Shown one piece after another: positions 1 to 64,000 of a DNA stretch of 64,000 bases. The DNA is taken from positions 2,418,001 to 2,482,000 of the forward strand of contig NZ_JACBZX010000001.1 of assembly GCF_013408565.1 (NCBI RefSeq). Reading direction: 5' to 3'. Numbering within the stretch: position 1 is the stretch's first letter; each line of letters begins with the position of its first letter. A program made the translations under genes and the position numbers. The DNA comes from Janibacter alkaliphilus. GTDB taxonomy: Bacteria > Actinomycetota > Actinomycetes > Actinomycetales > Dermatophilaceae. The notes beneath the pieces are model-generated. The model did not search any database and was not told where the DNA came from. It saw only the letters and a program-made list of their open reading frames with translations.

Positions 1-663
1 CGTGACACCGGGGCGCTCGACGAGCCGCTGCAGGACCGGATCGCGCAGGCGGTGCTGGCGGCAGACAGCCCGGACCCGGTCGGCACGGGCGCGGACGTCA
101 CGGACCCGGACGTCACGGACCCGGTCGGTACGGGCGCGACGCCAGACGGCGGGTCGGCGCCGCTCGACCCGGAGGACCCGGCGAGCCACCTGATCATCGT
201 GCGCCGGGCGGCGGAGGCCGAACGGATCTCGCGCGACCTGCTCCTGCAGGCCGTCGGCGCGGCCCGGGCCAGCGGGCACAGCTGGGCCGCCATCGGACGC
301 GAGCTGGGGATGAGCCGGCAGGCGGCCCAGCAGCGCTTCGGCGGAGCGGACGCCGTCGACGCGGTCACCACGAGCGGTGCCGACGCCCCGGCAGCCGCGC
401 CCGAGACGCGGCGGCTGGGGCCGATCACCGCGCTCGACGAGATGGCTGAGCTGGCGATCGCCGGTCGGCAGGGCTGGCGCACGGTCGGCGCCGGCATGTT
501 CTACCATCTCGTGGAGCGCACCGAGACCCGGTGGGAGCACCGCCGGGTGGTCTGGGCGGGCCCGGCGCAGCGGTTCGAGCGGGACGGGTGGCAGGTGGCG
601 CTGCGCGCCTTCCCGTGGATCTACCTGGTGCGCGACCTCGGCCTGCCGCCCGAGCAGCCCTGA
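1..663 (+). CDS. HTH-containing protein, 5' end cut by window
   Basis: The frame is open from base 1 to a TGA at 661-663, so the true start is probably upstream; a GTG at 52 is the first visible candidate. About 220 residues are visible. Residues 94-114 form a helix-turn-helix (SWAAIGRELGMSRQAAQQRF), a pattern common in small actinobacterial DNA-binding proteins with an AIG..LG.SRQAAQQRF core. The part before it is acidic and low-complexity, with short imperfect repeats of D-V-T-D-P and V-G-T-G-A, encoded by repeated DNA at about 71-138. The C-terminal 80 residues are unrecognised. No regulated target can be named. Confidence 0.6.
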   Translation, partial: RDTGALDEPLQDRIAQAVLAADSPDPVGTGADVTDPDVTDPVGTGATPDGGSAPLDPEDPASHLIIVRRAAEAERISRDLLLQAVGAARASGHSWAAIGRELGMSRQAAQQRFGGADAVDAVTTSGADAPAAAPETRRLGPITALDEMAELAIAGRQGWRTVGAGMFYHLVERTETRWEHRRVVWAGPAQRFERDGWQVALRAFPWIYLVRDLGLPPEQP

Positions 664-695
664 GGCACGCGGCACCGCTCGGTCACGGCCGGCAC

Positions 696-701
696 TAGCC
701 T
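696..701 (+). promoter_or_regulatory. -10 box of glycerate kinase, leaderless type
   Basis: TAGCCT fits the actinobacterial TANNNT -10 and ends six bases before the GTG at 708. The expected transcription start falls on or next to the start codon, and no Shine-Dalgarno sequence is present. Confidence 0.5.
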
Positions 702-707
702 GCGGGG

Positions 708-1868
708 GTGCACGTGCTCCTCGCCCCGGACTGCTTCACCGGCACCCTGACCGCCACCCAGGCGGCCGAGGCGATGGCCGCCGGCTGGCGGAGCAGCGCC
801 CCCGACGACCTGCTCACCCTCCGCCCCCTCTCCGACGGCGGACCCGGCTTCCTCGACGTCGTCGAAGGGGCCCGCGGCGGCCGCTCGGTGGCGGTCACCG
901 TCTCCGGCCCGCTCGGCGTGCCCACCCCGGCCGCCGTGCTGCTCACCGAGGACGGGGTGCGCACCGCGTGGATCGAGTCCGCCCAGGCGATCGGGCTGCA
1001 CCTGCTGGAGGCCAGCGAGCGCGACCCCGGGCGCACCAGCACCCGTGGCCTGGGCGAGCTGATCGCCGCCGCAGCCGACGAGGGCGCCGAGCGGATCGTC
1101 GTCGGGCTCGGCGGCTCCGGGACGAACGACGCCGGAGCCGGGATGCTCGCGGCGCTCGGCGCCGGTCCCGGAGAGGTGCTCGGCGGCGGGGGAGCCGGCC
1201 TGGTCGCCGCCCGCGAGGGCGACCTGGCCGAGCTGGCCGCCGTGCGGCAGCGGCTGGCCGCGATCGACCTCGTCGTGGCCACCGACGTCGACGCCCCGCT
1301 GCTGGGGCTGCAGGGCGCCAGCGCCGTCTACGCCGAGCAGAAGGGCGCCACCCCCGAGCAGGGGCAGCTGCTCGAGGCCAGCCTCGGCCACTTCGCCGAC
1401 CTTGTCCGTCGGGTGCTGCCCCCGGGCGAGGACCTGCTCACCGGGCGGCCGCGCCGCCTGGACCGGGCCCCCGGCGCCGGGGCGGCCGGCGGGGCGGGCT
1501 ACGCGCTGCTCGTGCTTGGGGCGCGCCGGGTGAGCGGCGTGGCGACGGTCATCGAGGCGGTCGGGCTGGACGAGCTGGTCGCCGCGGCCGACCTCGTGGT
1601 CACCGGCGAGGGGCAGCTCGACTGGCAGAGCCTGCAGGGCAAGGTCGTCGCCGGGGTGTGCCAGGTGGCGGCCCCGCACGCGGTGCCGGTGGTGGCGATC
1701 GCCGGGCGCGCGATGATCGGCCGCCGGGAGGCCATGGCGATGGGCGCCAGCGGGGTCTACGCGGTCGCCGAGCGCCCTGACCAGGTGGAGGCGGCGATGG
1801 CCGACCCGGTCGGCACGCTCACCGCCCGCACGGCCCGGGTGGCCGCCACCTGGTCGCCGCGCCGCTGA
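708..1868 (+). CDS. Glycerate kinase family protein
   Basis: The 386-residue product fits the glycerate kinase (GckA/GlxK-type) family, which phosphorylates D-glycerate with ATP. Family features are the N-terminal APDCFTGTLTATQAAEAM segment near residue 7, LSDGGPGF near residue 42, the glycine-rich GLGGSGTNDAGAGM at about 134-147, and VTGEGQLDWQSLQGK near residue 300. The GTG start is set by the -10 box just upstream. It precedes erpA, as the Rv2205c homologue does in mycobacteria. Substrate (glycerate or a related hydroxy acid) is a family inference. It could supply 2- or 3-phosphoglycerate to central metabolism. Confidence 0.85.
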   Translation: MHVLLAPDCFTGTLTATQAAEAMAAGWRSSAPDDLLTLRPLSDGGPGFLDVVEGARGGRSVAVTVSGPLGVPTPAAVLLTEDGVRTAWIESAQAIGLHLLEASERDPGRTSTRGLGELIAAAADEGAERIVVGLGGSGTNDAGAGMLAALGAGPGEVLGGGGAGLVAAREGDLAELAAVRQRLAAIDLVVATDVDAPLLGLQGASAVYAEQKGATPEQGQLLEASLGHFADLVRRVLPPGEDLLTGRPRRLDRAPGAGAAGGAGYALLVLGARRVSGVATVIEAVGLDELVAAADLVVTGEGQLDWQSLQGKVVAGVCQVAAPHAVPVVAIAGRAMIGRREAMAMGASGVYAVAERPDQVEAAMADPVGTLTARTARVAATWSPRR

Positions 1869-1938
1869 CCACCCCGACCAGTCGCCGCACGCCGCCGCGC
1901 CGTTGACCACCGCGCCGCCGACCGCCGGCGCGGTGACG

Positions 1939-1944
1939 TATCGT
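1939..1944 (+). promoter_or_regulatory. Probable -10 box upstream of erpA
   Basis: TATCGT lies about 106 bases before the erpA ATG, in the 182-base gap after glycerate kinase. It leaves a short untranslated leader. A TTGACC at 1903-1908 is too far away to be its -35. Confidence 0.35.
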
Positions 1945-2050
1945 GGGTGACGTCGGGAAGCGATCCGCCACCGCGGGCGTTGCACCCGGTGAGCGACGCG
2001 GCAGCGCCGCCCGAGAGACCTGACCCCGAGACGATCCGAGGACTACCGCG

Positions 2051-2425
2051 ATGAGCGTCCAGGACACCCAGCCCAGCACGCCGGCCACCGCCGAGGACAC
2101 GCACGGCGTCATCCTCACCGACCTCGCCGCCGGCAAGGTGAAGTCCCTGCTCGAGCAGGAGGGCCGCGACGACCTGCGGCTGCGCGTCGGCGTGCAGCCC
2201 GGCGGCTGCTCCGGCCTGATCTACCAGCTGTACTTCGACGAGCGCAGCCTCGACGGCGACCTGGTCCGTGACTTCGGCGGCGTCGAGGTCGTCGTCGACC
2301 GGATGAGCTCGCCGTACCTGTCCGGCGCCACCATCGACTTCGCCGACACCATCGAGAAGCAGGGCTTCACCATCGACAACCCGAACGCGGGCAGCTCCTG
2401 CGCCTGCGGCGACTCCTTCAGCTGA
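2051..2425 (+). CDS. erpA: Iron-sulfur cluster insertion protein (HesB/IscA/ErpA family)
   Basis: This 124-residue A-type carrier hands Fe-S clusters to apoproteins. The three family cysteines are all visible: Cys53 in GGCSGL, and Cys117 and Cys119 in the C-terminal SSCACGDSF. The extra N-terminal 20 residues are low-complexity, as usual in actinobacteria. The start is an ATG with GAGGA about nine bases upstream. A strong hairpin follows the gene. Its nearness to the respiratory genes fits a role in supplying Fe-S proteins such as the Rieske subunit QcrA, but that link is inferred. The family call is secure. Confidence 0.95.
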   Translation: MSVQDTQPSTPATAEDTHGVILTDLAAGKVKSLLEQEGRDDLRLRVGVQPGGCSGLIYQLYFDERSLDGDLVRDFGGVEVVVDRMSSPYLSGATIDFADTIEKQGFTIDNPNAGSSCACGDSFS

Positions 2426-2478
2426 GCCCCCGGCGGGGCCCCCTCCGGGCGGGCCCGCCGACGCGACGCACCTCACGA

Positions 2479-2514
2479 CGAGGCCGCGGTCTCCCTCCCG
2501 GGACCGCGGCCTCG
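2479..2514 (+). terminator. Hairpin terminator after erpA
   Basis: A perfect GC-rich stem pairs CGAGGCCGCGGTC (2479-2491) with GACCGCGGCCTCG (2502-2514) around a ten-base loop. It lies between erpA and the adoK promoter. No long U-tract follows, as is common in high-GC actinobacteria. Confidence 0.7.
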
Positions 2515-2521
2515 CCGTCTG

Positions 2522-2527
2522 TAGGGT
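2522..2527 (+). promoter_or_regulatory. -10 box of adoK, leaderless type
   Basis: TAGGGT ends six bases before the GTG at 2534. There is no Shine-Dalgarno sequence, so the transcript probably starts at the start codon. Confidence 0.5.
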
Positions 2528-2533
2528 GACCGG

Positions 2534-3523
2534 GTGCCTATCGCCATCGCCGGATCCATCGCCACCGACAACCTGATGACCTTCTCCGGGAGGTTCGCCG
2601 ACTCGCTCGTGCCGGACCAGCTGGACAAGATCTCGGTCTCCTTCCTCGCCCACTCGCTCGAGGTCCGCCGCGGCGGGGTGGCCGCGAACATCAGCTTCGG
2701 CATGGCCAACCTCGGCCAGCGCCCGGTGCTCGTCGGCGCCGTCGGCGAGGACTTCGCCGACTACCGCTCCTGGCTGGAGCGGCACGGCGTCGACTGCGGC
2801 TCGGTGCTCACCTCGCAGACCCAGCACACCGCCCGCTTCGTGTGCACCACCGACGACGACATGGCCCAGATCGCCACCTTCTACGCCGGCGCGATGAGCG
2901 AGGCCCGGGAGATCGAGCTGGCGCCCATCGCCGAGCGCGTCGGCGGCCTCGACCTCGTGCTCGTCGGCCCGGACGACCCCGAGGCGATGCGCCGGCACAC
3001 CCGCGAGTGCCTCTCCCGCGGCATCCCCTTCGTCGCCGACCCCAGCCAGCAGCTCGCCTTCAGCGACGGCGAGTTCATCCGCGAGCTCATCGACGGGGCC
3101 GAGTACCTCATCACCAACGAGTACGAGTCGCACCTGACCGAGCAGAAGACCGGCTGGAGCCAGCAGGAGATCGACTCCCGGGTCACCTACCGGGTCACCA
3201 CCCTCGGCAAGGACGGGGTCCGGATCACCGGGAAGGGGATCGAGGAGCCGATCGAGGTCGGGGTGGCCCGCGAGGTGCGCAAGGCCGACCCCACCGGGGT
3301 CGGCGACGCCTTCCGCGCCGGCTTCCTCACCGGCGTCTCCGAGGGGCTGCCGCTGCGCGAGTCGGCCGAGCTCGGCTCGATGCTGGCGACCTACGTCATC
3401 GAGACCGTCGGCACCCAGGAGTACGAGCTGGGCCAGGCCCGCTTCCTGGAGCGGCTCGCCGAGGCCTACGGGCAGGAGAGCGCCGACCGGATCGCCGGCC
3501 ACGTGCGCTGCCCCCGCCCCTGA
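2534..3523 (+). CDS. adoK: PfkB-family kinase, probable adenosine kinase
   Basis: The 329-residue product has the ribokinase/PfkB fold. It shows the N-terminal GSIATDNLM, the RRGGVAANISFGMANLG segment near residue 45, and the PfkB signature ADPTGVGDAFRAGF near residues 250-263 with the catalytic aspartate. It resembles actinobacterial CbhK/AdoK proteins, and its place between erpA and the cytochrome oxidase genes matches Rv2202c, a characterised M. tuberculosis adenosine kinase. Adenosine phosphorylation in purine salvage is therefore the best guess. Another sugar or nucleoside substrate cannot be excluded. The start is fixed by the -10 box. Confidence 0.75.
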   Translation: MPIAIAGSIATDNLMTFSGRFADSLVPDQLDKISVSFLAHSLEVRRGGVAANISFGMANLGQRPVLVGAVGEDFADYRSWLERHGVDCGSVLTSQTQHTARFVCTTDDDMAQIATFYAGAMSEAREIELAPIAERVGGLDLVLVGPDDPEAMRRHTRECLSRGIPFVADPSQQLAFSDGEFIRELIDGAEYLITNEYESHLTEQKTGWSQQEIDSRVTYRVTTLGKDGVRITGKGIEEPIEVGVAREVRKADPTGVGDAFRAGFLTGVSEGLPLRESAELGSMLATYVIETVGTQEYELGQARFLERLAEAYGQESADRIAGHVRCPRP

Positions 3524-3559
3524 CCCGCGCGCAGCAGGCCTGACCGAGGACCCGGGCCG

Positions 3560-4306
3560 GTGACCTCGCCGCCCGTGCGGCCGCCCCACCCGCCGACGGA
3601 GCCGCCGCCGACCCGCTGGCGGCTGCCCGACCCCGCCGGGGCCGGGGAGGACGACCTGCTCGCCCTCGGCGCCGACCTCGAGCCCGGGACGATGCTGGCC
3701 GCCTACCGCGGCGGGCTCTTCCCGATGGGGGTGGGCGAGGGCGGCGGGCCGCCGCTGGGCTGGTGGTCCCCGCTGCGCCGCGGCGTGCTCGAGCCCGGCT
3801 CGGTCCGGGTGAGCCGGTCGCTGCGGCGCTCGCTGCCCACCTTCACCACGACCGTGGACCGCGCCTTCGACGCGGTCGTCGCCGGCTGCGCGGACCCGAG
3901 CCGCTCGGGGGCGTGGATCACCCCGGCCGTGGCCGCCGCCTACGGTCGGCTGCACCGGCTCGGGTGGGCGCACAGCATCGAGGTGTGGCGGGCCGGCGAG
4001 CTCGTCGGCGGCCTCTACGGCCTCGGCGTGCGCGGGCTCTTCGCCGGGGAGTCGATGTTCCACCGGGCCACCGACGCCTCGAAGGCGGCGCTGGTGCGCC
4101 TGGACGGGATCGTCGCCGGGGACGGGGACCCGCGCCGGATCATCGACGTGCAGTGGCGCACCGACCACCTGGCCACGCTGGGTGTCACCGAGATGGCCCG
4201 GACGGACTACCTGCTCCGGCTGAGCGCTGCGGCGGCCTGCCCCGAGATCGACTGGCGCGCAGCGGCGGACGATGCTGCCGGTGACGGCGGTACGGCGCCG
4301 GGCTGA
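3560..4306 (+). CDS. aat: Leucyl/phenylalanyl-tRNA-protein transferase
   Basis: Aat attaches Leu or Phe from charged tRNA to the N-terminus of proteins that begin with Arg or Lys, tagging them for ClpS/ClpAP-type degradation (N-end rule). The 248-residue protein shows the family blocks: FPMG and WWSPLRRGVL near residues 53-76, ELVGGLYGLGVRGLFAGESMF at about 149-169, and DASKAALVRL just after. The GTG start has a GAGGA about ten bases upstream and lies 36 bases after adoK, so the two are probably co-transcribed. The C-terminal 30 residues are variable. Confidence 0.92.
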   Translation: MTSPPVRPPHPPTEPPPTRWRLPDPAGAGEDDLLALGADLEPGTMLAAYRGGLFPMGVGEGGGPPLGWWSPLRRGVLEPGSVRVSRSLRRSLPTFTTTVDRAFDAVVAGCADPSRSGAWITPAVAAAYGRLHRLGWAHSIEVWRAGELVGGLYGLGVRGLFAGESMFHRATDASKAALVRLDGIVAGDGDPRRIIDVQWRTDHLATLGVTEMARTDYLLRLSAAAACPEIDWRAAADDAAGDGGTAPG

Positions 4307-4411
4307 GGCCTCACCGCACGCTCGACGCCGGGCACCCCTTGCGGCGTCAGGACAGGCCTGTGCGGTAGCGTGGCATCCGTCGTTTGGAACCATCTGATGA
4401 GTGGGTGTCTT

Positions 4412-5305
4412 GTGCCTGTGACTCGCCGTCCGGCCCGGTCGCGTTCGCGCCGCCGTCTCGCCGTCCTCGGTCTTGCCCTGAGCCCGCTGGTGCTCACCGC
4501 CTGCGGCGCCGTCGGGGTGCACGCCGACCCGGCGAACGGGTACCTGCCGAACGGCATCACCGAGGAGTCCAAGCAGGTCGAGGAGCTGTGGATGGGCTCC
4601 TGGATCGCCGCGCTGGCGGTCGGCGTGCTCGTCTGGGGCCTGATCCTCTGGTGCGTCGCGGCCTACCGGAAGCGCAAGGACGACAACACCCTCCCGGTGC
4701 AGTTCCAGTACAACGTGCCGCTGGAGATCCTCTACACGGTCGTGCCCATGCTCATGGTGGGCGTCCTCTTCTACTACTCCGAGGTCGCCACCCAGGACCT
4801 GCACGACACCAGCGCGGAGCCGGACGAGACGATCAACGTCGTCGCCAAGCAGTGGACCTGGGACTTCAACTACGTCGACGCCGACGTGCACGAGTCCGGT
4901 CAGATGGCCGAGCTGACCGGTGAGGAGGGCGTCGAGGAGACCCTGCCGACGCTCTACGTCCCGGTGGGGGAGACCGTGGAGCTGCAGCTGACGTCGCGCG
5001 ACGTCGTCCACTCCTTCTGGGTGCCGGCCTTCCTCGAGAAGATGGACCTCAACCCCGGCGTGGTGAACGTCCTGCAGGTCACCCCGACCGAGGAGGGCAC
5101 CTTCCAGGGCAAGTGCGCCGAGCTCTGCGGCGCCTACCACAGCCAGATGCTCTTCAACCTCGAGGTGGTCAGCCGCGAGGAGTACGACGCGCACATGGCC
5201 GAGCTCGAGGAGCAGGGCAACACCGGCCTGCTGCCGAACGACCTCAACCGCGACGAGATCATCGAGCGGGACCAGCCGCTCCTGGACGAGGAGGAGTCGA
5301 ACTGA
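4412..5305 (+). CDS. ctaC: Cytochrome c oxidase subunit II (CtaC), lipoprotein
   Basis: This subunit of the aa3 oxidase carries the CuA centre that takes electrons from cytochrome c (here the QcrC diheme). From the GTG at 4412 it has a basic N-terminus, a hydrophobic stretch and a lipobox LTAC (Cys31), two transmembrane helices, and CuA ligands His200, Cys235, Cys239, His243 and Met246 in [13 protein letters not shown]. An ATG at 4397 or a GTG at 4370 are alternative starts; 4412 gives the cleanest signal peptide. A TAGCGT -10 lies at 4366-4371. The stop overlaps the ctaD start by one base (TGATG). Confidence 0.93.
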
Positions 5306-7101
5306 TGTCCACCGTCAGCGGCGCCCTGAACCGCACCTCCGACGACTCCGTGCGCAACGAGCGGGTGGCCGCGCGACGGGCCCGGGCCGGCACCCAGTTC
5401 TTCCGGTACATCACGACGACCGACCACAAGGTCATCGGCAACCTCTACCTCATCACCAGCTTCCTCTGGTTCCTCGTCGGCGGCGTCATGGCCGTCGTCA
5501 TCCGGCTCGAGCTGTGGGCCCCCGGCCTGCAGGTGGTGGACAACCCCGAGCAGTTCAACCAGATGTTCACCATGCACGGCACGATCATGCTGCTGCTCTT
5601 CGCGACGCCCTCCTTCGCCGGCTTCGCGAACGCGCTCATGCCGCTGCAGATCGGTGCGCCGGACGTGGCCTTCCCACGGCTGAACATGTTCGCCTTCTGG
5701 CTCTTCCTCTTCGGCGGGATCATCGCCGCGCTGGGGCTCTTCACCCCCGGCGGCGCCGCCTCCTTCGGCTGGACCGCCTACGCGCCGCTGTCCGACTCCG
5801 CCTTCAGCCCGGGGATCGGCGCCGACCTGTGGATCTGGGGCCTGGGCCTGAGCGGCTTCGGCACGATCCTCGGTGGCGTCAACTTCATCACGACGATCAT
5901 CTGCATGCGGGCGCCCGGCATGACGATGTTCCGGATGCCGATCTTCACCTGGACGGTGCTGATCACCTCGGTGCTCATCCTCATGGCCTTCCCGGTGCTG
6001 GCCGCGGCGCTCATCGGCCTCGGCTTCGACCGGCGCTTCGGCGGGCACATCTTCGACCCGAGCAACGGCGGGGTGATGCTCTGGCAGCACCTCTTCTGGT
6101 TCTTCGGGCACCCCGAGGTCTACGTCCTCGCGCTGCCGTTCTTCGGCGTGATCTCCGAGGTCATCCCGACCTTCTCGCGCAAGCCGATCTTCGGCTACAA
6201 GACGCTGGTCTTCGCGACCATCGCCATCGCCGCGCTGTCGGTCTCGGTGTGGGCCCACCACATGTACGTCACCGGCCAGATCTTCCTGCCGTTCTTCGCG
6301 ATCATGACGATGGCGATCGCGGTGCCCACCGGGGTGAAGTTCTTCAACTGGATCGGCACGATGTGGGGCGGCAAGATCGTCATGAGCGCGGCCATGCTGT
6401 GGGCCGTCGGCTTCCTCGTGACCTTCCTCTTCGGTGGTCTGACCGGGGTCATCCTGGCCAGCCCGGCCCTGGACTTCCAGGTCAGCGACACCTACTTCGT
6501 CGTGGCCCACTTCCACTACGTGCTCTTCGGCACGATCGTCTTCAGCTTCTTCGCGGCGCTCTTCTACTGGTGGCCGAAGTTCACCGGGAAGATGCTCGAC
6601 GAGCGGCTCGGCAAGATCCAGTTCTGGCTGCTCTTCGTCGGCTTCCACACGACCTTCCTCATCCAGCACTGGCTGGGCGCGAACAACATGCCCCGCCGCT
6701 ACGCCGACTACCTGCCCGAGGACGGCCTGCAGCTGGGCAACCAGATCTCCACGGTCGGCTCGCTCATCCTCGCGGTGAGCTTCCTGCCCTTCTTCTACAA
6801 CGTCTGGAAGACCCAGACGAAGGGGGAGAAGGTCGAGGTCGACGACCCGTGGGAGTACAGCTCCAGCCTGGAGTGGGCGACCTCCTGCCCGCCGCCGCGG
6901 CACAACTTCACGTCGATCCCGCGGATCCGCTCCGAGCGGCCCGCCTTCGACCTGCACCACCCGGAGTACGCGCCGAAGGCGATCCGCAGCGCGCTGGAGC
7001 GTGACCGCGAGCTCGCCGCGGGCCAGGCAGGCGCCGGCTCCGGCTCCGCGGGCGGCACCGGCTCGACCTCCGCCCCGACCACCCCGGGAGACGCCCGATG
7101 A
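5305..7101 (+). CDS. ctaD: Cytochrome c oxidase subunit I (CtaD)
   Basis: This 598-residue catalytic subunit carries haem a and the haem a3-CuB site, reduces O2 to water and pumps protons. There are about 12 transmembrane helices. The HPEVY motif (His269, Tyr273) supplies a CuB ligand and the cross-linked tyrosine, and His318-His319 supply the other CuB ligands. HFHYVLFG further on holds the haem ligands. The ATG overlaps the ctaC stop, giving translational coupling. The C-terminal tail is Gly/Ser/Pro-rich and ends in an ATGA overlap with ctaF. The family call is not in doubt. Confidence 0.97.
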
Positions 7102-7499
7102 AGGCCGAGACCAAGCTCTTCACCCTGCTCGGCGCCTTCTTCGCCGCCTGCGGGATCGCCTACGGGCTGGTCACCGGCTGGGACGAGCCGGTCGGTGTCG
7201 TCGCGCTGCTGCTCTCCGCCGGCCTCGGCGCGATGATCAGCTTCTTCCTCTGGAAGGCCGGCAAGGACCTGCCGCCGCGGCCGGACGACAGCCCGGACGG
7301 CGAGATCGCCGACCAGGCCGGCGACTACGGCGAGTTCGCCCCCTACTCATGGTGGCCCCTGTGGCTCGGCCTGTCCGGCGCGATCATCTTCCTCGGCGTG
7401 GCCGTCGGCTTCTGGGTCTTCTTCCTCGGTGCGGTCTTCGGGGTCTACGCCCTCGTCGGCTGGGTCTTCGAGTACTACCAGGGCGAGCACGCCAGCTGA
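7098..7499 (+). CDS. ctaF: Cytochrome c oxidase subunit IV, actinobacterial type (CtaF)
   Basis: This 133-residue membrane protein has about four hydrophobic segments, two N-terminal (around residues 6-26 and 32-52) and two after residue 85. A hydrophilic loop in between contains [15 protein letters not shown], typical of the actinobacterial subunit IV that stabilises the aa3 oxidase in the bc1-aa3 supercomplex. It overlaps the ctaD stop by four bases (ATGA), so ctaC-ctaD-ctaF form one operon. A hairpin follows. It corresponds to the Rv2199c position in M. tuberculosis. Confidence 0.9.
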
Positions 7500-7503
7500 C
7501 GAC

Positions 7504-7523
7504 CCCGCCGGGAGACCGGCGGG
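7504..7523 (+). terminator. Hairpin after ctaF
   Basis: An eight-base perfect stem, CCCGCCGG / CCGGCGGG, with a GAGA tetraloop begins five bases after the ctaF stop. It probably ends the ctaCDF transcript. There is no U-tract. Confidence 0.55.
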
Positions 7524-7621
7524 CCCGTGACGGGAGACCGCCTCCCGCTGCTCTGCCGACTCGTGACCCGCGCGTAACCGGCGCGTGACCGCGGCGGCCC
7601 CGGCCTCGCCGGCCCGGCCGC

Positions 7622-7627
7622 TAGCGT
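7622..7627 (+). promoter_or_regulatory. -10 box of GNAT gene, leaderless type
   Basis: TAGCGT ends eight bases before the ATG at 7636 and there is no ribosome-binding site. Confidence 0.45.
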
Positions 7628-7635
7628 CGGTCGAC

Positions 7636-8127
7636 ATGGACGAGGGACACCCTGTACGGCAGGCGACGGCGGCGGACGCTCCCACCCTGGGGCGGCTGCT
7701 GTGGGCCTTCAACACCGAGTACGAGACCCCGACCGACCCGGCGCAGGTGCTCGCCGACCGGTTCGCCCGGATGCTCCAGGGGCGCGACGCCTTCGCGCTG
7801 CTGGCCGGCGAGGACGACGGCTTCGCGCTGGTGACGCTGCGCCCGGCGATCTGGTTCGACGGGCCGATCGCCCAGCTCGAGGAGCTCTACGTGGGGCCCG
7901 AGCGGCGCAGCCAGGGCATCGGCAGCGCGCTGCTGTCGGCGGCGCGGCACCTCGTCGAGGAGCGCGGGGCCCCGGAGATCAACATCATCGTCGACGAGAG
8001 CGACCGGGCCAGCCAGCGCTTCTACGAGCGGCACGGCTTCGCCACCAGCAGCGGCGGGGTGCGCGACCGGATGCTCTTCTACGCCGGCCCCAGCGAGGAG
8101 ACCGCCGAGATCCCGGTGGTCCGCTGA
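7636..8127 (+). CDS. GNAT-family N-acetyltransferase
   Basis: The 163-residue product has the GNAT fold. LEELYVGPERRSQGIGSALL at about residues 79-98 contains the acetyl-CoA pyrophosphate-binding R/Q-x-x-G-x-G/A signature, and DRASQRFYERHGF near 118-130 is the usual C-terminal Asn/Tyr-helix region. The substrate is unknown. The chosen ATG is 8 bases after a TAGCGT -10; an upstream in-frame start at 7585 would add a Pro/Ala-rich stretch across the promoter and is unlikely. It stands alone between ctaF and the L,D-transpeptidase. Confidence 0.85.
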   Translation: MDEGHPVRQATAADAPTLGRLLWAFNTEYETPTDPAQVLADRFARMLQGRDAFALLAGEDDGFALVTLRPAIWFDGPIAQLEELYVGPERRSQGIGSALLSAARHLVEERGAPEINIIVDESDRASQRFYERHGFATSSGGVRDRMLFYAGPSEETAEIPVVR

Positions 8128-8192
8128 CCGACGCCCCCGGTCCGTCGACCGCGCGCGACCGGCGAGGATTCGGGCCTGACGACGCCCGCCGG

Positions 8193-8198
8193 TAGGCT
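8193..8198 (+). promoter_or_regulatory. Probable -10 box of L,D-transpeptidase gene
   Basis: TAGGCT lies 91 bases before the ATG at 8290, leaving a leader of about 85 bases. I see no clear -35. Confidence 0.35.
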
Positions 8199-8289
8199 GA
8201 TGCGGAGCGGTCGCGGCAGGGGCGGCCGCCCGTCGGGCGGGTCACGTCCGACGCGACGTGGCCGGGCTCGGAGCAGGGTGGACTGACGT

Positions 8290-9486
8290 ATGCGTGCGAG
8301 GACGACGACCGTCGCCGTGGGAGCGGCGCTGACGATGGGCCTGGCGGCCTGCTCGGGCAGCTCCGGTGGCAGCGGGTCCGCCAGCTCCAGCGGTGCGGCG
8401 GCCAGCTCGAGCAGCGCGACCCCCGAGCCGGCGACCGTCGAGGTCAGCCCCCGCGACGAGGCCAGCGAGATCATGCCCGACGACGAGGTCACCGTCATGG
8501 TGACCGAGGGACAGCTGCAGGAGGTCGTCGTCACCGACGCCGACGGCGACGAGCTGGCCGGCGCCGCGGAGGGCCAGACCTGGACCAGCTCGGCCCGGAT
8601 GAGCCCGTCGGAGACCTATGAGGTGGCGGTCACCGCCACCGGACCGGACGGCACCGACAGCACCCAGACCTCCACCTTCACCACCCACGAGCCGGAGGTG
8701 ACCGCCACCTACGGGGTCGTCTACGACGAGCAGACCGTCGGGGTGGGCATGCCGGTGAGCATCCAGTTCGACTCCGAGGTGACCGACGAGGTCTACCGCA
8801 AGGAGATCGAGGAGGCGGTGACCGTGAAGACCACCCCGAGCACCGAGGGCTCCTGGGGATGGCTGGACAACCGCCAGCTGATGTGGCGACCGAAGGAGTT
8901 CTGGGAGCCCGGGACGAAGGTGAGCGTGGACGCGCCGCTGACCGGCTTCCAGACCGGCGACGACAAGTGGGTGGCCGAGGACCTGTCCGGCTCGATGACC
9001 ATCGGGCGGGAGCAGCTGAGCACCGTCGACATCGCCAACCACGAGATGACCGTCGAGCGCGGCGGCCGGACCGTCAAGACCTACCCGGTCAGCAGCGGCA
9101 AGCCCGGCCCGGAGACCGAGACCCGCTCCGGGATGAAGATCGTCATCGGCAAGGTCCGCGAGATGACCATGGACTCCAGCACCGTGGGCGTGCCCGAGGG
9201 CGACCCGGACTACTACAACGTCGACACCGAGTGGAACGTCCGGGTGACCTGGACGGGGGAGTTCCTGCACTCGGCGCCCTGGTCGGTGGGCTCCCAGGGC
9301 AGCACCAACGTCTCGCACGGCTGCGTCAACCTCGCCCCGGCGAACGCGCAGTGGGTCTACGAGAACAGCCTGCCGGGGGATCCGGTGGACTTCACCGGCA
9401 GCGACCGGGAGTTCCTGCCGACCGAGGGCATCGGGGTGTGGCAGTACTCCTGGGCGCAGTGGCAGGAGCAGAGCGCCGCGGCGTGA
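8290..9486 (+). CDS. L,D-transpeptidase lipoprotein (Ldt, actinobacterial type)
   Basis: The enzyme forms 3-3 cross-links in peptidoglycan at the outer membrane face. The 398-residue protein has a signal peptide ending in the lipobox LAAC (Cys21), a Ser/Gly-rich linker, Ig-like domains over about residues 50-240 (as in mycobacterial LdtMt2) and a YkuD catalytic domain. The catalytic motif is SHGCVNL with nucleophile Cys345 and His343. The tail includes the W-rich segment WQYSWAQWQ seen in this family. It is monocistronic, between respiratory genes. Confidence 0.93.
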   Translation: MRARTTTVAVGAALTMGLAACSGSSGGSGSASSSGAAASSSSATPEPATVEVSPRDEASEIMPDDEVTVMVTEGQLQEVVVTDADGDELAGAAEGQTWTSSARMSPSETYEVAVTATGPDGTDSTQTSTFTTHEPEVTATYGVVYDEQTVGVGMPVSIQFDSEVTDEVYRKEIEEAVTVKTTPSTEGSWGWLDNRQLMWRPKEFWEPGTKVSVDAPLTGFQTGDDKWVAEDLSGSMTIGREQLSTVDIANHEMTVERGGRTVKTYPVSSGKPGPETETRSGMKIVIGKVREMTMDSSTVGVPEGDPDYYNVDTEWNVRVTWTGEFLHSAPWSVGSQGSTNVSHGCVNLAPANAQWVYENSLPGDPVDFTGSDREFLPTEGIGVWQYSWAQWQEQSAAA

Positions 9487-9534
9487 CCCGCCAGGCGTGC
9501 ACCGGCAGCTGCCGGCGGCGACCGTGACGCGCGA

Positions 9535-9909
9535 TCAGCCCCAGCCGAGCTCGTGCAGCCGCTCCTCGTCGATCCCGACGTGGTGCGCCGCCTCGTGGAC
9601 GATCGTCACGGTGATCTCCTCGCGCAGCTCCTCCAGGGAGTCGCACATCCGGGTCAGCGGACCCCGGAAGAGGAAGATGCGGTCCGGCAGCGCCCCGGCC
9701 CAGCCACCGTCGCGCTCCGGCAGCGGCACCCCCAGGTAGATCCCGAGCAGGTCGACCGCCTCGTTCGGCGGCATCTCCAGCTCGACCGGGTCCGGCTCGT
9801 CCTCGACGAGGAAGGCGACGTTGTCGAGCAGGTCGAGCATCTGCGCCGGCACCTCGTCCAGACCCTCCTGGACCAGCCGCTCGAAGTGGGCACGGTCGAC
9901 GTCGATCAT
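9535..9909 (-). CDS. Small zincin-type metallopeptidase (DUF1025-like)
   Basis: This 124-residue protein contains the zinc-binding HEXXH motif as His105-Glu106-Ala-Ala-His109, followed by a further acidic/His segment (GIDEERLHELGW). This is the layout of the short 'metallopeptidase family protein' group common in actinobacteria. No signal peptide is visible, so it is probably cytoplasmic. Its substrate is unknown. The ATG start at 9909 is the first in frame and fits the family length. It converges with the L,D-transpeptidase gene 49 bases away. Confidence 0.82.
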   Translation of the reverse strand: MIDVDRAHFERLVQEGLDEVPAQMLDLLDNVAFLVEDEPDPVELEMPPNEAVDLLGIYLGVPLPERDGGWAGALPDRIFLFRGPLTRMCDSLEELREEITVTIVHEAAHHVGIDEERLHELGWG

Positions 9910-9970
9910 GTGGGCTCCATCGGTGGTAGCAGCGCCGGCGCTCGGTGGGCCATCGCGGCCAGGTGCGGCT

Positions 9971-10002
9971 CAGGGCCCCGGGAGCGTGCTCCCGGGGCCC
10001 TG
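9971..10002 (-). terminator. Strong hairpin after qcrB
   Basis: A perfect 14-base stem, CAGGGCCCCGGGAG with CTCCCGGGGCCCTG, closes a four-base loop. It sits 24 bases beyond the qcrB stop and is symmetric. It probably ends the ctaE-qcrCAB transcript; it lies between two minus-strand genes. Confidence 0.75.
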
Positions 10003-10025
10003 CGTGCGGTGGGCGGCTCGGCCAC

Positions 10026-11741
10026 TCAGCGGCTGCCGATGCCGGCCGGCTCCTTGGCGCCCTCCACGGCCTCGTGCTCGTCGTGCTCGTGGTGCGCGGC
10101 CTCGAGCTCCGCCGGGGTGACCGGTCGGATCTCGTCGTCGAAGAAGAAGCCGTGCAGCCGCGCCCGCAGCTTGCGCTTGGCGCCACCCTTGCGGGGCACC
10201 CCGTTGGCGTCCGTGTCGCCCTCGATCTGCAGCGGCTCGGCCGGGTCGTGCTGGACGTAGGTCCAGCGCTCGTAGGCGTCCAGCGGGGCGTGCACCTCGT
10301 GGAAGTCGCCGCCGGGCCCTCGGACGATCCGACCGGTCTCCCGGCCGTGCAGCACGACCTCCCGGTCGTGCCGCTGCAGGCTCAGGCAGATCCGCTTCGT
10401 CGCCCAGAAGGCGATGACCGGTCCGACGAAGGTCAGCACCCGCAGCAGCTGGGTGATGTCGTTGATCGACAGGTCGAACTTGATCGCCATGATGTCGTTG
10501 CTCGCGGCGAACATGAGCACGCCGTAGAGGGTGAGCGCGGCGACACCGAGGGCGGTCCGGGTGGGCCGGTTGCGCGGGCGGTCCAGCAGGTGGTGCTCAC
10601 GCTTGTCACCGGTCACCCAGGCCTCGATGAAGGGGTAGGCGATCATCCCTCCGTAGAAGAGCGGGATGACCAGGAGGGCACCGATGATCACCGGCCAGGC
10701 CCAGGTGTAGCCGAAGGTGGTGAACTCCAACCACCCCGGCAGCAGCCGCAGCGCCCCGTCCGGGAAGCCCATGTACCAGTCCGGCTGGGCGCCGGCGGTC
10801 GTGGCGTTCGGCATGTAGGGCCCGTGCACCCAGACCGCGTTGATCTGCACCAGCGAGGAGATCAGCGCGATCCCGCCGAAGACGATGAAGAAGAAGCCGC
10901 CGGCCTTGGCCGCGTACACCGGCATCACCGGGAAGCCGACGACGTTGTCGTTGGTCCGGCCGGGCCCGGGGTACTGGGTGTGCTTCTGCACCGCCACCAG
11001 CACGATGTGCGCGGTGAAGAGCGCGATGAGCAGACCGGGCAGCAGCAGGATGTGCACCGAGTAGAGGCGCGGGATGATGTCCTCGCCCGGGAAGCCACCA
11101 CCGAAGAGGGCGTAGCTGACGTAGCTGCCGATCACCGGGATCGCCAGGATGAAGCCCTGCGCGGCCCGCAGCCCGGTGCCGGAGAGCAGGTCGTCGGGGA
11201 GCGAGTACCCGGCGAAGCCCTCGACCAGCGCGAGCAGCGAGAGCACGCAGCCGATGATCCAGTTGATCTCGCGCGGCTTGCGGAAGGCGCCGGTGAAGAA
11301 GACGCGCAGCATGTGCACCGACAGGGCGACGATGAAGAGCAGCGCCGACCAGTGGTGGATCTGGCGGATCAGCAGACCGCCCTTGACGTCGAAGGAGATG
11401 TCCAGCGTCGAGGCGTAGGCCCGGGACATCTCCACGCCCTGCAGCGGGACGTAGGAGCCCTCGTAGACGACCTCGCCCTGGGTGGGGTCGAACCAGAAGG
11501 TCAGGAAGACCCCGGTGAGCATGCACACGATCATCGAGTACATGGCGATCTCGCCGAGCATGAAGGACCAGTGGTCGGGGAAGACCTTCTTCATGAGGTA
11601 TCCGACGCCCTTGGCGGCGCCGGTGCGGTCGTCGATCCACCCGGCCACGCCGCCGGCGCGTCGGGCCCCCTTGCCCAGCGGCGGTCGGCTGGGCTGGTCG
11701 TCCGCCCGCAGGGCGTCCGCCGGTCGGCTCGTCGCGCTCAT
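10026..11741 (-). CDS. qcrB: Cytochrome bc1 complex cytochrome b subunit (QcrB)
   Basis: This 571-residue core subunit binds two b haems and the menaquinol sites of complex III. It has the cytochrome b helices with histidines in RQIHHWSALLF and YSVHILLLPG. PDWYMG is the actinobacterial form of the quinol-site PEWY motif. The C-terminal soluble extension is charged and typical of actinobacteria, where QcrB contacts CtaD in a supercomplex. The ATG overlaps the qcrA stop by one base. QcrB is the target site of telacebec-type inhibitors in mycobacteria. Confidence 0.97.
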   Translation of the reverse strand: MSATSRPADALRADDQPSRPPLGKGARRAGGVAGWIDDRTGAAKGVGYLMKKVFPDHWSFMLGEIAMYSMIVCMLTGVFLTFWFDPTQGEVVYEGSYVPLQGVEMSRAYASTLDISFDVKGGLLIRQIHHWSALLFIVALSVHMLRVFFTGAFRKPREINWIIGCVLSLLALVEGFAGYSLPDDLLSGTGLRAAQGFILAIPVIGSYVSYALFGGGFPGEDIIPRLYSVHILLLPGLLIALFTAHIVLVAVQKHTQYPGPGRTNDNVVGFPVMPVYAAKAGGFFFIVFGGIALISSLVQINAVWVHGPYMPNATTAGAQPDWYMGFPDGALRLLPGWLEFTTFGYTWAWPVIIGALLVIPLFYGGMIAYPFIEAWVTGDKREHHLLDRPRNRPTRTALGVAALTLYGVLMFAASNDIMAIKFDLSINDITQLLRVLTFVGPVIAFWATKRICLSLQRHDREVVLHGRETGRIVRGPGGDFHEVHAPLDAYERWTYVQHDPAEPLQIEGDTDANGVPRKGGAKRKLRARLHGFFFDDEIRPVTPAELEAAHHEHDEHEAVEGAKEPAGIGSR

Positions 11742-12841
11742 CAGGACTCACGCTCCCAGAAGCTCGGGCCGACAGGCTCCTGGAATTCCTGGTCGGCGAT
11801 GAGGTAGCCCTCGCCATCCACAGTGATCTTCAGCTGCGGCAGCGGGCGCCCGGCGGGGCCGAAGATGACCTCGCAGTCGTTGGTGACGTCGAACGTCGAC
11901 TGGTGGCAGGGGCAGAGCAGGTGGTGCGTGGTCTGCTCGTACAGCCCGACCGGGCAGCCGACATGGGTGCACACCTTGGAGTAGGCGACGATACCCTGGT
12001 AGCCCCACTCGCGGGCCTTCCGGCCCTTCTCGGTGTCCTGGAAGTCCTCGGGGTTCAGGCGCATCATCAGCACCGTCGCCTTGCCGATCTGGGTCAGCCG
12101 GTCCGGGCCGTGGATGTCCATGATCCCCTCGGGGAGGATGTGGAAGACGGACCCGATGGTGACGTCGCTCGCCTTCACCGGGCGGGCCTCCGGGTCGAGC
12201 ATCAGCCGCTTGCCCTCGGTCCACATCGTCGTCGAGAGGTCCTTCTTCGGCAGCGGGCCGAGGCTGCCGACGAGCTGGACCAGCAGCGGCAGCGAGAAGA
12301 GACCCATGGCGCCGCCGAAGGTGGCCTTCAGCAGCGGGCGGCGGGTGAGCTGGGAGGACTCGGCGCCGTCCAGCATGGTGTCGACGAAGCCGTCCCGGGA
12401 CTCCTTCGAGGAGCGCAGCGGGTGGCGCATCTCGACGACCTCGGTGTCCGGCATGAGGGTCTTGGCCCACTGCACCGCGCCCAGACCGATGCCCAGCAGG
12501 GAGAGCGCCAGACCGAGGCCGAGCAGCAGGTTGGCCAGGCTCATCTGGCCGGTGATCGGGACGTAGACCTCGGTCTCCACGTCGACCATGAAGTAGGCGA
12601 CGATGAAGAGCACCGTGCCGAGCATGGAGAGCAGGAAGAGCCCGGCGACCTGACGCTCGGCCCGCTTGGCCGCCTTCGGGTCGTCGTCGGCCGCGCGGTG
12701 CTCGTGCGGCGGCATCCCCGGGTTCTGGAACTGCTCCGGCAGACCGCCGTCGCCCTGGACGTGCCCCTGGTCGAGGCGCACGGCCGCCGAGCCCGGTTCC
12801 GGGTCGCCCGGCCGGCTCTCGTCGGGGGTGTTCTCACTCAT
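11741..12841 (-). CDS. qcrA: Cytochrome bc1 Rieske iron-sulfur subunit (QcrA)
   Basis: The 366-residue subunit carries the [2Fe-2S] cluster that passes electrons from menaquinol to QcrC. Three N-terminal transmembrane helices, the actinobacterial arrangement, precede the Rieske fold. The ligands are Cys291 and His293 in CTHVGC, and Cys310 and His313 in CPCH. Cys296 and Cys312 form the disulphide. The first about 60 residues are hydrophilic and Pro/Asp-rich. It follows qcrC in the operon after a 60-base gap. Confidence 0.96.
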   Translation of the reverse strand: MSENTPDESRPGDPEPGSAAVRLDQGHVQGDGGLPEQFQNPGMPPHEHRAADDDPKAAKRAERQVAGLFLLSMLGTVLFIVAYFMVDVETEVYVPITGQMSLANLLLGLGLALSLLGIGLGAVQWAKTLMPDTEVVEMRHPLRSSKESRDGFVDTMLDGAESSQLTRRPLLKATFGGAMGLFSLPLLVQLVGSLGPLPKKDLSTTMWTEGKRLMLDPEARPVKASDVTIGSVFHILPEGIMDIHGPDRLTQIGKATVLMMRLNPEDFQDTEKGRKAREWGYQGIVAYSKVCTHVGCPVGLYEQTTHHLLCPCHQSTFDVTNDCEVIFGPAGRPLPQLKITVDGEGYLIADQEFQEPVGPSFWERES

Positions 12842-12901
12842 CGTTCGGCGTTCCTGTCGATCGTGGCGGTGGTCAAGGGGCGCTGTCTCGTGCGGGGGTG
12901 G

Positions 12902-13735
12902 TCAGGCCGACTTCTTGCCCAGCCAGATGGCGGCCACCACGAGCAGCCCCAGCCCGGCGGTCCAGGCGAAGAGCCCCTCGGTGACCGGGCCGAGCGAGCC
13001 GAGCGGGTTGCCGCCGGGGTTGCCGGCCTCCTGCTGCTGCTCGAGGTAGGCGATGACGTCCCGCTTCTCCTCCGGGGTGATGTTGGTGTCGTTGAAGACC
13101 GGCATGCTCTGCGGACCGGTGAGCATGGCCTCGTAGATGTGCGTGGAGTCGACGCCCTGCAGGGAGGGGGCGTACTTGCCGCGGGTCAGCGCGCCACCGG
13201 CGCCGGCGCTGTTGTGGCACATCGCGCAGTTGACCCGGTAGATCTCGCCGCCGCGGCCGGCGTCGCCCTTGGAGCCGTCGACCATCTCCTCGGACGGCAC
13301 GCTCGGGCCGGGGCCGAGGGAGGCGACGTAGGCGGCCACGTCGTCGATCTCCTCCTCGGTGAAGTGCGTCTTCTCCACCCGCGGGGCCTGCTGGCTCGGG
13401 GCGAGCATCGGCATCCGGCCGGTACCCATCTGGAAGTCGACGGAGGCGGCGCCCACCCCGACCAGGCTGGGGCCGACGTCCTCGATGCCGGTGCCGTTGG
13501 CGTTGTGGCAGGTGGCGCAGTTGGCGGTGAAGAGCTTCTTGCCGTTCTCCAGGTCGTCGGCGCTGCTCGTCGCCGCCTCGGCGGTCCTGGGTGCCATGGC
13601 GCTGTAGGCGGTACCGGTCACCATCAGGGCGAGCAGCAGCAGCAGGCCGATCGCGGCGGGGTGGCGGCGGTTCAGGCGGGGCATGCGGCGTCCTGTCCTG
13701 CGGGGGCGGTTTCGGGATCGGTTCGTGTCAGTCAT
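12902..13735 (-). CDS. qcrC: Cytochrome bc1 diheme cytochrome c subunit (QcrC)
   Basis: The 277-residue protein has two haem c sites, CATCH (73-77) and CAMCH (170-174). It replaces both cytochrome c1 and soluble cytochrome c, and hands electrons to CtaC. An N-terminal membrane anchor/signal (about 28-46) and a C-terminal helix (about 253-272) place the haems outside the membrane. The ATG is six bases after the ctaE stop; an internal Met at residue 18 is a possible alternative start. Confidence 0.96.
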   Translation of the reverse strand: MTDTNRSRNRPRRTGRRMPRLNRRHPAAIGLLLLLALMVTGTAYSAMAPRTAEAATSSADDLENGKKLFTANCATCHNANGTGIEDVGPSLVGVGAASVDFQMGTGRMPMLAPSQQAPRVEKTHFTEEEIDDVAAYVASLGPGPSVPSEEMVDGSKGDAGRGGEIYRVNCAMCHNSAGAGGALTRGKYAPSLQGVDSTHIYEAMLTGPQSMPVFNDTNITPEEKRDVIAYLEQQQEAGNPGGNPLGSLGPVTEGLFAWTAGLGLLVVAAIWLGKKSA

Positions 13736-13741
13736 TCGGAG

Positions 13742-14404
13742 TCACCCGAGCAGGTAGATCGCGGCGAAGAGGGCGATCCACACGACGTCGACGAAGTGCC
13801 AGTAGTAGGAGGTCACCACGGCGCCGGTGGCCTGGGCGTGGCTGTAGTGCCGCGTGGTGAAGGTGCGGCCGATGATCAGCAGGAAGGCGATGAGGCCGCC
13901 GGTGACGTGGATGCCGTGCAGGCCGGTGGTGAGGTAGAAGACCGACGACCAGCCGTCGGCGCTCGGCGTGATGCCCTCGCTGACCAGGGTGGCGTACTCC
14001 ATGACCTGCCCGGAGACGAAGACCGCGCCGAAGATGTAGGTGAGCACGTACCACTCGCGCATCCCCCAGCTGCCGACCTGCAGCAGGCTGCCGGTGCGCG
14101 CCTTCTGACCGTCCTCGGCCTTCATCACACCCAGCTGGCACCACACCGAGGAGACCACGAGGATCAGGGTGTTGGCGGCGGCGAAGGGGACGTTGAGCTC
14201 GGCGGCCCGCTCGGCGAACTCCTCGGGGTTGATCGCCCGGTGGGTGAAGAGCATGGCGAAGAGGCCGGCGAAGAACATCAGCTCGCTGGAGAGCCAGACG
14301 ATCGTCCCGACCGAGACCATGTTCGGGCGGGACACCGGACCGAGCGAGGCGTGCGCGCCGACGGGCTCGGCCGAGGTCGAGGCAGGGGAGGATGCTGTGG
14401 CCAC
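13742..14404 (-). CDS. ctaE: Cytochrome c oxidase subunit III (CtaE)
   Basis: The 220-residue product has five or more transmembrane helices and subunit III hallmarks such as [27 protein letters not shown] and [12 protein letters not shown]. It stabilises the catalytic core and proton uptake. The GTG at 14404 was chosen because a TACTGT -10 lies just upstream; the frame stays open further, giving a longer version that would run through the divergent promoter. It starts the ctaE-qcrC-qcrA-qcrB operon. Confidence 0.93.
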
Positions 14405-14530
14405 GAAGACAGTATGGACCACCAGGCCACGGCTGTGCGGCCACCCCCCGTCGTTGGCGTGGTCACGGTCTCGCACCATTCCCTGAGCACCCTGTGGGCG
14501 ACCTTCGTCTCGCCTGGGACCGGCGGTGGC

Positions 14531-14536
14531 TACCAT
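14531..14536 (+). promoter_or_regulatory. -10 box of receiver-like gene, leaderless type
   Basis: TACCAT ends eight bases before the ATG at 14545. It faces away from the ctaE promoter about 130 bases to the left, making this a divergent promoter region. Confidence 0.45.
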
Positions 14537-14544
14537 CGGGTGCC

Positions 14545-15060
14545 ATGAGCGCAACCGGGTCCAGCCATGCCGCGACCACCCTCGGCGGATCGCCCGCCGA
14601 CGGCCCTGCGGCGCCGCGCCTCGAGCTGCACGTGCTGCTCTACAGCGACAGCTATCTCACCCGGGACGCGGTCCGGGCCGGCGTCGGTCGCCGACCCGCC
14701 CGCGACGTCGAGGTCGTCCGCTGGACCGAGTGCGCCACCGCCCCGGCCGTCCTCGAGGCGGTCGACGAGGGCGGCATCGACCTGGTGATCCTCGACGGCG
14801 AGGCCGCCAAGACCGGCGGCATGGCCCTCTCCCGGCAGATCAAGGCCGAGGTCAGCGACGCCCCGCCGGTGCTGCTGCTCATCGGCCGGCCGCAGGACGG
14901 GTGGCTGGCCTCGTGGTCGATGTCCGACGCCGTGGTGCCGCACCCGCTGGACCCGATCGCGCTGGCCGACACGGTGGCGCGGATGGGCCGGGACGCCGCG
15001 GCCGGTGCGCCGGTGGCCGGCTTCGCCCCGGACCCGGGTCGTCCCGGGCCGGACGCCTGA
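14545..15060 (+). CDS. Degenerate response-regulator receiver-like protein
   Basis: The 171-residue product looks like a receiver domain without an output domain. Asp84 in DLVILDGE occupies the phospho-acceptor position, but the switch Thr/Ser is Gly114 (LLIGRPQD) and the conserved Lys before proline is His133 (PHPLDP). There is no clear acidic pair near the N-terminus, so ordinary phosphotransfer chemistry is doubtful. Both ends of the protein are Ala/Gly/Pro-rich. It is divergent from ctaE and four bases upstream of trpD. The function is unknown; a role in expression of the respiratory genes is speculation. Confidence 0.6.
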
Positions 15061-15064
15061 GCCG

Positions 15065-16141
15065 GTGAGCGACGCGAGCCCGGTGGCGACGACCTGGCCG
15101 GACCTGCTCACCGCGTTGCTGCAGGGTCGCGACCTCGCGCGGGACGAGGCCGCCTGGGCGATGGCCCAGGTGATGTCCGGCGAGGCCTCCCCGGTGCAGC
15201 TGGCCGGCTTCCTCGTGGCGCTGCGGGCGAAGGGGGAGTCCACCGCCGAGCTGCGGGGGCTGGCCGACGTCATGCTGGACAGCGCCCGCCGGATCGAGGT
15301 GCCGGGGGAGACCCTGGACATCGTCGGCACCGGCGGCGACCGGCACAACACCGTGAACATCTCGACGATGAGCGCCCTGGCCATCGCCGCCGCAGGCGTG
15401 CGGGTGGTCAAGCACGGCAACCGGGCGGCCTCCTCGTCCTCCGGGACGGCGGACGTGCTCGAGGTGCTGGGCCTGCGCCTGGACCTGGAGCCGGAGCAGG
15501 TGGCCCGGGTGGCGACCGAGGCCGGCATCACCTTCTGCTTCGCCCGGACCTTCCACCCGTCCATGCGCTTCGCGGCCGAGGCCCGCAGCGGGCTGGCCGT
15601 CCCGACGGTCTTCAACGCGCTCGGGCCGCTGACCAACCCAGCCCAGCCGCGGTACTCCGCGGTCGGGGTGGCCGACCCGCGCTTCGCCCCGCTGATCGCC
15701 GGGGTCTTCGCCGACCGTGGCCGGGACGCGGTGGTCTTCCGCGGCGACGACGGGCTGGACGAGATGACCATCTCGACGACCTCGTCGATGTGGTGGGTGG
15801 CTCAGGGGCAGATCACCGAGGTCAGCCTGGCGCCCGAGGACGTCGGACTCTCCCGTGCGCCCCTGGAGTCGCTGCGCGGCGGGGTGGCCACCGAGAACGC
15901 CGACGTCGTGCGGCGGCTGCTGGCGGGAGAGCCGGGTCCGGTGCGCGACGCCGTGCTGCTCAACGCCGGGACCGCGCTGGCCCTGGCTGGGCAGGGCGGG
16001 GCGCCGGTGCCGGCCGACGAGGTGGCCGAGGTGGTCCGCGCCGGGGTGCAGCGCGCCGCGGCGGTCATCGACGACGGCTCGGCGGCCGCCCTGCTGGAGC
16101 GTTGGGTCGCGGTGAGCACCGATGACGCGCTGTTGACGTGA
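15065..16141 (+). CDS. trpD: Anthranilate phosphoribosyltransferase
   Basis: TrpD joins anthranilate and PRPP in tryptophan synthesis. The 358-residue protein has the PRPP-binding [14 protein letters not shown] (about 101-114), [15 protein letters not shown] (about 117-131), the [10 protein letters not shown] stretch and the acidic Mg-binding GDDGLDEMT near residue 230. The GTG start lies four bases after the preceding stop, so it is co-transcribed with the receiver-like gene. No other trp gene is nearby; an isolated trpD here matches Rv2192c. The stop falls inside a tandem repeat. Confidence 0.95.
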
Positions 16142-16179
16142 GGTTTAGCCCGCTGCTGACGTGAGGTTTAGCCCGCTGC
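16134..16179. repeat. Tandem 23-bp direct repeat across the trpD stop
   Basis: Two perfect head-to-tail copies of a 23-base unit beginning TGACGTGAGGTTTAGCCC lie at 16134-16156 and 16157-16179. The first contains the trpD TGA. It marks the point where base composition falls, so it may be the scar of the insertion that begins here. Confidence 0.8.
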
Positions 16180-16415
16180 CCGTCCCTGCAAGGCGTGGGC
16201 GCACCCGTAGCGGACGGATCGGATTCGAAAGTCCCTGGTGTGCTGCTCTTGAAAGTGCCGTCTCGGGCAAGCAGGTCTGGCATGCCTGAGGGCATATAGG
16301 GGTCGCGCTTCCGTTCGAGGCGTACCTGACCTGCAAGACTTGCAAACCCTGGGCAGTTTGACGCTCGATCGGACCATGTGGCGGCAGGACCAGGTGTTTG
16401 TGGCCTCAAGTGAAT
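16180..16415. other. AT-richer non-coding stretch, left part of an insertion
   Basis: I see no convincing gene in these 236 bases. Base composition is visibly less GC-rich than in trpD. Short ORFs on both strands lack ribosome-binding sites and family features. No integrase, tRNA or inverted terminal repeat is visible. Confidence 0.5.
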
Positions 16416-18013
16416 CTAAAGATCAAAGTGTGAGAGACCCCAGGGAGTCAAGTCCGTCAGGTCCTGATCACCGCGGACCTCCCGTACCCCTGGCGCCCAC
16501 GCCGCGAAAACTTCACCTGACGGCACCACCATCTCGATGGTGTCGACAGGAGGGTCTCTGTCTGGGATGGCAGTAGCTGACTCGGCGGACATTTGCGAAT
16601 GCCTGATGCAGGTCTCAGGGACTGGAAACTCGCTGTCTCCGATCTGGAGGTTGTGTGCTGGAGCTATGACTACCTTGGGAACTACGCCTGCTGGTGATTC
16701 GGCACGTAAAGGGCCGGTACCGAATGGAACGACCTCCCCCTCCCAGAGGAGGCGGGCACGTCGCAGAAGACCGCGATCGTGACTTCTGTAGCTGCCAGTA
16801 AGAGGTGCTAGTGCTCTATGTGTGATGTTCTCTATGACAACGAGGTCATATAGCGTGTCAATCGAGATGTCGGTGAACGCCGTCTCCTCCTCAGGAACCT
16901 GAGGTAGGTCCATTGAGAAGAATAATTGTCCATTGACGTAGAAACTCATCCTGTCGCTGGCTTCCATCTCGCGACCCAGGAGAGCCTCAGCGAGCTTAAG
17001 GCGGTTTGTGGTCGCGCCAGAGGTGATGCTCTCCAGCTTTGCGTCTTCAATCCTATCGGCTTGAACTCCGAATGACACCTGGATGGTGACGGCGCCTGCC
17101 ACGAGACACTCCCAGAGTAGGCGCCCTTCCTGGCTCCCGCGACGAGTCACCGCTGCCTCGTACTCGCTCACTATTGACCCGTCTCCTGCAGTGAGCAATA
17201 CCTGGACCTCGTTGGAGGAGTTCTGTCGCAGCAGTTCTGTCACCGAGAGCTGGTGGAACTCATCTGGAACAGTTCCATTCACTATGGTGTCAAGTTCAGG
17301 CATTGTTGAGCCAATGGGCCCTATGTAGGCCACGCCTTCATCGACCAACTCGAACTGACCCACGATCACGTCTGCCTCTAATGATTCGTGGCTGAGCTCG
17401 ATCACGCCAAGTTCATGCAGAGCTAGTACGAGGTCCATAGTCAGGAGACTCAGCAAAGCCGCATGAGCGAAGTACGTGACAGCCGCGGAGTAGCGTTCCT
17501 TGACCGGGAAGAGCTGGCCTTCGCTCTTGTGTCCTCGTGTGTCAACGTGGACCACGTCGCCGTACAGCCAGGCGGCCGCCAACTGTGTATCGGACACCTG
17601 GGGGTGGCCCAGGTTTGATTGACCTGAGACGCCTGGACGGCGAAGCGCAGAACTTCCCTGCCATCAAGATTCAGTCGGGACCACTCGCTGCGCAGATCAT
17701 CGAGACTTCTGGTCAACTCAGTAGGTACGTCCATGGTCGTCGCCTCGACACTGGACCGGACTGCATCAATGACTCGCGAGTAGTGGATTGACTCGGACTT
17801 CACTAGGAGGGGTCGAACACGTGCTGCCAGGGACTCGAACACCTCTTCATCGGGCAACGTTCGGCGCATCTCCATAGTGCCGTCGAGCCCGAGGTGGCCA
17901 GTTAGTGTCATGCGACTCAATGACTTGAGCCCATCCCGGTCACGGGCCAAGGAGTGTGACGCGATTCGCCGGGAACGCAGAACGAAGCGGTTAAGAAGTG
18001 GATCAGTGGTCAC
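16416..18013 (-). pseudogene. Unrecognised AT-richer gene, apparently frameshifted
   Basis: Two overlapping reading frames look like one gene of about 530 codons. The first begins at an ATG at 18013 and reads MTTDPLLNRFVLRSRRIASH; its sensible composition ends near AVQASQVNQTW, after which it turns into an Arg/Thr/Ser-rich tail ending at 17450. The second frame picks up as VSDTQLAAAWLYGDVVHVD and runs to 16416. The switch lies at a run of five C on the coding strand (17600-17604); one more C would fuse the frames. It may be a true mutation, a phase-variable tract, a -1 ribosomal frameshift or a sequencing error. The internal GTG at 17597 would start a separate 393-residue protein. I do not recognise the family. 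Confidence 0.55.
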
Positions 18014-18132
18014 AGAAGAACTCTCCCTCAGTTCGGTCCGCGAATCCGAGGGGCTTGACCAGACTGCGGGACAAAGTCAGCGGCGCAGGATTGGCCGCCC
18101 ATGACGCCGCCTCCGGCACTCACCCTAGACCT

Positions 18133-18411
18133 CTACTCGAGGCCGAGGCTGAAGGCCGCCTCGAGGTCGTGCCGGGAGTAGGTGCGGAAGGCGATGTGCG
18201 TCTGGGTGTCGCGCACACCGGGGACCTTGTTCAGCCGGTCGGCGATGACGTCGCTGAGCTGCTCGTGCTGACGCACCCGGACCATCGCGACGAGGTCGGC
18301 GTCCCCGGCGACCGAGTAGACCTCGCTGACACCGTCGATCTCGGCGATCTGCTCGGCGACCTCGGGGATCCGGTCGACGCTGGCGCTGACGAGGACGATG
18401 GCGGTGATCAC
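18133..18411 (-). CDS. Lrp/AsnC-type ligand-binding domain protein
   Basis: This 92-residue protein is a stand-alone RAM (AsnC ligand-binding) domain. ITAIVLVSASVDRIPEVAEQ leads into GVSEVYSVAGDADLVAMVRV and ends FRTYSRHDLEAAFSLGLE. There is no HTH. Such proteins form ring-shaped amino-acid-binding oligomers. The GTG start overlaps the exonuclease stop (GTGA), so the two are co-translated. A similar gene sits near trpD in other actinobacteria. The ligand is unknown. Confidence 0.85.
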   Translation of the reverse strand: MITAIVLVSASVDRIPEVAEQIAEIDGVSEVYSVAGDADLVAMVRVRQHEQLSDVIADRLNKVPGVRDTQTHIAFRTYSRHDLEAAFSLGLE

Positions 18412-20105
18412 GAGGCCCAGCCTAGAGCAGGGGCCAGCTCCTCGTGGGCGGCCGCGGCGCCGCCCACCGGGCACGTCCAGGCCCCGTCCACCTCGACCAG
18501 CCGGGTGCCCGGCTCCTCCAGCCAGCGCAGCACCATCTCGGTCTCGGCGGGCAGCGCGCTGCTGCCCGGTCCGGTCGGCGGCGCGACCACCTCGGCGCTG
18601 AGGCGCAGCGCCTCGACGTAGGGCATCGGGTCGGCGCCCCGGGGCGCGCTGGTGCTGCCGGCGAGCCGGCCGTGCCGGACGCAGACGAGGTCCCAGCCGC
18701 CACGGGCCGTGCGCCGTGCCGCGACCAGCTCGGGCATGGTGACCAGCGGGGTGGTCCGCTGGGTCCGGGACGCAGCCCGCACCAGCGCGCCCATCCGGTC
18801 GCGCACGGTGGCCGCCTCCTCGTAGCGGGCCTGGGTGGACAGCCGGCGCATCCGCTCCCGGAGCACCTCCAGGCCGGCGCGGGAGTCCCCGGCGAGCACG
18901 GCCGCGGCCTCGGCCACGGTGCGGGCGTAGTCCTCGACCGGCACCTGCCCGGTGCACGGCCCGGCGCAGCGCCCCATGTCCAGCAGCGCGCACGGGGTGC
19001 CGGGACGACGCGGCGAGAGCCGCTGCAGGCACTGGCGCAGCGGCACCGCCTCGACCAGCGCGGCCGCCGCCTCCTCGGCCTGGCCGCGGCTGCCGAAGGG
19101 ACCGGCCCAGACGAGGTCGTCGGTGCCGACGGTGCGCACCAGCGAGATCCGGGGGAAGGCCTCGTCGGTCAGCTTGAGCCACCAGGCCCGCTCGGGGTGG
19201 CGCGAGCGGCGGTTGTAGCGCGGCTTGTGCTGGGCGATCAGCCGCAGCTCGCGCACCTGGGCCTCCAGCGTCGTGGCGCAGACGATCGGGGTGACCCCGG
19301 CGGCCAGGCGCACCATCTCGGACATCCGGCGCCGCTGCTCGGAGGCCGTGAAGTAGCTGCGCACCCGGGTGCGGATGTCCACCGAGGTGCCGACGTAGAG
19401 CGGCTCCCCGGCGTCGTCGGTGAAGACGTAGACGCCCGGGGCGTGCGGCAGCCCGTCGGCCAGGTGACGCTTGCGCCGCTGCTCGGGGGTGACCCGGCTG
19501 CTCAGCGCGGCCAGCTCCTCGAGGCTGGTGACGCCCTGGGAGCCGAGCCGCCCGATGAGCCCGTGCAGCACGTCCACGGTGGCCCGGGCGTCGTGCAGCG
19601 CCCGGTGGTCCGGGGTGGTCTCGGCGCCGAAGTGGGCGGCCAGCGTGGCCAGCTTGTGGTTGCGGGTCTCCTCGCGGCCGAGCACCTGGCGGGCAAGGTG
19701 GACGGTGTCGAGCACCTGGGGGCGCGGCCAGGTGAGGTCGTGCGCGGCGCAGGCCGCCTTGAGGAAGCCGATGTCGAAGCCGGCGTTGTGCGCCACCAGC
19801 ACCGCGCCGTGCGCGAACTCCAGGAAGCTGGTCACCGCCGCCGCCGGCCGGGGCGCGCCGCGGACCATCGCGTCGGTGATCCCGGTGAGGGTCTGGATGA
19901 AGGGCGGGATCGGCTCGCCCGGGTCGACGAAGGTCTGCAGCTCGCCGATCACCTCGCCGCCACGCACCTTGACCGCGCCGATCTCGGTGATCCCGCAGTC
20001 CCGGGGCGAGCCGCCGGTGGTCTCCAGGTCGACGACGACGAAGGTGGTGCCGACCAGCGGGGTGCCCAGGTCGTCCAGGGTCTGCTGGACGGCGTGGGTG
20101 CTCAT
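18408..20105 (-). CDS. DEDDh exonuclease / GIY-YIG (UvrC-like) fusion nuclease
   Basis: The 565-residue protein joins a DnaQ-like 3'-5' exonuclease to a UvrC N-terminal GIY-YIG nuclease. The DEDDh residues are Asp26, Glu28 (VVVDLETTG), Asp111 (HNAGFD), His167 and Asp172. GVY (224-226) and YVG (237-239) mark the GIY-YIG domain, followed by a UvrC-like Cys cluster (CALLDMGRCAGPC). It matches the Rv2191 family. A DNA-repair or replication-proofreading role is a family inference. The longer upstream frame is antisense to the DUF2332 gene and was not used; the ATG at 20105 gives the family length. Confidence 0.88.
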   Translation of the reverse strand: MSTHAVQQTLDDLGTPLVGTTFVVVDLETTGGSPRDCGITEIGAVKVRGGEVIGELQTFVDPGEPIPPFIQTLTGITDAMVRGAPRPAAAVTSFLEFAHGAVLVAHNAGFDIGFLKAACAAHDLTWPRPQVLDTVHLARQVLGREETRNHKLATLAAHFGAETTPDHRALHDARATVDVLHGLIGRLGSQGVTSLEELAALSSRVTPEQRRKRHLADGLPHAPGVYVFTDDAGEPLYVGTSVDIRTRVRSYFTASEQRRRMSEMVRLAAGVTPIVCATTLEAQVRELRLIAQHKPRYNRRSRHPERAWWLKLTDEAFPRISLVRTVGTDDLVWAGPFGSRGQAEEAAAALVEAVPLRQCLQRLSPRRPGTPCALLDMGRCAGPCTGQVPVEDYARTVAEAAAVLAGDSRAGLEVLRERMRRLSTQARYEEAATVRDRMGALVRAASRTQRTTPLVTMPELVAARRTARGGWDLVCVRHGRLAGSTSAPRGADPMPYVEALRLSAEVVAPPTGPGSSALPAETEMVLRWLEEPGTRLVEVDGAWTCPVGGAAAAHEELAPALGWAS

Positions 20106-20224
20106 GTCCAGGCACGCTAGGCGTGGGGTCCGACAACGCCCTCCCGACACGCGGCCCGCCCCCTTCCCACAGGCCCTTCTGCCCCCTTCGTCACCCGGGG
20201 GGTCCACCCGCCGCGCCCCTAAGA

Positions 20225-20282
20225 ACCCGGCTACCACGCAGTAAGTGTCGTGATCACAGCACTTACTGCGTGGTAGCCGGGT
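20225..20282. repeat. Long extragenic palindrome, copy 1
   Basis: Arms of 23 bases (20225-20247 and 20260-20282) are perfectly complementary. The inner part reads CTACCACGCAGTAAGTG and its complement CACTTACTGCGTGGTAG, around a centre containing TGATCA with two mismatched pairs. It lies in the 246-base gap between the exonuclease and DUF2332 genes. It could be a bidirectional terminator or a dispersed repeat. A near-identical copy lies 1.2 kb on. Confidence 0.85.
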
Positions 20283-20360
20283 CGGTAGGTGGCGCTGCGC
20301 GGTGAGGGTCGAGGGGGCGAAGGGGGTGTCGAAGGGTGCCATCGTGGGTGGGTGCGCACG

Positions 20361-21368
20361 ATGGACGACCTGGAGGACACCGCCGGCTTCTACCGGCACT
20401 TCGCCGTGCACGAGGCGACGGGGGAGTCGCCCACCTACGTCGCCTGGGCCCACGGGGTCGCTGCCGACGACGAGGTGCTGGCGCTGCTCGGCGAGCTGCC
20501 GGTGCCGCGCCGCCAGCCGAACCTGCTCTTCGCGGCGGCCCGCTGGCACGGGGCGCCGACGCCCTCCGGGTACGACGAGCTGCGCACGGTGCTGGTCGGC
20601 CGGTGGCCGCAGGTGCGCGCGACGATGCTGGCCCGCTCGACCCAGACCAACGAGATCGGTCGCTGCGCGACGATGCTGCCGGTGCTGGCCGGCCTGCCCG
20701 GCCCGTTGGCGCTGGTCGAGGTCGGCGCCAGCGCCGGGCTGTGCCTCTACCCGGACCGGTGCTCGTACCGCTACACCGACCGCAGCGGTCGGGAGCTCGC
20801 CCGGCTCGACCCCGCTGACGGTGCCTCGGCGGTGCTCCTGGAGTGCCGGGTCGACGGCGCGGCGCCGCTGCCGACGGTGCTGCCCGAGATCGTCTGGCGC
20901 GGCGGGCTCGACCTCAACCCGTTGGACATCGCCGACCCGAGCACCGTCCGCTGGCTCCAGATGCTCGTCTGGCCCGAGCACGAGGACCGGCGGGCGCGTC
21001 TCGACGCGGCGGCCGAGATGCTGAGCGGCCCTGCCGCCCGGGAGGCGCCGGTGACCCTGGTGCGCGACGACGCGCGCGCCGTGGGCGAGCTGGTCGCCCA
21101 GGCCCGTCGCGAGGCCCCGCAGGCCACGGTGGTGATCCTGCACAGCGCGGTGGCGGCGTACTTCCCGCCCGACCTACGGGCCGCGTGGCCGGGCCTGGTC
21201 GCGGGGCTGCCGGCACGCTGGATCAGCCAGGAGGGGGCCGGGGTGCTGCCGGAGGTGGCCGCGAGCGCCGGGTGCGCGGCGCCGGAGGAGGCGAGCTTCT
21301 GCCTCGGTCTCGACGGTCAGGCGCTGGGCTGGGTGCACGGGCACGGTCGCTCGCTCACCTGGTGCTGA
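20361..21368 (+). CDS. DUF2332 family protein
   Basis: The 335-residue protein belongs to the DUF2332 family, with YRHFAVHEATGESPTYVAWAH near the N-terminus and LVEVGASAGLCLYPDRCSY around residue 116. The latter resembles a nucleotide- or SAM-binding loop, but the activity is unknown. It ends FCLGLDGQALGWVHGHGRSL. An in-frame GTG at 20352 is an equally possible start. The gene is bracketed by two almost identical palindromes, so it forms a self-contained transcription unit. Confidence 0.8.
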   Translation: MDDLEDTAGFYRHFAVHEATGESPTYVAWAHGVAADDEVLALLGELPVPRRQPNLLFAAARWHGAPTPSGYDELRTVLVGRWPQVRATMLARSTQTNEIGRCATMLPVLAGLPGPLALVEVGASAGLCLYPDRCSYRYTDRSGRELARLDPADGASAVLLECRVDGAAPLPTVLPEIVWRGGLDLNPLDIADPSTVRWLQMLVWPEHEDRRARLDAAAEMLSGPAAREAPVTLVRDDARAVGELVAQARREAPQATVVILHSAVAAYFPPDLRAAWPGLVAGLPARWISQEGAGVLPEVAASAGCAAPEEASFCLGLDGQALGWVHGHGRSLTWC

Positions 21369-21466
21369 CCGGCCGCTCCCGACCGGCCGGTCAGCTCTGC
21401 CCTTCGCCGCCCTGCGCACTCGCTCGCGACTCCCCGGACGCAGGGTCTCGCGCGCTACCGACCGAC

Positions 21467-21512
21467 CTACCACGCAGTAAGTGCTGTGATCACAGCACTT
21501 ACTGCGTGGTAG
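21467..21512. repeat. Long extragenic palindrome, copy 2
   Basis: A perfect 46-base palindrome centred on TGATCA. The arms read CTACCACGCAGTAAGTGCTG outward-in, and the right flank AGCCGGGT is shared with copy 1. It lies 98 bases after the DUF2332 stop. Confidence 0.88.
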
Positions 21513-21579
21513 CCGGGTGGTTGGGCGGCGATGCGGGGTGAAGGGGGGAGGGCGGAGGTGGGCTGTCGGTGGGGGTGCC

Positions 21580-21585
21580 TAGCGT
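21580..21585 (+). promoter_or_regulatory. Probable -10 box upstream of small Cys-rich gene
   Basis: TAGCGT lies 45 bases before the GTG at 21631 and gives a short leader that includes a GAGGAGG ribosome-binding site. Confidence 0.4.
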
Positions 21586-21630
21586 CGGTCGTGCCGGGAT
21601 GGACCCGGCGCGAGCGAGGAGGTGGTCCCC

Positions 21631-21885
21631 GTGCCCGGACGGACCGTGACGATCGACTGCGAGACCTGCCCGGTGCAGCACGTCGGCTGCGACGACTGCG
21701 TGGTGACCGCGCTGCACGGCCTGCAGGACGGCACCCTGAGCAGCGGGTCCGACCTGCCGCTCGACCCGCGCGAGCGGGAGGTGGTCACCGCCCTGGTCGC
21801 CGCCGGCCTGGTCGACCCGCAGACGGCGACCAGGGCCCGCGCGAGGCGCGAGCCCTGGTCGGAGTACCGCGAGGTGGCCGGGTGA
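21631..21885 (+). CDS. Small protein with paired CxxC motifs
   Basis: This 84-residue protein has CETCPVQHVGCDDCVV near its N-terminus, two Cys-x-x-Cys pairs that could bind zinc or a cluster, then a helical C-terminal half (EREVVTALVAAGLVD). Homologues of this size are found beside fadD-type genes in actinobacteria, without a known role. The GTG at 21631 has GAGGAGG eight bases upstream; the GTG at 21622 overlaps that site. It converges with fadD15, 18 bases away. Confidence 0.7.
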   Translation: MPGRTVTIDCETCPVQHVGCDDCVVTALHGLQDGTLSSGSDLPLDPREREVVTALVAAGLVDPQTATRARARREPWSEYREVAG

Positions 21886-21903
21886 GCCCGGCCGGGGAGA
21901 GGC

Positions 21904-23691
21904 TCAGCCGTAGAGGGCCTCGATCTCCTCCTCGTAGTCGCGCATGACGATGTTGCGCTTGAGCTTCAGCGACGGGGTGAGCGTCCCGTTCTCCTCGGTG
22001 AAGTCGTCGGCCAGCACCGAGAACTTGCGGATCGACTCGGCCTTGGAGACGGCCTTGTTCGCCTCGTCGACCGCCTGCTGGATCTCAGCGAGCACCCGCT
22101 CGTCGGTGCGGGCCTGCTCCAGGCTCATCGTGCCGAGGTCGTGGTTGGCGGCCCAGCCGGGCAGCATCTCCTCGTCCAGGGTGACCAGCGCGCCGATGAA
22201 GGGCTTGCCGTCGCCGACGACCATGCACTGGCTGATGATCGGGTGCGCCCGCAGCCGGTCCTCGAGCACCGCCGGGGCGACGTTCTTGCCGCCGGCGGTC
22301 ACCAGGATCTCCTTCTTGCGGCCGGTGATCCGCAGGTAGCCGTCGGCGTCCAGCTCGCCCAGGTCACCGGTGCGGAACCAGCCGTCCTGGATCGACTCGG
22401 CGGTCGCCTCGGGGTTGCCGCGGTAGCCCCGCAGGATGTTGACGCCCTCGATGAGCACCTCGCCGTCGTCCGCGGTGCGCACCGACACCCCCGGCAGCGG
22501 GGTGCCCACGGTGCCGATCCGCACGGCGCCGGGCACGTTGACCGTCGCCGGGGCGGTGGTCTCGGTCAGCCCGTAGCCCTCGAGGATGACCACACCGATG
22601 CCGCGGAAGAAGTGCCCCAGCCGGGTGCCCAGCGGGGCGCCGCCGGAGACCGCGTACTCGACCTTGTCACCCATCCGGGCCCGCAGCTTGGCGTAGACGA
22701 GCTTGTCGAAGACCGCGTGCTTCGCCTTGAGCGTGAAGGGCACCTTGCCGGCGCCGAGCGCCTCCGAGTAGGCGATCGCCGTGTCCGCGGCGGCGGCGAA
22801 GATCTTGCCCTTGCCGTCGGCGGTCGCCGTCTCGTTGGCCTTGTTGTAGATCTTCTCGAAGACCCGCGGCACCGCGAGGATGAAGGTCGGACGGTACGCC
22901 TGGAAGTCGTCGAGGATGTTGGCGATGTCGGCGCTGTGCCCCATCCGGGCCTCGCCGACCACGCAGAGCACCTCGATGAACCGGGCGAAGACGTGCGCCA
23001 GCGGCAGGAAGAGCAGCGTCGAGGCGCCCTCGCGGCTGACCACGTCGCCCAGCCGGGCGACGGTGTTCTCGGCGAGACCGAGGAAGTTGTCGTGGGTGAG
23101 CTCGCACCCCTTCGGCCGCCCGGTCGTGCCGGAGGTGTAGATGATCGTGGCCAGCGAGTCCCGCCCGGCGCTGGCGATCCGCTCCTCGATCCGGGTGTCC
23201 TCGACGTCGGCCCCGTCGGTGGTCAGGGTGTCCAGGTCGCCGTTGTCGATCACCCACAGGTGGGTCAGGTCGGGTGCGTTGGTACGCGCCTCCTGGGCGA
23301 CCCGCTCGTGGGCGGCGGTCTCCACGACCAGACCGGTGGCCCCGGAGTCGGCCAGGATCCACTCGACCTGCTCCGCAGAGCTCGTCTCGTAGATCGGCAC
23401 GGGCACCAGACCGGCCACCCAGGCGGCGAAGTCGGTCAGCGTCCACTCGTAGCGGGTCCGGGCCATGATCCCCACCCGGTCCCCGGCCTCGAGCCCGGCC
23501 GCGACGAACCCCTTCGCCAGCGCCCGGACCTGCTGGTCGAACTCGGCCGCGGTCACGTCGCGCCAGCTGTCGGTCTCCTTGACCGAGAAGGCCACCCGCT
23601 GCGGGTCCTTCGCCGCGTTGCGCCCCGGCACCGCCGCCAGGGAGTCGTTCGGGTCGCCCTCGACGAGTCGAGGACTGGCGCTGTCGTTCAC
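21904..23691 (-). CDS. fadD15: Long-chain fatty-acid-CoA ligase (FadD15-type)
   Basis: The 595-residue AMP-binding enzyme activates long-chain fatty acids to acyl-CoA via acyl-adenylate. Motifs are IIYTSGTTGRPKG (A3/P-loop) near residue 190, EGYGLTETT near 380, GWFRTGDLG near 450, and GRKKEILVTAGGKN with the hinge region. The C-terminal lysine (LKLKRN) is in place. The GTG at 23691 was chosen over the frame-start at 23721 because GGAG lies nine bases upstream. The position matches Rv2187. Confidence 0.93.
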   Translation of the reverse strand: MNDSASPRLVEGDPNDSLAAVPGRNAAKDPQRVAFSVKETDSWRDVTAAEFDQQVRALAKGFVAAGLEAGDRVGIMARTRYEWTLTDFAAWVAGLVPVPIYETSSAEQVEWILADSGATGLVVETAAHERVAQEARTNAPDLTHLWVIDNGDLDTLTTDGADVEDTRIEERIASAGRDSLATIIYTSGTTGRPKGCELTHDNFLGLAENTVARLGDVVSREGASTLLFLPLAHVFARFIEVLCVVGEARMGHSADIANILDDFQAYRPTFILAVPRVFEKIYNKANETATADGKGKIFAAAADTAIAYSEALGAGKVPFTLKAKHAVFDKLVYAKLRARMGDKVEYAVSGGAPLGTRLGHFFRGIGVVILEGYGLTETTAPATVNVPGAVRIGTVGTPLPGVSVRTADDGEVLIEGVNILRGYRGNPEATAESIQDGWFRTGDLGELDADGYLRITGRKKEILVTAGGKNVAPAVLEDRLRAHPIISQCMVVGDGKPFIGALVTLDEEMLPGWAANHDLGTMSLEQARTDERVLAEIQQAVDEANKAVSKAESIRKFSVLADDFTEENGTLTPSLKLKRNIVMRDYEEEIEALYG

Positions 23692-23821
23692 GGGATCTCC
23701 TTCGGTCCACCCTCCGCGCACCGTTGTCGCGGCTTGCTGGTCGGGAGCCTACCGACGCCGCCGACGCCCGCGCAGGCCCCTGTCGAAGGACGGTCAGCGT
23801 CCAGGTCCCGGCCGTGGCGGC

Positions 23822-23827
23822 TACCCT
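23822..23827 (+). promoter_or_regulatory. -10 box of SRPBCC operon, leaderless type
   Basis: TACCCT ends eight bases before the ATG at 23836, with no Shine-Dalgarno sequence. It would drive the six-gene run to 28193 and is divergent from fadD15. Confidence 0.45.
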
Positions 23828-23835
23828 CGGTCGTC

Positions 23836-24279
23836 ATGGCCGACAGCACCCGCTCCCGCATCGTCATCGACGCGCCTCCCGGCGACGTCATCGACGTCAT
23901 CGCCGACCTCGAGGCGTACCCCGACTGGGCGAAGGAGATCACCGCCGTCACCGTCGACTCCGAGGACGGCGACGGCTGGCCCGACCACGCGACCTTCAGC
24001 CTCGACGCCGGCCCGATCAAGGACACCTACACCCTCGACTACACCTGGGACATCGACGAGTCCGGTCTCGGCGTCGCCTCCTGGACCCTCGTCGAGGCCA
24101 GCATGCTCAAGGCGATGGACGGCTCCTACACGCTCACCGCCGACGGGGAGAGCACCGAGGTGGTCTACGAGCTGAGCGTCGACGTCAAGGTGCCGATGCT
24201 CGGCATGCTCAAGCGCAAGGCGGAGAAGGTCATCACCGACACCGCGCTGAAGGACCTCAAGAAGCGGGTGGAGGCCTGA
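23836..24279 (+). CDS. SRPBCC (START-like) polyketide cyclase/ligand-binding protein
   Basis: The 147-residue protein has the SRPBCC pattern: RSRIVIDAPPGDVIDVIADLE at the N-terminus, YPDWAKEI near residue 33, and a C-terminal helix (LGMLKRKAEKVITDTALKDL). Such proteins bind hydrophobic ligands in a deep pocket. It is the Rv2185c counterpart, next to fadD15 and an acyltransferase region, which suggests a lipid ligand (inferred). It opens a tightly packed operon; the next gene begins eight bases on. Confidence 0.85.
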   Translation: MADSTRSRIVIDAPPGDVIDVIADLEAYPDWAKEITAVTVDSEDGDGWPDHATFSLDAGPIKDTYTLDYTWDIDESGLGVASWTLVEASMLKAMDGSYTLTADGESTEVVYELSVDVKVPMLGMLKRKAEKVITDTALKDLKKRVEA

Positions 24280-24286
24280 TCCACCG

Positions 24287-25258
24287 GTGGCTCGGCATGT
24301 CGTGGTGGGGACCGGCGGTCAGCGGGACGCGGTCGCCGAGGCTCTCGCCCGCGACCTCGACGCGCCGCTGCGACGTCTCGGTGGCGCCGATGGCGCGCCC
24401 GTCGGCGACGACCCGGGGCTGACCCGGCTGCGCCGCACCGCCGAGGACCTGCTCGACCAGCTCGACCTGCCCGCACCGGTCATCGCCGACCTGGTCCAGG
24501 GGTGCCTCCCGGACCAGCTGGGGCAGCTGCTCGCCCTCGCCGACCTGGTCGCCGACGGGCCGGCCGGCCAGGTCGTCTCGCTGGTCCGCCCGGGGCCGGT
24601 GGCGGTGCTGGAGCAGCCTGCCCGGACGGCGCGGGCGCTGCACGCCCTCGTCCCGGTGATCGCCCGCTGGGACGTGCTCGTCGCACCCCGCGGCGCCGGC
24701 CGGCTGCTGCCGCCGGGGGGGCCGGTGCTGCACGCGGTGCGCGAGGTCGCCGGGAGGCTGGAGCGGCTCGACCACGCCCTGGCCGACCCGGCCACCGGGA
24801 TCCACCTGGCCCCGCCGCACGGGCCGGTCGGGGCGGCGGAGTCCGCCGACGCGGTGATCGCCCTGGCCCTCATGGGCCGCACCGCCACCAGCACCACCGG
24901 CCCCGGGGGACCCGGCGCCCGCCCCACCGACCTCGACCGGTCGTCCCGCGATGAGTCGTCGCCCGAGCTGTCGTCGCCCGAGGAGCCGTCGCCCGAGCAG
25001 CCGCCGGCCGACGTCGGGCCCAGGGTGCGCCGGGAGGGCGACGGCTGGCTGCTCGAGCTCGACCTGCCGGGGCTGCGGGCCGACGATGTCGACCTCGTCC
25101 GGCACGACGACGACCTGGTGCTCGCCGCGGCCGGGCGCACCCGCGCCCTCACGCTGCCGTCGGTGCTGCGACGCTGCGAGGTCGAGCGGGCCGGGGTGCG
25201 GCAGGGGCGGCTGACCGTGCAGATGCGCCCCGACGAGGCGGTGTGGCCCCGTGGCTGA
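24287..25258 (+). CDS. ArsA-like protein lacking the P-loop, with HSP20-like C-terminus
   Basis: The 323-residue product aligns by position with the ArsA-like ATPase of this cluster (Rv2184c), but the N-terminus reads VVVGTGGQRDAVAEALARDL and has no Walker A GKGGVGK(S/T). ATPase activity is therefore unlikely. Residues about 205-245 form a Ser/Pro/Glu-rich linker. The last about 75 residues (DGWLLELDLPGLRADDVDL onward) match the HSP20-like beta-sandwich that ends actinobacterial ArsA homologues. A GTG start eight bases after the SRPBCC stop has GGAGG upstream. Confidence 0.65.
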   Translation: MARHVVVGTGGQRDAVAEALARDLDAPLRRLGGADGAPVGDDPGLTRLRRTAEDLLDQLDLPAPVIADLVQGCLPDQLGQLLALADLVADGPAGQVVSLVRPGPVAVLEQPARTARALHALVPVIARWDVLVAPRGAGRLLPPGGPVLHAVREVAGRLERLDHALADPATGIHLAPPHGPVGAAESADAVIALALMGRTATSTTGPGGPGARPTDLDRSSRDESSPELSSPEEPSPEQPPADVGPRVRREGDGWLLELDLPGLRADDVDLVRHDDDLVLAAAGRTRALTLPSVLRRCEVERAGVRQGRLTVQMRPDEAVWPRG

Positions 25259-25541
25259 GGAGCAGGAGGCGCTCGCCGAGATCCTCGAGCTGGTGGGCCG
25301 GCTGGACGCCCGGGCGCTGCAGGAGCAGCTGCCGCCCGGCGTGGGCGACCAGCTGGTCGCCGGCCTCTCCCTGGTCGCCGAGGCGGTCACCCGGGCGGTG
25401 GCGCAGAGCGCGCTGGCCGACCCGCTCGACGTCGAGCTCGACGCGCCCGAGGGGCTGGACGCCTCGCGCCGACGCCGCCAGGGTGTGAGGATCACCGTGC
25501 ACGACGACGACGCCAGCAGCGAGGACGTGACCGGGACATGA
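25251..25541 (+). CDS. Conserved small helical protein of unknown function
   Basis: This 96-residue acidic protein begins EEQEALAEILELVGRLDARA and is predicted mostly helical; the tail has an Arg-rich patch (SRRRRQGVRI) and an acidic end. No motif is recognised. It overlaps the ArsA-like gene by eight bases and the next ROK gene by four (ATGA), so it is real and co-translated. It may work with the ArsA-like protein. Confidence 0.7.
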   Translation: MAEEQEALAEILELVGRLDARALQEQLPPGVGDQLVAGLSLVAEAVTRAVAQSALADPLDVELDAPEGLDASRRRRQGVRITVHDDDASSEDVTGT

Positions 25542-26533
25542 GTGCGAGCGCGCAGCCGGGAGCCCCGGCCATCGGGATCGACGTCGGCGGCACGAAGATC
25601 GCCGGGGCGCTGGTCGCCCCGGACGGCCAGATCATCCACCGGGAGCGGGTGGAGACACCCGCCGAGGCGACCGAGCAGATCGTCGCCGCGGTGGCCGACC
25701 TCGTGGCCCGTCTGCGGGAGCGCAGCGACGCCCCGGTCGAAGGGATCGGGCTGGCCGTCGCGGCGATGCTCGACCCCGCCGCCGGGCACATCTGGTTCGC
25801 ACCCAACCTGCCGTGGCGGGACATCGACCTCGGGGCGATGGTCGCCGAGCGCGTCGGCGAGCCGGTGGTCATCGAGAACGACGCCAACGCCGCCGCCTGG
25901 GGCGAGTACCGGCACGGGGCCGGGGTCGACCACGACGACATGGTGCTCTTCACGGTCGGCACCGGCGTCGGCGGCGGCTGCATCGTCGACGACCGGCTGC
26001 TGCACGGCGCCTTCGGCATCGGCGGCGAGCTGGGCCACGTCATCCTCGACCCGGACGGGCCCCGCTGCGGCTGCGGCAACAAGGGCTGCCTGGAGGTCTT
26101 CGCCTCGGGCAGCGCGCTGGTGCGGGCCGCCCGTGACCTGGTCACCTCGGCCTCCCCGCTGGGCGAGGCGCTGCGCGAGCGCTGCGGGGGCGACCCGGAC
26201 CGCCTCGAGGGTGCCGACGTCACCGAGCTCGCCCAGGGCGGCGACCTGGCCAGCACCGAGCTGCTCGAGGAGCTCGGGACCCGGCTCGGGCACGGGATCG
26301 CCAGCGTCTGCGCGGTGCTCGACCCGCGGATCGTCGTCGTCGGCGGCGGGGTGAGCGCGGCCGGGGAGCTGCTGCTGGGACCCGCCCGGCAGGCCTTCGC
26401 CCGGCACCTCATCGGCCGCGGCCACCGACCCACGCCGGACCTCGTGCTGGCCCGGCTGGGCAACGACGCCGGGGTGGTCGGCGCTGCCGCGCTGGCCCGG
26501 GAGCACCGGGCCGCCGGCAGGGGTGAGGGGTGA
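25538..26533 (+). CDS. ROK-family sugar kinase, probable glucokinase (copy 1)
   Basis: The 331-residue ROK protein has the ATP-binding GIDVGGTKIAGALV, the catalytic ENDANAAAWGEY and the glycine loop VGTGVGGG. The zinc site is CGCGNKGCLE, with GGELGH just before it. No N-terminal HTH is present, so it is a kinase rather than a NagC-type repressor. Glucose is the likely substrate in actinobacteria that phosphorylate glucose with ATP. The ATG overlaps the upstream gene by four bases, and its stop overlaps the next ROK gene. Confidence 0.88.
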   Translation: MSASAQPGAPAIGIDVGGTKIAGALVAPDGQIIHRERVETPAEATEQIVAAVADLVARLRERSDAPVEGIGLAVAAMLDPAAGHIWFAPNLPWRDIDLGAMVAERVGEPVVIENDANAAAWGEYRHGAGVDHDDMVLFTVGTGVGGGCIVDDRLLHGAFGIGGELGHVILDPDGPRCGCGNKGCLEVFASGSALVRAARDLVTSASPLGEALRERCGGDPDRLEGADVTELAQGGDLASTELLEELGTRLGHGIASVCAVLDPRIVVVGGGVSAAGELLLGPARQAFARHLIGRGHRPTPDLVLARLGNDAGVVGAAALAREHRAAGRGEG

Positions 26534-27534
26534 CCCCGGCCCGCACCGGCAGCACCGCGATCGGCATCGACATCGGCGGGACCAAGGTCTCCGGCGGGGT
26601 GGTCGACGCCGGCGGTCGGATCCGGGTACGCACCCGACGGGACACCCCGGACCGCTCGCACACCCCCGCGGTGGTCGAGGACACCATCGTCGAGGTCGTC
26701 GACGACCTCCTCGGCCAGGCCGTCGACGCCGGGCTGCCGGCGCCGCAGAGCGTCGGGGTCGGCGCCGCCGGCTTCGTCGCCGCGGACCGCGCCACTGTCG
26801 TCTTCGCCCCGCACCTCTCCTGGCGCAACGAGCCGCTGCGGCAGTCGCTGGGGGAGCGGGTGGACCTGCCGATCACCATCGACAACGACGCCAACGCCGC
26901 GCTGTGGGCCGAGCACCGCTTCGGGGCCGCGCGCGACGTCACCCACGCGGTGATGATCACCCTGGGCACCGGCATCGGCGGGGCGGTGCTCATCGAGGGC
27001 CACCTGCTGCGCGGGCGCTACGGGATCGCCGGCGAGTTCGGGCACATGCAGGTCGTCCCCGGCGGCCAGCGCTGCGAGTGCGGCAACCGGGGCTGCTGGG
27101 AGCAGTACTCCTCGGGCAACGCGCTGGTCCGCGAGGCCCGCACCCTGGCGCTGGCGAACTCGCCGATGGCCACCGACCTGCTGGCCCGCGTCGGTGGCGA
27201 CCTCGGGCAGCTCACCGGGCCGATGATCACCGACGCCGCGCGCTCCGGCGACCCCATCGCCCGCGAGCTGCTCGGCGAGATCGGGCACTGGCTCGGGGTC
27301 GGCATCGCCAACCTCGCCGCCGCCATCGACCCGGAGGTCTTCGTCATCGGCGGCGGCGTCAGCGCGGCCGGCGACATGCTCCTGGGCCCCGCACAGGACA
27401 CCTTCGCCCGGCAGCTGACCGGCCGCGGCTACCGCCCGGCGGCCCGGATCGTCGAGGCGACGCTGGGCCCGGACGCCGGTCTCGTCGGGGCGGCCACCCT
27501 CGGCGCCGAGTCGGTCCGGGAGGTCGCCTCGTGA
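26530..27534 (+). CDS. ROK-family sugar kinase, probable glucokinase (copy 2)
   Basis: A second ROK kinase of 334 residues, with GIDIGGTKVSGGVV, DNDANAALWAEH, LGTGIGGA and the zinc motif CECGNRGCWE. It is clearly related to copy 1 but differs in most non-motif positions, so the pair is an old duplication rather than a recent one. It starts with GTG overlapping the copy 1 stop (GTGA). Different sugar preference from copy 1 is possible but cannot be read from the sequence. Confidence 0.88.
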   Translation: MTPARTGSTAIGIDIGGTKVSGGVVDAGGRIRVRTRRDTPDRSHTPAVVEDTIVEVVDDLLGQAVDAGLPAPQSVGVGAAGFVAADRATVVFAPHLSWRNEPLRQSLGERVDLPITIDNDANAALWAEHRFGAARDVTHAVMITLGTGIGGAVLIEGHLLRGRYGIAGEFGHMQVVPGGQRCECGNRGCWEQYSSGNALVREARTLALANSPMATDLLARVGGDLGQLTGPMITDAARSGDPIARELLGEIGHWLGVGIANLAAAIDPEVFVIGGGVSAAGDMLLGPAQDTFARQLTGRGYRPAARIVEATLGPDAGLVGAATLGAESVREVAS

Positions 27535-28193
27535 GCCTGCGGGTGGTCAGCTACAACGTGCGGGCCCTGCAGGACGACGTCTCCGCGCTGGCGCGCACCG
27601 TCCGGGCCCTCGACCCCGACGTGCTCTGCCTGCAGGAGGCCCCGTACGTCGGTCCGGTGGGGCACCGGATCGCCGCCTTCGCCGAGCGCTGCCACCTGGT
27701 GTGGTCCGGCCGGGAGCAGCGGGCCGGCCAGACGACGCTGCTGACCAGCCTGCGCACCCAGGTGCGCCAGGTGCGCCACCACCAGCTGCCCACGAGCAGC
27801 CTGCGCGACCGACGGGGGACGGCGATCGCGCAGGTCGCCCTCGTCGGCGGTCCGGAGATCACCGTCGCGAGCGTCCACCTGGGCCTGCAGCCGCAGCAGC
27901 GCACCGAGCACGCCCGGCGCATCCTCGAGCTGCTCGGCCCGGGGCCCGCGGTGGTCGCCGGAGACCTCAACGAGGAGAGCGACGGCCCCGCCTGGCAGCT
28001 GCTGGCGCAGCGGCTGGCCCCGGTGAGCCCGGTGCAGCCCACCTTCCCGGCCGCCACCCCGCGCCGCTCGCTGGACGTGGTGATGGCCACCGCCGACCTG
28101 CCGGCCGGTCCGCACGACGCGGTGCCGCTGGTCGAGGAGGACCTCGTCGCGGGCACCGACCACCTGCCGGTGTGGGCCGACCTGACCTGGTGA
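27531..28193 (+). CDS. Endonuclease/exonuclease/phosphatase family protein
   Basis: The 220-residue protein has the EEP metal and catalytic motifs: YNVRAL, CLQEAP with the metal-binding Glu, SVHLGL, GDLNEES and the C-terminal TDHLPVWADL. It has no signal peptide, so it is probably cytoplasmic. The substrate (DNA, nucleotide or phospholipid head group) is not evident. A GTG start overlaps the ROK stop by four bases (GTGA), closing the six-gene operon that starts at 23836. Confidence 0.85.
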   Translation: MSLRVVSYNVRALQDDVSALARTVRALDPDVLCLQEAPYVGPVGHRIAAFAERCHLVWSGREQRAGQTTLLTSLRTQVRQVRHHQLPTSSLRDRRGTAIAQVALVGGPEITVASVHLGLQPQQRTEHARRILELLGPGPAVVAGDLNEESDGPAWQLLAQRLAPVSPVQPTFPAATPRRSLDVVMATADLPAGPHDAVPLVEEDLVAGTDHLPVWADLTW

Positions 28194-28219
28194 GGTGAGG
28201 TGCCGGGACGCCCCGCGGC

Positions 28220-28840
28220 TCAGACCCGGGCGCCCTGGTCGGGATCGTCGTCGCGGGTCGACGGCTGCCGCAGCACGAGGCAGACGAAGCCGCCGACCGC
28301 CAGGCCGATGCCGACCGCCGGCGCCCAGCCGCCCCAGCCCGGCTGCAGCACCGCCAGCACAAGCAGCAGCGCGGGTCCCAGCACCAGGCCCCCGAGCGCG
28401 CCCCAGAAGAGCCGGTCGGCGAAGGGGGGCAGCGGCTGGGTGGGCGGCGGCTCGAAGGGCACCTCGTCGTCGTCCGGCGGCTCCGCGGCGTCGTCGTGCA
28501 GCAGGTCGGTGACCGAGCCGCCGGTGCCGCCGCGCCACACCGGGATGACCGTCGGCTCGTCGCGCGGCGGGCTACCACCCGCCTCCCTCGGGTCACCCTC
28601 GGGAGGCGCGCTCCACGGGTCGGAAGCGCTGTCCGCGCTCGCACCTGCCGTCCCCTCGCCCGGCGGCCGGGTCGGGTCCTCGCGCACCTCGTCCGGCCCG
28701 GCAGGCCCCTGGTCCCACCCGGCGACGATCTCGGCGAAGGCGGCATCCACCTCGGCGTCGGAGCGCTCCCGTGGAGCCTCGCCCTCGGACCCCCGGTCCT
28801 CGGTGCCCGGCTCCTCCGGGCGCTCGCGGTCCTCGGCCAT
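28220..28840 (-). CDS. Membrane protein with acidic N-terminal domain
   Basis: The 206-residue protein begins with about 140 residues rich in Glu, Asp and Pro, then has two transmembrane helices (FWGALGGLVLGPALLLVLAV and AVGIGLAVGGFVCLVL) and a short charged tail. No enzyme motif is visible. The ATG has GAGGGA upstream; the frame extends to 28951 but that would cross the divergent promoter. It converges with the operon ending at 28193. The function is unknown. Confidence 0.65.
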   Translation of the reverse strand: MAEDRERPEEPGTEDRGSEGEAPRERSDAEVDAAFAEIVAGWDQGPAGPDEVREDPTRPPGEGTAGASADSASDPWSAPPEGDPREAGGSPPRDEPTVIPVWRGGTGGSVTDLLHDDAAEPPDDDEVPFEPPPTQPLPPFADRLFWGALGGLVLGPALLLVLAVLQPGWGGWAPAVGIGLAVGGFVCLVLRQPSTRDDDPDQGARV

Positions 28841-28930
28841 CTGATCCCTCGTGCTCGACCCCCGTGGGGGTGCTGGGTGCGGTGCTGGCAGCAATCCTCG
28901 CACGGGCAGCCGCGGCGGTGGTCGGTGTCG

Positions 28931-28936
28931 TAGAGT
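28931..28936 (+). promoter_or_regulatory. Probable -10 box of acyltransferase-MacSR operon
   Basis: TAGAGT lies 31 bases before the GTG at 28968, giving a leader of about 25 bases that holds AAGGAGG. Confidence 0.45.
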
Positions 28937-28967
28937 GCGAGCGACCGACAAGGAGGTGACGGGCCCG

Positions 28968-29849
28968 GTGCTCTACTGGTTCCTCAAGCGGGTGGTCCTG
29001 GGCCCGTTGCTGGGGGTCCTCTTCCGCCCGTGGGTGGAGGGCAAGGACCACGTGCCCGACGACGGTGCGGCCATCCTGGCCAGCAACCATCTCTCCTTCT
29101 CGGACTCGATCTTCCTGCCGTACGTGCTGGACCGCCGGGTGACCTTCCTCGCCAAGGCCGACTACTTCACCGGCACCGGGGTCAAGGGGCGGGCGACCGC
29201 CTTCTTCTTCCGGGCCGTCGGGCAGCTGCCGATCGACCGCTCCGGCGGCAAGGCCAGCGAGGCCGCGCTGCGCTCGGGGCTGCGGGTGCTCGACCGCGGC
29301 GAGCTGCTCGGGCTCTACCCGGAGGGCACCCGCTCCCCGGACTCGCGGCTCTACCGCGGCCGCACAGGGGTCGCCCGGATGGCGCTGGAGGCCGGCGTGC
29401 CGGTGATCCCGGTGGCCATGATCGACACCGACAAGGCCCAGCCGACCGGGCAGGTCATCCCGAACATCCGCCGGGTCGGGGTGAAGATCGGCCGCCCTCT
29501 CGACTTCTCCCGCTACGAGGGGATGGAGGGCGACCGCTTCGTGCTGCGCTCCATCACCGACGAGATCATGTACGAGCTCATGCAGCTCTCCGAGCAGGAG
29601 TACGTCGACATGTACGCCACCTCGATGAAGGATCGGCTCGTCGACCGTGCCCGCCGTCGGGCGAAGGGGTTGCAGGAGGCAGCCAAGCCGGGTCGGGCCG
29701 TCAGCGAGCTCGAGGAGGCTCTCGACGAGGCGGAGGGAGCCGGCCGTCGTCGCTCCGGCGCTGCGCCGTCGGCAGCGGCCGGCATGCCGGCCGAGACCGG
29801 TGCACCCGCCGAGACCGACGCCTGGGCCGAGGAGAAGGACGCCCTGTAG
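28968..29849 (+). CDS. 1-acyl-glycerol-3-phosphate acyltransferase (PlsC-like)
   Basis: The 293-residue protein has the acyltransferase motifs NHLSFSD (NHxxxxD, near residue 39), the glycine/Arg block and EGTRSPD. It transfers acyl chains to lysophosphatidic acid or, as suggested for the Rv2182c group, to glycolipid precursors. The GTG at 28968 (VLYWFLKRVVLGP) matches the start of that family and has AAGGAGG at a good distance; the GTG at 28956 overlaps the ribosome-binding site. The C-terminal 50 residues are a Glu/Ala-rich tail. It heads an operon with macS and macR. Confidence 0.88.
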   Translation: MLYWFLKRVVLGPLLGVLFRPWVEGKDHVPDDGAAILASNHLSFSDSIFLPYVLDRRVTFLAKADYFTGTGVKGRATAFFFRAVGQLPIDRSGGKASEAALRSGLRVLDRGELLGLYPEGTRSPDSRLYRGRTGVARMALEAGVPVIPVAMIDTDKAQPTGQVIPNIRRVGVKIGRPLDFSRYEGMEGDRFVLRSITDEIMYELMQLSEQEYVDMYATSMKDRLVDRARRRAKGLQEAAKPGRAVSELEEALDEAEGAGRRRSGAAPSAAAGMPAETGAPAETDAWAEEKDAL

Positions 29850-29872
29850 TCCGGGCACGGGATGGGGCGAGG

Positions 29873-31057
29873 ATGAGCGCAGGGCCGGAGGTCACCGGGC
29901 GGCAGTACCACCCCTCGCCGCTCATCGACAGCGCCGGCGGCCGCGGGCTGGCCATCTACCGCCTGCTCGCCCTGGCCTACGCGCTGGCCCTGCTGGTCAG
30001 CCACGGCGAGCACGTGCAGCGCTGGTGGGTCGCGCTGGGCTACCTCGGGGTGCTGCTCGTGTGGTCGCTGGTCGCCCCGCTGCTGCCCCGGGCGACCGTG
30101 CTCGCGGTGGTCGCCGAGCTCGCCCTCGCGGTCACCGGCATCTTCCTCACCAACGTCGTCTACGAGCCGGCCCAGGTCAGCGCCGGCATCCAGACCGTGC
30201 CCGGGGTGTGGTCGGCCGCGCCGGTCTTCGCGGCGGCCCTGCTCGGCGGGGCCCGCGGCGGCATCGCCGGCGCGGCGGTCATCGCCACCGCCAACATCGT
30301 CCAGACGCAGAACCACTCGCCGCTGATGTGGCACAACATCGTGCTGCTCTTCATGCTCGGCGGGCTGGTCGGTCTGGCGGTGCAGCTGGCCCGGCAGAGC
30401 CAGGTGCGCCTGGAGGCGGCGCTGGCCGCCAGCGAGCGGCTGGCCGAGCGGGAGCGGATCGGCCGGGAGGTGCACGACGGGGTGCTGCAGGCCCTGGCCC
30501 TGATCAACCGGCGCGGACGCGACCTCGGTGGGGAGGCCGGCGACCTGGCCGACCTGGCCGCCGAGCAGGAGCGCAGCCTGCGGGCGCTGATCACCCGCTT
30601 CGAGCCCGCCTCGGGCGCCGCCGCCAGCCGGGACGGCAGCGGGCCGGGCCGCGCCGACCTCGCCGCGCTGCTGGTGCGCCACCGCAGCGCCCAGGTCGAG
30701 GTGGTGCTGCCGGCCGGCCCGCTGGTGCTGCCCACCCAGGTCGCCACCGAGCTGGACGCGGCCGTCGGTGCCGCCCTGGACAACGTGGAGCGGCACGCCG
30801 GCGCCGACGCCCACGCCTGGGTGCTGGTGGACGCCGACGACGAGCGGGTGGAGGTCGTCATCCGGGACGACGGCACCGGGATGGACGAGGGCCGCCTCGT
30901 CGAGGCCGCCGAGGAGGGGCGCCTGGGCGCCAGCAGCTCGATCCGCGGCCGGATGCACGACCTCGGCGGCGAGGCCGCCTGGCGGGCTCCCGCCACCGGC
31001 GGGTGCACCGTGACCCTCACCCTGCCGCGCCCCGAGGTGGCAGGCTCTGCCCCATGA
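29873..31057 (+). CDS. macS: MacS-type sensor histidine kinase
   Basis: The 394-residue kinase has about five transmembrane helices (residues about 30-185), then a dimerisation domain of the HisKA_3 type with the phosphorylated His201 in REVHDGVLQAL. The ATPase domain includes ALDNVERHA (N box), DDGTGMDEG (G1) and SSIRGRMHDLGG (G2). The membrane part matches the DUF5931/MacS family, paired with MacR in actinobacteria. The signal sensed is not known from sequence. A GGGGCGAGG precedes the ATG, and the stop overlaps the macR start. Confidence 0.85.
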   Translation: MSAGPEVTGRQYHPSPLIDSAGGRGLAIYRLLALAYALALLVSHGEHVQRWWVALGYLGVLLVWSLVAPLLPRATVLAVVAELALAVTGIFLTNVVYEPAQVSAGIQTVPGVWSAAPVFAAALLGGARGGIAGAAVIATANIVQTQNHSPLMWHNIVLLFMLGGLVGLAVQLARQSQVRLEAALAASERLAERERIGREVHDGVLQALALINRRGRDLGGEAGDLADLAAEQERSLRALITRFEPASGAAASRDGSGPGRADLAALLVRHRSAQVEVVLPAGPLVLPTQVATELDAAVGAALDNVERHAGADAHAWVLVDADDERVEVVIRDDGTGMDEGRLVEAAEEGRLGASSSIRGRMHDLGGEAAWRAPATGGCTVTLTLPRPEVAGSAP

Positions 31058-31755
31058 CCGACCCCAGCCTCACCGAGCCCGTGACCGCCGTCGAGGTGCT
31101 CGTCGCCGACGACCACCCGATGTGGCGCGACGCCCTGGTGCGCGACCTCGAGCAGGCCGGGCTGCGGGTGGTCGGGACCGCCGCCGACGGCCCGCAGGCG
31201 GTCGACCGGACCCGGGCCACCAGCCCGGACGTCCTCGTGCTCGACCTCAACCTGCCGCACCTGCGCGGCGACGAGGTGTGCCGGGCGATCGGTGACCTGC
31301 CCACCCGGGTGCTCATCCTCTCGGCCAGCGGCGAGGAGCAGGACGTCCTGGACGCGGTGAAGGCGGGCGCCAGCGGCTACCTCGTGAAGTCCGCCTCCGG
31401 CGAGGAGATCCGGGCCGCGGTGACCGCCACCGCGGCCGGCGAGGCCGTCTTCACCCCGGGCCTGGCCGGCCTGGTCCTCGGCGAGTTCCGGCAGATGCGC
31501 GCCCGCGCCGAGAGCGCCCCCGCCCCGGCCCAGGAGGAGCCGGTGCCCGAGCTGACCTCCCGGGAGACCGAGATCCTGCGGCTCGTGGCCACCGGGATGT
31601 CGGCGAAGGAGATCGCCGCCGACCTGGTCATCTCGCACCGCACCGTGCAGAACCACGTCCAGAACATCCTCGGCAAGCTGCACCTGCACAACCGGGTGGA
31701 GCTGACCCGCTTCGCCATCAGCCGAGGCCTGGACGGGAGCCAGGACCAGACCTGA
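31054..31755 (+). CDS. macR: MacR-type response regulator (NarL/LuxR class)
   Basis: The 233-residue regulator has a receiver with Asp64 in DVLVLDLNLP, Lys of LVKSAS, and a C-terminal LuxR HTH from LTSRETEILRLVATGMSAKE to VQNHVQNILGKL (about 167-205). Overlap with macS (ATGA) shows they are partners. MacR homologues in streptomycetes control genes for membrane and cell-wall proteins; its targets here are unknown. Confidence 0.88.
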   Translation: MTDPSLTEPVTAVEVLVADDHPMWRDALVRDLEQAGLRVVGTAADGPQAVDRTRATSPDVLVLDLNLPHLRGDEVCRAIGDLPTRVLILSASGEEQDVLDAVKAGASGYLVKSASGEEIRAAVTATAAGEAVFTPGLAGLVLGEFRQMRARAESAPAPAQEEPVPELTSRETEILRLVATGMSAKEIAADLVISHRTVQNHVQNILGKLHLHNRVELTRFAISRGLDGSQDQT

Positions 31756-31849
31756 TCGCCGGGGGTCGCCGCCGTCGCTCTCTGCCGTCGTTCACCACCG
31801 TGGTGAGCCGCCCTCCGGACACCGGTTCGTCGCCCCGTCCGCCGGGCCC

Positions 31850-31855
31850 TATCCT
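31850..31855 (+). promoter_or_regulatory. -10 box of aroG, leaderless type
   Basis: TATCCT ends six bases before the GTG at 31862 and there is no Shine-Dalgarno sequence. Confidence 0.5.
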
Positions 31856-31861
31856 TGTGCG

Positions 31862-33244
31862 GTGACCACCGCAGCACCCCTGGACACCCCGGAGACCCTC
31901 ACCGGGCTCGACCCGGCCACCGTGGCCGAGCAGCTCGGCGCCGACCGGCCCGCCGCCCAGCAGCCCACCTGGCCCGACAGCGACGCGCTCGACAGCGCGG
32001 TGAGCACGCTGCGCGCGATGCCGCCGCTGGTCTTCGCCGGGGAGTGCGACGACCTGCGCGACCGGATGGCCGCCGCCTCGGTCGGCGAGGCCTTCGTCCT
32101 GCAGGGCGGGGACTGCGCCGAGACCTTCGTCGACGCCACCGCGGACAACATCCGCGACCGGGTCAAGACCGTCCTGCAGATGTCCGCCGTGCTCACCTAC
32201 GGCGCCGGCATGCCGGTGGTGAAGATGGGCCGGATGGCCGGCCAGTTCGCCAAGCCGCGCTCCAAGGACACCGAGACCCGCGACGAGGTCACCCTGCCGG
32301 CCTACCGCGGCGACATGGTCAACGACTTCGCCTTCACCGAGCAGGCCCGGCGCCCGGACCCGCAGCGCCTGGTCAACGGCTACCACGCCAGCGCCGCCAC
32401 GCTGAACCTCGTCCGCGCCTTCACCCAGGGCGGCTTCGCCGACCTGCGGCGGGTGCACGACTGGAACCGTGGCTTCGTCTCCAACGCGGCCAACCAGCGC
32501 TACGAGGGCCTGGCCCGGGACATCGACAAGGCGATGCGCTTCATGGCGGCCTGCGGCGTCGACTTCGAGGCGATGCGGGCGACCGAGTTCTGGTCGGCGC
32601 ACGAGGCGCTGCTGCTGGACTACGAGCGCCCGATGACCCGGATCGACTCGCGCACCGGCGACCTCTACGACACCTCCGGCCACTTCCTGTGGGTGGGCGA
32701 GCGGACCCGGCAGCTGGACGGGGCGCACCTCGAGTTCGTCAGCCGGGTGCGCAACCCGATCGGGATGAAGGTCTCCGACAAGGCCGACCCCGACGAGCTG
32801 CTGCGGGTCATCGACAAGCTGGACCCGCACCGCGAGCCCGGCCGGCTGACCTTCATCACCCGGATGGGCGCGGGCACGATCCGCGAGGCGCTGCCGCCGA
32901 TCATCGAGCGGGTGCGCGACTCCGGCGCGATCGTCACCTGGATCTGCGACCCGATGCACGGCAACACCTTCGAGTCGGCCTCCGGCTTCAAGACCCGGGC
33001 CTTCGACGACGTCGTCGACGAGGTGCGCGGCTTCTTCGAGGTGCACCGGCAGCTGGGCACCGTCCCCGGCGGGCTGCACGTCGAGCTCACCGGCACCGAC
33101 GTCACCGAGTGCCTCGGCGGCGCGGAGCGGATCCTCGACGAGGACCTCAACAAGCGCTACGAGAGCGTCTGCGACCCGCGGCTGAACCACCGGCAGAGCC
33201 TCGAGCTCGCCTTCCTCACCGCGGAGATGCTCGCCGAGCGCTGA
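31862..33244 (+). CDS. aroG: Class II DAHP synthase
   Basis: The 460-residue enzyme condenses phosphoenolpyruvate and erythrose 4-phosphate in the first step of aromatic amino-acid synthesis. It is the plant-like class II type, with FVLQGGDCAETF, KMGRMAGQFAKPRS and RMGAGTIREALPPII. The C-terminal half has DPMHGNTF and GGLHVELTGTDVTECLGG. Length and motifs fit Rv2178c. The start is fixed by the -10 box. Confidence 0.96.
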   Translation: MTTAAPLDTPETLTGLDPATVAEQLGADRPAAQQPTWPDSDALDSAVSTLRAMPPLVFAGECDDLRDRMAAASVGEAFVLQGGDCAETFVDATADNIRDRVKTVLQMSAVLTYGAGMPVVKMGRMAGQFAKPRSKDTETRDEVTLPAYRGDMVNDFAFTEQARRPDPQRLVNGYHASAATLNLVRAFTQGGFADLRRVHDWNRGFVSNAANQRYEGLARDIDKAMRFMAACGVDFEAMRATEFWSAHEALLLDYERPMTRIDSRTGDLYDTSGHFLWVGERTRQLDGAHLEFVSRVRNPIGMKVSDKADPDELLRVIDKLDPHREPGRLTFITRMGAGTIREALPPIIERVRDSGAIVTWICDPMHGNTFESASGFKTRAFDDVVDEVRGFFEVHRQLGTVPGGLHVELTGTDVTECLGGAERILDEDLNKRYESVCDPRLNHRQSLELAFLTAEMLAER

Positions 33245-33328
33245 GCGTCCGCCTCGGCACCTCGTCTCGACACCGCGCGCCTGGGCACCTCGCCACATCG
33301 CGGGTGGAGGTGACCTGACGCGCTGGGC

Positions 33329-35266
33329 TCAGACCACGAGGATGGTTACCGTGCTGCCCTTCGGAGCCGAGGTCCCGGCCTGCGGGTCGGCCGCGCGCAC
33401 CTCGTCGAGCACCCCGCCGAGGAAGGTCTGCACCTTGACCGTGAAGCCCGCCTTCTCCAGCTTGTCCGTGGCGGCCGCCTTGCTCAGCCCCTCGACCGAG
33501 GGCACGTCGACCATCTCGGGGCCCTTGGAGACGGTCAGCGTCACCGTGTCGCCGCGGTAGAGCTGGCCGGTGGCCGGGTCCTGGGTGGCCACGCTGCCCT
33601 TGGGCACCGAGGAGCTGAAGGCGTCGTCGGCGCGGGTGACCTCCAGCCCCAGGTCCTCCAGGGTCGCCGTGGCGTCGTCGAAGCCCTGGCCGGTGACGCT
33701 GGGCACGGTGATCGGCTCGGGACCCTTGCTGATGACGAGGTCGACCGCGTCGTCCCGGCGCAGCTCGACGCCGCTCTCCGGGTCGGAGGAGACGACCTGA
33801 CCGGTCGGCACCTCCTCGTCCCAGGCCTCGGTGACCTCGCCTACGGCGAGGTTGAGCTCGTCCAGGGCGCTGCCCGCCTGGTCCCGGGTGCGGCCGCTGA
33901 GGTCGGGCACGGCGTAGCGCTCGGGGCCCTTGGAGAAGGTCACCGCGATGTCGCTGCCCTTGCCGACCTCGCTGCCGGTGCCCGGCCGCGAGCCGATCGC
34001 CTCGCCGGCCGGCACCTGCTCGTCGAAGGCCTGGGTGGCGTTGAGGTCGAGGTCGCTCTCGGCGAGCCGGTCCTCCACGGCCGCCTGGTCCAGACCGGCC
34101 ACCTCCGGCACGGTCGTCCGTGAGCCGGGCCCGGCCAGGGCGTACCAGCCGCCGGCCGAGGCGAGCAGCAGCACGAGGGCGAGCAGCAAGGCCAGCAGGC
34201 GACGGCGTCGTACCCGGGCGCTGGTGCGTCCTGGCGGCTCCGACGGGCCGGTCGGCACCACCGCGGTCGACCCCTCGACGGTCGCCCCCTGAGCGGTCGA
34301 GCCGACGGCACCGGCCTCGGTGATCGCCCGGGTCGGGGTCGGTCGGGGGTGGGCCACGGTGGCCGCGCCCCGTGGTGCCGGGGCCGCCACCGCGGGCCGG
34401 CTGTCCAGCTCCTCGGGCGTGAGGTCGGCTCGCACCCGGCGCACCTGCTCCAGGTAGGCGCCGGCGTCCCGCGGGCGCTGGTCCGGGTCGATGGCGGTGG
34501 CCGCGGCGACCAGCTCGTCCAGCAGCGGGGAGAGCCCGGCGGAGCGGGAGGAGGGCGCCGGGACACCGCCGTGGACGTGCTGGAAGGCGACGTGGATCGG
34601 GGTCTCGCCGTCGATGGCCGTGGTGCCGGTGAGCAGCTCGAAGAGCAGCAGCCCGGCCGCGTAGACGTCGCTGCGCGGGTCGGCGACGCCGCGCTCCACC
34701 TGCTCGGGGGAGAGGTAAGAGACGGTGCCGAAGAGGACCCCCTCGTTGGCCGTCGTCGTCTGCGAGGTGACCGCCCGGGCCAGGCCGAAGTCGGCGACCT
34801 TCACCGGGCCGCGCTCGGGGATGAGGACGTTCTCGGGCTTGACGTCGCGGTGGATGTAGCCGGCCTCGTGGGCGGCGGCCAGCCCGGTGAGCACCGGCTC
34901 GAGGATGTCCAGGGCGGCGCGCGGGGTCAGCGCGCCCTCGTCGTCGACGACCTCGCGGGCGGTGCGCCCCTCGACGTGCTCCATGGCCAGGAAGACCAGG
35001 CCGTCGTGCTCGCCCTGGTCGTAGACCGGGACGACGTTGGGGTGGCTCAGCCGAGCCGCCGAGCGGGCCTCGCGGCGGAATCGGGCGACCAGCCGCTCGT
35101 CGCTGGTGAGGTCGGGGCGCATGACCTTGAGGGCGACCTCGCGCTCCAGGCGCAGGTCGGTGGCCAGCAGCACGCTGGCCATGCCGCCGTCGGCGATGTG
35201 CCGGAGCACGCGGTAGCGACCGTCGACGGTCTCGCCGACGAGCGGATGGGTCCCGGTCGCTGCCAC
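33329..35266 (-). CDS. pknL: PASTA-domain serine/threonine kinase (PknL-type)
   Basis: The 645-residue kinase has a cytoplasmic catalytic domain (about 13-270). Motifs are GGMASV (P-loop), Lys47, the catalytic HRDVKPEN (Asp141), the DFG (Asp159) and TVSYLSPEQ in the activation region. A Pro/Ala-rich linker and one transmembrane helix (LLALLLALVLLLASAGGWY) follow. The extracellular part has four PASTA repeats, each ending in SKGPE-like turns. It probably senses muropeptides. GTG at 35266 lies six bases after a -10 box; a TTG at 35272 overlaps that box. It corresponds to Rv2176. Confidence 0.94.
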   Translation of the reverse strand: MAATGTHPLVGETVDGRYRVLRHIADGGMASVLLATDLRLEREVALKVMRPDLTSDERLVARFRREARSAARLSHPNVVPVYDQGEHDGLVFLAMEHVEGRTAREVVDDEGALTPRAALDILEPVLTGLAAAHEAGYIHRDVKPENVLIPERGPVKVADFGLARAVTSQTTTANEGVLFGTVSYLSPEQVERGVADPRSDVYAAGLLLFELLTGTTAIDGETPIHVAFQHVHGGVPAPSSRSAGLSPLLDELVAAATAIDPDQRPRDAGAYLEQVRRVRADLTPEELDSRPAVAAPAPRGAATVAHPRPTPTRAITEAGAVGSTAQGATVEGSTAVVPTGPSEPPGRTSARVRRRRLLALLLALVLLLASAGGWYALAGPGSRTTVPEVAGLDQAAVEDRLAESDLDLNATQAFDEQVPAGEAIGSRPGTGSEVGKGSDIAVTFSKGPERYAVPDLSGRTRDQAGSALDELNLAVGEVTEAWDEEVPTGQVVSSDPESGVELRRDDAVDLVISKGPEPITVPSVTGQGFDDATATLEDLGLEVTRADDAFSSSVPKGSVATQDPATGQLYRGDTVTLTVSKGPEMVDVPSVEGLSKAAATDKLEKAGFTVKVQTFLGGVLDEVRAADPQAGTSAPKGSTVTILVV

Positions 35267-35272
35267 GCCCAA

Positions 35273-35278
35273 AGTCTA
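35273..35278 (-). promoter_or_regulatory. -10 box of pknL, leaderless type
   Basis: On the minus strand TAGACT ends six bases before the GTG at 35266, so the transcript probably starts at the start codon. Confidence 0.5.
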
Positions 35279-35313
35279 GTTTCGCCCCCTTCGTCCCCGG
35301 CCCGGCGCCCGGC

Positions 35314-36498
35314 TCACAGCTGCCGCTGCAACGCCTGCACGTTGCGCACGTAGGAGCGGGTGTCGGTGTACATGCCGTTCTCCTCGACCGAGCCGAGGCC
35401 CTGGTAGTAGCCGGCGATCGCGTCGGCGGGGGAGTCGGCCATCTCGGTGAGCGTCTTCAGCAGCAGCACGCCGGCGGTGATGTTGTCGTCGGTGTCCAGC
35501 AGGTCGAGCTCGCGGCCGGCCATCTGCGAGGCCCACTCCCCGGAGCTCGGGATGACCTGCATGGTGCCGATGGCGTCGGCGACCGAGACCTTCTGCTGGT
35601 TCCAGCCGGACTCCTGGTAGGAGATCGCCAGGGCCAGGGAGGGGTCGACGCCGTGGCGGCGGGCGATCGCCGTGATCTTCTCCTTGGTCGCGGTGCGCGA
35701 GGGCACGGTCCGCGACTCCAGGATGCTGCGGTGCCGGTCCGCCGAGGCCACCACGTCGTCGGCGTAGGTGCGCCCGGCGAAGGTGTTGCCCCCCGAGGTG
35801 GACGAGCCGGAGGAGGAGCTGGTCGAGGACGAGGAGCTGGTCGAGGTGCTCGTGGACGAGCCGCCCGGGACCCGCAGGCGCTGCCCGGGCCGGATGAGCT
35901 CGTCGGTGCTCAGGTCGTTGACCCGGGCGAGCCGGGCGGTGGAGGTGCGGTAGCGCTGGGCGATGCCGTCCAGGGTCTCGCCGGTGCGCACGGTGTGCCG
36001 CGAGGCGCTGGTGCGCTGGTCGGCCTGGGTGCTGCGCTTGGCCGGTCGGGCGGCGGTGCCGGTGACCCGCAGCCGCTGCCCGGGCTGGATGAGCTCGCTG
36101 CTGCCGATGCCGTTGAGGCGGGCCAGCCGGGTGACGCTCATGTCGTGCCGCCGGGCGATCCCGTCGAGGGTGTCGCCGGTGCGCACGGTGTAGCCGCGGG
36201 TCGGGCCGCTGCGTCCGGTGCCTGCGGAGGAGCTGGTCTCGGTGGAGCCGCTCGAGGCGCTGGGGATCACCAGGCGCTGGCCCGGCCGGATCATCGAGGT
36301 GGCGTCGAGGTGGTTGCGCCGGGCGATCGCCCCGGGGGAGACGTCGTAGCGCTCTGCGATGTCGTAGACCGTCTCACCGGTACGGACCGTGTGCCGGCGC
36401 CCTTCGGCCTCCTCGGCGGTGGCCACCTGCTCGTGCGCGTCGAGGACGGGCAGGTCGGCGGCGACGGCGGGGGTCGGGACGACGAGGGGCAGGACCAC
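35314..36498 (-). CDS. LysM-domain lytic transglycosylase
   Basis: The 394-residue exported protein has three LysM peptidoglycan-binding repeats at about 35-79, 100-145 and 165-211, each ending IRPGQRL or IQPGQRL. They are joined by Ser/Thr-rich linkers, the last a run of about 25 Ser/Thr/Gly. A C-terminal soluble-transglycosylase domain (about 265-392) has the catalytic Glu in ISYQESGWNQQ and GTMQVIPSSG. The short N-terminus has a hydrophobic stretch ending AVAA; it seems brief for a signal peptide, so an upstream start is possible. GGAGG precedes the GTG. It stands next to pknL. Confidence 0.85.
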   Translation of the reverse strand: MVLPLVVPTPAVAADLPVLDAHEQVATAEEAEGRRHTVRTGETVYDIAERYDVSPGAIARRNHLDATSMIRPGQRLVIPSASSGSTETSSSAGTGRSGPTRGYTVRTGDTLDGIARRHDMSVTRLARLNGIGSSELIQPGQRLRVTGTAARPAKRSTQADQRTSASRHTVRTGETLDGIAQRYRTSTARLARVNDLSTDELIRPGQRLRVPGGSSTSTSTSSSSSTSSSSGSSTSGGNTFAGRTYADDVVASADRHRSILESRTVPSRTATKEKITAIARRHGVDPSLALAISYQESGWNQQKVSVADAIGTMQVIPSSGEWASQMAGRELDLLDTDDNITAGVLLLKTLTEMADSPADAIAGYYQGLGSVEENGMYTDTRSYVRNVQALQRQL

Positions 36499-36790
36499 GG
36501 GGCCTCCGGACGTGACGGGCGGGCCGGTGGCCGCCCGGGACGGGTGGGTCGGTCGTGGTGACGACCGACGATCGGGTACGCACCGAGCGGGCGCGACCGG
36601 TGCGGCGGTGTCAGTGTTGCGGTGTCAGATGATGTTGTTGTGACGTCTGGCGCAGCTGTGATGTGTGGTGCTGATGTGAGCTGTGATGCTGCTGAGACGT
36701 CTGATGCTGCTGTGCACGACCGTAGCGGAGGACGCGCGCCGGAGCCGGGTGCTCGCTCCCTCGGGGTGTCGCGGCTGCCAGACTGCCGCC
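36499..36790. other. Divergent intergenic region with TGATG-rich repeats
   Basis: This 292-base gap serves the minus-strand lytic transglycosylase and the plus-strand Rv2175c-like gene. The stretch at about 36603-36720 is AT-richer and low-complexity: it repeats CGGTGTCAG twice and AGCTGTGATG twice, and is full of TGATG and GCTG steps. An open frame from 36683 would join the Rv2175c-like gene but its translation looks non-coding. I see no clear -35/-10 pair. Confidence 0.45.
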
Positions 36791-37279
36791 GTGACCGACG
36801 CGAGCAGCACCGACGAGAGCAGCCCCGACGAGAGCAGCACCGACGACCGCAGGGTCGACCAGGGCGCGAGCAGCCAGGACCGGGCCCCGGCCGAGGCCGC
36901 AGCGCCTGGTAGCCCGGTGCCCGCCCCCGACCCGCTGGACGAGCTGGAGTGGCTGACGCTGCCCGACCTCGCCGAGCGCCTCGGCCTGCGGCTGACCCAG
37001 GTGCGTCGGCTGCTCGACGACCGGGTCCTCGTCGGGATCCGGCGCGGCGAGCGTCGGGTGCTCAGCGTCCCGGCCGACTTCCTCGACGATGAGGGCCCGC
37101 TGCCGGCGCTGGCCGGGACCTTCACCGTGCTGGCCGACAGCGGCCTCGACGACGCCGAGATCATCGCCTGGATGACCGCCCGTGACGAGACCCTGCCGGG
37201 CGGGCCGACGCCGCTGGCGGCGATCCGCGCCGGGCACAAGACCGAGGTGCGTCGCCGGGCCATGGAAGAAGCCCTCTGA
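36791..37279 (+). CDS. Rv2175c-like DNA-binding protein
   Basis: The 162-residue protein has an acidic Ser/Asp-rich N-terminus (about 1-48), then LEWLTLPDLAERLGLRLTQVRRLLDDRVLVGI, a winged-helix HTH, and a conserved C-terminal half ending MEEAL. In M. tuberculosis, Rv2175c is a PknL substrate whose phosphorylation blocks DNA binding. The many N-terminal Ser/Thr residues here could serve the same purpose (inferred). The GTG at 36791 follows a CAGACT box; longer versions have no support. Confidence 0.82.
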   Translation: MTDASSTDESSPDESSTDDRRVDQGASSQDRAPAEAAAPGSPVPAPDPLDELEWLTLPDLAERLGLRLTQVRRLLDDRVLVGIRRGERRVLSVPADFLDDEGPLPALAGTFTVLADSGLDDAEIIAWMTARDETLPGGPTPLAAIRAGHKTEVRRRAMEEAL

Positions 37280-37284
37280 GGGGC

Positions 37285-37311
37285 CGCCCCGGGAGGTGAG
37301 CCTCGGGGGCG
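37285..37311. terminator. Imperfect hairpin between convergent genes
   Basis: CGCCCCGGGAGG pairs with CCTCGGGGGCG around a TGAG loop, with one unpaired base. It lies between the Rv2175c-like gene and the end of idsA and could stop transcription from both sides. Confidence 0.45.
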
Positions 37312-37362
37312 CGGGCGGGTGGGGTCAGACGCTCGGTCGGTCCGGTCTGAGGCGGTCCCGGC

Positions 37363-38445
37363 TCAGGTGCTACGCGCGGTGGTGATCTCCACCAGCTCGG
37401 CCAGCACCGCGGCGGCTCCCGGCTCCAGCCCCGGCGCCGCGGCGAGCGCCTCGTGCGCCCGTGCCGCCCCGCGGGCGATCTCGTCCTCCACCGCCGCCAC
37501 CGCACCGGTGTCGGTGAGCACCGCGCGGAAGGCGTCGACGTCGGCGGTGCTGAGGTCCGGGTCGCCCAGCCAGGTCTCGATCCGGCGGGCGTCCAGGTCG
37601 TCCGCCCCGGCCAGGGCCCGGGCGACGAGCACCGTGCGCTTGCCCTCGCGCAGGTCGTCGCCGGCCGGCTTGCCGGTGCTGGCCGGGTCGCCGAAGACGC
37701 CGAGGACGTCGTCGCGCAGCTGGAAGGCCCGGCCCAGCGCCAGGCCGTAGCGGGAGAGCGCGGCGCGGTCGTCCGGGTCGGCGCCGCCGGCGGTGGCGCC
37801 CAGCAGCAGCGGGTGCTCGACCGAGTACTTGGCGCTCTTGTAGGTGATGACGTGCCGGGCCCGCTCGATCCGCTCCTGCTGCGGCAGGTCGTGCCACGGG
37901 CGCACCGCGGTGACCACGTCGAGGTACTGGCCGGCCATGAGCTGGGTGCGCATCCGCTCGAAGACCTCGCGGCCGGCCATCAGCGCCGCCGGGGGCAGCC
38001 CGCTGCCGGTGTAGAGGTCCTCGCACCACTGCAGGCACAGGTTGCCGGCGAGGATGGCCCCGGAGAGCCCGAAGCGCTCGCCGTCGCCGAGCCAGCCGCG
38101 CTCGCGGTGGGCCGTGGAGAGCACCCGGTGCGCGGCCGGGCGCCCGCGGCGGGTGTCGCTGTCGTCCATGACGTCGTCGTGCAGCAGCGCGGCCGCCTGG
38201 AAGAGCTCCATCGCCGCGGCCACCCCCACGGCGCCGTCGTCGTCCGGCTGCCCGGCGGCCCGCCAGCCCCAGTAGGCGAAGGCGGCCCGCAGCCGCTTGC
38301 CCCCGGAGAGCAGCTCGCGCACCGGGGTGATCAGGTCGGCGACGTCCGGGCCGATCTCGGCCAGGGTGCGCTCGTGCCGGTCCAGCTCGGCGTCCAGGCG
38401 GTGCTGGACACGCCCGCGCAGGTCGTCGGCGAAGGGGTCGGTCAC
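37363..38445 (-). CDS. idsA: Polyprenyl (geranylgeranyl-type) diphosphate synthase
   Basis: The 360-residue prenyltransferase extends allylic diphosphates with isopentenyl diphosphate. The first Asp-rich motif is HDDVMDDSDTRRGRP (near residue 89) and the second is LRDDVLGVFGDP, the DDxxG form usual in actinobacterial IdsA. SGGKRLRAAFAY and YKSAKYSVEHPL are family blocks. Chain length cannot be read reliably; C20 is likely. GTG at 38445 has GGAG at nine bases. It is the Rv2173 counterpart and divergent from metF. Confidence 0.92.
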   Translation of the reverse strand: MTDPFADDLRGRVQHRLDAELDRHERTLAEIGPDVADLITPVRELLSGGKRLRAAFAYWGWRAAGQPDDDGAVGVAAAMELFQAAALLHDDVMDDSDTRRGRPAAHRVLSTAHRERGWLGDGERFGLSGAILAGNLCLQWCEDLYTGSGLPPAALMAGREVFERMRTQLMAGQYLDVVTAVRPWHDLPQQERIERARHVITYKSAKYSVEHPLLLGATAGGADPDDRAALSRYGLALGRAFQLRDDVLGVFGDPASTGKPAGDDLREGKRTVLVARALAGADDLDARRIETWLGDPDLSTADVDAFRAVLTDTGAVAAVEDEIARGAARAHEALAAAPGLEPGAAAVLAELVEITTARST

Positions 38446-38561
38446 GCGGGCTCCTCGTCTGCGTCTGCGCGCCTGTCCTGGGGCGCGGTGGGTTCGGTGG
38501 CGTCCCTGCGGCGCTGGTCTCACCGTCGGGTCGGTGGCAGCCTACGACGCCGGGCCTCGGT

Positions 38562-38567
38562 TATCGT
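38562..38567 (+). promoter_or_regulatory. -10 box of metF, leaderless type
   Basis: TATCGT ends seven bases before the ATG at 38575. No ribosome-binding site is seen. Confidence 0.5.
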
Positions 38568-38574
38568 CGCCGCC

Positions 38575-39483
38575 ATGAGCGAGCAGCCGCTGCGTCCCGA
38601 GTCCGGGGTGGGCACCATCCGGCGCCACCTGAGCGACACCCGACCCACGGTGAGCTTCGAGTTCTCCCCGCCGAAGGACGACACCGGCGAGGAGGCCCTC
38701 TGGGAGGCCCTGCGCCAGCTCGAGGCGGTCGGCCCCGACTTCGTCTCGGTGACCTACGGCGCCGGCGGCTCCAGCCAGGACCGCACGCTGCGGATCACCG
38801 AGGAGATGGCCCGGCGCACCTCGCTGACCGCGATGGCCCATCTCACCTGCGTCGCGCAGTCGGTGGACGACCTGCGCGAGGTGCTCGCCGGCTACGCCGC
38901 GGCCGGCATCGACCACGTCATGGCGCTGCGCGGCGACCCGCCCGGCGACCCGCGGGGCGAGTGGGTGGCTCATCCCGGCGGGCTGGACCACGCCGACCAG
39001 CTGGTCTCGCTGGTGCGCGGGTCCGGGGACTTCGAGGTCGGGGTGGCCGCCTTCCCGGACGTGCACCCGGACTCGGCCTCGCTGGAGGAGGACGTGCAGA
39101 CCCTGGTGCGCAAGGCCGACGCCGGGGCCACCTTCGCGGTCACCCAGATGGTCTTCGACCCCGAGACCTACCTGCGCCTGCGGGACGCGGTCTCGGCGCG
39201 CCGGGAGATGCCGATCTCGGCCGGGATCATGCCGATCACGAGCATCCGGCAGATCACCCGGATGGCCGAGCTCATGGGGACCCCGCTGCCCGAGGCGGTG
39301 CTCTCCCGGCTGCGGGCCGTCGAGGACGACCCGGCAGCGGTGCGGGAGGTCGGCATGGACATCGCCACCGAGCACGCCGAGCGGATGCTGAGCGAAGGGG
39401 CGCCCGGGCTGCACTTCATCACGATGAACCGCTCCACCGCCACGATCGAGCTGCGCTCCCGGCTGGCGGGCCAGCTCGGCTGA
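38575..39483 (+). CDS. metF: 5,10-methylenetetrahydrofolate reductase
   Basis: The 302-residue FAD-dependent TIM-barrel enzyme makes 5-methyl-THF for methionine synthesis. Blocks are VSFEFSPPKDDTGEEALW (with the catalytic Glu), VTYGAGGSSQDRT, HLTCVAQS, HVMALRGDPPG and TQMVFDPETYLRLRD. It ends GLHFITMNRSTATIEL. No riboswitch is possible given the seven-base spacing to the -10. It corresponds to Rv2172c. Two copies of GCCGAGGTCGGGG follow the stop. Confidence 0.95.
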   Translation: MSEQPLRPESGVGTIRRHLSDTRPTVSFEFSPPKDDTGEEALWEALRQLEAVGPDFVSVTYGAGGSSQDRTLRITEEMARRTSLTAMAHLTCVAQSVDDLREVLAGYAAAGIDHVMALRGDPPGDPRGEWVAHPGGLDHADQLVSLVRGSGDFEVGVAAFPDVHPDSASLEEDVQTLVRKADAGATFAVTQMVFDPETYLRLRDAVSARREMPISAGIMPITSIRQITRMAELMGTPLPEAVLSRLRAVEDDPAAVREVGMDIATEHAERMLSEGAPGLHFITMNRSTATIELRSRLAGQLG

Positions 39484-39552
39484 GCGAGGGCCCGCCGCCG
39501 AGGTCGGGGCCGCCGAGGTCGGGGGATCGGTGAGGTCGGCGCCGCTGCGGGG

Positions 39553-39600
39553 TTGACCGGCTGTCGGTGACTCGGGGTAATCTTCGAACACACGTTCGAA
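39553..39600 (+). promoter_or_regulatory. SOS promoter with perfect LexA box
   Basis: TTGACC (39553-39558) and TAATCT (39578-39583) form a -35/-10 pair 19 bases apart. Directly overlapping the end of the -10 is TTCGAACACACGTTCGAA (39583-39600), a perfect palindrome with seven-base arms around ACAC. It matches the actinobacterial/Gram-positive LexA consensus TCGAAC-N4-GTTCGA. A bound repressor would cover the transcription start. A GAGGAGG and the GTG of the DUF6504 gene follow at 39618. Confidence 0.9.
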
Positions 39601-39617
39601 GCACCCGAGGAGGAGCC

Positions 39618-39965
39618 GTGTCCCGCCGCGTCGAGGAAACCATCGAGGTCCGCCTGACCAGTCCCGAGGAGATCCCGTCCGGGGCCTCGTCCGGGACCCT
39701 GACGACCGGCGGTGAGCCGTCGCCGGACCAGTTCCTCTGGCGCGGGCGGCTGTACCGGGTGACCGGGGTGGTCGACCGGTGGCAGGAGCGTCGCTCGTGG
39801 TGGCGCGAGGCCACCCGTGAGCGTCCGCTGGGGGCCGTGCCGACCGGCCGTCAGGTCTGGCGGGTGGAGGCCAGCCCGGGCCGTTCCGGCGTGCCCGGGG
39901 TCTACGACCTCGCCGACGCCGAGGGGCCGGACGGCTCCTGGCGGCTGCTGCGGACCCAGGACTGA
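39618..39965 (+). CDS. DUF6504 family protein, SOS-controlled
   Basis: The 115-residue protein has a short N-terminal strand (RRVEETIEVRLTSPEEIPSG) and then DQFLWRGRLYRVTGVVDRWQERRSWWREA, the DUF6504 core, rich in Trp and Arg. Homologues are found as small partners of actinobacterial DnaE and Y-family polymerase genes. No catalytic motif is seen; an adaptor role is a guess. The GTG start has GAGGAGG four to eight bases upstream, right after the LexA box. Five bases separate it from the next gene. Confidence 0.8.
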   Translation: MSRRVEETIEVRLTSPEEIPSGASSGTLTTGGEPSPDQFLWRGRLYRVTGVVDRWQERRSWWREATRERPLGAVPTGRQVWRVEASPGRSGVPGVYDLADAEGPDGSWRLLRTQD

Positions 39966-39970
39966 GCGGC

Positions 39971-40459
39971 ATGATGCGCACCACCAGCACCCCCACGTCC
40001 GGCACCGCCACGACGGGCACCGCCACGACGGGCACCTCCACGCCCTCGCCGCTCACGCTGCCCTCGGTGACCACGGCCATGGACCTGCTCGCCGCGGCCG
40101 GGCAGAGCCTCGGCGAGGCGCACTGGGCGGCCACCCTGCACGCCCGCTACGCCAGCACCCGGGTGGCCGTGCTGCGCGCCGCCGCGGCCGTCCTGGCCGT
40201 CCGCGGCGGCCCGCACCGCGGCCGTGGCCCGACCCCGGTGTGGGAGCTGCTGCCCCGGCTGGCCCCCGAGCTGACCGAGTGGGCCGAGCACTTCGCCGCC
40301 GCCCTGCCCGAGGACCCCGCGGACGGGCGCGGGCCGGTCTGCGTGCGGGTGGTCGACGACCTGCTGCGCGACGGCGAGGAGTTCACCCGGATCGTCGCCC
40401 GGACGCTCGGCCTGCCTCCGGTCCCGGTCACCGCCGACCTGACCACCCTCACCGGATGA
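39971..40459 (+). CDS. SAV_6107-family HEPN protein
   Basis: The 162-residue helical protein fits the SAV_6107 HEPN family, with MDLLAAAGQSLGEAHWAATLHARYASTRVAVLRAAAAVLA and the C-terminal LRDGEEFTRIVARTLG. The N-terminal 30 residues are a Thr/Ser-rich tract from a repeated GGCACCGCCACGACG-type sequence. No R-x4-6-H ribonuclease motif is visible, so it is probably a non-catalytic adaptor. It lies five bases after DUF6504 and overlaps dnaE (ATGA). Members of this family typically precede an actinobacterial DnaE gene. Confidence 0.8.
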   Translation: MMRTTSTPTSGTATTGTATTGTSTPSPLTLPSVTTAMDLLAAAGQSLGEAHWAATLHARYASTRVAVLRAAAAVLAVRGGPHRGRGPTPVWELLPRLAPELTEWAEHFAAALPEDPADGRGPVCVRVVDDLLRDGEEFTRIVARTLGLPPVPVTADLTTLTG

Positions 40460-43400
40460 GACCGGGAGCGGGCGACGGCTTCGCCCATCTGCACGTCGCC
40501 TCCGGCTTCTCGCTGCGGCACGGCACGAGCACCCCCGAGGACCTCGTCGCCCGGGCCGTCGAGCTGGGGCAGCCGGCGCTGGCGCTGACCGACCGGGACG
40601 GTCTCTACGGCGCGGTGCGCTTCGTCCGGGCCGCCACCGCCGCCGGTGTCGCCCCGGTGCTCGGGGCGGACCTGGCGATGGGCACCACCGCGCTCGGCGG
40701 ACCCACGGTGCCCCGCCCGGGCGGGCGCACCCCGGTGCGCGGCGGCGCCGAGGTCGACCCCCGGCTGCCCCGGGTGACCGTGCTGGCCCGGAGCGCGGCC
40801 GCGGGCGTGCCGCACGCCGCCGGCTGGGCGGCCCTGTGCCGGCTGGTCAGCGACACCCACCTCACCGGAGAGCGCGGCGACCCGGTGAGCACGCCGGAGA
40901 TGATCGCCCGTCGGGCCGCCCCGGCCGGCTCCGCGTCCGCCACGGGGCCGGGGGAGCCCGGGCCGCTGCTGGTGCTGCTCGGTCCCGGCTCCGACGTCGG
41001 TCGGGCGCTGCTGGCCCGGCGTCCCGAGCAGGCCCGTGCCCTGCTCGCCGCCTGGCACCGGCTGCTGCCCGGCGCGGTCGCGGTCGAGGTGGTCCACCAC
41101 GGGGGCCCGCCAGGCACCCCGGCCTCGCTGTCCCACGCCGCGGCGCTGCTCGGGCTGGCCGACGCCACCGGCACCCCGGCGGTGCTCAGCGCGAGCGTGC
41201 GCCACCTCGACCCGCAGGACGCGGTCGTCGCCGACGTGCTCGACGCCACCCGACGCCTCGTGGTGCTCGACGAGCGTCATCTCGACCGGGTCACCGACGC
41301 CGCCCACCTGGCCGGCACGGCGAGCATGGCGCGGGTCGCCCGCCAGGTGGCCGAGGCCGCCGGCGGCGCCGGCCGGTACGCCGGGGCCGGCCCGGGGGAG
41401 CGGGCCGCGGCGCTGCTGCAGGACACCGTGGCCACCGCCCTGGCCTGCGCCCAGGACGCCCGCCACGACCTCGGCATCGGCCGGGTGCACCTGCCGGAGG
41501 CCGGGGTGCTCGGCCTGCGCCCGGACCAGGACCCGCAGCGGGTGCTGGCCGAGCGCTGCCGGGCCGCCGTCGGCAGCCGCTACCCCGGAGCCTCCGCCCG
41601 GCTGCAGCGCCAGGTCACCGAGCGGCTCGAGGACGAGCTCGACGTCGTCGCCGCGCTCGGCTACCCCACCTACTTCCTCACCGTCGCCGCCGTCGTCGAC
41701 CTCATCACCGAGGCCGGGGTGCGGGTGGCCGCCCGCGGCTCCGGGGCCGGCAGCCTGGTCAACCACCTGCTCGGGATCAGCGCCATCGACCCGGTCCGGC
41801 ACGACCTGCTCATGGAGCGCTTCTGCTCGCCGCTGCGGGCCGAGCTGCCGGACATCGACATCGACGTCGAGTCCGCCCGGCGCACCGAGATCTACGAGCG
41901 GATCCTCACCCGCTTCGGCCGCGAGCGGGTCACCTGCGTCTCGATGATGGACACCTACAAGGCGCGGCACGCCATCCGCGACGTCGGCGCCGCCCTCGGG
42001 ATGGCCCCGACCGAGATCGACGAGCTGGCCAAGTCCTTCCCGCACATCCGTGCCCGGGACGTGCGCCACGCCCTGACCGAGCTGCCCGAGCTGCGCGCCC
42101 GCGGCCTGGACGGGCCCGACGGGCACCGGCTGAGCACCCTCTTCGACCTCGTCGAGCGGCTCGACGGGCTGCCCCGGCACATCGCCCTGCACCCGTGCGG
42201 GGTGGTCCTCTCCGACGCCGGCCTGCTGGACCGCACCCCGGTGGAGTCGAGCTGGCTGGGCTTCCCGATGAGCCAGTTCGACAAGGACGACGTCGAGGCG
42301 CTCGGGCTGCTCAAGCTGGACGTCCTCGGGATCCGGATGCAGTCGGCGATGGCTCACGCCGTCGCCGAGGTGGAGCGGGTCGACCGGCGCCGGATCGACC
42401 TCGACGACCGCGACGACGTGCCGCTGGAGGACCCGGCCACCTTCGCCATGATCCGCACCACGCACACCCTCGGCTGCTTCCAGATCGAGAGCCCGGGCCA
42501 GCGCGAGCTCATCGGCAAGCTGGGCCCGACCGTCTTCGACGACCTCATCACCGACATCTCCCTCTTCCGGCCCGGGCCGGTGAAGTCGGACATGATCCGG
42601 CCCTTCCTCGAGGCCCGGCACGGCTGGAGCAGCCCGCAGTTCCTGCACGAGAGCCTCGTCGACGCGCTCGCCGAGACCGAGGGGGTGGTCGTCTTCCACG
42701 AGCAGGTGCTGCGGATCGTCGCCGAGACCACCGGGGTCACCCTGGCCCAGGCCGACGAGGTGCGCCGCACCATGGGCACCCCGGACGGGCAGCAGCGGAT
42801 CGAGGCGTGGTGGCGGCCGGCGGCGCTGGCCCGCGGCTACCGCCCCGAGGACGTCGACCGGATCTGGCAGGTGCTGGCCGCCTTCGCCTCCTTCGGCTTC
42901 TGCAAGGCGCACGCGGCCGCCTTCGCCATGCCCACCTACCAGTCCGCCTGGCTCAAGACCCACCACCCGGCGGCCTTCCTCGCCGGGGTCCTCACCCATG
43001 ATCCCGGGATGTACCCCAAGCGGCTGCTGCTGGAGGAGGCGCGGGCGCTCGGGGTGGCGATCCTGCCGGTGGACGTCAACGCCAGCGGCGCCGAGTACCG
43101 GGTGGAGCGGCTCGACCCCGGCGCGCGCACCCTGGGGGAGGCGCGGCCCCCGGCCGACCCGGACCTGCCGGACGGCACCGGCTACGGGATCCGGGTGGCC
43201 CTGGCCGACGTGAAGGGGATCAGCGAGGAGGAGGTCGCCCGGATCGTCGCCGGCGCCCCCTACGAGTCGCTGACCGACGTGTGGACCCGGGCCCGGCCCA
43301 GCCGACCGGTCCTGGAGCGGCTGGTCCTCGTCGGCGCCCTGGACGCGGTGCACGGCACCGGCACCACCGGTGGCGGCCTGGGGCACCGCGGTCGGCTCAC

Positions 43401-44325
43401 CCGGCGCGACCTGCTGCTGCACGTCGCCGAGCTGGACCGGTGGTCCCGGGCGAGCGGCCGGGGCGCCCGGCCGCGACGATCCGGGAAGGGAGCGTCGGTG
43501 CCGGCGGCGGGATGGGTCGGTGACGGGATGCCGGGCGCCCAGCAGGTGCGCCGCCGCGGGGTCGCCCCGGTGGCCAGCCAGCTCACCCTCGACCTCGGCG
43601 ACACCCCGGAGCTCGGCGAGGGGGCCGGGCTGCCGGAGATGAGCGTGCCGGACCAGGTCAGCGCCGAGCTGGACATCCTCGGCCTGGACGCCTCCCGGCA
43701 CGTCATGGACTTCTACGCGCCGATGCTGCGCGCGCTGGGCACCACCCGCAGCGCCGACATCCTCGGCGCACGCAGCGGGTCCGAGGTGCTCACCGCGGGG
43801 GTGAAGGTGGCCACCCAGACCCCGCCGGTGCGCTCCGGGCGACGGGTGGTCTTCCTCACCGTCGACGACGCCAGCGGCCCGGTGGACGCCACCTTCTTCG
43901 AGGACGCGCAGGGGCCGTACGCGGCGACCGTCTTCCACTCCTGGCTGCTGCTGGTCCGGGGCACGGTGCGGCGCACCGGTGAGCGTGGGGTCTCGCTGCT
44001 GGCCTCCGGTGCCTGGGAGCTCTCCGGGCTGTGGGAGGCCTGGCAGACCGGGGGGATCGAGGCGGTGCACGCGGCGCTCGCGGCGGCCGACGCGCTGGCC
44101 CAGGAGCGGGCCGACGCGGGAGAGGGTCGGCGGTCCGGTGCGGCGGGGAGCCAGGACGGCGGGACCGAGCAGCCGGGCGGCGGGGAGGGGCCGCGCCGAC
44201 GTCGGGTGCTGGTGCACGCCTCGGGCTACCGGCAGTCGCCCTACGCCGACACCCGGCCGGCGGGGGAGTCCCCCTCGACCGGTCGCAAGCTGTGGCACGC
44301 CTCGCCGGGCAGCTCGGGGTGGTGA
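40456..44325 (+). CDS. dnaE2: DnaE-type error-prone DNA polymerase III alpha subunit
   Basis: The 1289-residue C-family polymerase starts with a PHP domain (FAHLHVASGFSLRHGTS), whose metal ligands look partly lost. The palm has ARGSGAGSLVNHLLGIS and the catalytic PDIDIDVES (Asp466 and Asp468). KDDVEALGLLKLDVLG and GFCKAHAAAFAMPTYQSAW follow, then an OB domain near the C-terminus. QLTLDLGD near residue 1042 resembles a beta-clamp motif. SOS control and the operon indicate the mutagenic DnaE2 type rather than the replicative DnaE1. It is longer than the usual 1050-1200 residues because of linkers at both ends. No imuA' or imuB is present. Confidence 0.85.
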   Translation: MRPGAGDGFAHLHVASGFSLRHGTSTPEDLVARAVELGQPALALTDRDGLYGAVRFVRAATAAGVAPVLGADLAMGTTALGGPTVPRPGGRTPVRGGAEVDPRLPRVTVLARSAAAGVPHAAGWAALCRLVSDTHLTGERGDPVSTPEMIARRAAPAGSASATGPGEPGPLLVLLGPGSDVGRALLARRPEQARALLAAWHRLLPGAVAVEVVHHGGPPGTPASLSHAAALLGLADATGTPAVLSASVRHLDPQDAVVADVLDATRRLVVLDERHLDRVTDAAHLAGTASMARVARQVAEAAGGAGRYAGAGPGERAAALLQDTVATALACAQDARHDLGIGRVHLPEAGVLGLRPDQDPQRVLAERCRAAVGSRYPGASARLQRQVTERLEDELDVVAALGYPTYFLTVAAVVDLITEAGVRVAARGSGAGSLVNHLLGISAIDPVRHDLLMERFCSPLRAELPDIDIDVESARRTEIYERILTRFGRERVTCVSMMDTYKARHAIRDVGAALGMAPTEIDELAKSFPHIRARDVRHALTELPELRARGLDGPDGHRLSTLFDLVERLDGLPRHIALHPCGVVLSDAGLLDRTPVESSWLGFPMSQFDKDDVEALGLLKLDVLGIRMQSAMAHAVAEVERVDRRRIDLDDRDDVPLEDPATFAMIRTTHTLGCFQIESPGQRELIGKLGPTVFDDLITDISLFRPGPVKSDMIRPFLEARHGWSSPQFLHESLVDALAETEGVVVFHEQVLRIVAETTGVTLAQADEVRRTMGTPDGQQRIEAWWRPAALARGYRPEDVDRIWQVLAAFASFGFCKAHAAAFAMPTYQSAWLKTHHPAAFLAGVLTHDPGMYPKRLLLEEARALGVAILPVDVNASGAEYRVERLDPGARTLGEARPPADPDLPDGTGYGIRVALADVKGISEEEVARIVAGAPYESLTDVWTRARPSRPVLERLVLVGALDAVHGTGTTGGGLGHRGRLTRRDLLLHVAELDRWSRASGRGARPRRSGKGASVPAAGWVGDGMPGAQQVRRRGVAPVASQLTLDLGDTPELGEGAGLPEMSVPDQVSAELDILGLDASRHVMDFYAPMLRALGTTRSADILGARSGSEVLTAGVKVATQTPPVRSGRRVVFLTVDDASGPVDATFFEDAQGPYAATVFHSWLLLVRGTVRRTGERGVSLLASGAWELSGLWEAWQTGGIEAVHAALAAADALAQERADAGEGRRSGAAGSQDGGTEQPGGGEGPRRRRVLVHASGYRQSPYADTRPAGESPSTGRKLWHASPGSSGW

Positions 44326-44349
44326 CGGGTCGCCGTCACCCCTGCCGTC

Positions 44350-44355
44350 TAGGGT
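44350..44355 (+). promoter_or_regulatory. -10 box of methyltransferase gene, leaderless type
   Basis: TAGGGT ends seven bases before the GTG at 44363. It gives the methyltransferase-dinB pair its own promoter apart from the SOS operon; I see no LexA box here. Confidence 0.45.
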
Positions 44356-44362
44356 GGTCGAC

Positions 44363-45136
44363 GTGAGTGACGAGCGACGACGCCCCCGCCGCGGCGGCCT
44401 CGAGGGCAACCTGCGCACCGCCGCCGTGTGGACCCAGGTCCGCGACCTCGCCAAGGAGCGCCAGGCCGAGCTCTCCCGGCCGTTGCGGGTGCTCGACCTG
44501 GGCGGCGGCACCGGCGGCCTGGCCGTCGGTCTGGCTGAGCAGGGGCACTCGGTCACCGTCGTCGACCCCAGCGCCGACGCTCTTGCCTCGCTGCGCCGAC
44601 GGGTCTCCGAGTCGCCCGCCGCCGGGCGGATCAGCGCGGTCCAGGGCGACGCGGACACCCTCGACGGCATCGTCGCCACCGGCTCGGTCGACCTGGTCTG
44701 CTGCCACGACACCCTCGAGGTCACCGACGACCCGGCCGCCACCACCGCCCGGATCGCCGAGGTGCTCGCCCCCGGCGGCCACCTCAGCCTGGTCACCGCC
44801 CAGCGGGTGGCCGCGGTGCTCTCCCGGGCCCTGGCCGGCCGCTTCGACCAGGCCCGGGCGGTGCTCACCGCGACCGACGGCCGCTGGGGACCCACCGACC
44901 CGGCTCCGCGCCGCTTCGACCGCGACCAGGTGCTCGACCTGCTCGGCCGCGCCGGCTTCACCATCCTCGACGTGCGCGGGGTCCGGCTCTTCAGCGATCT
45001 CGTGCCCAGCGCGCTGGTCGACTCCGAGGCCGATCGGCTCGCCCTGCTCGAGCTCGAGGAGCTGGCCGCGACGGACCGCGAGCACCCGGGGCTCAGCGAG
45101 CTGGGCACGAGCATGCACGTGCTCGCCCGGCGGTGA
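44363..45136 (+). CDS. SAM-dependent methyltransferase, class I
   Basis: The 257-residue protein has motif I LRVLDLGGGTGGLAVGLAEQG (residues about 41-61), the acidic end of strand 2 (VTVVDPSAD) and motif IV VDLVCCHDTLEV. It resembles the SmtA/CmoM group that acts on tRNA modifications or small molecules; the substrate is unproven. It sits 37 bases after dnaE2 and 13 bases before dinB, and so may be co-expressed with dinB. Confidence 0.85.
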   Translation: MSDERRRPRRGGLEGNLRTAAVWTQVRDLAKERQAELSRPLRVLDLGGGTGGLAVGLAEQGHSVTVVDPSADALASLRRRVSESPAAGRISAVQGDADTLDGIVATGSVDLVCCHDTLEVTDDPAATTARIAEVLAPGGHLSLVTAQRVAAVLSRALAGRFDQARAVLTATDGRWGPTDPAPRRFDRDQVLDLLGRAGFTILDVRGVRLFSDLVPSALVDSEADRLALLELEELAATDREHPGLSELGTSMHVLARR

Positions 45137-45149
45137 CCGACCCGAGCCG

Positions 45150-46454
45150 ATGAGCCGGCGTCAGTTCTCGCCCCCGCCGCGCACCGGCGACGGGCCGCCG
45201 GACGACACCGGCTGCACCGTGCTGCACGTCGACATGGACGCCTTCTACGCCTCGGCCTCCCTGCTCAGCCGGCCCGAGCTGGTCGGCACCCCGGTGATCA
45301 TCGGCGGCGGCGGCCGCGGGGTGGTGCTCTCGGCGACCTACGAGGCCCGGGCCTTCGGGGTGACCTCGGCCATGCCGATGGGCCGGGCCCGACGGCTGTG
45401 CCCGCAGGCGACGGTGATCGCCCCCGACCACGACCTGTACTCGCGCATCTCCGCCGCGGTGATGGAGACCTTCGCCGACGTCACCCCCTCGGTCGAGCCG
45501 CTCAGCCTCGACGAGGCCTTCCTCGACGTCGCCGGGGCGGTGCGCCTCATGGGCAGCCCGGCCACCATCGCCGGCCGGATCCGGGACACCGTCGCCGACG
45601 AGCAGGGCATCACCTGCTCGGTCGGGGTCGCCGGGACGAAGTTCGTCGCCAAGCTCGCCTCCTCCCTGGCCAAGCCGGACGGGCTGCTCGTCGTCCCGGT
45701 CGCCGAGACCGTCACCTTCGTCCAGCAGCTGCCGGTGGGCGCCCTGTGGGGGGTCGGGGACAAGACCGAGGAGGCGCTCTCCCGGCTCGGCCTGCGCACC
45801 GTCGCCGACATCGCGCACACCCCGCGGGAGACCCTGGTGCGCGGGCTGGGCGAGGCCACCGGCGCGCACCTGCACGACCTCGCCTGGGGCCGCGACCCCC
45901 GGCGGGTCGAGCCGGTGCGGCGCGAGCGCAGCATCGGCCACGAGCAGACCTACGGTCACGACGTCGACGACCCCGTGGTGGTGCACCGCACCCTGCTGCG
46001 GCTCTCCGACCGGGCCGCCGCCCGGCTGCGCTCGCACGGCCTGGTCGGACGCACGGTGAGCATCAAGGTGCGGTTCGCCGACTTCACCACGATCACCCGG
46101 TCGCGGTCGCTCGGGGAGGCCACCGACATCAGCCGGGACATCCACGCGGTCGCCCGGGACCTCTACGACGCCCTCGGGCTGCAACGGGCGCGGGTGCGCC
46201 TGGTCGGGGTCCGGGTCGAGCAGCTCTCCGACGCCTCGAGCACCCCGGTCCAGGTCCGCCTGGACGAGCCCGACCACGGCTGGCGGGAGGCGGACCGGGC
46301 GATCGACCGGGCCAGCGCCCGCTTCGGCGCCGGCAGCGTGCGCCCGGCCAGCCTCATCGCCGAGCAGGACCGCCGCTCGCCGCCGCCGGGAGGCGGGCCC
46401 GGGACCGCCAGCAGGGGCCGACCTACCGAAGGTCGCGATCGCGACCTAGACTGA
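45150..46454 (+). CDS. dinB: DNA polymerase IV (Y family)
   Basis: The 434-residue translesion polymerase has Asp28 in HVDMDAFYAS and Asp121-Glu122 in SLDEAFLDV, the metal-binding triad. Tyr33 is at the steric-gate position. TCSVGVAGTKFVAKLASSLAKPDG and the HhH region (LPVGALWGVGDKTEE) follow, then the little-finger domain. QVRLDE near residue 372 is a weak clamp-binding motif. The last 40 residues are disordered. The ATG is 13 bases after the methyltransferase stop. A complete polymerase, unlike ImuB. Confidence 0.94.
   Translation: MSRRQFSPPPRTGDGPPDDTGCTVLHVDMDAFYASASLLSRPELVGTPVIIGGGGRGVVLSATYEARAFGVTSAMPMGRARRLCPQATVIAPDHDLYSRISAAVMETFADVTPSVEPLSLDEAFLDVAGAVRLMGSPATIAGRIRDTVADEQGITCSVGVAGTKFVAKLASSLAKPDGLLVVPVAETVTFVQQLPVGALWGVGDKTEEALSRLGLRTVADIAHTPRETLVRGLGEATGAHLHDLAWGRDPRRVEPVRRERSIGHEQTYGHDVDDPVVVHRTLLRLSDRAAARLRSHGLVGRTVSIKVRFADFTTITRSRSLGEATDISRDIHAVARDLYDALGLQRARVRLVGVRVEQLSDASSTPVQVRLDEPDHGWREADRAIDRASARFGAGSVRPASLIAEQDRRSPPPGGGPGTASRGRPTEGRDRDLD
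46447..46452 (+). promoter_or_regulatory. Probable -10 box of DUF3040 gene
   Basis: TAGACT overlaps the last codons of dinB, 63 bases before the ATG at 46516; an AAGGAGG lies close to that ATG. Confidence 0.4.
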
Positions 46455-46515
46455 GCGGTAGACCACACCGCCGTGACCAGCGGCGGCGGTCCCGACAGCA
46501 CACCAAGGAGGGGCA

Positions 46516-46959
46516 ATGGCTCTGTCAGAGCGCGAGCAGCAGATGCTCGACCAGATGGAGCAGGCCCTGCGCGCAGAGGACCCGCGCTTCGCCTCGCAGA
46601 TGAACGGCAGCTCACGGCTGCCGGAGGACCGTCGGCGGCTGCTCGTCGGCGGCCTGGGGGCGCTGGCCGGCCTGGGGCTGGTCATCCTCGGCATCAACAC
46701 CACCATGTGGATCGGCGTCGCCGGCTTCGTCCTCATCGTCGCCGCGGTCGCCTTCGCGCTGGCCCCGCGCAAGGGCGGCGGCAGCGACGAGGGCCTCGCG
46801 GTCGTCGCCGAGGACGGCTCGGTGCAGCAGCCGCGGCGGGCGAAGAAGCCGCGCCGCCGCCCGCAGGGAGCCGCCCGGCCGCAGAACCGGGGAAGCTTCA
46901 TGCAGCGGATGGAGCAGCGCTGGGACGAGCGGCGCCAGGGCGGCCAGGGCCGCTTCTGA
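46516..46959 (+). CDS. DUF3040 membrane protein
   Basis: The 147-residue protein begins ALSEREQQMLDQMEQALRAEDP, the DUF3040 signature, followed by two transmembrane helices (about 43-83) and a basic tail (KKPRRRPQGAARPQNRG). These proteins are near-universal in actinobacteria; in M. tuberculosis the Rv2169c homologue lies close to metF. Function is unknown. AAGGAGG at eight bases supports the ATG. Confidence 0.88.
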   Translation: MALSEREQQMLDQMEQALRAEDPRFASQMNGSSRLPEDRRRLLVGGLGALAGLGLVILGINTTMWIGVAGFVLIVAAVAFALAPRKGGGSDEGLAVVAEDGSVQQPRRAKKPRRRPQGAARPQNRGSFMQRMEQRWDERRQGGQGRF

Positions 46960-46969
46960 CCGTCGCGGG

Positions 46970-47515
46970 TCAGGCCATGTGGGAGGCGATGCCCGCCACC
47001 CACACGAAGCCGATCGCGGCCGCGGTGAGCAGTTCGATGCCCATGCTGTGCACCACGCCGCGCAGCGCCGCCCGGGTCGCGTCCCAGGCCTTCGACAGCT
47101 CGCGGTAGCGGGCCAGCTCGACGAGCATGATGCCGCCGACGAAGAAGAGCGGCAGCCCCACGACCGGCACGACGAAGAAGCCGACGATCCCGGCGACCGC
47201 CGCCAGCAGCAGCGTCGAGGTGGCCACCCCGTCGCGGCGCATGCGTCGCCCGGGGACGAGCACCTGCAGGGCGACGCCGCACAGGTAGACCAGCACCGCG
47301 ACGCCGAAGGTCATCCAGGCGCGGGTGCCGCCGGTGTCGATGGCCCAGACCAGCACCGTCGCGGTGCACAGCAGCAGGCCCGGCAGCACCGGCAGCACGA
47401 TGCCCACGACCCCGATCGCGAAGGCCAGGGCGAAGAGCCACATGGCCCACGTGACCGGGTCGGGGGCGTCGCTCAGGGGCAGGGCGCCGCCCAGCAGCGG
47501 AGCGACGGTGCTCAC
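46970..47515 (-). CDS. DUF456 membrane protein
   Basis: The 181-residue protein has about five transmembrane helices with the DUF456 pattern (FAIGVVGIVLPVLPGLLL and GFFVVPVVGLPLFFVGGIMLVEL). The function is unknown; the family is widespread in actinobacteria. It converges with the DUF3040 gene ten bases away. The ATG is the first in frame. Confidence 0.85.
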   Translation of the reverse strand: MSTVAPLLGGALPLSDAPDPVTWAMWLFALAFAIGVVGIVLPVLPGLLLCTATVLVWAIDTGGTRAWMTFGVAVLVYLCGVALQVLVPGRRMRRDGVATSTLLLAAVAGIVGFFVVPVVGLPLFFVGGIMLVELARYRELSKAWDATRAALRGVVHSMGIELLTAAAIGFVWVAGIASHMA

Positions 47516-47549
47516 CGTCGCCGCTGCCGGGTCGTCGGCGCCGGGGTGC

Positions 47550-47771
47550 TCAGCGCTCCCCGTCCGGCGCCACGGCCGGGGTCTCGTCCAGGGAGGAGGA
47601 CTGGTCGTCGATCTCGGCCAGGTCCTTCAGCGCGGGGATGTGCTCGCGGCCGTGGTGAGCGCAGAAGAGCAGCTCACCGCCCGCGTGCAGACGCGCCCGC
47701 ACGTACGCCCGGGCTCCGCAGCGGTCGCAGCGGTCGGCCGCGGTCAGGGGGCTCACCAGGGTTGCGTTCAC
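47550..47771 (-). CDS. DUF7455 zinc-ribbon-like small protein
   Basis: This 73-residue protein has LTAADRCDRCGARAYVRARL and ELLFCAHHGREHIPAL, where CDRC and CAHHGREH could form a zinc site. It matches the DUF7455 family, usually found next to the topoisomerase IV parE gene in actinobacteria, as here. The GTG at 47771 has AAGGCGAG upstream. The longer frame upstream is antisense to the parE leader. The function is unknown. Confidence 0.8.
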   Translation of the reverse strand: MNATLVSPLTAADRCDRCGARAYVRARLHAGGELLFCAHHGREHIPALKDLAEIDDQSSSLDETPAVAPDGER

Positions 47772-48081
47772 GTCTCGCCTTCTTTCGTGCTCGGTGGTCT
47801 CTCGACTACGAGTGGGAACAGTCAAGCACGCCGAACCCTTCCCGCGCCGCAGGGTTACGCCCGTGGCGTACGGCACAGCCCTGAGTGCCGCCCTGGGACG
47901 ACACCTCGCGGCGCCTCCACGCCACGCCACCCGCAGGGCGACCTCACCGGGGTTGTCGGCGCCGCGGGATAGTCTGCCGAGCAGCCGGTCGCCCCCGGCG
48001 GGTCGCCCCCGGCGGCCCGGCACCGGGAGGCGGCGCCGGCCGAGGACCAGACCGAGCGACCGCAGAGGACCGACCAGGCCA
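47772..48081. other. Divergent promoter region between DUF7455 and parE
   Basis: No gene is seen in these 310 bases. A TAGTCT at 47970-47975 is a possible parE -10, which would leave a leader of about 100 bases. TTGACT on the minus strand (47820-47826) may be a -35 for DUF7455. No tRNA-like or riboswitch-like fold stands out. Confidence 0.4.
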
Positions 48082-50220
48082 GTGCCCGCCACGACCGCGA
48101 CCACCGCCGCCAGCACCAAGAGCGCGAAGGACTACTCCGCCCACCACCTCCAGGTCCTCGAGGGCCTGGAGGCGGTCCGCAAGCGGCCGGGCATGTACAT
48201 CGGCAGCACCGACAGCCGCGGCCTGATGCACTGCCTGTGGGAGATCCTCGACAACGCCGTCGACGAGGCCCTCGGCGGGCACGGCGACCGGATCGAGGTG
48301 CTGCTGCACGCCGACGGGTCGGTGGAGATCCGGGACAACGCCCGCGGCATCCCCGTCGACATCGAGCCGCGCACCGGCCTGACCGGCGTCGAGGTGGTCT
48401 ACACCAAGCTGCACGCCGGCGGGAAGTTCGGCGGCGGCAGCTACACCGCCTCCGGTGGTCTGCACGGGGTCGGCGCGTCGGTGGTCAACGCGCTCTCCTC
48501 CCGGCTCGACGTCGAGGTCGACCGGGGCGGCAAGACGTACGCGATGAGCTTCCGCCGGGGTGAGCCCGGCCGGTTCGCCGACGACGCCGGGACCAGCGGC
48601 AGCAAGTCGCCGGAGAGCGACTTCGCCCCCTACGACAAGGGCAGCGAGCTCGAGGTCGTCGGCAAGGCCAAGCGGGGCGTGACCGGGACGCGGGTGCGCT
48701 TCTGGGCCGACCGGCAGATCTTCGTCCGGGACGCCCGGCTCGACCTGGAGGCGCTGACCCAGCGGGTGCGCCAGACCTCCTTCCTCGTCCCCGGACTGAC
48801 CATCGTCGTGCGCGACGAGCGGGGGATCGACGGCGCCGAGCCGACCGAGGAGGTCTTCCACCACGAGGGCGGCATCAGCGAGTTCGCCGAGTTCCTCGCC
48901 CCCGACCCGGCGGTCACCGACGTCTGGCGCCTGCAGGGCGAGGGCACCTTCACCGAGACCGTCCCGGTGCTCGACGACAAGGGGCACATGACCCCCACCG
49001 AGGTCGAGCGCACCTGCGAGGTGGACGTCGCGGTGCGCTGGGGGACCGGGTACGACCCGCGGGTCTCCTCCTTCGTCAACATCATCGCCACGCCCAAGGG
49101 CGGCACCCACCTGGCCGGCTTCGAGCAGGCGCTGCTGAAGGTCTTCCGCAAGCAGCTGGCCGACAACGCCCGCAAGCTCAAGGTCGGCGGGGACAAGGCG
49201 GAGAAGGAGGACGTGCTCGCCGGGCTGACCGCGGTGGTCACCGTCCGGCTGGCCGAGCCCCAGTTCGAGGGCCAGACCAAGGAGGTGCTCGGCACCTCGG
49301 CGGTCCGCGCCATCGTCAGCAAGGTCGTCGACTCGGCGCTGACCGAGCGGCTGTCCTCGCCGCGGCGCGGCGAGAAGCAGATGGCCACCCAGCTGCTGGA
49401 GAAGGTCGTCGCCGAGATGAAGTCGCGGATCTCGGCCCGCCAGCACAAGGAGACCCAGCGCCGCAAGAACGCGCTGGAGACCTCCAGCCTGCCGCCGAAG
49501 CTGCGCGACTGCCGCAGCAACGACGTGGACTCCACCGAGCTCTTCCTCGTCGAGGGCGACTCGGCGATGGGCACCGCCAAGGAGGCTCGGGACAGCGAGT
49601 TCCAGGCGCTGCTGCCGCTGCGCGGCAAGATCCTCAACGTGCAGAAGGCGGCCATCGGCGACATGCTCAAGAACGCCGAGTGCGCCTCGATCATCCAGGT
49701 CATCGGGGCCGGGTCCGGCCGCAGCTTCGACCTGGAGGCCACCCGCTACGGCAAGGTCATCATCATGACCGACGCCGACGTCGACGGCGCGCACATCCGC
49801 AGCCTGCTGCTGACCCTCTTCTTCCGCTACATGCGCCCGCTGGTCGAGGCCGGCCGGGTCTTCGCCGCGGTGCCGCCGCTGCACCGGCTCGAGGTGATCA
49901 ACCCGGGCTCGAAGAAGAACGAGCTGATCTACACCTACGCCGAGGCGGAGATGCGCAAGCAGGTGGCGGCGCTGACGAAGAAGGGCCGCAACCTCAAGCA
50001 GCCGATCCAGCGCTACAAGGGGCTGGGCGAGATGGACGCCGACCAGCTGGCCGAGACGACGATGGACCCGCGGCACCGGATGTTGCGCCGGGTGACGATG
50101 GCCGACGTCGAGGAGGCCGAGCGGATCTTCGAGCTGCTCATGGGCAAGGACGTCGACCCGCGCCGGGACTTCATCGTCTCCTCGGCCGACACCCTGGACC
50201 GCGAGCGCATCGACGCCTGA
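48082..50220 (+). CDS. parE: DNA topoisomerase IV subunit B
   Basis: The 712-residue ATPase subunit of the type IIA topoisomerase that decatenates chromosomes. It has EILDNAVDEALGG and GRGIP-type GHKL motifs, YTASGGLHGVGASVVNALS, then the TOPRIM domain with VEGDSAMG, PLRGKILNV and DADVDGAHIR. It is called ParE, not GyrB, because gyrB normally sits near oriC with recF and because parC is 6 kb away. The start is uncertain: the GTG at 48082 is the best fit, as the family begins just before DYSAHHLQVLEGLEAVRKRPGMY. Confidence 0.9.
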   Translation: MPATTATTAASTKSAKDYSAHHLQVLEGLEAVRKRPGMYIGSTDSRGLMHCLWEILDNAVDEALGGHGDRIEVLLHADGSVEIRDNARGIPVDIEPRTGLTGVEVVYTKLHAGGKFGGGSYTASGGLHGVGASVVNALSSRLDVEVDRGGKTYAMSFRRGEPGRFADDAGTSGSKSPESDFAPYDKGSELEVVGKAKRGVTGTRVRFWADRQIFVRDARLDLEALTQRVRQTSFLVPGLTIVVRDERGIDGAEPTEEVFHHEGGISEFAEFLAPDPAVTDVWRLQGEGTFTETVPVLDDKGHMTPTEVERTCEVDVAVRWGTGYDPRVSSFVNIIATPKGGTHLAGFEQALLKVFRKQLADNARKLKVGGDKAEKEDVLAGLTAVVTVRLAEPQFEGQTKEVLGTSAVRAIVSKVVDSALTERLSSPRRGEKQMATQLLEKVVAEMKSRISARQHKETQRRKNALETSSLPPKLRDCRSNDVDSTELFLVEGDSAMGTAKEARDSEFQALLPLRGKILNVQKAAIGDMLKNAECASIIQVIGAGSGRSFDLEATRYGKVIIMTDADVDGAHIRSLLLTLFFRYMRPLVEAGRVFAAVPPLHRLEVINPGSKKNELIYTYAEAEMRKQVAALTKKGRNLKQPIQRYKGLGEMDADQLAETTMDPRHRMLRRVTMADVEEAERIFELLMGKDVDPRRDFIVSSADTLDRERIDA

Positions 50221-50307
50221 GCGGGGTAGCGACGGGGCTCAGCCTGCTGCCGGGTGCCGCACGCCGGTCTCGTGCCGGGATCGCGTCGTCGAGGGGAGAG
50301 GCAGACT

Positions 50308-51681
50308 GTGTCGTCGAGCGCGAGGATCGCACCCGAGACCGGGTCGCCGCGACGGGAGCGGGTGCAGCGGCGCACGCTGGCCACGGTGGCGCTGGCGCAG
50401 GTGCTCGGCGGTGCCGGGCTCGCGGCCGGCGCCACCGTGGGGGCGCTGCTGGCCGAGGAGATGCTCGGCAGCGAGGGGCTGGCCGGGATCCCGGTGGGGC
50501 TCTTCACCCTCGGGTCGGCCCTGGCGGCCTATCTCGTGGGGTGGTCCAGCCAGCGCTCCGGCCGGCGTCGCGGGCTGACCGCCGGGTTCGTCGCCGGTGC
50601 GCTGGGCGCGGTCGGTGTGGTCGTCGCGGCGACCACGGAGCAGCTGGTCCTGCTGCTGGTCGCGCTGCTCGTCTACGGGGCGGGCAGCGCGACGAGCCTG
50701 CAGGCCCGGTACGCCGGCACCGACCTGGCCACCCCGGCCCGACGAGGCCGGGCGGTGAGCATCGCCATGCTGGCCACCACCGGTGGGGCGGTCGCCGGTC
50801 CCAACCTCGTCGAGCCGCTCGGGACGCTGGCCGGGTCCCTCGGGCTGCCGGCGCTGACCGGCCCCTTCCTGCTGGCGGCCGCGGCCTACGCCGCGGCGGG
50901 CGCCGTGGTGTGGCTGCTGCTGCGCCCGGACCCGCTGCTGCTGGCCCGGGACCTGGAGCGGGGTGCCGAGCTCGGCACGAGCGAGCCGGAGCCGCCGGTC
51001 CCGCCGGACGCGACGGCCGCCGAGGTGGAGGCGGGCTCGGGGTCGGAACGCTCGGGGTCGGGTTCGGTAGGCAGGGGAGCCGCTGGCGCCGCGGTGGCGA
51101 GAGAGCTCCGCCCCGGCGCCTACGTGGGTGCCGCGACCATGGTGCTCACCCAGATCGCGATGGTCGCGATCATGACGATGACCCCGGTGCACATGCACCG
51201 GCACGGGCACGACCTCGGCGACGTCGGGCTGGTGATCAGCCTGCACATCGCCGCCATGTACCTGCCGTCACCGGTCACCGGGATGCTCGTCGACCGGGTC
51301 GGGCGCGGGGCGACGGCGCTGGCCTCCGGCGCCGTGCTGCTGCTGGCCGGGGTCACCGCGGCGCTGGCGCCCGGCGCCTCGCTGACCTGGACCGTGCTGG
51401 CGCTGATGCTGCTCGGTCTCGGCTGGAACCTCGGTCTGATCAGCGGGACCGCGCAGGTCGTCGACGCCACCGGTCCGGCGGACCGTCCCAGGGTGCAGGG
51501 GAGCATCGACGTCCTCGTCGCCCTCGCCGGTGCGGCCGACGGGGTGCTGTCCGGCGTGGTGGTCTCGGCGACGAGCTTCGCCGTGCTCGGCCTGGGCGGC
51601 GGGGCGCTGGCCCTGCTGCTCGTCCCCGTGCTGGCGCTGGGAGCCCGGCGCAGCGACCGGCTCAGGGCAGGTGGCCGCTGA
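50308..51681 (+). CDS. MFS transporter
   Basis: The 457-residue protein has about 12 transmembrane helices in two halves, joined by an acidic Gly/Ser-rich loop (about 220-270). GWSSQRSGRRRGL between helices 2 and 3 is the usual MFS signature region. The second half contains MTPVHMHRHGHDLGDVGLVISLH, seen in a group of uncharacterised actinobacterial exporters. The substrate is unknown. GAGGGGAGAGG precedes the GTG. Its 3' end overlaps the convergent SulP gene by 20 bases. Confidence 0.85.
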   Translation: MSSSARIAPETGSPRRERVQRRTLATVALAQVLGGAGLAAGATVGALLAEEMLGSEGLAGIPVGLFTLGSALAAYLVGWSSQRSGRRRGLTAGFVAGALGAVGVVVAATTEQLVLLLVALLVYGAGSATSLQARYAGTDLATPARRGRAVSIAMLATTGGAVAGPNLVEPLGTLAGSLGLPALTGPFLLAAAAYAAAGAVVWLLLRPDPLLLARDLERGAELGTSEPEPPVPPDATAAEVEAGSGSERSGSGSVGRGAAGAAVARELRPGAYVGAATMVLTQIAMVAIMTMTPVHMHRHGHDLGDVGLVISLHIAAMYLPSPVTGMLVDRVGRGATALASGAVLLLAGVTAALAPGASLTWTVLALMLLGLGWNLGLISGTAQVVDATGPADRPRVQGSIDVLVALAGAADGVLSGVVVSATSFAVLGLGGGALALLLVPVLALGARRSDRLRAGGR

Positions 51682-53179
51682 GCCGGTCGTGCCGCTGCGC
51701 GCTGGCCGGGTTGAGCCCGACGATCTCGACCTCGGTGCCGCGGCGGGCGTACTTCGTCGTGATCGCGTCGAGCGCGGCCACGGTGGAGGCGTCCCAGACG
51801 TGCGAGGCGCTGAGGTCGATGACCACCCGCTCGGGGTCCCCGGCGTAGTCGAGCTGGGTGTAGAGGTCGTTGCTCGAGGCGAAGAAGAGCTCGCCGGTGA
51901 CCCGGTAGACCGCGCTCACCCGCCCGTCCGCGTCCTCGACGAGCTCTCGCTCGACCGCCGTCAGGTGCGCCACCCGGCGGGCGAAGAGGGTCATCGCCAC
52001 GAGCACGCCGACGACCACGCCGATCGCCAGGTTGTGCGTGACGACGGTGACGACGACGGTGGAGAGCATCACCGCGGTCTCCGAGCGCGGCATCCGACGC
52101 AGCGTGGCCGGGCTGATCGAGTGCCAGTCGAAGGTGGCCACGGCCACCATGATCATCACCGCGACCAGCGCCGCCATCGGGATCATCGCCACGAGGTCGC
52201 CGAGCACGACGACGAGCACGAGCAGGAAGACCCCGGCGAGTAAGGTCGAGATCCGGGTGCGGGCACCGGAGACCTTGACGTTGATCATCGTCTGGCCGAT
52301 CATCGCGCAGCCGCCCATGCCACCGAAGGCGCCGGTGACGAGGTTGGCCGCACCCTGGCCGAGCGCCTCGTGGGTCTTGTCCGAGCCGGTGTCGGTGATG
52401 TCGTCGACGAGCTTGGCGGTCAGCAGCGACTCCAGCAGGCCGACGACCGCCATCGCCAGGGCGTAGGGGCCGATGATCTGCAGCGTCTCCAGCGTCAGCG
52501 GCACGTCCGGCACGAGCAGCGTCGGCAGGCTGTTCGGCAGCTCGCCCTGGTCGCCGACGTCCGGCACGCTGAGCGCCCCGAGCACGGTGACCGCGGTGAG
52601 CACGACGATGGCCACCAGCGGGCCTGGCACGAGGTCGGTCAGCCGCGGCATCCCGACGATGATGAGCAGGGCCACCGCGACCAGCGGGTAGACCAGCCAG
52701 GGCACGTCGACGAGGTGGGTGATCTGCGAGGTGAAGATGAGGATCGCCAGCGCGTTGACGAAGCCGACCATCACCGAGCGCGGCACGAAGCGCATCAGCC
52801 GAGCCACCCCGCCCAGGCCCAGCGCCAGCTGGACCAGCCCGCCGAGGAGCACCGTGGCGATGAGGTAGTCGTAGCCGTGGTCACGCATCACCGGGGCGAT
52901 CACCAGCGCGATGGCCCCGGTGGCCGCCGAGATCATCGCCGGGCGGCCGCCGAGCACCGCGATCGTCACCGCCATGGTGAAGGAGGCGAAGAGGCCGACC
53001 CGCGGGTCCACCCCGGCGATGATCGAGAAGGAGATCGCCTCGGGGATGAGGGCCAGGGCGACGACCAGGCCGGCCAGCACCTCGGTGCGCAGCCGGCGGG
53101 GGGAGCGCAGCGCAGACCGCACGTCGTGCTCGGGCCGCGGGGCGCGGGCAGCCTCGGGGGAGGCGGCAGGGGTGCTCAC
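51662..53179 (-). CDS. SulP-family anion transporter with STAS domain
   Basis: The 505-residue membrane protein has the SulP core with LVVALALIPEAISFSIIAGV and GGMGGCAMIGQTMINVKVSG. A cytoplasmic STAS domain is at about 405-500 (VVIDLSASHVWDASTVAALD). SulP proteins carry sulfate or bicarbonate; the form here resembles bacterial bicarbonate/sulfate symporters, and the substrate is not certain. GTG is the likely start. It is divergent from the amino-acid permease gene. Confidence 0.88.
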   Translation of the reverse strand: MSTPAASPEAARAPRPEHDVRSALRSPRRLRTEVLAGLVVALALIPEAISFSIIAGVDPRVGLFASFTMAVTIAVLGGRPAMISAATGAIALVIAPVMRDHGYDYLIATVLLGGLVQLALGLGGVARLMRFVPRSVMVGFVNALAILIFTSQITHLVDVPWLVYPLVAVALLIIVGMPRLTDLVPGPLVAIVVLTAVTVLGALSVPDVGDQGELPNSLPTLLVPDVPLTLETLQIIGPYALAMAVVGLLESLLTAKLVDDITDTGSDKTHEALGQGAANLVTGAFGGMGGCAMIGQTMINVKVSGARTRISTLLAGVFLLVLVVVLGDLVAMIPMAALVAVMIMVAVATFDWHSISPATLRRMPRSETAVMLSTVVVTVVTHNLAIGVVVGVLVAMTLFARRVAHLTAVERELVEDADGRVSAVYRVTGELFFASSNDLYTQLDYAGDPERVVIDLSASHVWDASTVAALDAITTKYARRGTEVEIVGLNPASAQRHDRLSGHLP

Positions 53180-53397
53180 GGCAGGCTCCGATCAGGGGTG
53201 GGTGGGGCCGGGGGCCCCGCGAGGTTACGTGCCCGGGCGCGCCGCAGCGAAAGTCGAGGTCGGCGCGACCCGCGGCGGTGCCGCGAAGATCCCGACCTGG
53301 TGCTGGTGGGCGTGCCATAGTTGCCCGATCGGGTGACCTCGGTCACGCACGGGCAGACGGACGGTCGCAGGGGCGACCACAGCCACGGGAGGTTCGC

Positions 53398-54843
53398 ATG
53401 TCGCACGCCACGACGACCGGCGAGAAGGGCACGGGCGAGGAGCGCACCGAGCTCAAGCGGGTGATGGGCCCGCGGCTGCTGCTGCTCTTCGTCGTCGGGG
53501 ACATCCTCGGCACCGGTGTCTACGCGCTCACCGGGGACGTCGCCGCCGAGGTGGGTGGTGCCGCCTGGGCGCCCTTCCTCGGGGCCTTCCTGGTGGCGAC
53601 GATCACCGCCTTCTCCTACCTGGAGCTGGTGACGAAGTACCCGCAGGCCGGCGGTGCTGCCACCTTCGTGCACAAGGCCTTCGGCATCCACTTCCTCACC
53701 TTCATCGTGTGCTTCGCGGTGATGTGCTCCGGCATCACCTCGGCATCGACCGCGGCCAACGCCTTCGCCGGGTTCCTCCGCGACGGGCTGCAGCTGGACT
53801 GGGCCGACGGCGGCACGCCGCTGCTGCTGGTGGCGCTGGGCTTCATGACCCTGGTCGCGGCGATCAACTTCCGCGGGGTGGGCGAGAGCGTCAAGGCCAA
53901 CGTCGTGCTGACCTGCGTCGAGCTCTCCGGTCTGCTGCTCATCATCTTCATCGGCCTCTACGCGGTCACCCAGGGCCAGGCCGACTTCAGCCGGGTGATC
54001 GTCTTCGAGAGCCCCAGCGACAAGGGCGTCTTCTTCGCGGTCACCGCCGCCACCTCGCTGGCCTTCTTCGCGATGGTCGGCTTCGAGGACTCGGTGAACA
54101 TGGCCGAGGAGACCAAGGACCCGGTCAACACCTTCCCCAAGGTCATGCTCACCGGCCTGGGGATCACCGGCGTCATCTACGTGCTCGTCTCGATCACCGC
54201 GGTCGCCCTGGTGCCGGTCGGCGAGCTCACCTCCGGGGAGTCCTCGGCGCTGACCCAGGTGGTCGCGGCCGGGGCGCCGGACCTGCCCTTCGACAAGATC
54301 TTCCCCTTCATCGGGATGTTCGCGGTGGCCAACTCGGCGCTGATCAACATGCTCATGGCCAGCCGGCTGCTCTACGGGATGGCCCGCCAGGAGGTGCTGC
54401 CGCTGCCGCTGGGCAAGGTGCACCGCACCCGGCAGACCCCATGGGTGGCGATCCTCTTCACCACGGCGATCTCCTTCGGGCTGATCTCCTACGTCGTCCT
54501 GGACTCCGAGAGCGACGTGGTCTCGCTGCTCGGTGGCACCACCGCGCTGCTGCTGCTGTGCGTCTTCACCATCGTCAACATCGCGGTGCTCGTGCTGCGG
54601 CGGGACGACGTGGGGCGCAAACACTTCCACGCGCCGACCGCGCTGCCGATCGTCGGCGCGATCTGCTGCGCCTTCCTCGCCGGCCCGTGGGCACGCAGCG
54701 AGGAGCAGCAGGGGCAGTACCCGATCGCCGGGGTGCTGCTGCTCATCGGGGTGGCGCTGTGGGTGCTCACCTGGATCGTCAACCGGGCGATCTACGGCAA
54801 GCGCACCTTCATGCGGGACCCGGAGCACCTCGAGCACGACTGA
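53398..54843 (+). CDS. APC-family amino-acid permease
   Basis: The 481-residue protein has 12-14 transmembrane helices with LLLLFVVGDILGTGVYALTG in helix 1 (substrate/backbone-binding turn GTGVY), FVHKAFGIHF and GFEDSVNMAEETKDP before helix 7. It belongs to the amino acid-polyamine-organocation group; the substrate (basic or small neutral amino acid) is not evident. GGGAGG lies about seven bases before the ATG. It is followed by a hairpin and then the IS element. Confidence 0.88.
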   Translation: MSHATTTGEKGTGEERTELKRVMGPRLLLLFVVGDILGTGVYALTGDVAAEVGGAAWAPFLGAFLVATITAFSYLELVTKYPQAGGAATFVHKAFGIHFLTFIVCFAVMCSGITSASTAANAFAGFLRDGLQLDWADGGTPLLLVALGFMTLVAAINFRGVGESVKANVVLTCVELSGLLLIIFIGLYAVTQGQADFSRVIVFESPSDKGVFFAVTAATSLAFFAMVGFEDSVNMAEETKDPVNTFPKVMLTGLGITGVIYVLVSITAVALVPVGELTSGESSALTQVVAAGAPDLPFDKIFPFIGMFAVANSALINMLMASRLLYGMARQEVLPLPLGKVHRTRQTPWVAILFTTAISFGLISYVVLDSESDVVSLLGGTTALLLLCVFTIVNIAVLVLRRDDVGRKHFHAPTALPIVGAICCAFLAGPWARSEEQQGQYPIAGVLLLIGVALWVLTWIVNRAIYGKRTFMRDPEHLEHD

Positions 54844-54864
54844 CCGCCCGGTCGCCGGCTCCTC

Positions 54865-54900
54865 GGCTGCCCGTCGCTCCTCCCGGGGCGGCGGGCAGCC
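54865..54900 (+). terminator. Hairpin after amino-acid permease
   Basis: GGCTGCCCG (54865-54873) pairs perfectly with CGGGCAGCC (54892-54900) around an 18-base loop, about 20 bases after the stop. It is likely to end the permease transcript. Confidence 0.5.
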
Positions 54901-54982
54901 TGCTGCGTACAGACGCTCACTGTCGTCTCAGGCGCTTGGCTTGCAACCTGAGGGGATGCAGCCGCCTAGGTGTACTCGGCCA

Positions 54983-55954
54983 TCAGGTTGGTGGCAGTCG
55001 GTGGGTGGGTGGGTGTCCGCCGAGTGCGCTGTGGCGGCGTTGAGTGTTGTAGTGCTCGAGCCAGGGTGCAAGTGCTGCGGTGCGTTGGTCGTTGGTGGTG
55101 TAGGGCTGGTGGTAGGCCCACTCGGTGGCCAGGGTGCGGTTGAACCGTTCGACCTTGCCGTTCTGCCAGGGGCAGTGGGGGCGGATGAACAGGTGGCGCG
55201 CGTCGAGCGTGGCCAGGGCCTCGCGGACGTGGCGTGAGCGTCGGTAGGACCAGTGGTTGTCGGTGATGACGCGTTCGATGCGGGTGATGCCGTGCGCGGC
55301 GAAGTAGGCCGCGGCGCGCAGGATGAACCCGGCACAGGTGGGGCCTTGTTCGTCGGGCAGGGCTTCGCAGTAGGCCAGGCGGGTGTGGTCGTCGACCATG
55401 GCGTGGATGTAGTCGTAGCCGATGCGGGGCCGGCAGGTCTTGGCTGCTTCGGTCGCGGCTCTGCCGTGGACGCGCCATCCGCCGCCGTCGGGGATCTTGC
55501 CGATCTTCTTGACGTCGACGTGGACCAGCTCGCCGGGACGGTCGCGTTCGTAGCGTCGCGTGGTCTGTTTCGAGGAGCGGATGACCTGGCCGGTCATGGG
55601 GTCGCACTCGTGCAGGTAGGGCACCTGATGGCGGCGTAGGATCCGCGACACCGTCCGGGGCGCGACCCCCACCCTTGGGCCCAGGAGGTCGGGCCCCTCG
55701 CGGTACTCGTGCCGTGCCGCCAGGACACGTTGCTCGTCCTCGGCGCTGGTCTTGGTCGGGGTGGTCCGCGGCGTGGATGAGCGGGTGACCAGCCCGGCTT
55801 CGCCCTCGGCCTCGTAGCGCTCGATCCAGGTGTTCACGCACTTGCGTGAGACGCCCAGCGATGCCGCGATGTGGGCCTTGGCCCAGCCTTTCTGACGGCG
55901 TTCGACGATCAGCCGCCGACCGTAGACGGTCAGCCGCGCATTACCGTGGGACAT
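54983..55954 (-). CDS. IS481-family DDE transposase
   Basis: The 323-residue transposase has an N-terminal HTH (KAHIAASLGVSRKCVNTWIE) and an RNase H-like core. The DDE residues are the Asp of ELVHVDVKKIG, the Asp of VITDNHWSY and the Glu of NGKVERFNRT. ATG at 55954 has GGAGG seven bases upstream; an upstream ATG at 55993 would run through a hairpin and is unlikely. The stop lies inside the left terminal repeat. The frame is intact, so the element may still be active. Confidence 0.93.
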   Translation of the reverse strand: MSHGNARLTVYGRRLIVERRQKGWAKAHIAASLGVSRKCVNTWIERYEAEGEAGLVTRSSTPRTTPTKTSAEDEQRVLAARHEYREGPDLLGPRVGVAPRTVSRILRRHQVPYLHECDPMTGQVIRSSKQTTRRYERDRPGELVHVDVKKIGKIPDGGGWRVHGRAATEAAKTCRPRIGYDYIHAMVDDHTRLAYCEALPDEQGPTCAGFILRAAAYFAAHGITRIERVITDNHWSYRRSRHVREALATLDARHLFIRPHCPWQNGKVERFNRTLATEWAYHQPYTTNDQRTAALAPWLEHYNTQRRHSALGGHPPTHRLPPT

Positions 55955-56011
55955 GGAACCTCCGGGTGATGGAACGGGCCTTCGACAAGCCACACCTCAC
56001 CCGGAGGTTCC
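55955..56011 (-). promoter_or_regulatory. Hairpin hiding the transposase ribosome-binding site
   Basis: In the transposase transcript GGAACCTCCGGGTGA (56011-55997) pairs perfectly with TCACCCGGAGGTTCC (55969-55955), which ends at the ATG. The GGAGG Shine-Dalgarno sequence is inside the second arm. Any transcript entering from outside the element would fold and block translation, a known way of limiting transposase synthesis. Confidence 0.75.
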
Positions 56012-56113
56012 ACGTACGTCAACCGCCTCGTTCTGCTACCCACCTCCTGGCCGGGTACACCTAGGGAGTTGGGGAGGTCGAGCGGGCGGGGGAGGGCGGG
56101 TAGAGGGGCGTGG

Positions 56114-58555
56114 TCAGAGGAGGCCGATGCCGGCGACGGCCGGGCCGCCCGGGGTGCCCGAGCCGTCCCGGCGGCCGGTGGGCTCGGGCAGGTCCACGGC
56201 CACGCCGTTGGCGGCGCTGGCGCGGGCCCCGGCCGGTCCCACCCAGGCGAGCACGAGGGCGTCCTCGCCCTTGAGGAAGCGGTGCGCCCGCACGCCGCCG
56301 GTGGCCCGACCCTTGGCCGGGTACTCGCTGTAGGGCGCCACCTTCATCGCGCCGGCGTCGGTGCCCGGCAGCGCGTCGGAGCTCCCGCTGGCGGTGACCA
56401 CGACGTTGTCGGCGGCGGGGTCCACGGCGCCGAAGAAGGCCACCGTCGCCCCGTCGGCCAGGCGCACCCCGGCGACCCCGCCGGCCGCCCGGCCCTGCGG
56501 GCGCACCGCCGAGGCGGAGAAGCGCAGCAGCTGGGCGTCGCTGGTGACGAAGACGAGGTCCTCCTCGCCGGTGGCCAGCTCCACCGCGCCGACCACCCGG
56601 TCGCCGTCCTTGAGGGCGATCACCTCGAAGGAGTGGCCCTTGGGCGGGTCGGTGGTGACCCGCTTGACCACGCCGTGCGCGGTGCCCAGGGCCAGTCCCG
56701 GACCCTCGGTGCCCAGCGCGGTCAGGGTCAGCGGCTGCTCGCCGGGCGGCAGGTCGACGAAGGCGGCCAGCGGCGCCCCGCCGGAGAGGGTGGGCGCCCC
56801 GGTGGTCGGCGGCAGCGTCGGCAGGTCCAGCGCGCTCATCCGCACCACCCGCCCCGCCGAGGTGACCACCCCGATCTCGCCGCGCGCGCTGCTGCGCACG
56901 GCGGCGACCACGGCGTCGTGCTTGGCCCGGCCGCCCTCGCGGGAGAGCGGGCCGTCGTCGCTGGTGCGGGCCATCAGCCCGGTCGAGGAGAGCAGCACCC
57001 AGCACGGGTCGTCGGCGACCTCCAGCGGCGCGTCGGCGGCCGCGGACCGGCTCGCCCCGTCCGACTCCAGCAGCACGGTGCGCCGCGGGGTGCCGTGCTG
57101 CTTGGCCACCTCGGCGAGCTCGGTGGAGACCAGCTTGGTCAGCACCTTCTCGTCGCCGAGGATCTCCTCGAGCTCGGCGATCTGCTCCAGCAGCTCGGCC
57201 TTCTCCTTGTCCAGCTCGATCTGGGAGAACTTCGTCAGCCGCCGCAGCTGCAGGTCGAGGATGTACGTCGCCTGCGGCTCGCTGAGGTCGAAGACCTCCA
57301 TCAGCCGTCCGCGCGCGGTGCCCGCGTCGTCGGAGGTCCGGATGACCTGGATCACCTCGTCGATGTCGAGGATGGCCACCAGCAGGCCCTCGACCAGGTG
57401 CAGCCGCTCCCGCCGCCGGGCCAGCCGGTGCTCGCTGCGCCGGCGGACCACGTCGCGGCGGAAGTCGAGGTAGACGGTGAGCAGCTCCTTGAGGCCCATC
57501 GTCCGCGGCGTGCCGTCGACGAGGGCGACGTTGTTGATCGAGAAGCTCTCCTCCATCGGGGTGAGCTTGTAGAGCCGCTCCAGCACCGCCTCGGGGTTGA
57601 AGCCGTTCTTGATCTCGATGACCAGCCGCAGCCCCTGGGTGCGGTCGGTGAGGTCCTTGACGTCGGCGATGCCCTGCAGCTTCTTCGACTGCACCGCGTC
57701 CTTGATCTTCTCGATGACCTTCTCCGGGCCGACGAGGTAGGGCAGCTCGGTGACGACGATGCCCTGGCGCCGGGGGCTGGTCTTCTCGATCCGGGTGGTC
57801 GCCCGGGTGCGGAAGGAGCCCCGGCCGGTCAGGTAGGCGTCGCGGATCCCGTCCAGGCCGATGATCCGGCCGCCGCCGGGCAGGTCCGGGCCCGGCACGT
57901 GCTTCATCAGGGTGTCCAGGCTGGCCTCGGGGTGGGTCAGCAGGTGCCGGGCGGCGCCGATCACCTCGCCGAGGTTGTGCGGCGGCATCGAGGTGGCCAT
58001 GCCCACGGCGATGCCGGTGGTGCCGTTGACCAGCAGGTTCGGGTAGGCCGCCGGCAGCACCTCCGGCTGCAGCAGCTGGTCGTCGTAGTTCGGCACCATC
58101 GGCACCGTGTCCTCGTCGAGGCCGGTGACCATGAGCAGCGCCGCGGGCGCCATCCGCGCCTCGGTGTAGCGCGAGGCGGCCGGGCCGTCGTCGAGGGAGC
58201 CGAAGTTGCCGTGCCCGTCGACCAGCGGCAGCCGCATCGAGAACGGCTGGGCCATCCGCACCAGCGCGTCGTAGATCGCGCTGTCGCCGTGCGGGTGGTA
58301 CTTGCCCATGACCTCGCCGACGACCCGGGAGGACTTCACGTGACCGCGCTCGGGGCGCAGGCCCATCTCGCCCATCGCGAAGAGGATCCGGCGGTGCACC
58401 GGCTTCAGCCCGTCCCGCGCGTCCGGCAGCGCCCGGGCGTGGATCACCGAGTAGCTGTACTCGAGGAAGGCGTTGCGCATCTCCTCGGACACGTCGATGT
58501 CGACGATCCGCTCGGGGACGTCCTGGCGGTCGGGCGTGCTGGCGCGTCGGGCCAT
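56114..58555 (-). CDS. parC: DNA topoisomerase IV subunit A
   Basis: The 813-residue breakage-reunion subunit works with ParE. The active-site Tyr130 lies in [10 protein letters not shown], and the quinolone region has [15 protein letters not shown], with Ser92 and Asp96 in the drug-sensitive state at the positions equivalent to GyrA 83 and 87. The C-terminal GyrA-type beta-propeller begins near residue 510. The ATG start follows a GGAGC. It is transcribed towards the IS element, whose right duplication is 49 bases from the stop. Confidence 0.93.
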
Positions 58556-58745
58556 CGGGGGCGGCTCCTGGGTCTACGGGACCCAGGCATTGTCGCCGAC
58601 GGCCTGGCGGGCGGGACGACGACACCCCGCGAAGGGAGCGTCCGGCGAGGTTCTGTGAGAATCCGCCCAACCGAACCGGCCGCTGCGGCGTCACCGGGAC
58701 ATGAGCACGATGACCGTCGCGCCCGCGCCGAGCCGGAGAGGGACC

Positions 58746-59246
58746 ATGAGCCGCACCCGATCCAGCGACGTCGAGGCCGAGGTCCGCGAGGTCTACCGGG
58801 TCCACTACGGCCGCCTGGCCGGCTGGACCAACAAGCTGGTCGGCGACCCGGACATCGCCCACGACCTGGCCACCGAGGCCTTCGTGCGGCTCTACCAGGA
58901 CTTCCGCTCGGTCGACGAGCCCCGCGCCTGGCTCTACACGGTCACCGGCAACCTCGTGCGCGACCACTGGCGCAAGCGCGGGCGGGAGGCAGCCGCCTAC
59001 GCCCGGCACGAAGGGGGCGTCGACCCCGACGTCAGCCACGACCCCGACGTCGCCACCACCGTGACCGTCCGCACCGCCGTGCAGTCCCTGCCCGACCGGC
59101 TGCGGATGGCCGTCATGCTGTACTACTACGCCGACCTGCCGGTCGGCTCGATCGCCGGGCAGCTCGGCAAGTCCGACGGAGCGGTCAAGCGCGACCTCTT
59201 CGAGGCGCGCCGGCTGCTGGCGAGCACCCTGGAGGGAACCCGATGA
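58746..59246 (+). CDS. ECF-type RNA polymerase sigma factor
   Basis: The 166-residue protein has sigma region 2 (VYRVHYGRLAGWTNKLVG, then AHDLATEAFVRLYQDF and AWLYTVTGNLVRDHWRK) and region 4 (LPDRLRMAVMLYYYADLPVGSIAGQLGKSDGAVKRDL). The ATG at 58746 has GGAGAGGG four bases upstream; an in-frame ATG at 58701 adds 15 residues and is the alternative. It overlaps the propeller gene (ATGA), which makes that gene the probable partner. The signal and targets are unknown. Confidence 0.85.
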   Translation: MSRTRSSDVEAEVREVYRVHYGRLAGWTNKLVGDPDIAHDLATEAFVRLYQDFRSVDEPRAWLYTVTGNLVRDHWRKRGREAAAYARHEGGVDPDVSHDPDVATTVTVRTAVQSLPDRLRMAVMLYYYADLPVGSIAGQLGKSDGAVKRDLFEARRLLASTLEGTR

Positions 59247-60601
59247 GCGAGCGCCACGACCGCGGCGACCTGCCCGAGCGCGGGATCGTCGAGGACTTCT
59301 TCGCGCAGGAGCGGGCGACCATCGAGGAGCTCCCCGGGCACGATCTGCACTGGCAGGGCATCGTGCGCGCCCGCCGCACGCGCCGCACCCGGATGGTCGC
59401 TGCGCTCGCCGCCGGCGCCGCGGCCGTCGTCGTGGGGGCCGCCACCGTCGCCATCTGGCAGGGCGGCGGGCCCGACGCGGAGGTCGCCCCGGCCGGTCAG
59501 ACCTCCAGCACGGTGCAGGTGCCCTCGCCGCAGGACACCACCGCGACCAGCCCGGACCCGACCTCGGCGGCGCCCACGGCACCCGACGGCTTCGTCGTGC
59601 GCTCGATGACCAGCGGCGACGCCACCACCCGCGCGGTGCTGGGCTCGGACTCCTGCGACGGCAGCGCCTGCCCGGTGATCCAGGTGACCACCGACGACGG
59701 CCAGCAGTGGCGCACCATGTCCGCCCTGACCGGGCTCTCTCCGGTGCCGCAGGGGGGCCGGCTCGCCGGGGCGGCCACCGGCCCGGACCAGGTGGGGATC
59801 GTGCGGATGGCCGACCCGCAGACCGCGTGGGTGGCCGGCTCGACGATCCAGCGGACGACCGACGGCGGTCAGACCTGGGCCAACTACCCCTACCCGGGCG
59901 GGACCGTGGTGGCCATGGAGGTCGACGGCGGCACCATCCGCTTCGTCACCGCCGACAGCTGCACCAGCGAGGGCTGCCGCGGACCCCTGACCGTCTACCA
60001 GGCCGACACCTCCGACCCGCTGGCCGAGACCGAGGTGCTCACGGTCGAGGCCGAGGTCGTCACCGACGTCGACCTCGTCACCAGCGGCGGGGTGGCCTTC
60101 CTCGCCGTCGACCACGACGGCGGCAGCACGGCGCACCGGCTCGGTGAGACCGCCACCGAGATGACGGTCTGCCGCGACGACGGCGGGCTCAGCCTCGGGG
60201 TGCCGGCGATCGCCGGCGACGGGGTCCTCACCGCCACCTGCGAGCGGCCGGTCGACGGCGGGACCGAGGTCAGCACCACCCGGTCCACCGACCAGGGCGA
60301 GACCTGGTCCCAGGAGACCCGGCCGACGCTGATCCGCGGGCGGGTGACCGCCCTGGCCCAGTCCTCGATCAACGACATGGTGCTGGTCACCGACGACGCC
60401 ACGGCCGGCAGCGGCCTCTACCGCACCGGCGACAACGGGGTCAGCTGGGACGAGCTGGTGCTGCCCGACGACCGCCGCGGACCGTGGACCTGGGCGGGCG
60501 CGGGGGGCGACGACCGGGTCTACGCCATCCCCACCGGGAGCGGGGTCTACCTGGAGAGCACCGACGGCGGGAGCAGCTGGCGTGAGGTGGATCTCGGCTG
60601 A
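59243..60601 (+). CDS. Membrane-anchored Asp-box beta-propeller, possible anti-sigma
   Basis: The 452-residue protein has a cytoplasmic N-terminus of about 50 residues (EDFFAQERATIEELPGHDL), one transmembrane helix (about 51-72), a Thr/Ser/Pro-rich stalk, and a large outer domain. The outer domain carries at least five Asp-box or BNR-like turns of the form (S/T)xDxGxxW: TTDDGQQW, TTDGGQTW, STDQGETW, TGDNGVSW and STDGGSSW. These mark a sialidase-like or YCF48-like propeller. Coupling to the sigma gene suggests a sensor that controls it, but no ZAS zinc motif is seen. Confidence 0.75.
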   Translation: MSERHDRGDLPERGIVEDFFAQERATIEELPGHDLHWQGIVRARRTRRTRMVAALAAGAAAVVVGAATVAIWQGGGPDAEVAPAGQTSSTVQVPSPQDTTATSPDPTSAAPTAPDGFVVRSMTSGDATTRAVLGSDSCDGSACPVIQVTTDDGQQWRTMSALTGLSPVPQGGRLAGAATGPDQVGIVRMADPQTAWVAGSTIQRTTDGGQTWANYPYPGGTVVAMEVDGGTIRFVTADSCTSEGCRGPLTVYQADTSDPLAETEVLTVEAEVVTDVDLVTSGGVAFLAVDHDGGSTAHRLGETATEMTVCRDDGGLSLGVPAIAGDGVLTATCERPVDGGTEVSTTRSTDQGETWSQETRPTLIRGRVTALAQSSINDMVLVTDDATAGSGLYRTGDNGVSWDELVLPDDRRGPWTWAGAGGDDRVYAIPTGSGVYLESTDGGSSWREVDLG

Positions 60602-60632
60602 CCCACCAGGTCCGCCATGGGAAGATGGAGCC

Positions 60633-63317
60633 ATGAGCGAAGGGCTTCCGGAGGGCTATCCGAGGCTGGCCGAGGCCGACGTGGTGCTGCGTGACGGCAC
60701 GGTCTGCCGGCTCCGGCCGATCAAGCCCTCGGACGCGGAGGCGATCCACCGCTTCCACGCCGGGCAGTCCGACGAGTCGATCTACCTGCGCTTCTTCGCG
60801 CCGATGCGCCAGCTCAGCGCCCGCGACGTGGAGCGCTTCACGCACGTCGACTACCGCGACCGGATGGCCCTGGTGGCCACGATCCGGGGCGAGATCATCG
60901 GCATCGGGCGCTACGACCGGGTCACCCCGGACAGCGCCGAGGTCGCCTTCAACATCAGCGACCACTACCACGGCAAGGGCATCGGCTCGGTGCTGCTGGA
61001 GCACCTGGCGGCGATCGCCCAGGAGCGGGGGATCACCCAGTTCGTCGCCGAGGTGCTCCCGCAGAACCGGAAGATGCTGTCGGTCTTCTCCGACGCCGGC
61101 TACGAGGTCTCCCGGCGCTACGAGGACGGCGTCGTCTCCCTCCACTTCGACATCGAGCCGACCGCCCAGTCGCTCTCGGTGCGCCTGGCCCGGGAGCACC
61201 GGGCCGAGGCGCAGAGCGTGCACTCGCTGCTGCACCCGGCGTCGGTGGCGGTCATCGGCGCCAGCCGTCGGGAGCGGGCGATCGGCCACCAGCTGCTCAA
61301 GCAGATCCTCGACGCCGGATTCACCGGCACGGTGCACGCGGTCAACCCCGAGGCCGGGGAGGTGCTCGGCGTCGACGCGGTCCGCTCGGTGCGCGACATC
61401 CCCGAGCACGTCGACCTCGCGGTCGTCGCGGTGCCGGCGCCGCAGGTGCCGGACGTGGTGCGCGAGTGCGCCGAGGTGGACGTGCGCAGCCTGCTGATCG
61501 TCTCCTCCGGCTTCGCCGAGGTGGACGAGGAGGGCGACCGGCTGCAGCGGGAGGTGCTGCGCCTGGCCCGGGACAACGGGATGCGGGTGGTCGGGCCGAA
61601 CTCCTTCGGCATCATCAACAACGACCCCGCGGTGCGCCTCAACGCCACGCTCACCCCGACCATCCCCGGCGACGGGCACCTCGGCCTCTTCTCGCAGAGC
61701 GGTGCGCTGGCCATCGCCAACCTCGACTCGGCCGCCCGTCGGCGCCTCGGGGTCTCCGCCTTCGCCTCCGCCGGAAACCGGGTCGACGTCTCCGGCAACG
61801 ACGTCATGCAGTACTGGATCGAGGACGAGCGCACCCACGCCGTCGGGCTCTACCTGGAGTCGATGGGCAACCCGCGCAAGTTCTCCCGGATCGCCCGGCA
61901 CCTGGCCAGCACGAAGCCGGTGATCGTCGTCAAGCCCGAGAGCGGGGACTTCGGCTCGCCGCCCGGGCACGCGGTGCGCCGGCCGAAGGTCAAGCCGCAC
62001 GCCTTCAGCGCCATGCTCAACCAGGCCGGGGTGATCCGCACCGAGAACGTGCACCAGATGTTCGACGTCGCGCAGCTGCTGCTGCACCAGCCGCTGCCCA
62101 CCGGGCGCCGGGTGGCGGTGGTCGGCAACTCCAGTCAGCTGACCGCGTTGTCCGCGGACAACGCCGCCGCTCGCGGCCTGCAGGTGGTGCACGGGCCGAC
62201 CTCGGTGCGCACCGAGGCGACCGCGCAGGAGTTCCGGCAGGCGCTGGACGCCGCCTTCGCCGACGAGCAGGTGGACAGCGTCATCGTCTGCTTCATCCCG
62301 CCGGTGGGGGCGCTGAGCAAGGACGTCGTCGGTGCGGTGCGGCACGCCTCGCGGCGCAGCGACAAGCCGTGCGTGGCGACCCTGCTGGGCATGCGCGGCG
62401 TCGACGTCGACCCGGGCGACCTGGTCACCCGCGAGGAGGACGAGGAGGGCGCCGGCCACCCGCAGCGGGCGGTGCCGATCTACCCGATGCCCGAGGAGGC
62501 GGTGCGGGCGCTGGCGCACGCCACCGACTACGGCCGGTGGCGGGACAAGGACCGAGGAGAACCGGTCACCCGCACCGGGATCGACCGCGCGGCGGCGCGG
62601 GCGGTGATCGAGCGGGTGCTCGCCGAGGACCCCGACGGGCGGGCGCTGACCACCGACGAGGCGCACGAGCTGCTCGCCGCCTACGGCATCGACCTGTGGC
62701 TGCGGGTGGAGGTGGAGACCGCGGACGAGGCGGTGGCCGCCGCCGAGACCGTCGGCTACCCGGCGGTGGTGAAGTCGCTCTCGCCGGTGGTGCGCGGGCA
62801 GTCCTACCTCGAGGGGATCCGGGTCGATCTCACCGACGCCGACGCGGTGCGCCGGGCCTTCGAGGGGCTGGACAAGCGGCTGGCGCCGATGGACGCCAAC
62901 TACCTCGTGGTGCAGCGGATGGCCCAGCCCGGGGTGTCCTGCGTGCTCTCCACGATCGAGGACCCGCTCTTCGGGCCGGTGGTCTCCTTCAGCATCGCCG
63001 GGGCGCCGACCGACCTGCTCGAGGACATCGCCTACCGGATCCCGCCGATGACCGACGTCGACGTGCGCGAGCTGGTCGACGACATCAAGTCGGCGCCGCT
63101 GCTGCACGGGCACCGCGGGACCCGTCCGGTCGACCGCAGCGGTCTCGAGGACATCCTCGGGCGGCTGTCGCTGATGTCCGACGACCTCATGGAGCTCGCC
63201 TCGGTGGAGCTGAACCCGGTGATGGCCCACCCGGACGGGATCAGCGTCCTCGGCGCCGACATCCAGGTGGCCACGGCGCAGCGGCGGATCGACCCGGGGG
63301 CCCGGGCGCTCAGCTGA
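60633..63317 (+). CDS. GNAT acetyltransferase fused to NDP-forming acyl-CoA synthetase-like protein
   Basis: The 894-residue protein begins with a GNAT domain (about 1-180, with FNISDHYHGKGIGSVLLEHL), followed by a CoA-binding Rossmann domain (SVAVIGASRRERAIGHQLLK), two succinyl-CoA ligase-like domains and a C-terminal ATP-grasp domain (about 660-890). It is related to protein acetyltransferases such as E. coli PatZ, but the GNAT domain is at the N-terminus, not the C-terminus. It may acetylate acetyl-CoA synthetase or other lysines; the synthetase part is probably a regulatory fold. It stands alone. Confidence 0.8.
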   Translation: MSEGLPEGYPRLAEADVVLRDGTVCRLRPIKPSDAEAIHRFHAGQSDESIYLRFFAPMRQLSARDVERFTHVDYRDRMALVATIRGEIIGIGRYDRVTPDSAEVAFNISDHYHGKGIGSVLLEHLAAIAQERGITQFVAEVLPQNRKMLSVFSDAGYEVSRRYEDGVVSLHFDIEPTAQSLSVRLAREHRAEAQSVHSLLHPASVAVIGASRRERAIGHQLLKQILDAGFTGTVHAVNPEAGEVLGVDAVRSVRDIPEHVDLAVVAVPAPQVPDVVRECAEVDVRSLLIVSSGFAEVDEEGDRLQREVLRLARDNGMRVVGPNSFGIINNDPAVRLNATLTPTIPGDGHLGLFSQSGALAIANLDSAARRRLGVSAFASAGNRVDVSGNDVMQYWIEDERTHAVGLYLESMGNPRKFSRIARHLASTKPVIVVKPESGDFGSPPGHAVRRPKVKPHAFSAMLNQAGVIRTENVHQMFDVAQLLLHQPLPTGRRVAVVGNSSQLTALSADNAAARGLQVVHGPTSVRTEATAQEFRQALDAAFADEQVDSVIVCFIPPVGALSKDVVGAVRHASRRSDKPCVATLLGMRGVDVDPGDLVTREEDEEGAGHPQRAVPIYPMPEEAVRALAHATDYGRWRDKDRGEPVTRTGIDRAAARAVIERVLAEDPDGRALTTDEAHELLAAYGIDLWLRVEVETADEAVAAAETVGYPAVVKSLSPVVRGQSYLEGIRVDLTDADAVRRAFEGLDKRLAPMDANYLVVQRMAQPGVSCVLSTIEDPLFGPVVSFSIAGAPTDLLEDIAYRIPPMTDVDVRELVDDIKSAPLLHGHRGTRPVDRSGLEDILGRLSLMSDDLMELASVELNPVMAHPDGISVLGADIQVATAQRRIDPGARALS

Positions 63318-63462
63318 CCCCCTTCGCTCTCGGGTGCCCCTTCGTTCGTCTGGCGGCCCCACTCATCCCCGGTCACCTCCCACGCGCTCTGGTCACCCGT
63401 GCTCCCGCGGGGTGCGGAGAACCTCTCGTTCCCCGGAGAAGCCTTCCCCGGCGAACGGCGCA

Positions 63463-63481
63463 TTATCGGGTTACCCGATAA
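63463..63481. promoter_or_regulatory. Palindrome upstream of DUF5998 gene, possible operator
   Basis: TTATCGGGTTACCCGATAA is a perfect eight-base inverted repeat around TTA. It is more AT-rich than its surroundings and lies about 30 bases upstream of the CACAAT -10 at 63512-63517. The position suits a repressor or activator site, and no terminator is needed there. The cognate regulator is not known. Confidence 0.45.
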
Positions 63482-63524
63482 AGGGGAGGTGAGGGCGGGG
63501 CGGCGGTGGGGCACAATGGCGGCC

Positions 63525-64000
63525 ATGCCCGCACCCGCCGACCTGACCGCGATCGACCTGCCGAGCGACCTCACCGCCGCGATCGAGCGGGCCGGCTACT
63601 ACCCGGCCCTGGTCGCCGACGTCGTCAAGGCCGCGGTGGGGGAAGAAGAGGTCGTCTCGCACCTGGTGCACCAGGAGACCACCTTCGACCAGGAGAACAT
63701 CCGCCGGCACATCACCGTGCTCGCCCGCACGGGCACCCGGCTGGTCATCGCGCACGCCGACGACCACGCCGACGAGGCCGCCAGCGACCAGGTGGCCACC
63801 GCCAGCACCGAGTGCATCCCGCTGTCCGCGGTGCGCGGGGTGATGCTCACCCACGTCGTCGCCGACCCGGCCCGCTACGTGCCCGGCTCGCTGGGCCGCG
63901 AGGTCACCCTGACCATCGGCTGGGGCACGATCAGCCGGGTCGACCTGCTCCCGGCGCAGTGCGCCGACCCGGCCTGCGAGGCCGACCACGGCTACGAGGG
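63525..64000 (+). CDS. DUF5998 family protein, 3' end cut by window
   Basis: About 158 residues are visible and the frame runs off the window. It begins PADLTAIDLPSDLTAAIERAGYYPALVADVVKAA and contains VSHLVHQETTFDQENIRRHITVLA, as in the DUF5998 family found near parE/parC in actinobacteria. The function is unknown; the middle has a beta-rich stretch ending VTLTIGWGTISRVDLLPAQC with a Cys pair. The ATG at 63525 is seven bases after CACAAT; an ATG at 63516 overlaps that box. Confidence 0.8.
   Translation, partial: MPAPADLTAIDLPSDLTAAIERAGYYPALVADVVKAAVGEEEVVSHLVHQETTFDQENIRRHITVLARTGTRLVIAHADDHADEAASDQVATASTECIPLSAVRGVMLTHVVADPARYVPGSLGREVTLTIGWGTISRVDLLPAQCADPACEADHGYE

Follow-up and report, generated by a model that had tools for sequence, protein, structure and literature searches.

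How might a DnaE2-type polymerase of Janibacter alkaliphilus work when the genes packed against it encode two small proteins instead of ImuA' and ImuB? The locus lies in a 64,000-nucleotide stretch of DNA, hereafter the window. In the preliminary description, a DUF6504 protein and a HEPN protein, both "of unknown role", were proposed to load or regulate DnaE2. We assign a probability of about 0.7 to the reading in which LexA controls a translesion operon of the putative DnaE2-[ImuB-C]-PolY-RecA kind and the HEPN protein serves as an accessory and not as a required subunit.

The first gene (39618..39965, + strand) has a GTG start and codes for a DUF6504 protein of 115 amino acids that matches PF20114 with 76.1 bits. 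It is followed after a gap of five bases by the gene for a HEPN_SAV_6107 protein of 162 amino acids (39971..40459, + strand; PF18726, 70.8 bits), which joins the third gene through an ATGA overlap. The latter (40456..44325, + strand) codes for a DnaE2-type error-prone polymerase of 1289 amino acids that carries a PDIDID motif and a possible clamp motif, QLTLDL. This packing behind a perfect LexA box had been described before, and it stands with all of its coordinates. A class I SAM-dependent methyltransferase gene (44363..45136, + strand) begins 37 nucleotides past dnaE2. Its best NCBIfam model is CmoM, far below the cut-off, and a badly aimed search with NF045667 returned 23 weak methyltransferase matches. 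An intact DinB of 434 amino acids (45150..46454, + strand) had been noted "a little further on". It is closer than those words suggest, since its gene begins only 13 nucleotides past the methyltransferase gene on the same strand. The start codons of these last two genes were chosen in the present analysis.

The box, CGAACACACGTTCG, occupies positions 39585..39598 (no strand assigned), 19 nucleotides 5' of the DUF6504 start codon, and is the sole perfect LexA box within the window. Taken alone it is weak evidence for LexA, because 0.25 occurrences of GAACN4GTTC are expected in the window for the one observed, and 22 of 100 shuffled sequences hold at least one. Its position 19 nucleotides before a start codon matters more than its mere occurrence, because 32 of the 34 DUF6504-HEPN loci, including the present one, have such a box no more than 500 base pairs upstream. 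Genome-wide, eight palindromic sites are present versus two in a reversed control, and one of them is upstream of recA. The operon thus has a LexA-type box at its promoter, as had been claimed, and LexA would be expected to bind there and to permit induction by DNA damage.

Because a DnaE protein might simply be the replicative polymerase, or imuA' and imuB might reside elsewhere, we searched the genome, which is 99.99% complete and forms a single contig. A separate DnaE1, in a frame of 1210 amino acids, was found at G000:C1:2320925. The search yielded just two DnaE-type finger domains, and in view of the separate DnaE1 we reject DnaE2 as the replicative enzyme. The search likewise found one RecA-family gene and only two Y-family genes, dinB and a second (L127), neither of which has an ImuB-like C-terminal extension. 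The second gene retains DADAF but has SMEEAF where DinB has SLDEAF, so the activity of its product is uncertain, and the missing extension removes it as an ImuB candidate. ImuA was not matched in the J. alkaliphilus genome, whereas the same query found matches in all six ImuB-type genomes (one being the source of the query) and in none of six DUF6504-type genomes, J. alkaliphilus included. The absence of imuA' and full-length imuB, previously noted for the window, therefore extends to the whole genome as searched. A replicative role for this DnaE, or a hidden ImuA or ImuB, is accordingly extremely improbable.

The polymerase itself also stands apart from the ImuB-associated type. In a quick tree of 61 DnaE2 rows, the 33 DUF6504-linked rows and the 22 ImuB-linked rows fall on opposite sides of 100% branches, and the J. 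alkaliphilus protein is located in the DUF6504-linked group. We infer that this group corresponds to the published DnaE2B.

Of the two small proteins, the first is no longer without known kin, and very probably represents an ImuB-C domain with a gene to itself. In a Deinococcus cassette, the gene between the Y-family gene and dnaE2 is annotated as "DUF6504 family protein". The stand-alone ImuB-C that it encodes matches PF20114 with 30.9 bits and, among 24 sequences searched, a profile of 42 DUF6504 sequences with a value of 7.8e-11. Residues 520-589, at the C-terminus of a Sphingomonas ImuB, match PF20114 weakly, with an E value of 2.5e-4, at 21.7 bits where the Pfam cut-off is 24.2. When DUF6504 was compared by profile with 22 ImuB proteins of actinobacteria, the result fell short of significance (P 0.04-0.11, probability about 1%), and one of the 22 (L120) matches the DUF6504 profile, at 4.4e-4. 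Support for the kinship thus comes mainly from Deinococcus and Sphingomonas.

The structure model of the DUF6504 protein is mostly beta, with six strands and one short helix (mean pLDDT 82.5). No sequence match was found in the PDB up to an E value of 1, and no Foldseek match below that value. The modelled fold fits the beta-barrel reported for ImuB-C (PMC12926913), and the lack of close PDB relatives likewise agrees with an ImuB-C identity. With this relationship, proteins that carry the bare DUF6504 annotation become candidate mutasome parts. The earlier proposal that both small proteins load or regulate DnaE2 survives for DUF6504, which is likely to be a DnaE2 partner, whereas it is overstated for the HEPN protein.

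DinB carries DMDAF and SLDEAF, which we take to be motifs of an active Y-family polymerase. Its C-terminus ends in a RecA-NT-like motif, AIDRASARFGAGSVRPASLI, as judged by eye against the N-terminus of the RecA of this species. By its sequence motifs, DinB is therefore a candidate for the active Y-family polymerase with a RecA-NT motif. However, the same DinB tail also occurs in ImuB-type genomes, and because of this sharing DinB may act outside of the DnaE2 complex.

On this basis, we propose that DNA damage would cause LexA to leave its box, allowing the operon to be expressed. The DUF6504 protein, acting as ImuB-C, would bind DnaE2, probably at the PHP domain, and link it to DinB, while RecA would hold DinB through the RecA-NT-like tail. 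DUF6504, DnaE2, and DinB would thereby do the job that is carried out by ImuA-ImuB-DnaE2 elsewhere. A DnaE2-DUF6504-DinB-RecA complex, its contacts, and its role in mutagenesis are all put forward here as predictions.

The HEPN protein is more difficult to place. Its structure model is all-helical with five helices (pLDDT 83.8). HEPN structures such as 1wol are among its weak Foldseek matches (probability 0.99, E 0.41), with none at E 0.001, and the one PDB match by sequence (E 0.81) is a designed protein. Together, the PF18726 match and the helical HEPN fold place it in the SAV_6107 family. The catalytic motif of HEPN RNases is RX4-6H. Although an RX4H-like RYxxxH string is present in 38 of 43 aligned HEPN sequences, the window copy reads RYASTR. 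We have dropped an RNase toxin reading because the histidine of this string is lost in the window. A QxxhP-like string near the HEPN C-terminus was also dropped as a clamp motif, as it occurs in 15 of the 43 aligned sequences and is absent from the C-terminus of the window copy. The SAV_6107 row in the table of PMC3710099 gives no conserved motif. The protein is helical and probably non-catalytic.

Gene neighborhoods bear on the original proposal, in which this protein would be a third subunit dedicated to loading or restraining DnaE2. DUF6504 directly precedes HEPN in 34 loci, and in 28 of these DnaE2 follows from -7 to 525 nucleotides after HEPN. Moreover, HEPN directly precedes a DUF6504-group DnaE2 in a genome without a PF20114 match (L040), precedes ImuB-DnaE2 in five loci (L031-L034 and L041), and follows DnaE2 in L035-L037. 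However, DUF6504 is joined directly to DnaE2 without HEPN in eight loci, and PF18726 has no match in the sampled f28 and f7 genomes. In another 42 loci, the stretch examined around HEPN contains no DnaE2 and no DUF6504, with contig ends clipping some of these loci, and one genome (G017) has a boxed HEPN gene with a single DnaE-type match genome-wide. We therefore regard a dedicated subunit as unlikely, even though the recurrent position between DUF6504 and DnaE2 means that HEPN could be a real subunit where it is lodged there.

Among 40 HEPN loci without DnaE2 and DUF6504, 20 have a strict LexA-type box within 300 base pairs of HEPN, leaving half of the HEPN-only loci without one. The starts of neighboring genes carry such a box in 1 of 93 cases (IdsA 0/19, MTHFR 0/17, methyltransferase 1/18, DinB 0/14, DUF3040 0/25). 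When one mismatch is allowed the contrast shrinks, with 26 of 40 for HEPN versus 6 of 19 for IdsA and 0-1 for the others. The contig scan for HEPN took the best 80 of 395 confirmed loci, mostly from Streptomyces, and so gained boxes but little breadth. The locus set leaves out the DUF6504 loci of G025, G062, G077, G083, and G091, and for many ImuB-type genomes it does not include the DnaE2 locus. The HEPN tree sorts sequences by the family of the host, whatever their gene context, in f16 (with one row excepted), f29, f20, and f35. These sequence data suggest a gene of one chromosomal site with largely vertical descent. HEPN thus appears to belong to the SOS response independently, with only a possible tie to DnaE2.

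Such boxes where DnaE2 is not nearby, and descent that largely follows host family, would also suit an SOS gene that is unrelated to polymerases, such as one for a checkpoint factor that binds RNA or protein, and that shares the operon only because LexA governs both at a single site. HEPN folds elsewhere are tied to RNA or nucleotidyltransferases (PMC3710099). This explanation deserves serious weight, although we hold it at less than even odds. The recurrence of both DnaE2 groups alongside HEPN in several arrangements is hard to attribute to chance, but one ancestral linkage could explain it. We think instead that HEPN is an SOS accessory protein that may help the polymerases but that the DnaE2 complex does not require as a subunit. 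More tentatively, HEPN_SAV_6107 might act under LexA control as a general accessory for translesion synthesis in actinobacteria, working with DinB as well as with both DnaE2 groups, and be vertically fixed at one site while ImuB-C-DnaE2 and ImuB-DnaE2 modules come, go, and swap around it. These results give HEPN_SAV_6107, a gene of unknown role that is widespread among actinobacteria, a concrete and cheaply testable place in the SOS response.

DnaE2 systems with ImuB-C and without ImuA or ImuB have already been described (PMC3765255, PMC6511836, PMC8072749, PMC12926913). The Streptomyces dnaE2-dinP operon shares an SOS-induced DnaE2 and a Y-family gene (PMC9380542), but in the S. coelicolor system ImuB-C is reported to be missing and the Y-family protein in use to be inactive (PMC6511836). 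The mycobacterial ImuA'-ImuB-DnaE2 mutasome is alike in LexA-type control, a DnaE2-type polymerase, and an ImuB-C domain. It differs in that neither ImuA nor full ImuB was found in J. alkaliphilus, whose DnaE2 belongs to the group that is not ImuB-linked in a tree that names no mycobacterial sequence. Deinococcus shares LexA-type control, a stand-alone ImuB-C, DnaE2, and the lack of ImuA. However, its Y-family protein (ImuY) is predicted to be inactive and its operon includes lexA, whereas the J. alkaliphilus DinB retains both motifs noted above.

The putative DnaE2-[ImuB-C] pair of Arthrobacter alpinus (PMC12926913) also combines ImuB-C and DnaE2 without ImuA or ImuB. ImuB-C is the sole partner linked to that type, whereas J. 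alkaliphilus has a DinB with a RecA-NT-like tail two genes past dnaE2 on the same strand. The closest description is the putative DnaE2-[ImuB-C]-PolY-RecA complex of Tessaracoccus lapidicaptus, another actinobacterium, which likewise has a stand-alone ImuB-C, DnaE2, no ImuA or ImuB, and a Y-family polymerase that bears a RecA-NT-like motif and appears to be active (PMC12926913). Because the operon matches complexes named in that 2026 survey, its kind is already known. The words HEPN, SAV_6107, and LexA are absent from the main text of the survey, and should HEPN prove to act in translesion synthesis, the bacterial mutasome catalogue as published in that main text would be one component short. 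Compared with the T. lapidicaptus complex, the HEPN_SAV_6107 gene between imuB-C and dnaE2 is the feature that distinguishes J. alkaliphilus.

The operon lies in the window (2418001–2482000 of a single-contig genome of 3.32 Mb) and begins behind a perfect LexA box (39585–39598), which lies 19 nt before the DUF6504 start codon. The DUF6504 gene (39618–39965) is followed after 5 nt by HEPN_SAV_6107 (39971–40459) and, with a gap of −4 nt, by dnaE2 (40456–44325); a methyltransferase gene (44363–45136) and dinB (45150–46454) come next, at 37 and 13 nt, and all five genes are on the forward strand. These coordinates and gaps agree with the preliminary description of an operon packed by a five-base gap and an ATGA overlap. 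The gene after dinB (46516–46959) is presumably of the DUF3040 type. A similar methyltransferase gene accompanies HEPN at this site in many families, including at loci that lack DnaE2, and DinB or DUF3040 is often present there too.

Neither imuA' nor imuB, first noted as missing from the window, was found elsewhere in the genome. An ImuA query from an ImuB-type relative has no match in this genome, and among 12 genomes it matches 6/6 of the ImuB type (one being the source of the query) and 0/6 of the DUF6504 type, to which this genome belongs. The genome carries one RecA-family gene and two Y-family genes, and the second of these (L127, G000:C1:952279–952707) codes for a DinB-like protein without a C-terminal extension. 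The protein keeps DADAF but might be impaired, because SMEEAF stands where SLDEAF is expected. DnaE1 is encoded apart from DnaE2, so the DnaE at the locus is not the only one, and no third DnaE-type finger domain was found in the genome.

Sequence comparisons indicate that DUF6504 is very probably ImuB-C, the C-terminal domain of ImuB. The available text of PMC3765255 named this domain and its stand-alone form, that of PMC6511836 follows up on it, and an excerpt of PMC8072749 places stand-alone ImuB-C between a Y-family gene and dnaE2 in Deinococcus. The Deinococcus plasmid gene at that middle position is annotated as DUF6504 and scores 30.9 bits with the PF20114 model. Among 14 control genomes, PF20114 matches at the genome level in Caulobacter alone, and residues 520–589 of Sphingomonas ImuB match at an E value of 2.5e-4, below the curated cut-off. 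When 24 target sequences are searched with a profile built from 42 DUF6504 proteins, it recovers the Deinococcus protein (7.8e-11), Sphingomonas ImuB (0.0017) and 1 of 22 actinobacterial ImuB proteins (L120, 4.4e-4). PF20114 fails to match the actinobacterial ImuB of locus L111 even at E values up to 1, and a profile-profile comparison of DUF6504 with actinobacterial ImuB C-termini is not significant, though conserved tryptophans align. The predicted DUF6504 structure, with six strands and one short helix, is in line with the novel beta-barrel reported for ImuB-C (PMC12926913); DUF6504 has no match in the PDB, and the term itself has no occurrence in the literature searched.

The DnaE2 proteins also separate by partner. 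A quick tree was built from 61 DnaE2 proteins and the DnaE1 fragment of this genome (DnaE2 fragments <850 aa left out; SH-aLRT support). The 33 DUF6504-linked rows make up one side of a 100% branch, the 22 ImuB-linked rows likewise make up a side of their own, and the window row pairs with a genome of the same family. Six further rows carried neither label, of which five lie with the ImuB group and one (L040) in the DUF6504 group. At L040 (7380–11700), the DnaE2 gene lies directly 3' of a boxed HEPN gene, giving an arrangement of HEPN, DnaE2 and DinB only, and its genome (G065) has no PF20114 match.

A perfect box in one window is unremarkable taken alone. However, this box lies 19 nt before a start codon and recurs across loci. 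The strict palindrome GAACN4GTTC occurs in the 500 bp that precede the DUF6504 domain at 32/34 DUF6504-HEPN loci, 8/8 DUF6504-DnaE2 loci without HEPN and 5/7 DUF6504-only loci. Across all stretches the palindrome occurs at 0.032 per 500 bp, and the reversed pattern at 0.0025. Stand-alone DUF6504 genes, with DnaE2 absent from the stretch examined, are found at seven loci of family f19 (L098–L102, L109, L110), where 5/7 have the box. The genome carries 8 such palindromes in total, and the other seven are near genes for RecA, two DUF222 proteins (one with an HNH domain), NrdR, YebC, a methyltransferase, and AraC-type and DXP-synthase proteins; those at the DUF222 and NrdR genes are L136, L137 and L139.

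The preliminary description also proposed that the HEPN protein, along with DUF6504, loads or regulates DnaE2. HEPN is found in 86/118 genomes of the class and DUF6504 in 52/118; counted from both lists, 37 genomes carry both, and the genes are adjacent in 34 (exceptions G016, G055 and G087). In 34/34 the HEPN domain starts within about 350 nt of the DUF6504 end, and at 28/34 HEPN is followed by a DnaE2 domain at a distance of −7 to 525 nt. Of the remaining six, four are contig ends: L082, L084, and L017 and L048, the last two with part of DnaE2 still present behind HEPN. L057 has part of a DnaE2 roughly 8 kb away, at the boundary of the stretch, whereas L051 has no DnaE2 in the stretch examined. 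However, DUF6504 is joined to DnaE2 without HEPN at 8 loci, and 42 HEPN loci have neither partner in the stretch examined, some stretches being short, which weighs against an obligate role. In a tree of HEPN proteins, the rows of f16 (except for one), f29, f20 and f35 cluster by host family and not by context, although the protein is short, support is weak at many branches and the window protein sits on a long branch. HEPN precedes ImuB-DnaE2 in families f20 and f37 (L031–L034, L041) and follows DnaE2 in f33 (L035–L037).

A role for HEPN in the SOS response is favored by an excess of boxes over neighboring genes. Within 300 bp upstream, the strict box occurs at 20/40 HEPN loci without DnaE2 or DUF6504, compared with IdsA 0/19, MTHFR 0/17, methyltransferase 1/18, DinB 0/14 and DUF3040 0/25; if one mismatch is tolerated, these become 26/40, 6/19, 1/17, 1/18, 0/14 and 1/25 in the same order. 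At 10/10 HEPN-DnaE2 loci that lack DUF6504, a strict box lies in the 500 bp upstream of HEPN. By contrast, no strict box was seen within 350 bp at the seven loci of f21, the three of f13 and the two of f6. Among the best 80 of 395 loci (named, mostly Streptomyces), the strict box is found at 4/80, and CGAAC-N4-GNNCG, modelled on the S. venezuelae LexA motif in the available part of PMC9380542, lies within 300 bp upstream of HEPN at 47/80 versus methyltransferase 0/74 and DUF3040 1/72. Guessed locus numbers, the only ones looked for, do not appear in that part. Possible experimental evidence comes from an excerpt of PMC5055667, which lists the conserved hypothetical gene cg2381 of C. glutamicum as a member of the LexA regulon, induced by ciprofloxacin with an M-value of 3.86, equal to that of recA. 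It is plausible that cg2381 is the HEPN gene, since idsA and cg2384 occur together in published papers, PF18726 matches the C. glutamicum genome, and MTHFR or IdsA shares the stretch with HEPN at 36/86 loci.

The HEPN model has five helices and weak matches to HEPN structures. RYxxxH, which is RX4H-like, appears in 38/43 aligned sequences, despite the family being listed without an RNase motif; the histidine is replaced in the window protein and three others, and one sequence gave no match. PMC3710099, where SAV_6107 is a table row without a conserved motif, is the sole occurrence of SAV_6107 with HEPN in the literature searched. The word HEPN is absent from the main text of PMC12926913, and no mention alongside a mutasome or DnaE2 is among the matches listed. 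The HEPN gene is the more interesting question of the locus.

If the locus works as in the models of PMC12926913, ImuB-C would contact the PHP domain of DnaE2 and so connect the polymerase to a RecA-bound Y-family protein. The DinB C-terminus, AIDRASARFGAGSVRPASLI, resembles by eye the start of the RecA of this genome. A similar tail occurs at the same site in ImuB-type genomes (for example L023, L031–L034), and therefore DinB may be a resident of the chromosomal site, like HEPN, with a putative part in the DnaE2 complex. DnaE2 carries QLTLDL, which resembles the actinobacterial clamp motif in the available text of PMC3919608. The observation as a whole is sound, and the operon is of a putative mutasome kind that is already known and was recently catalogued.
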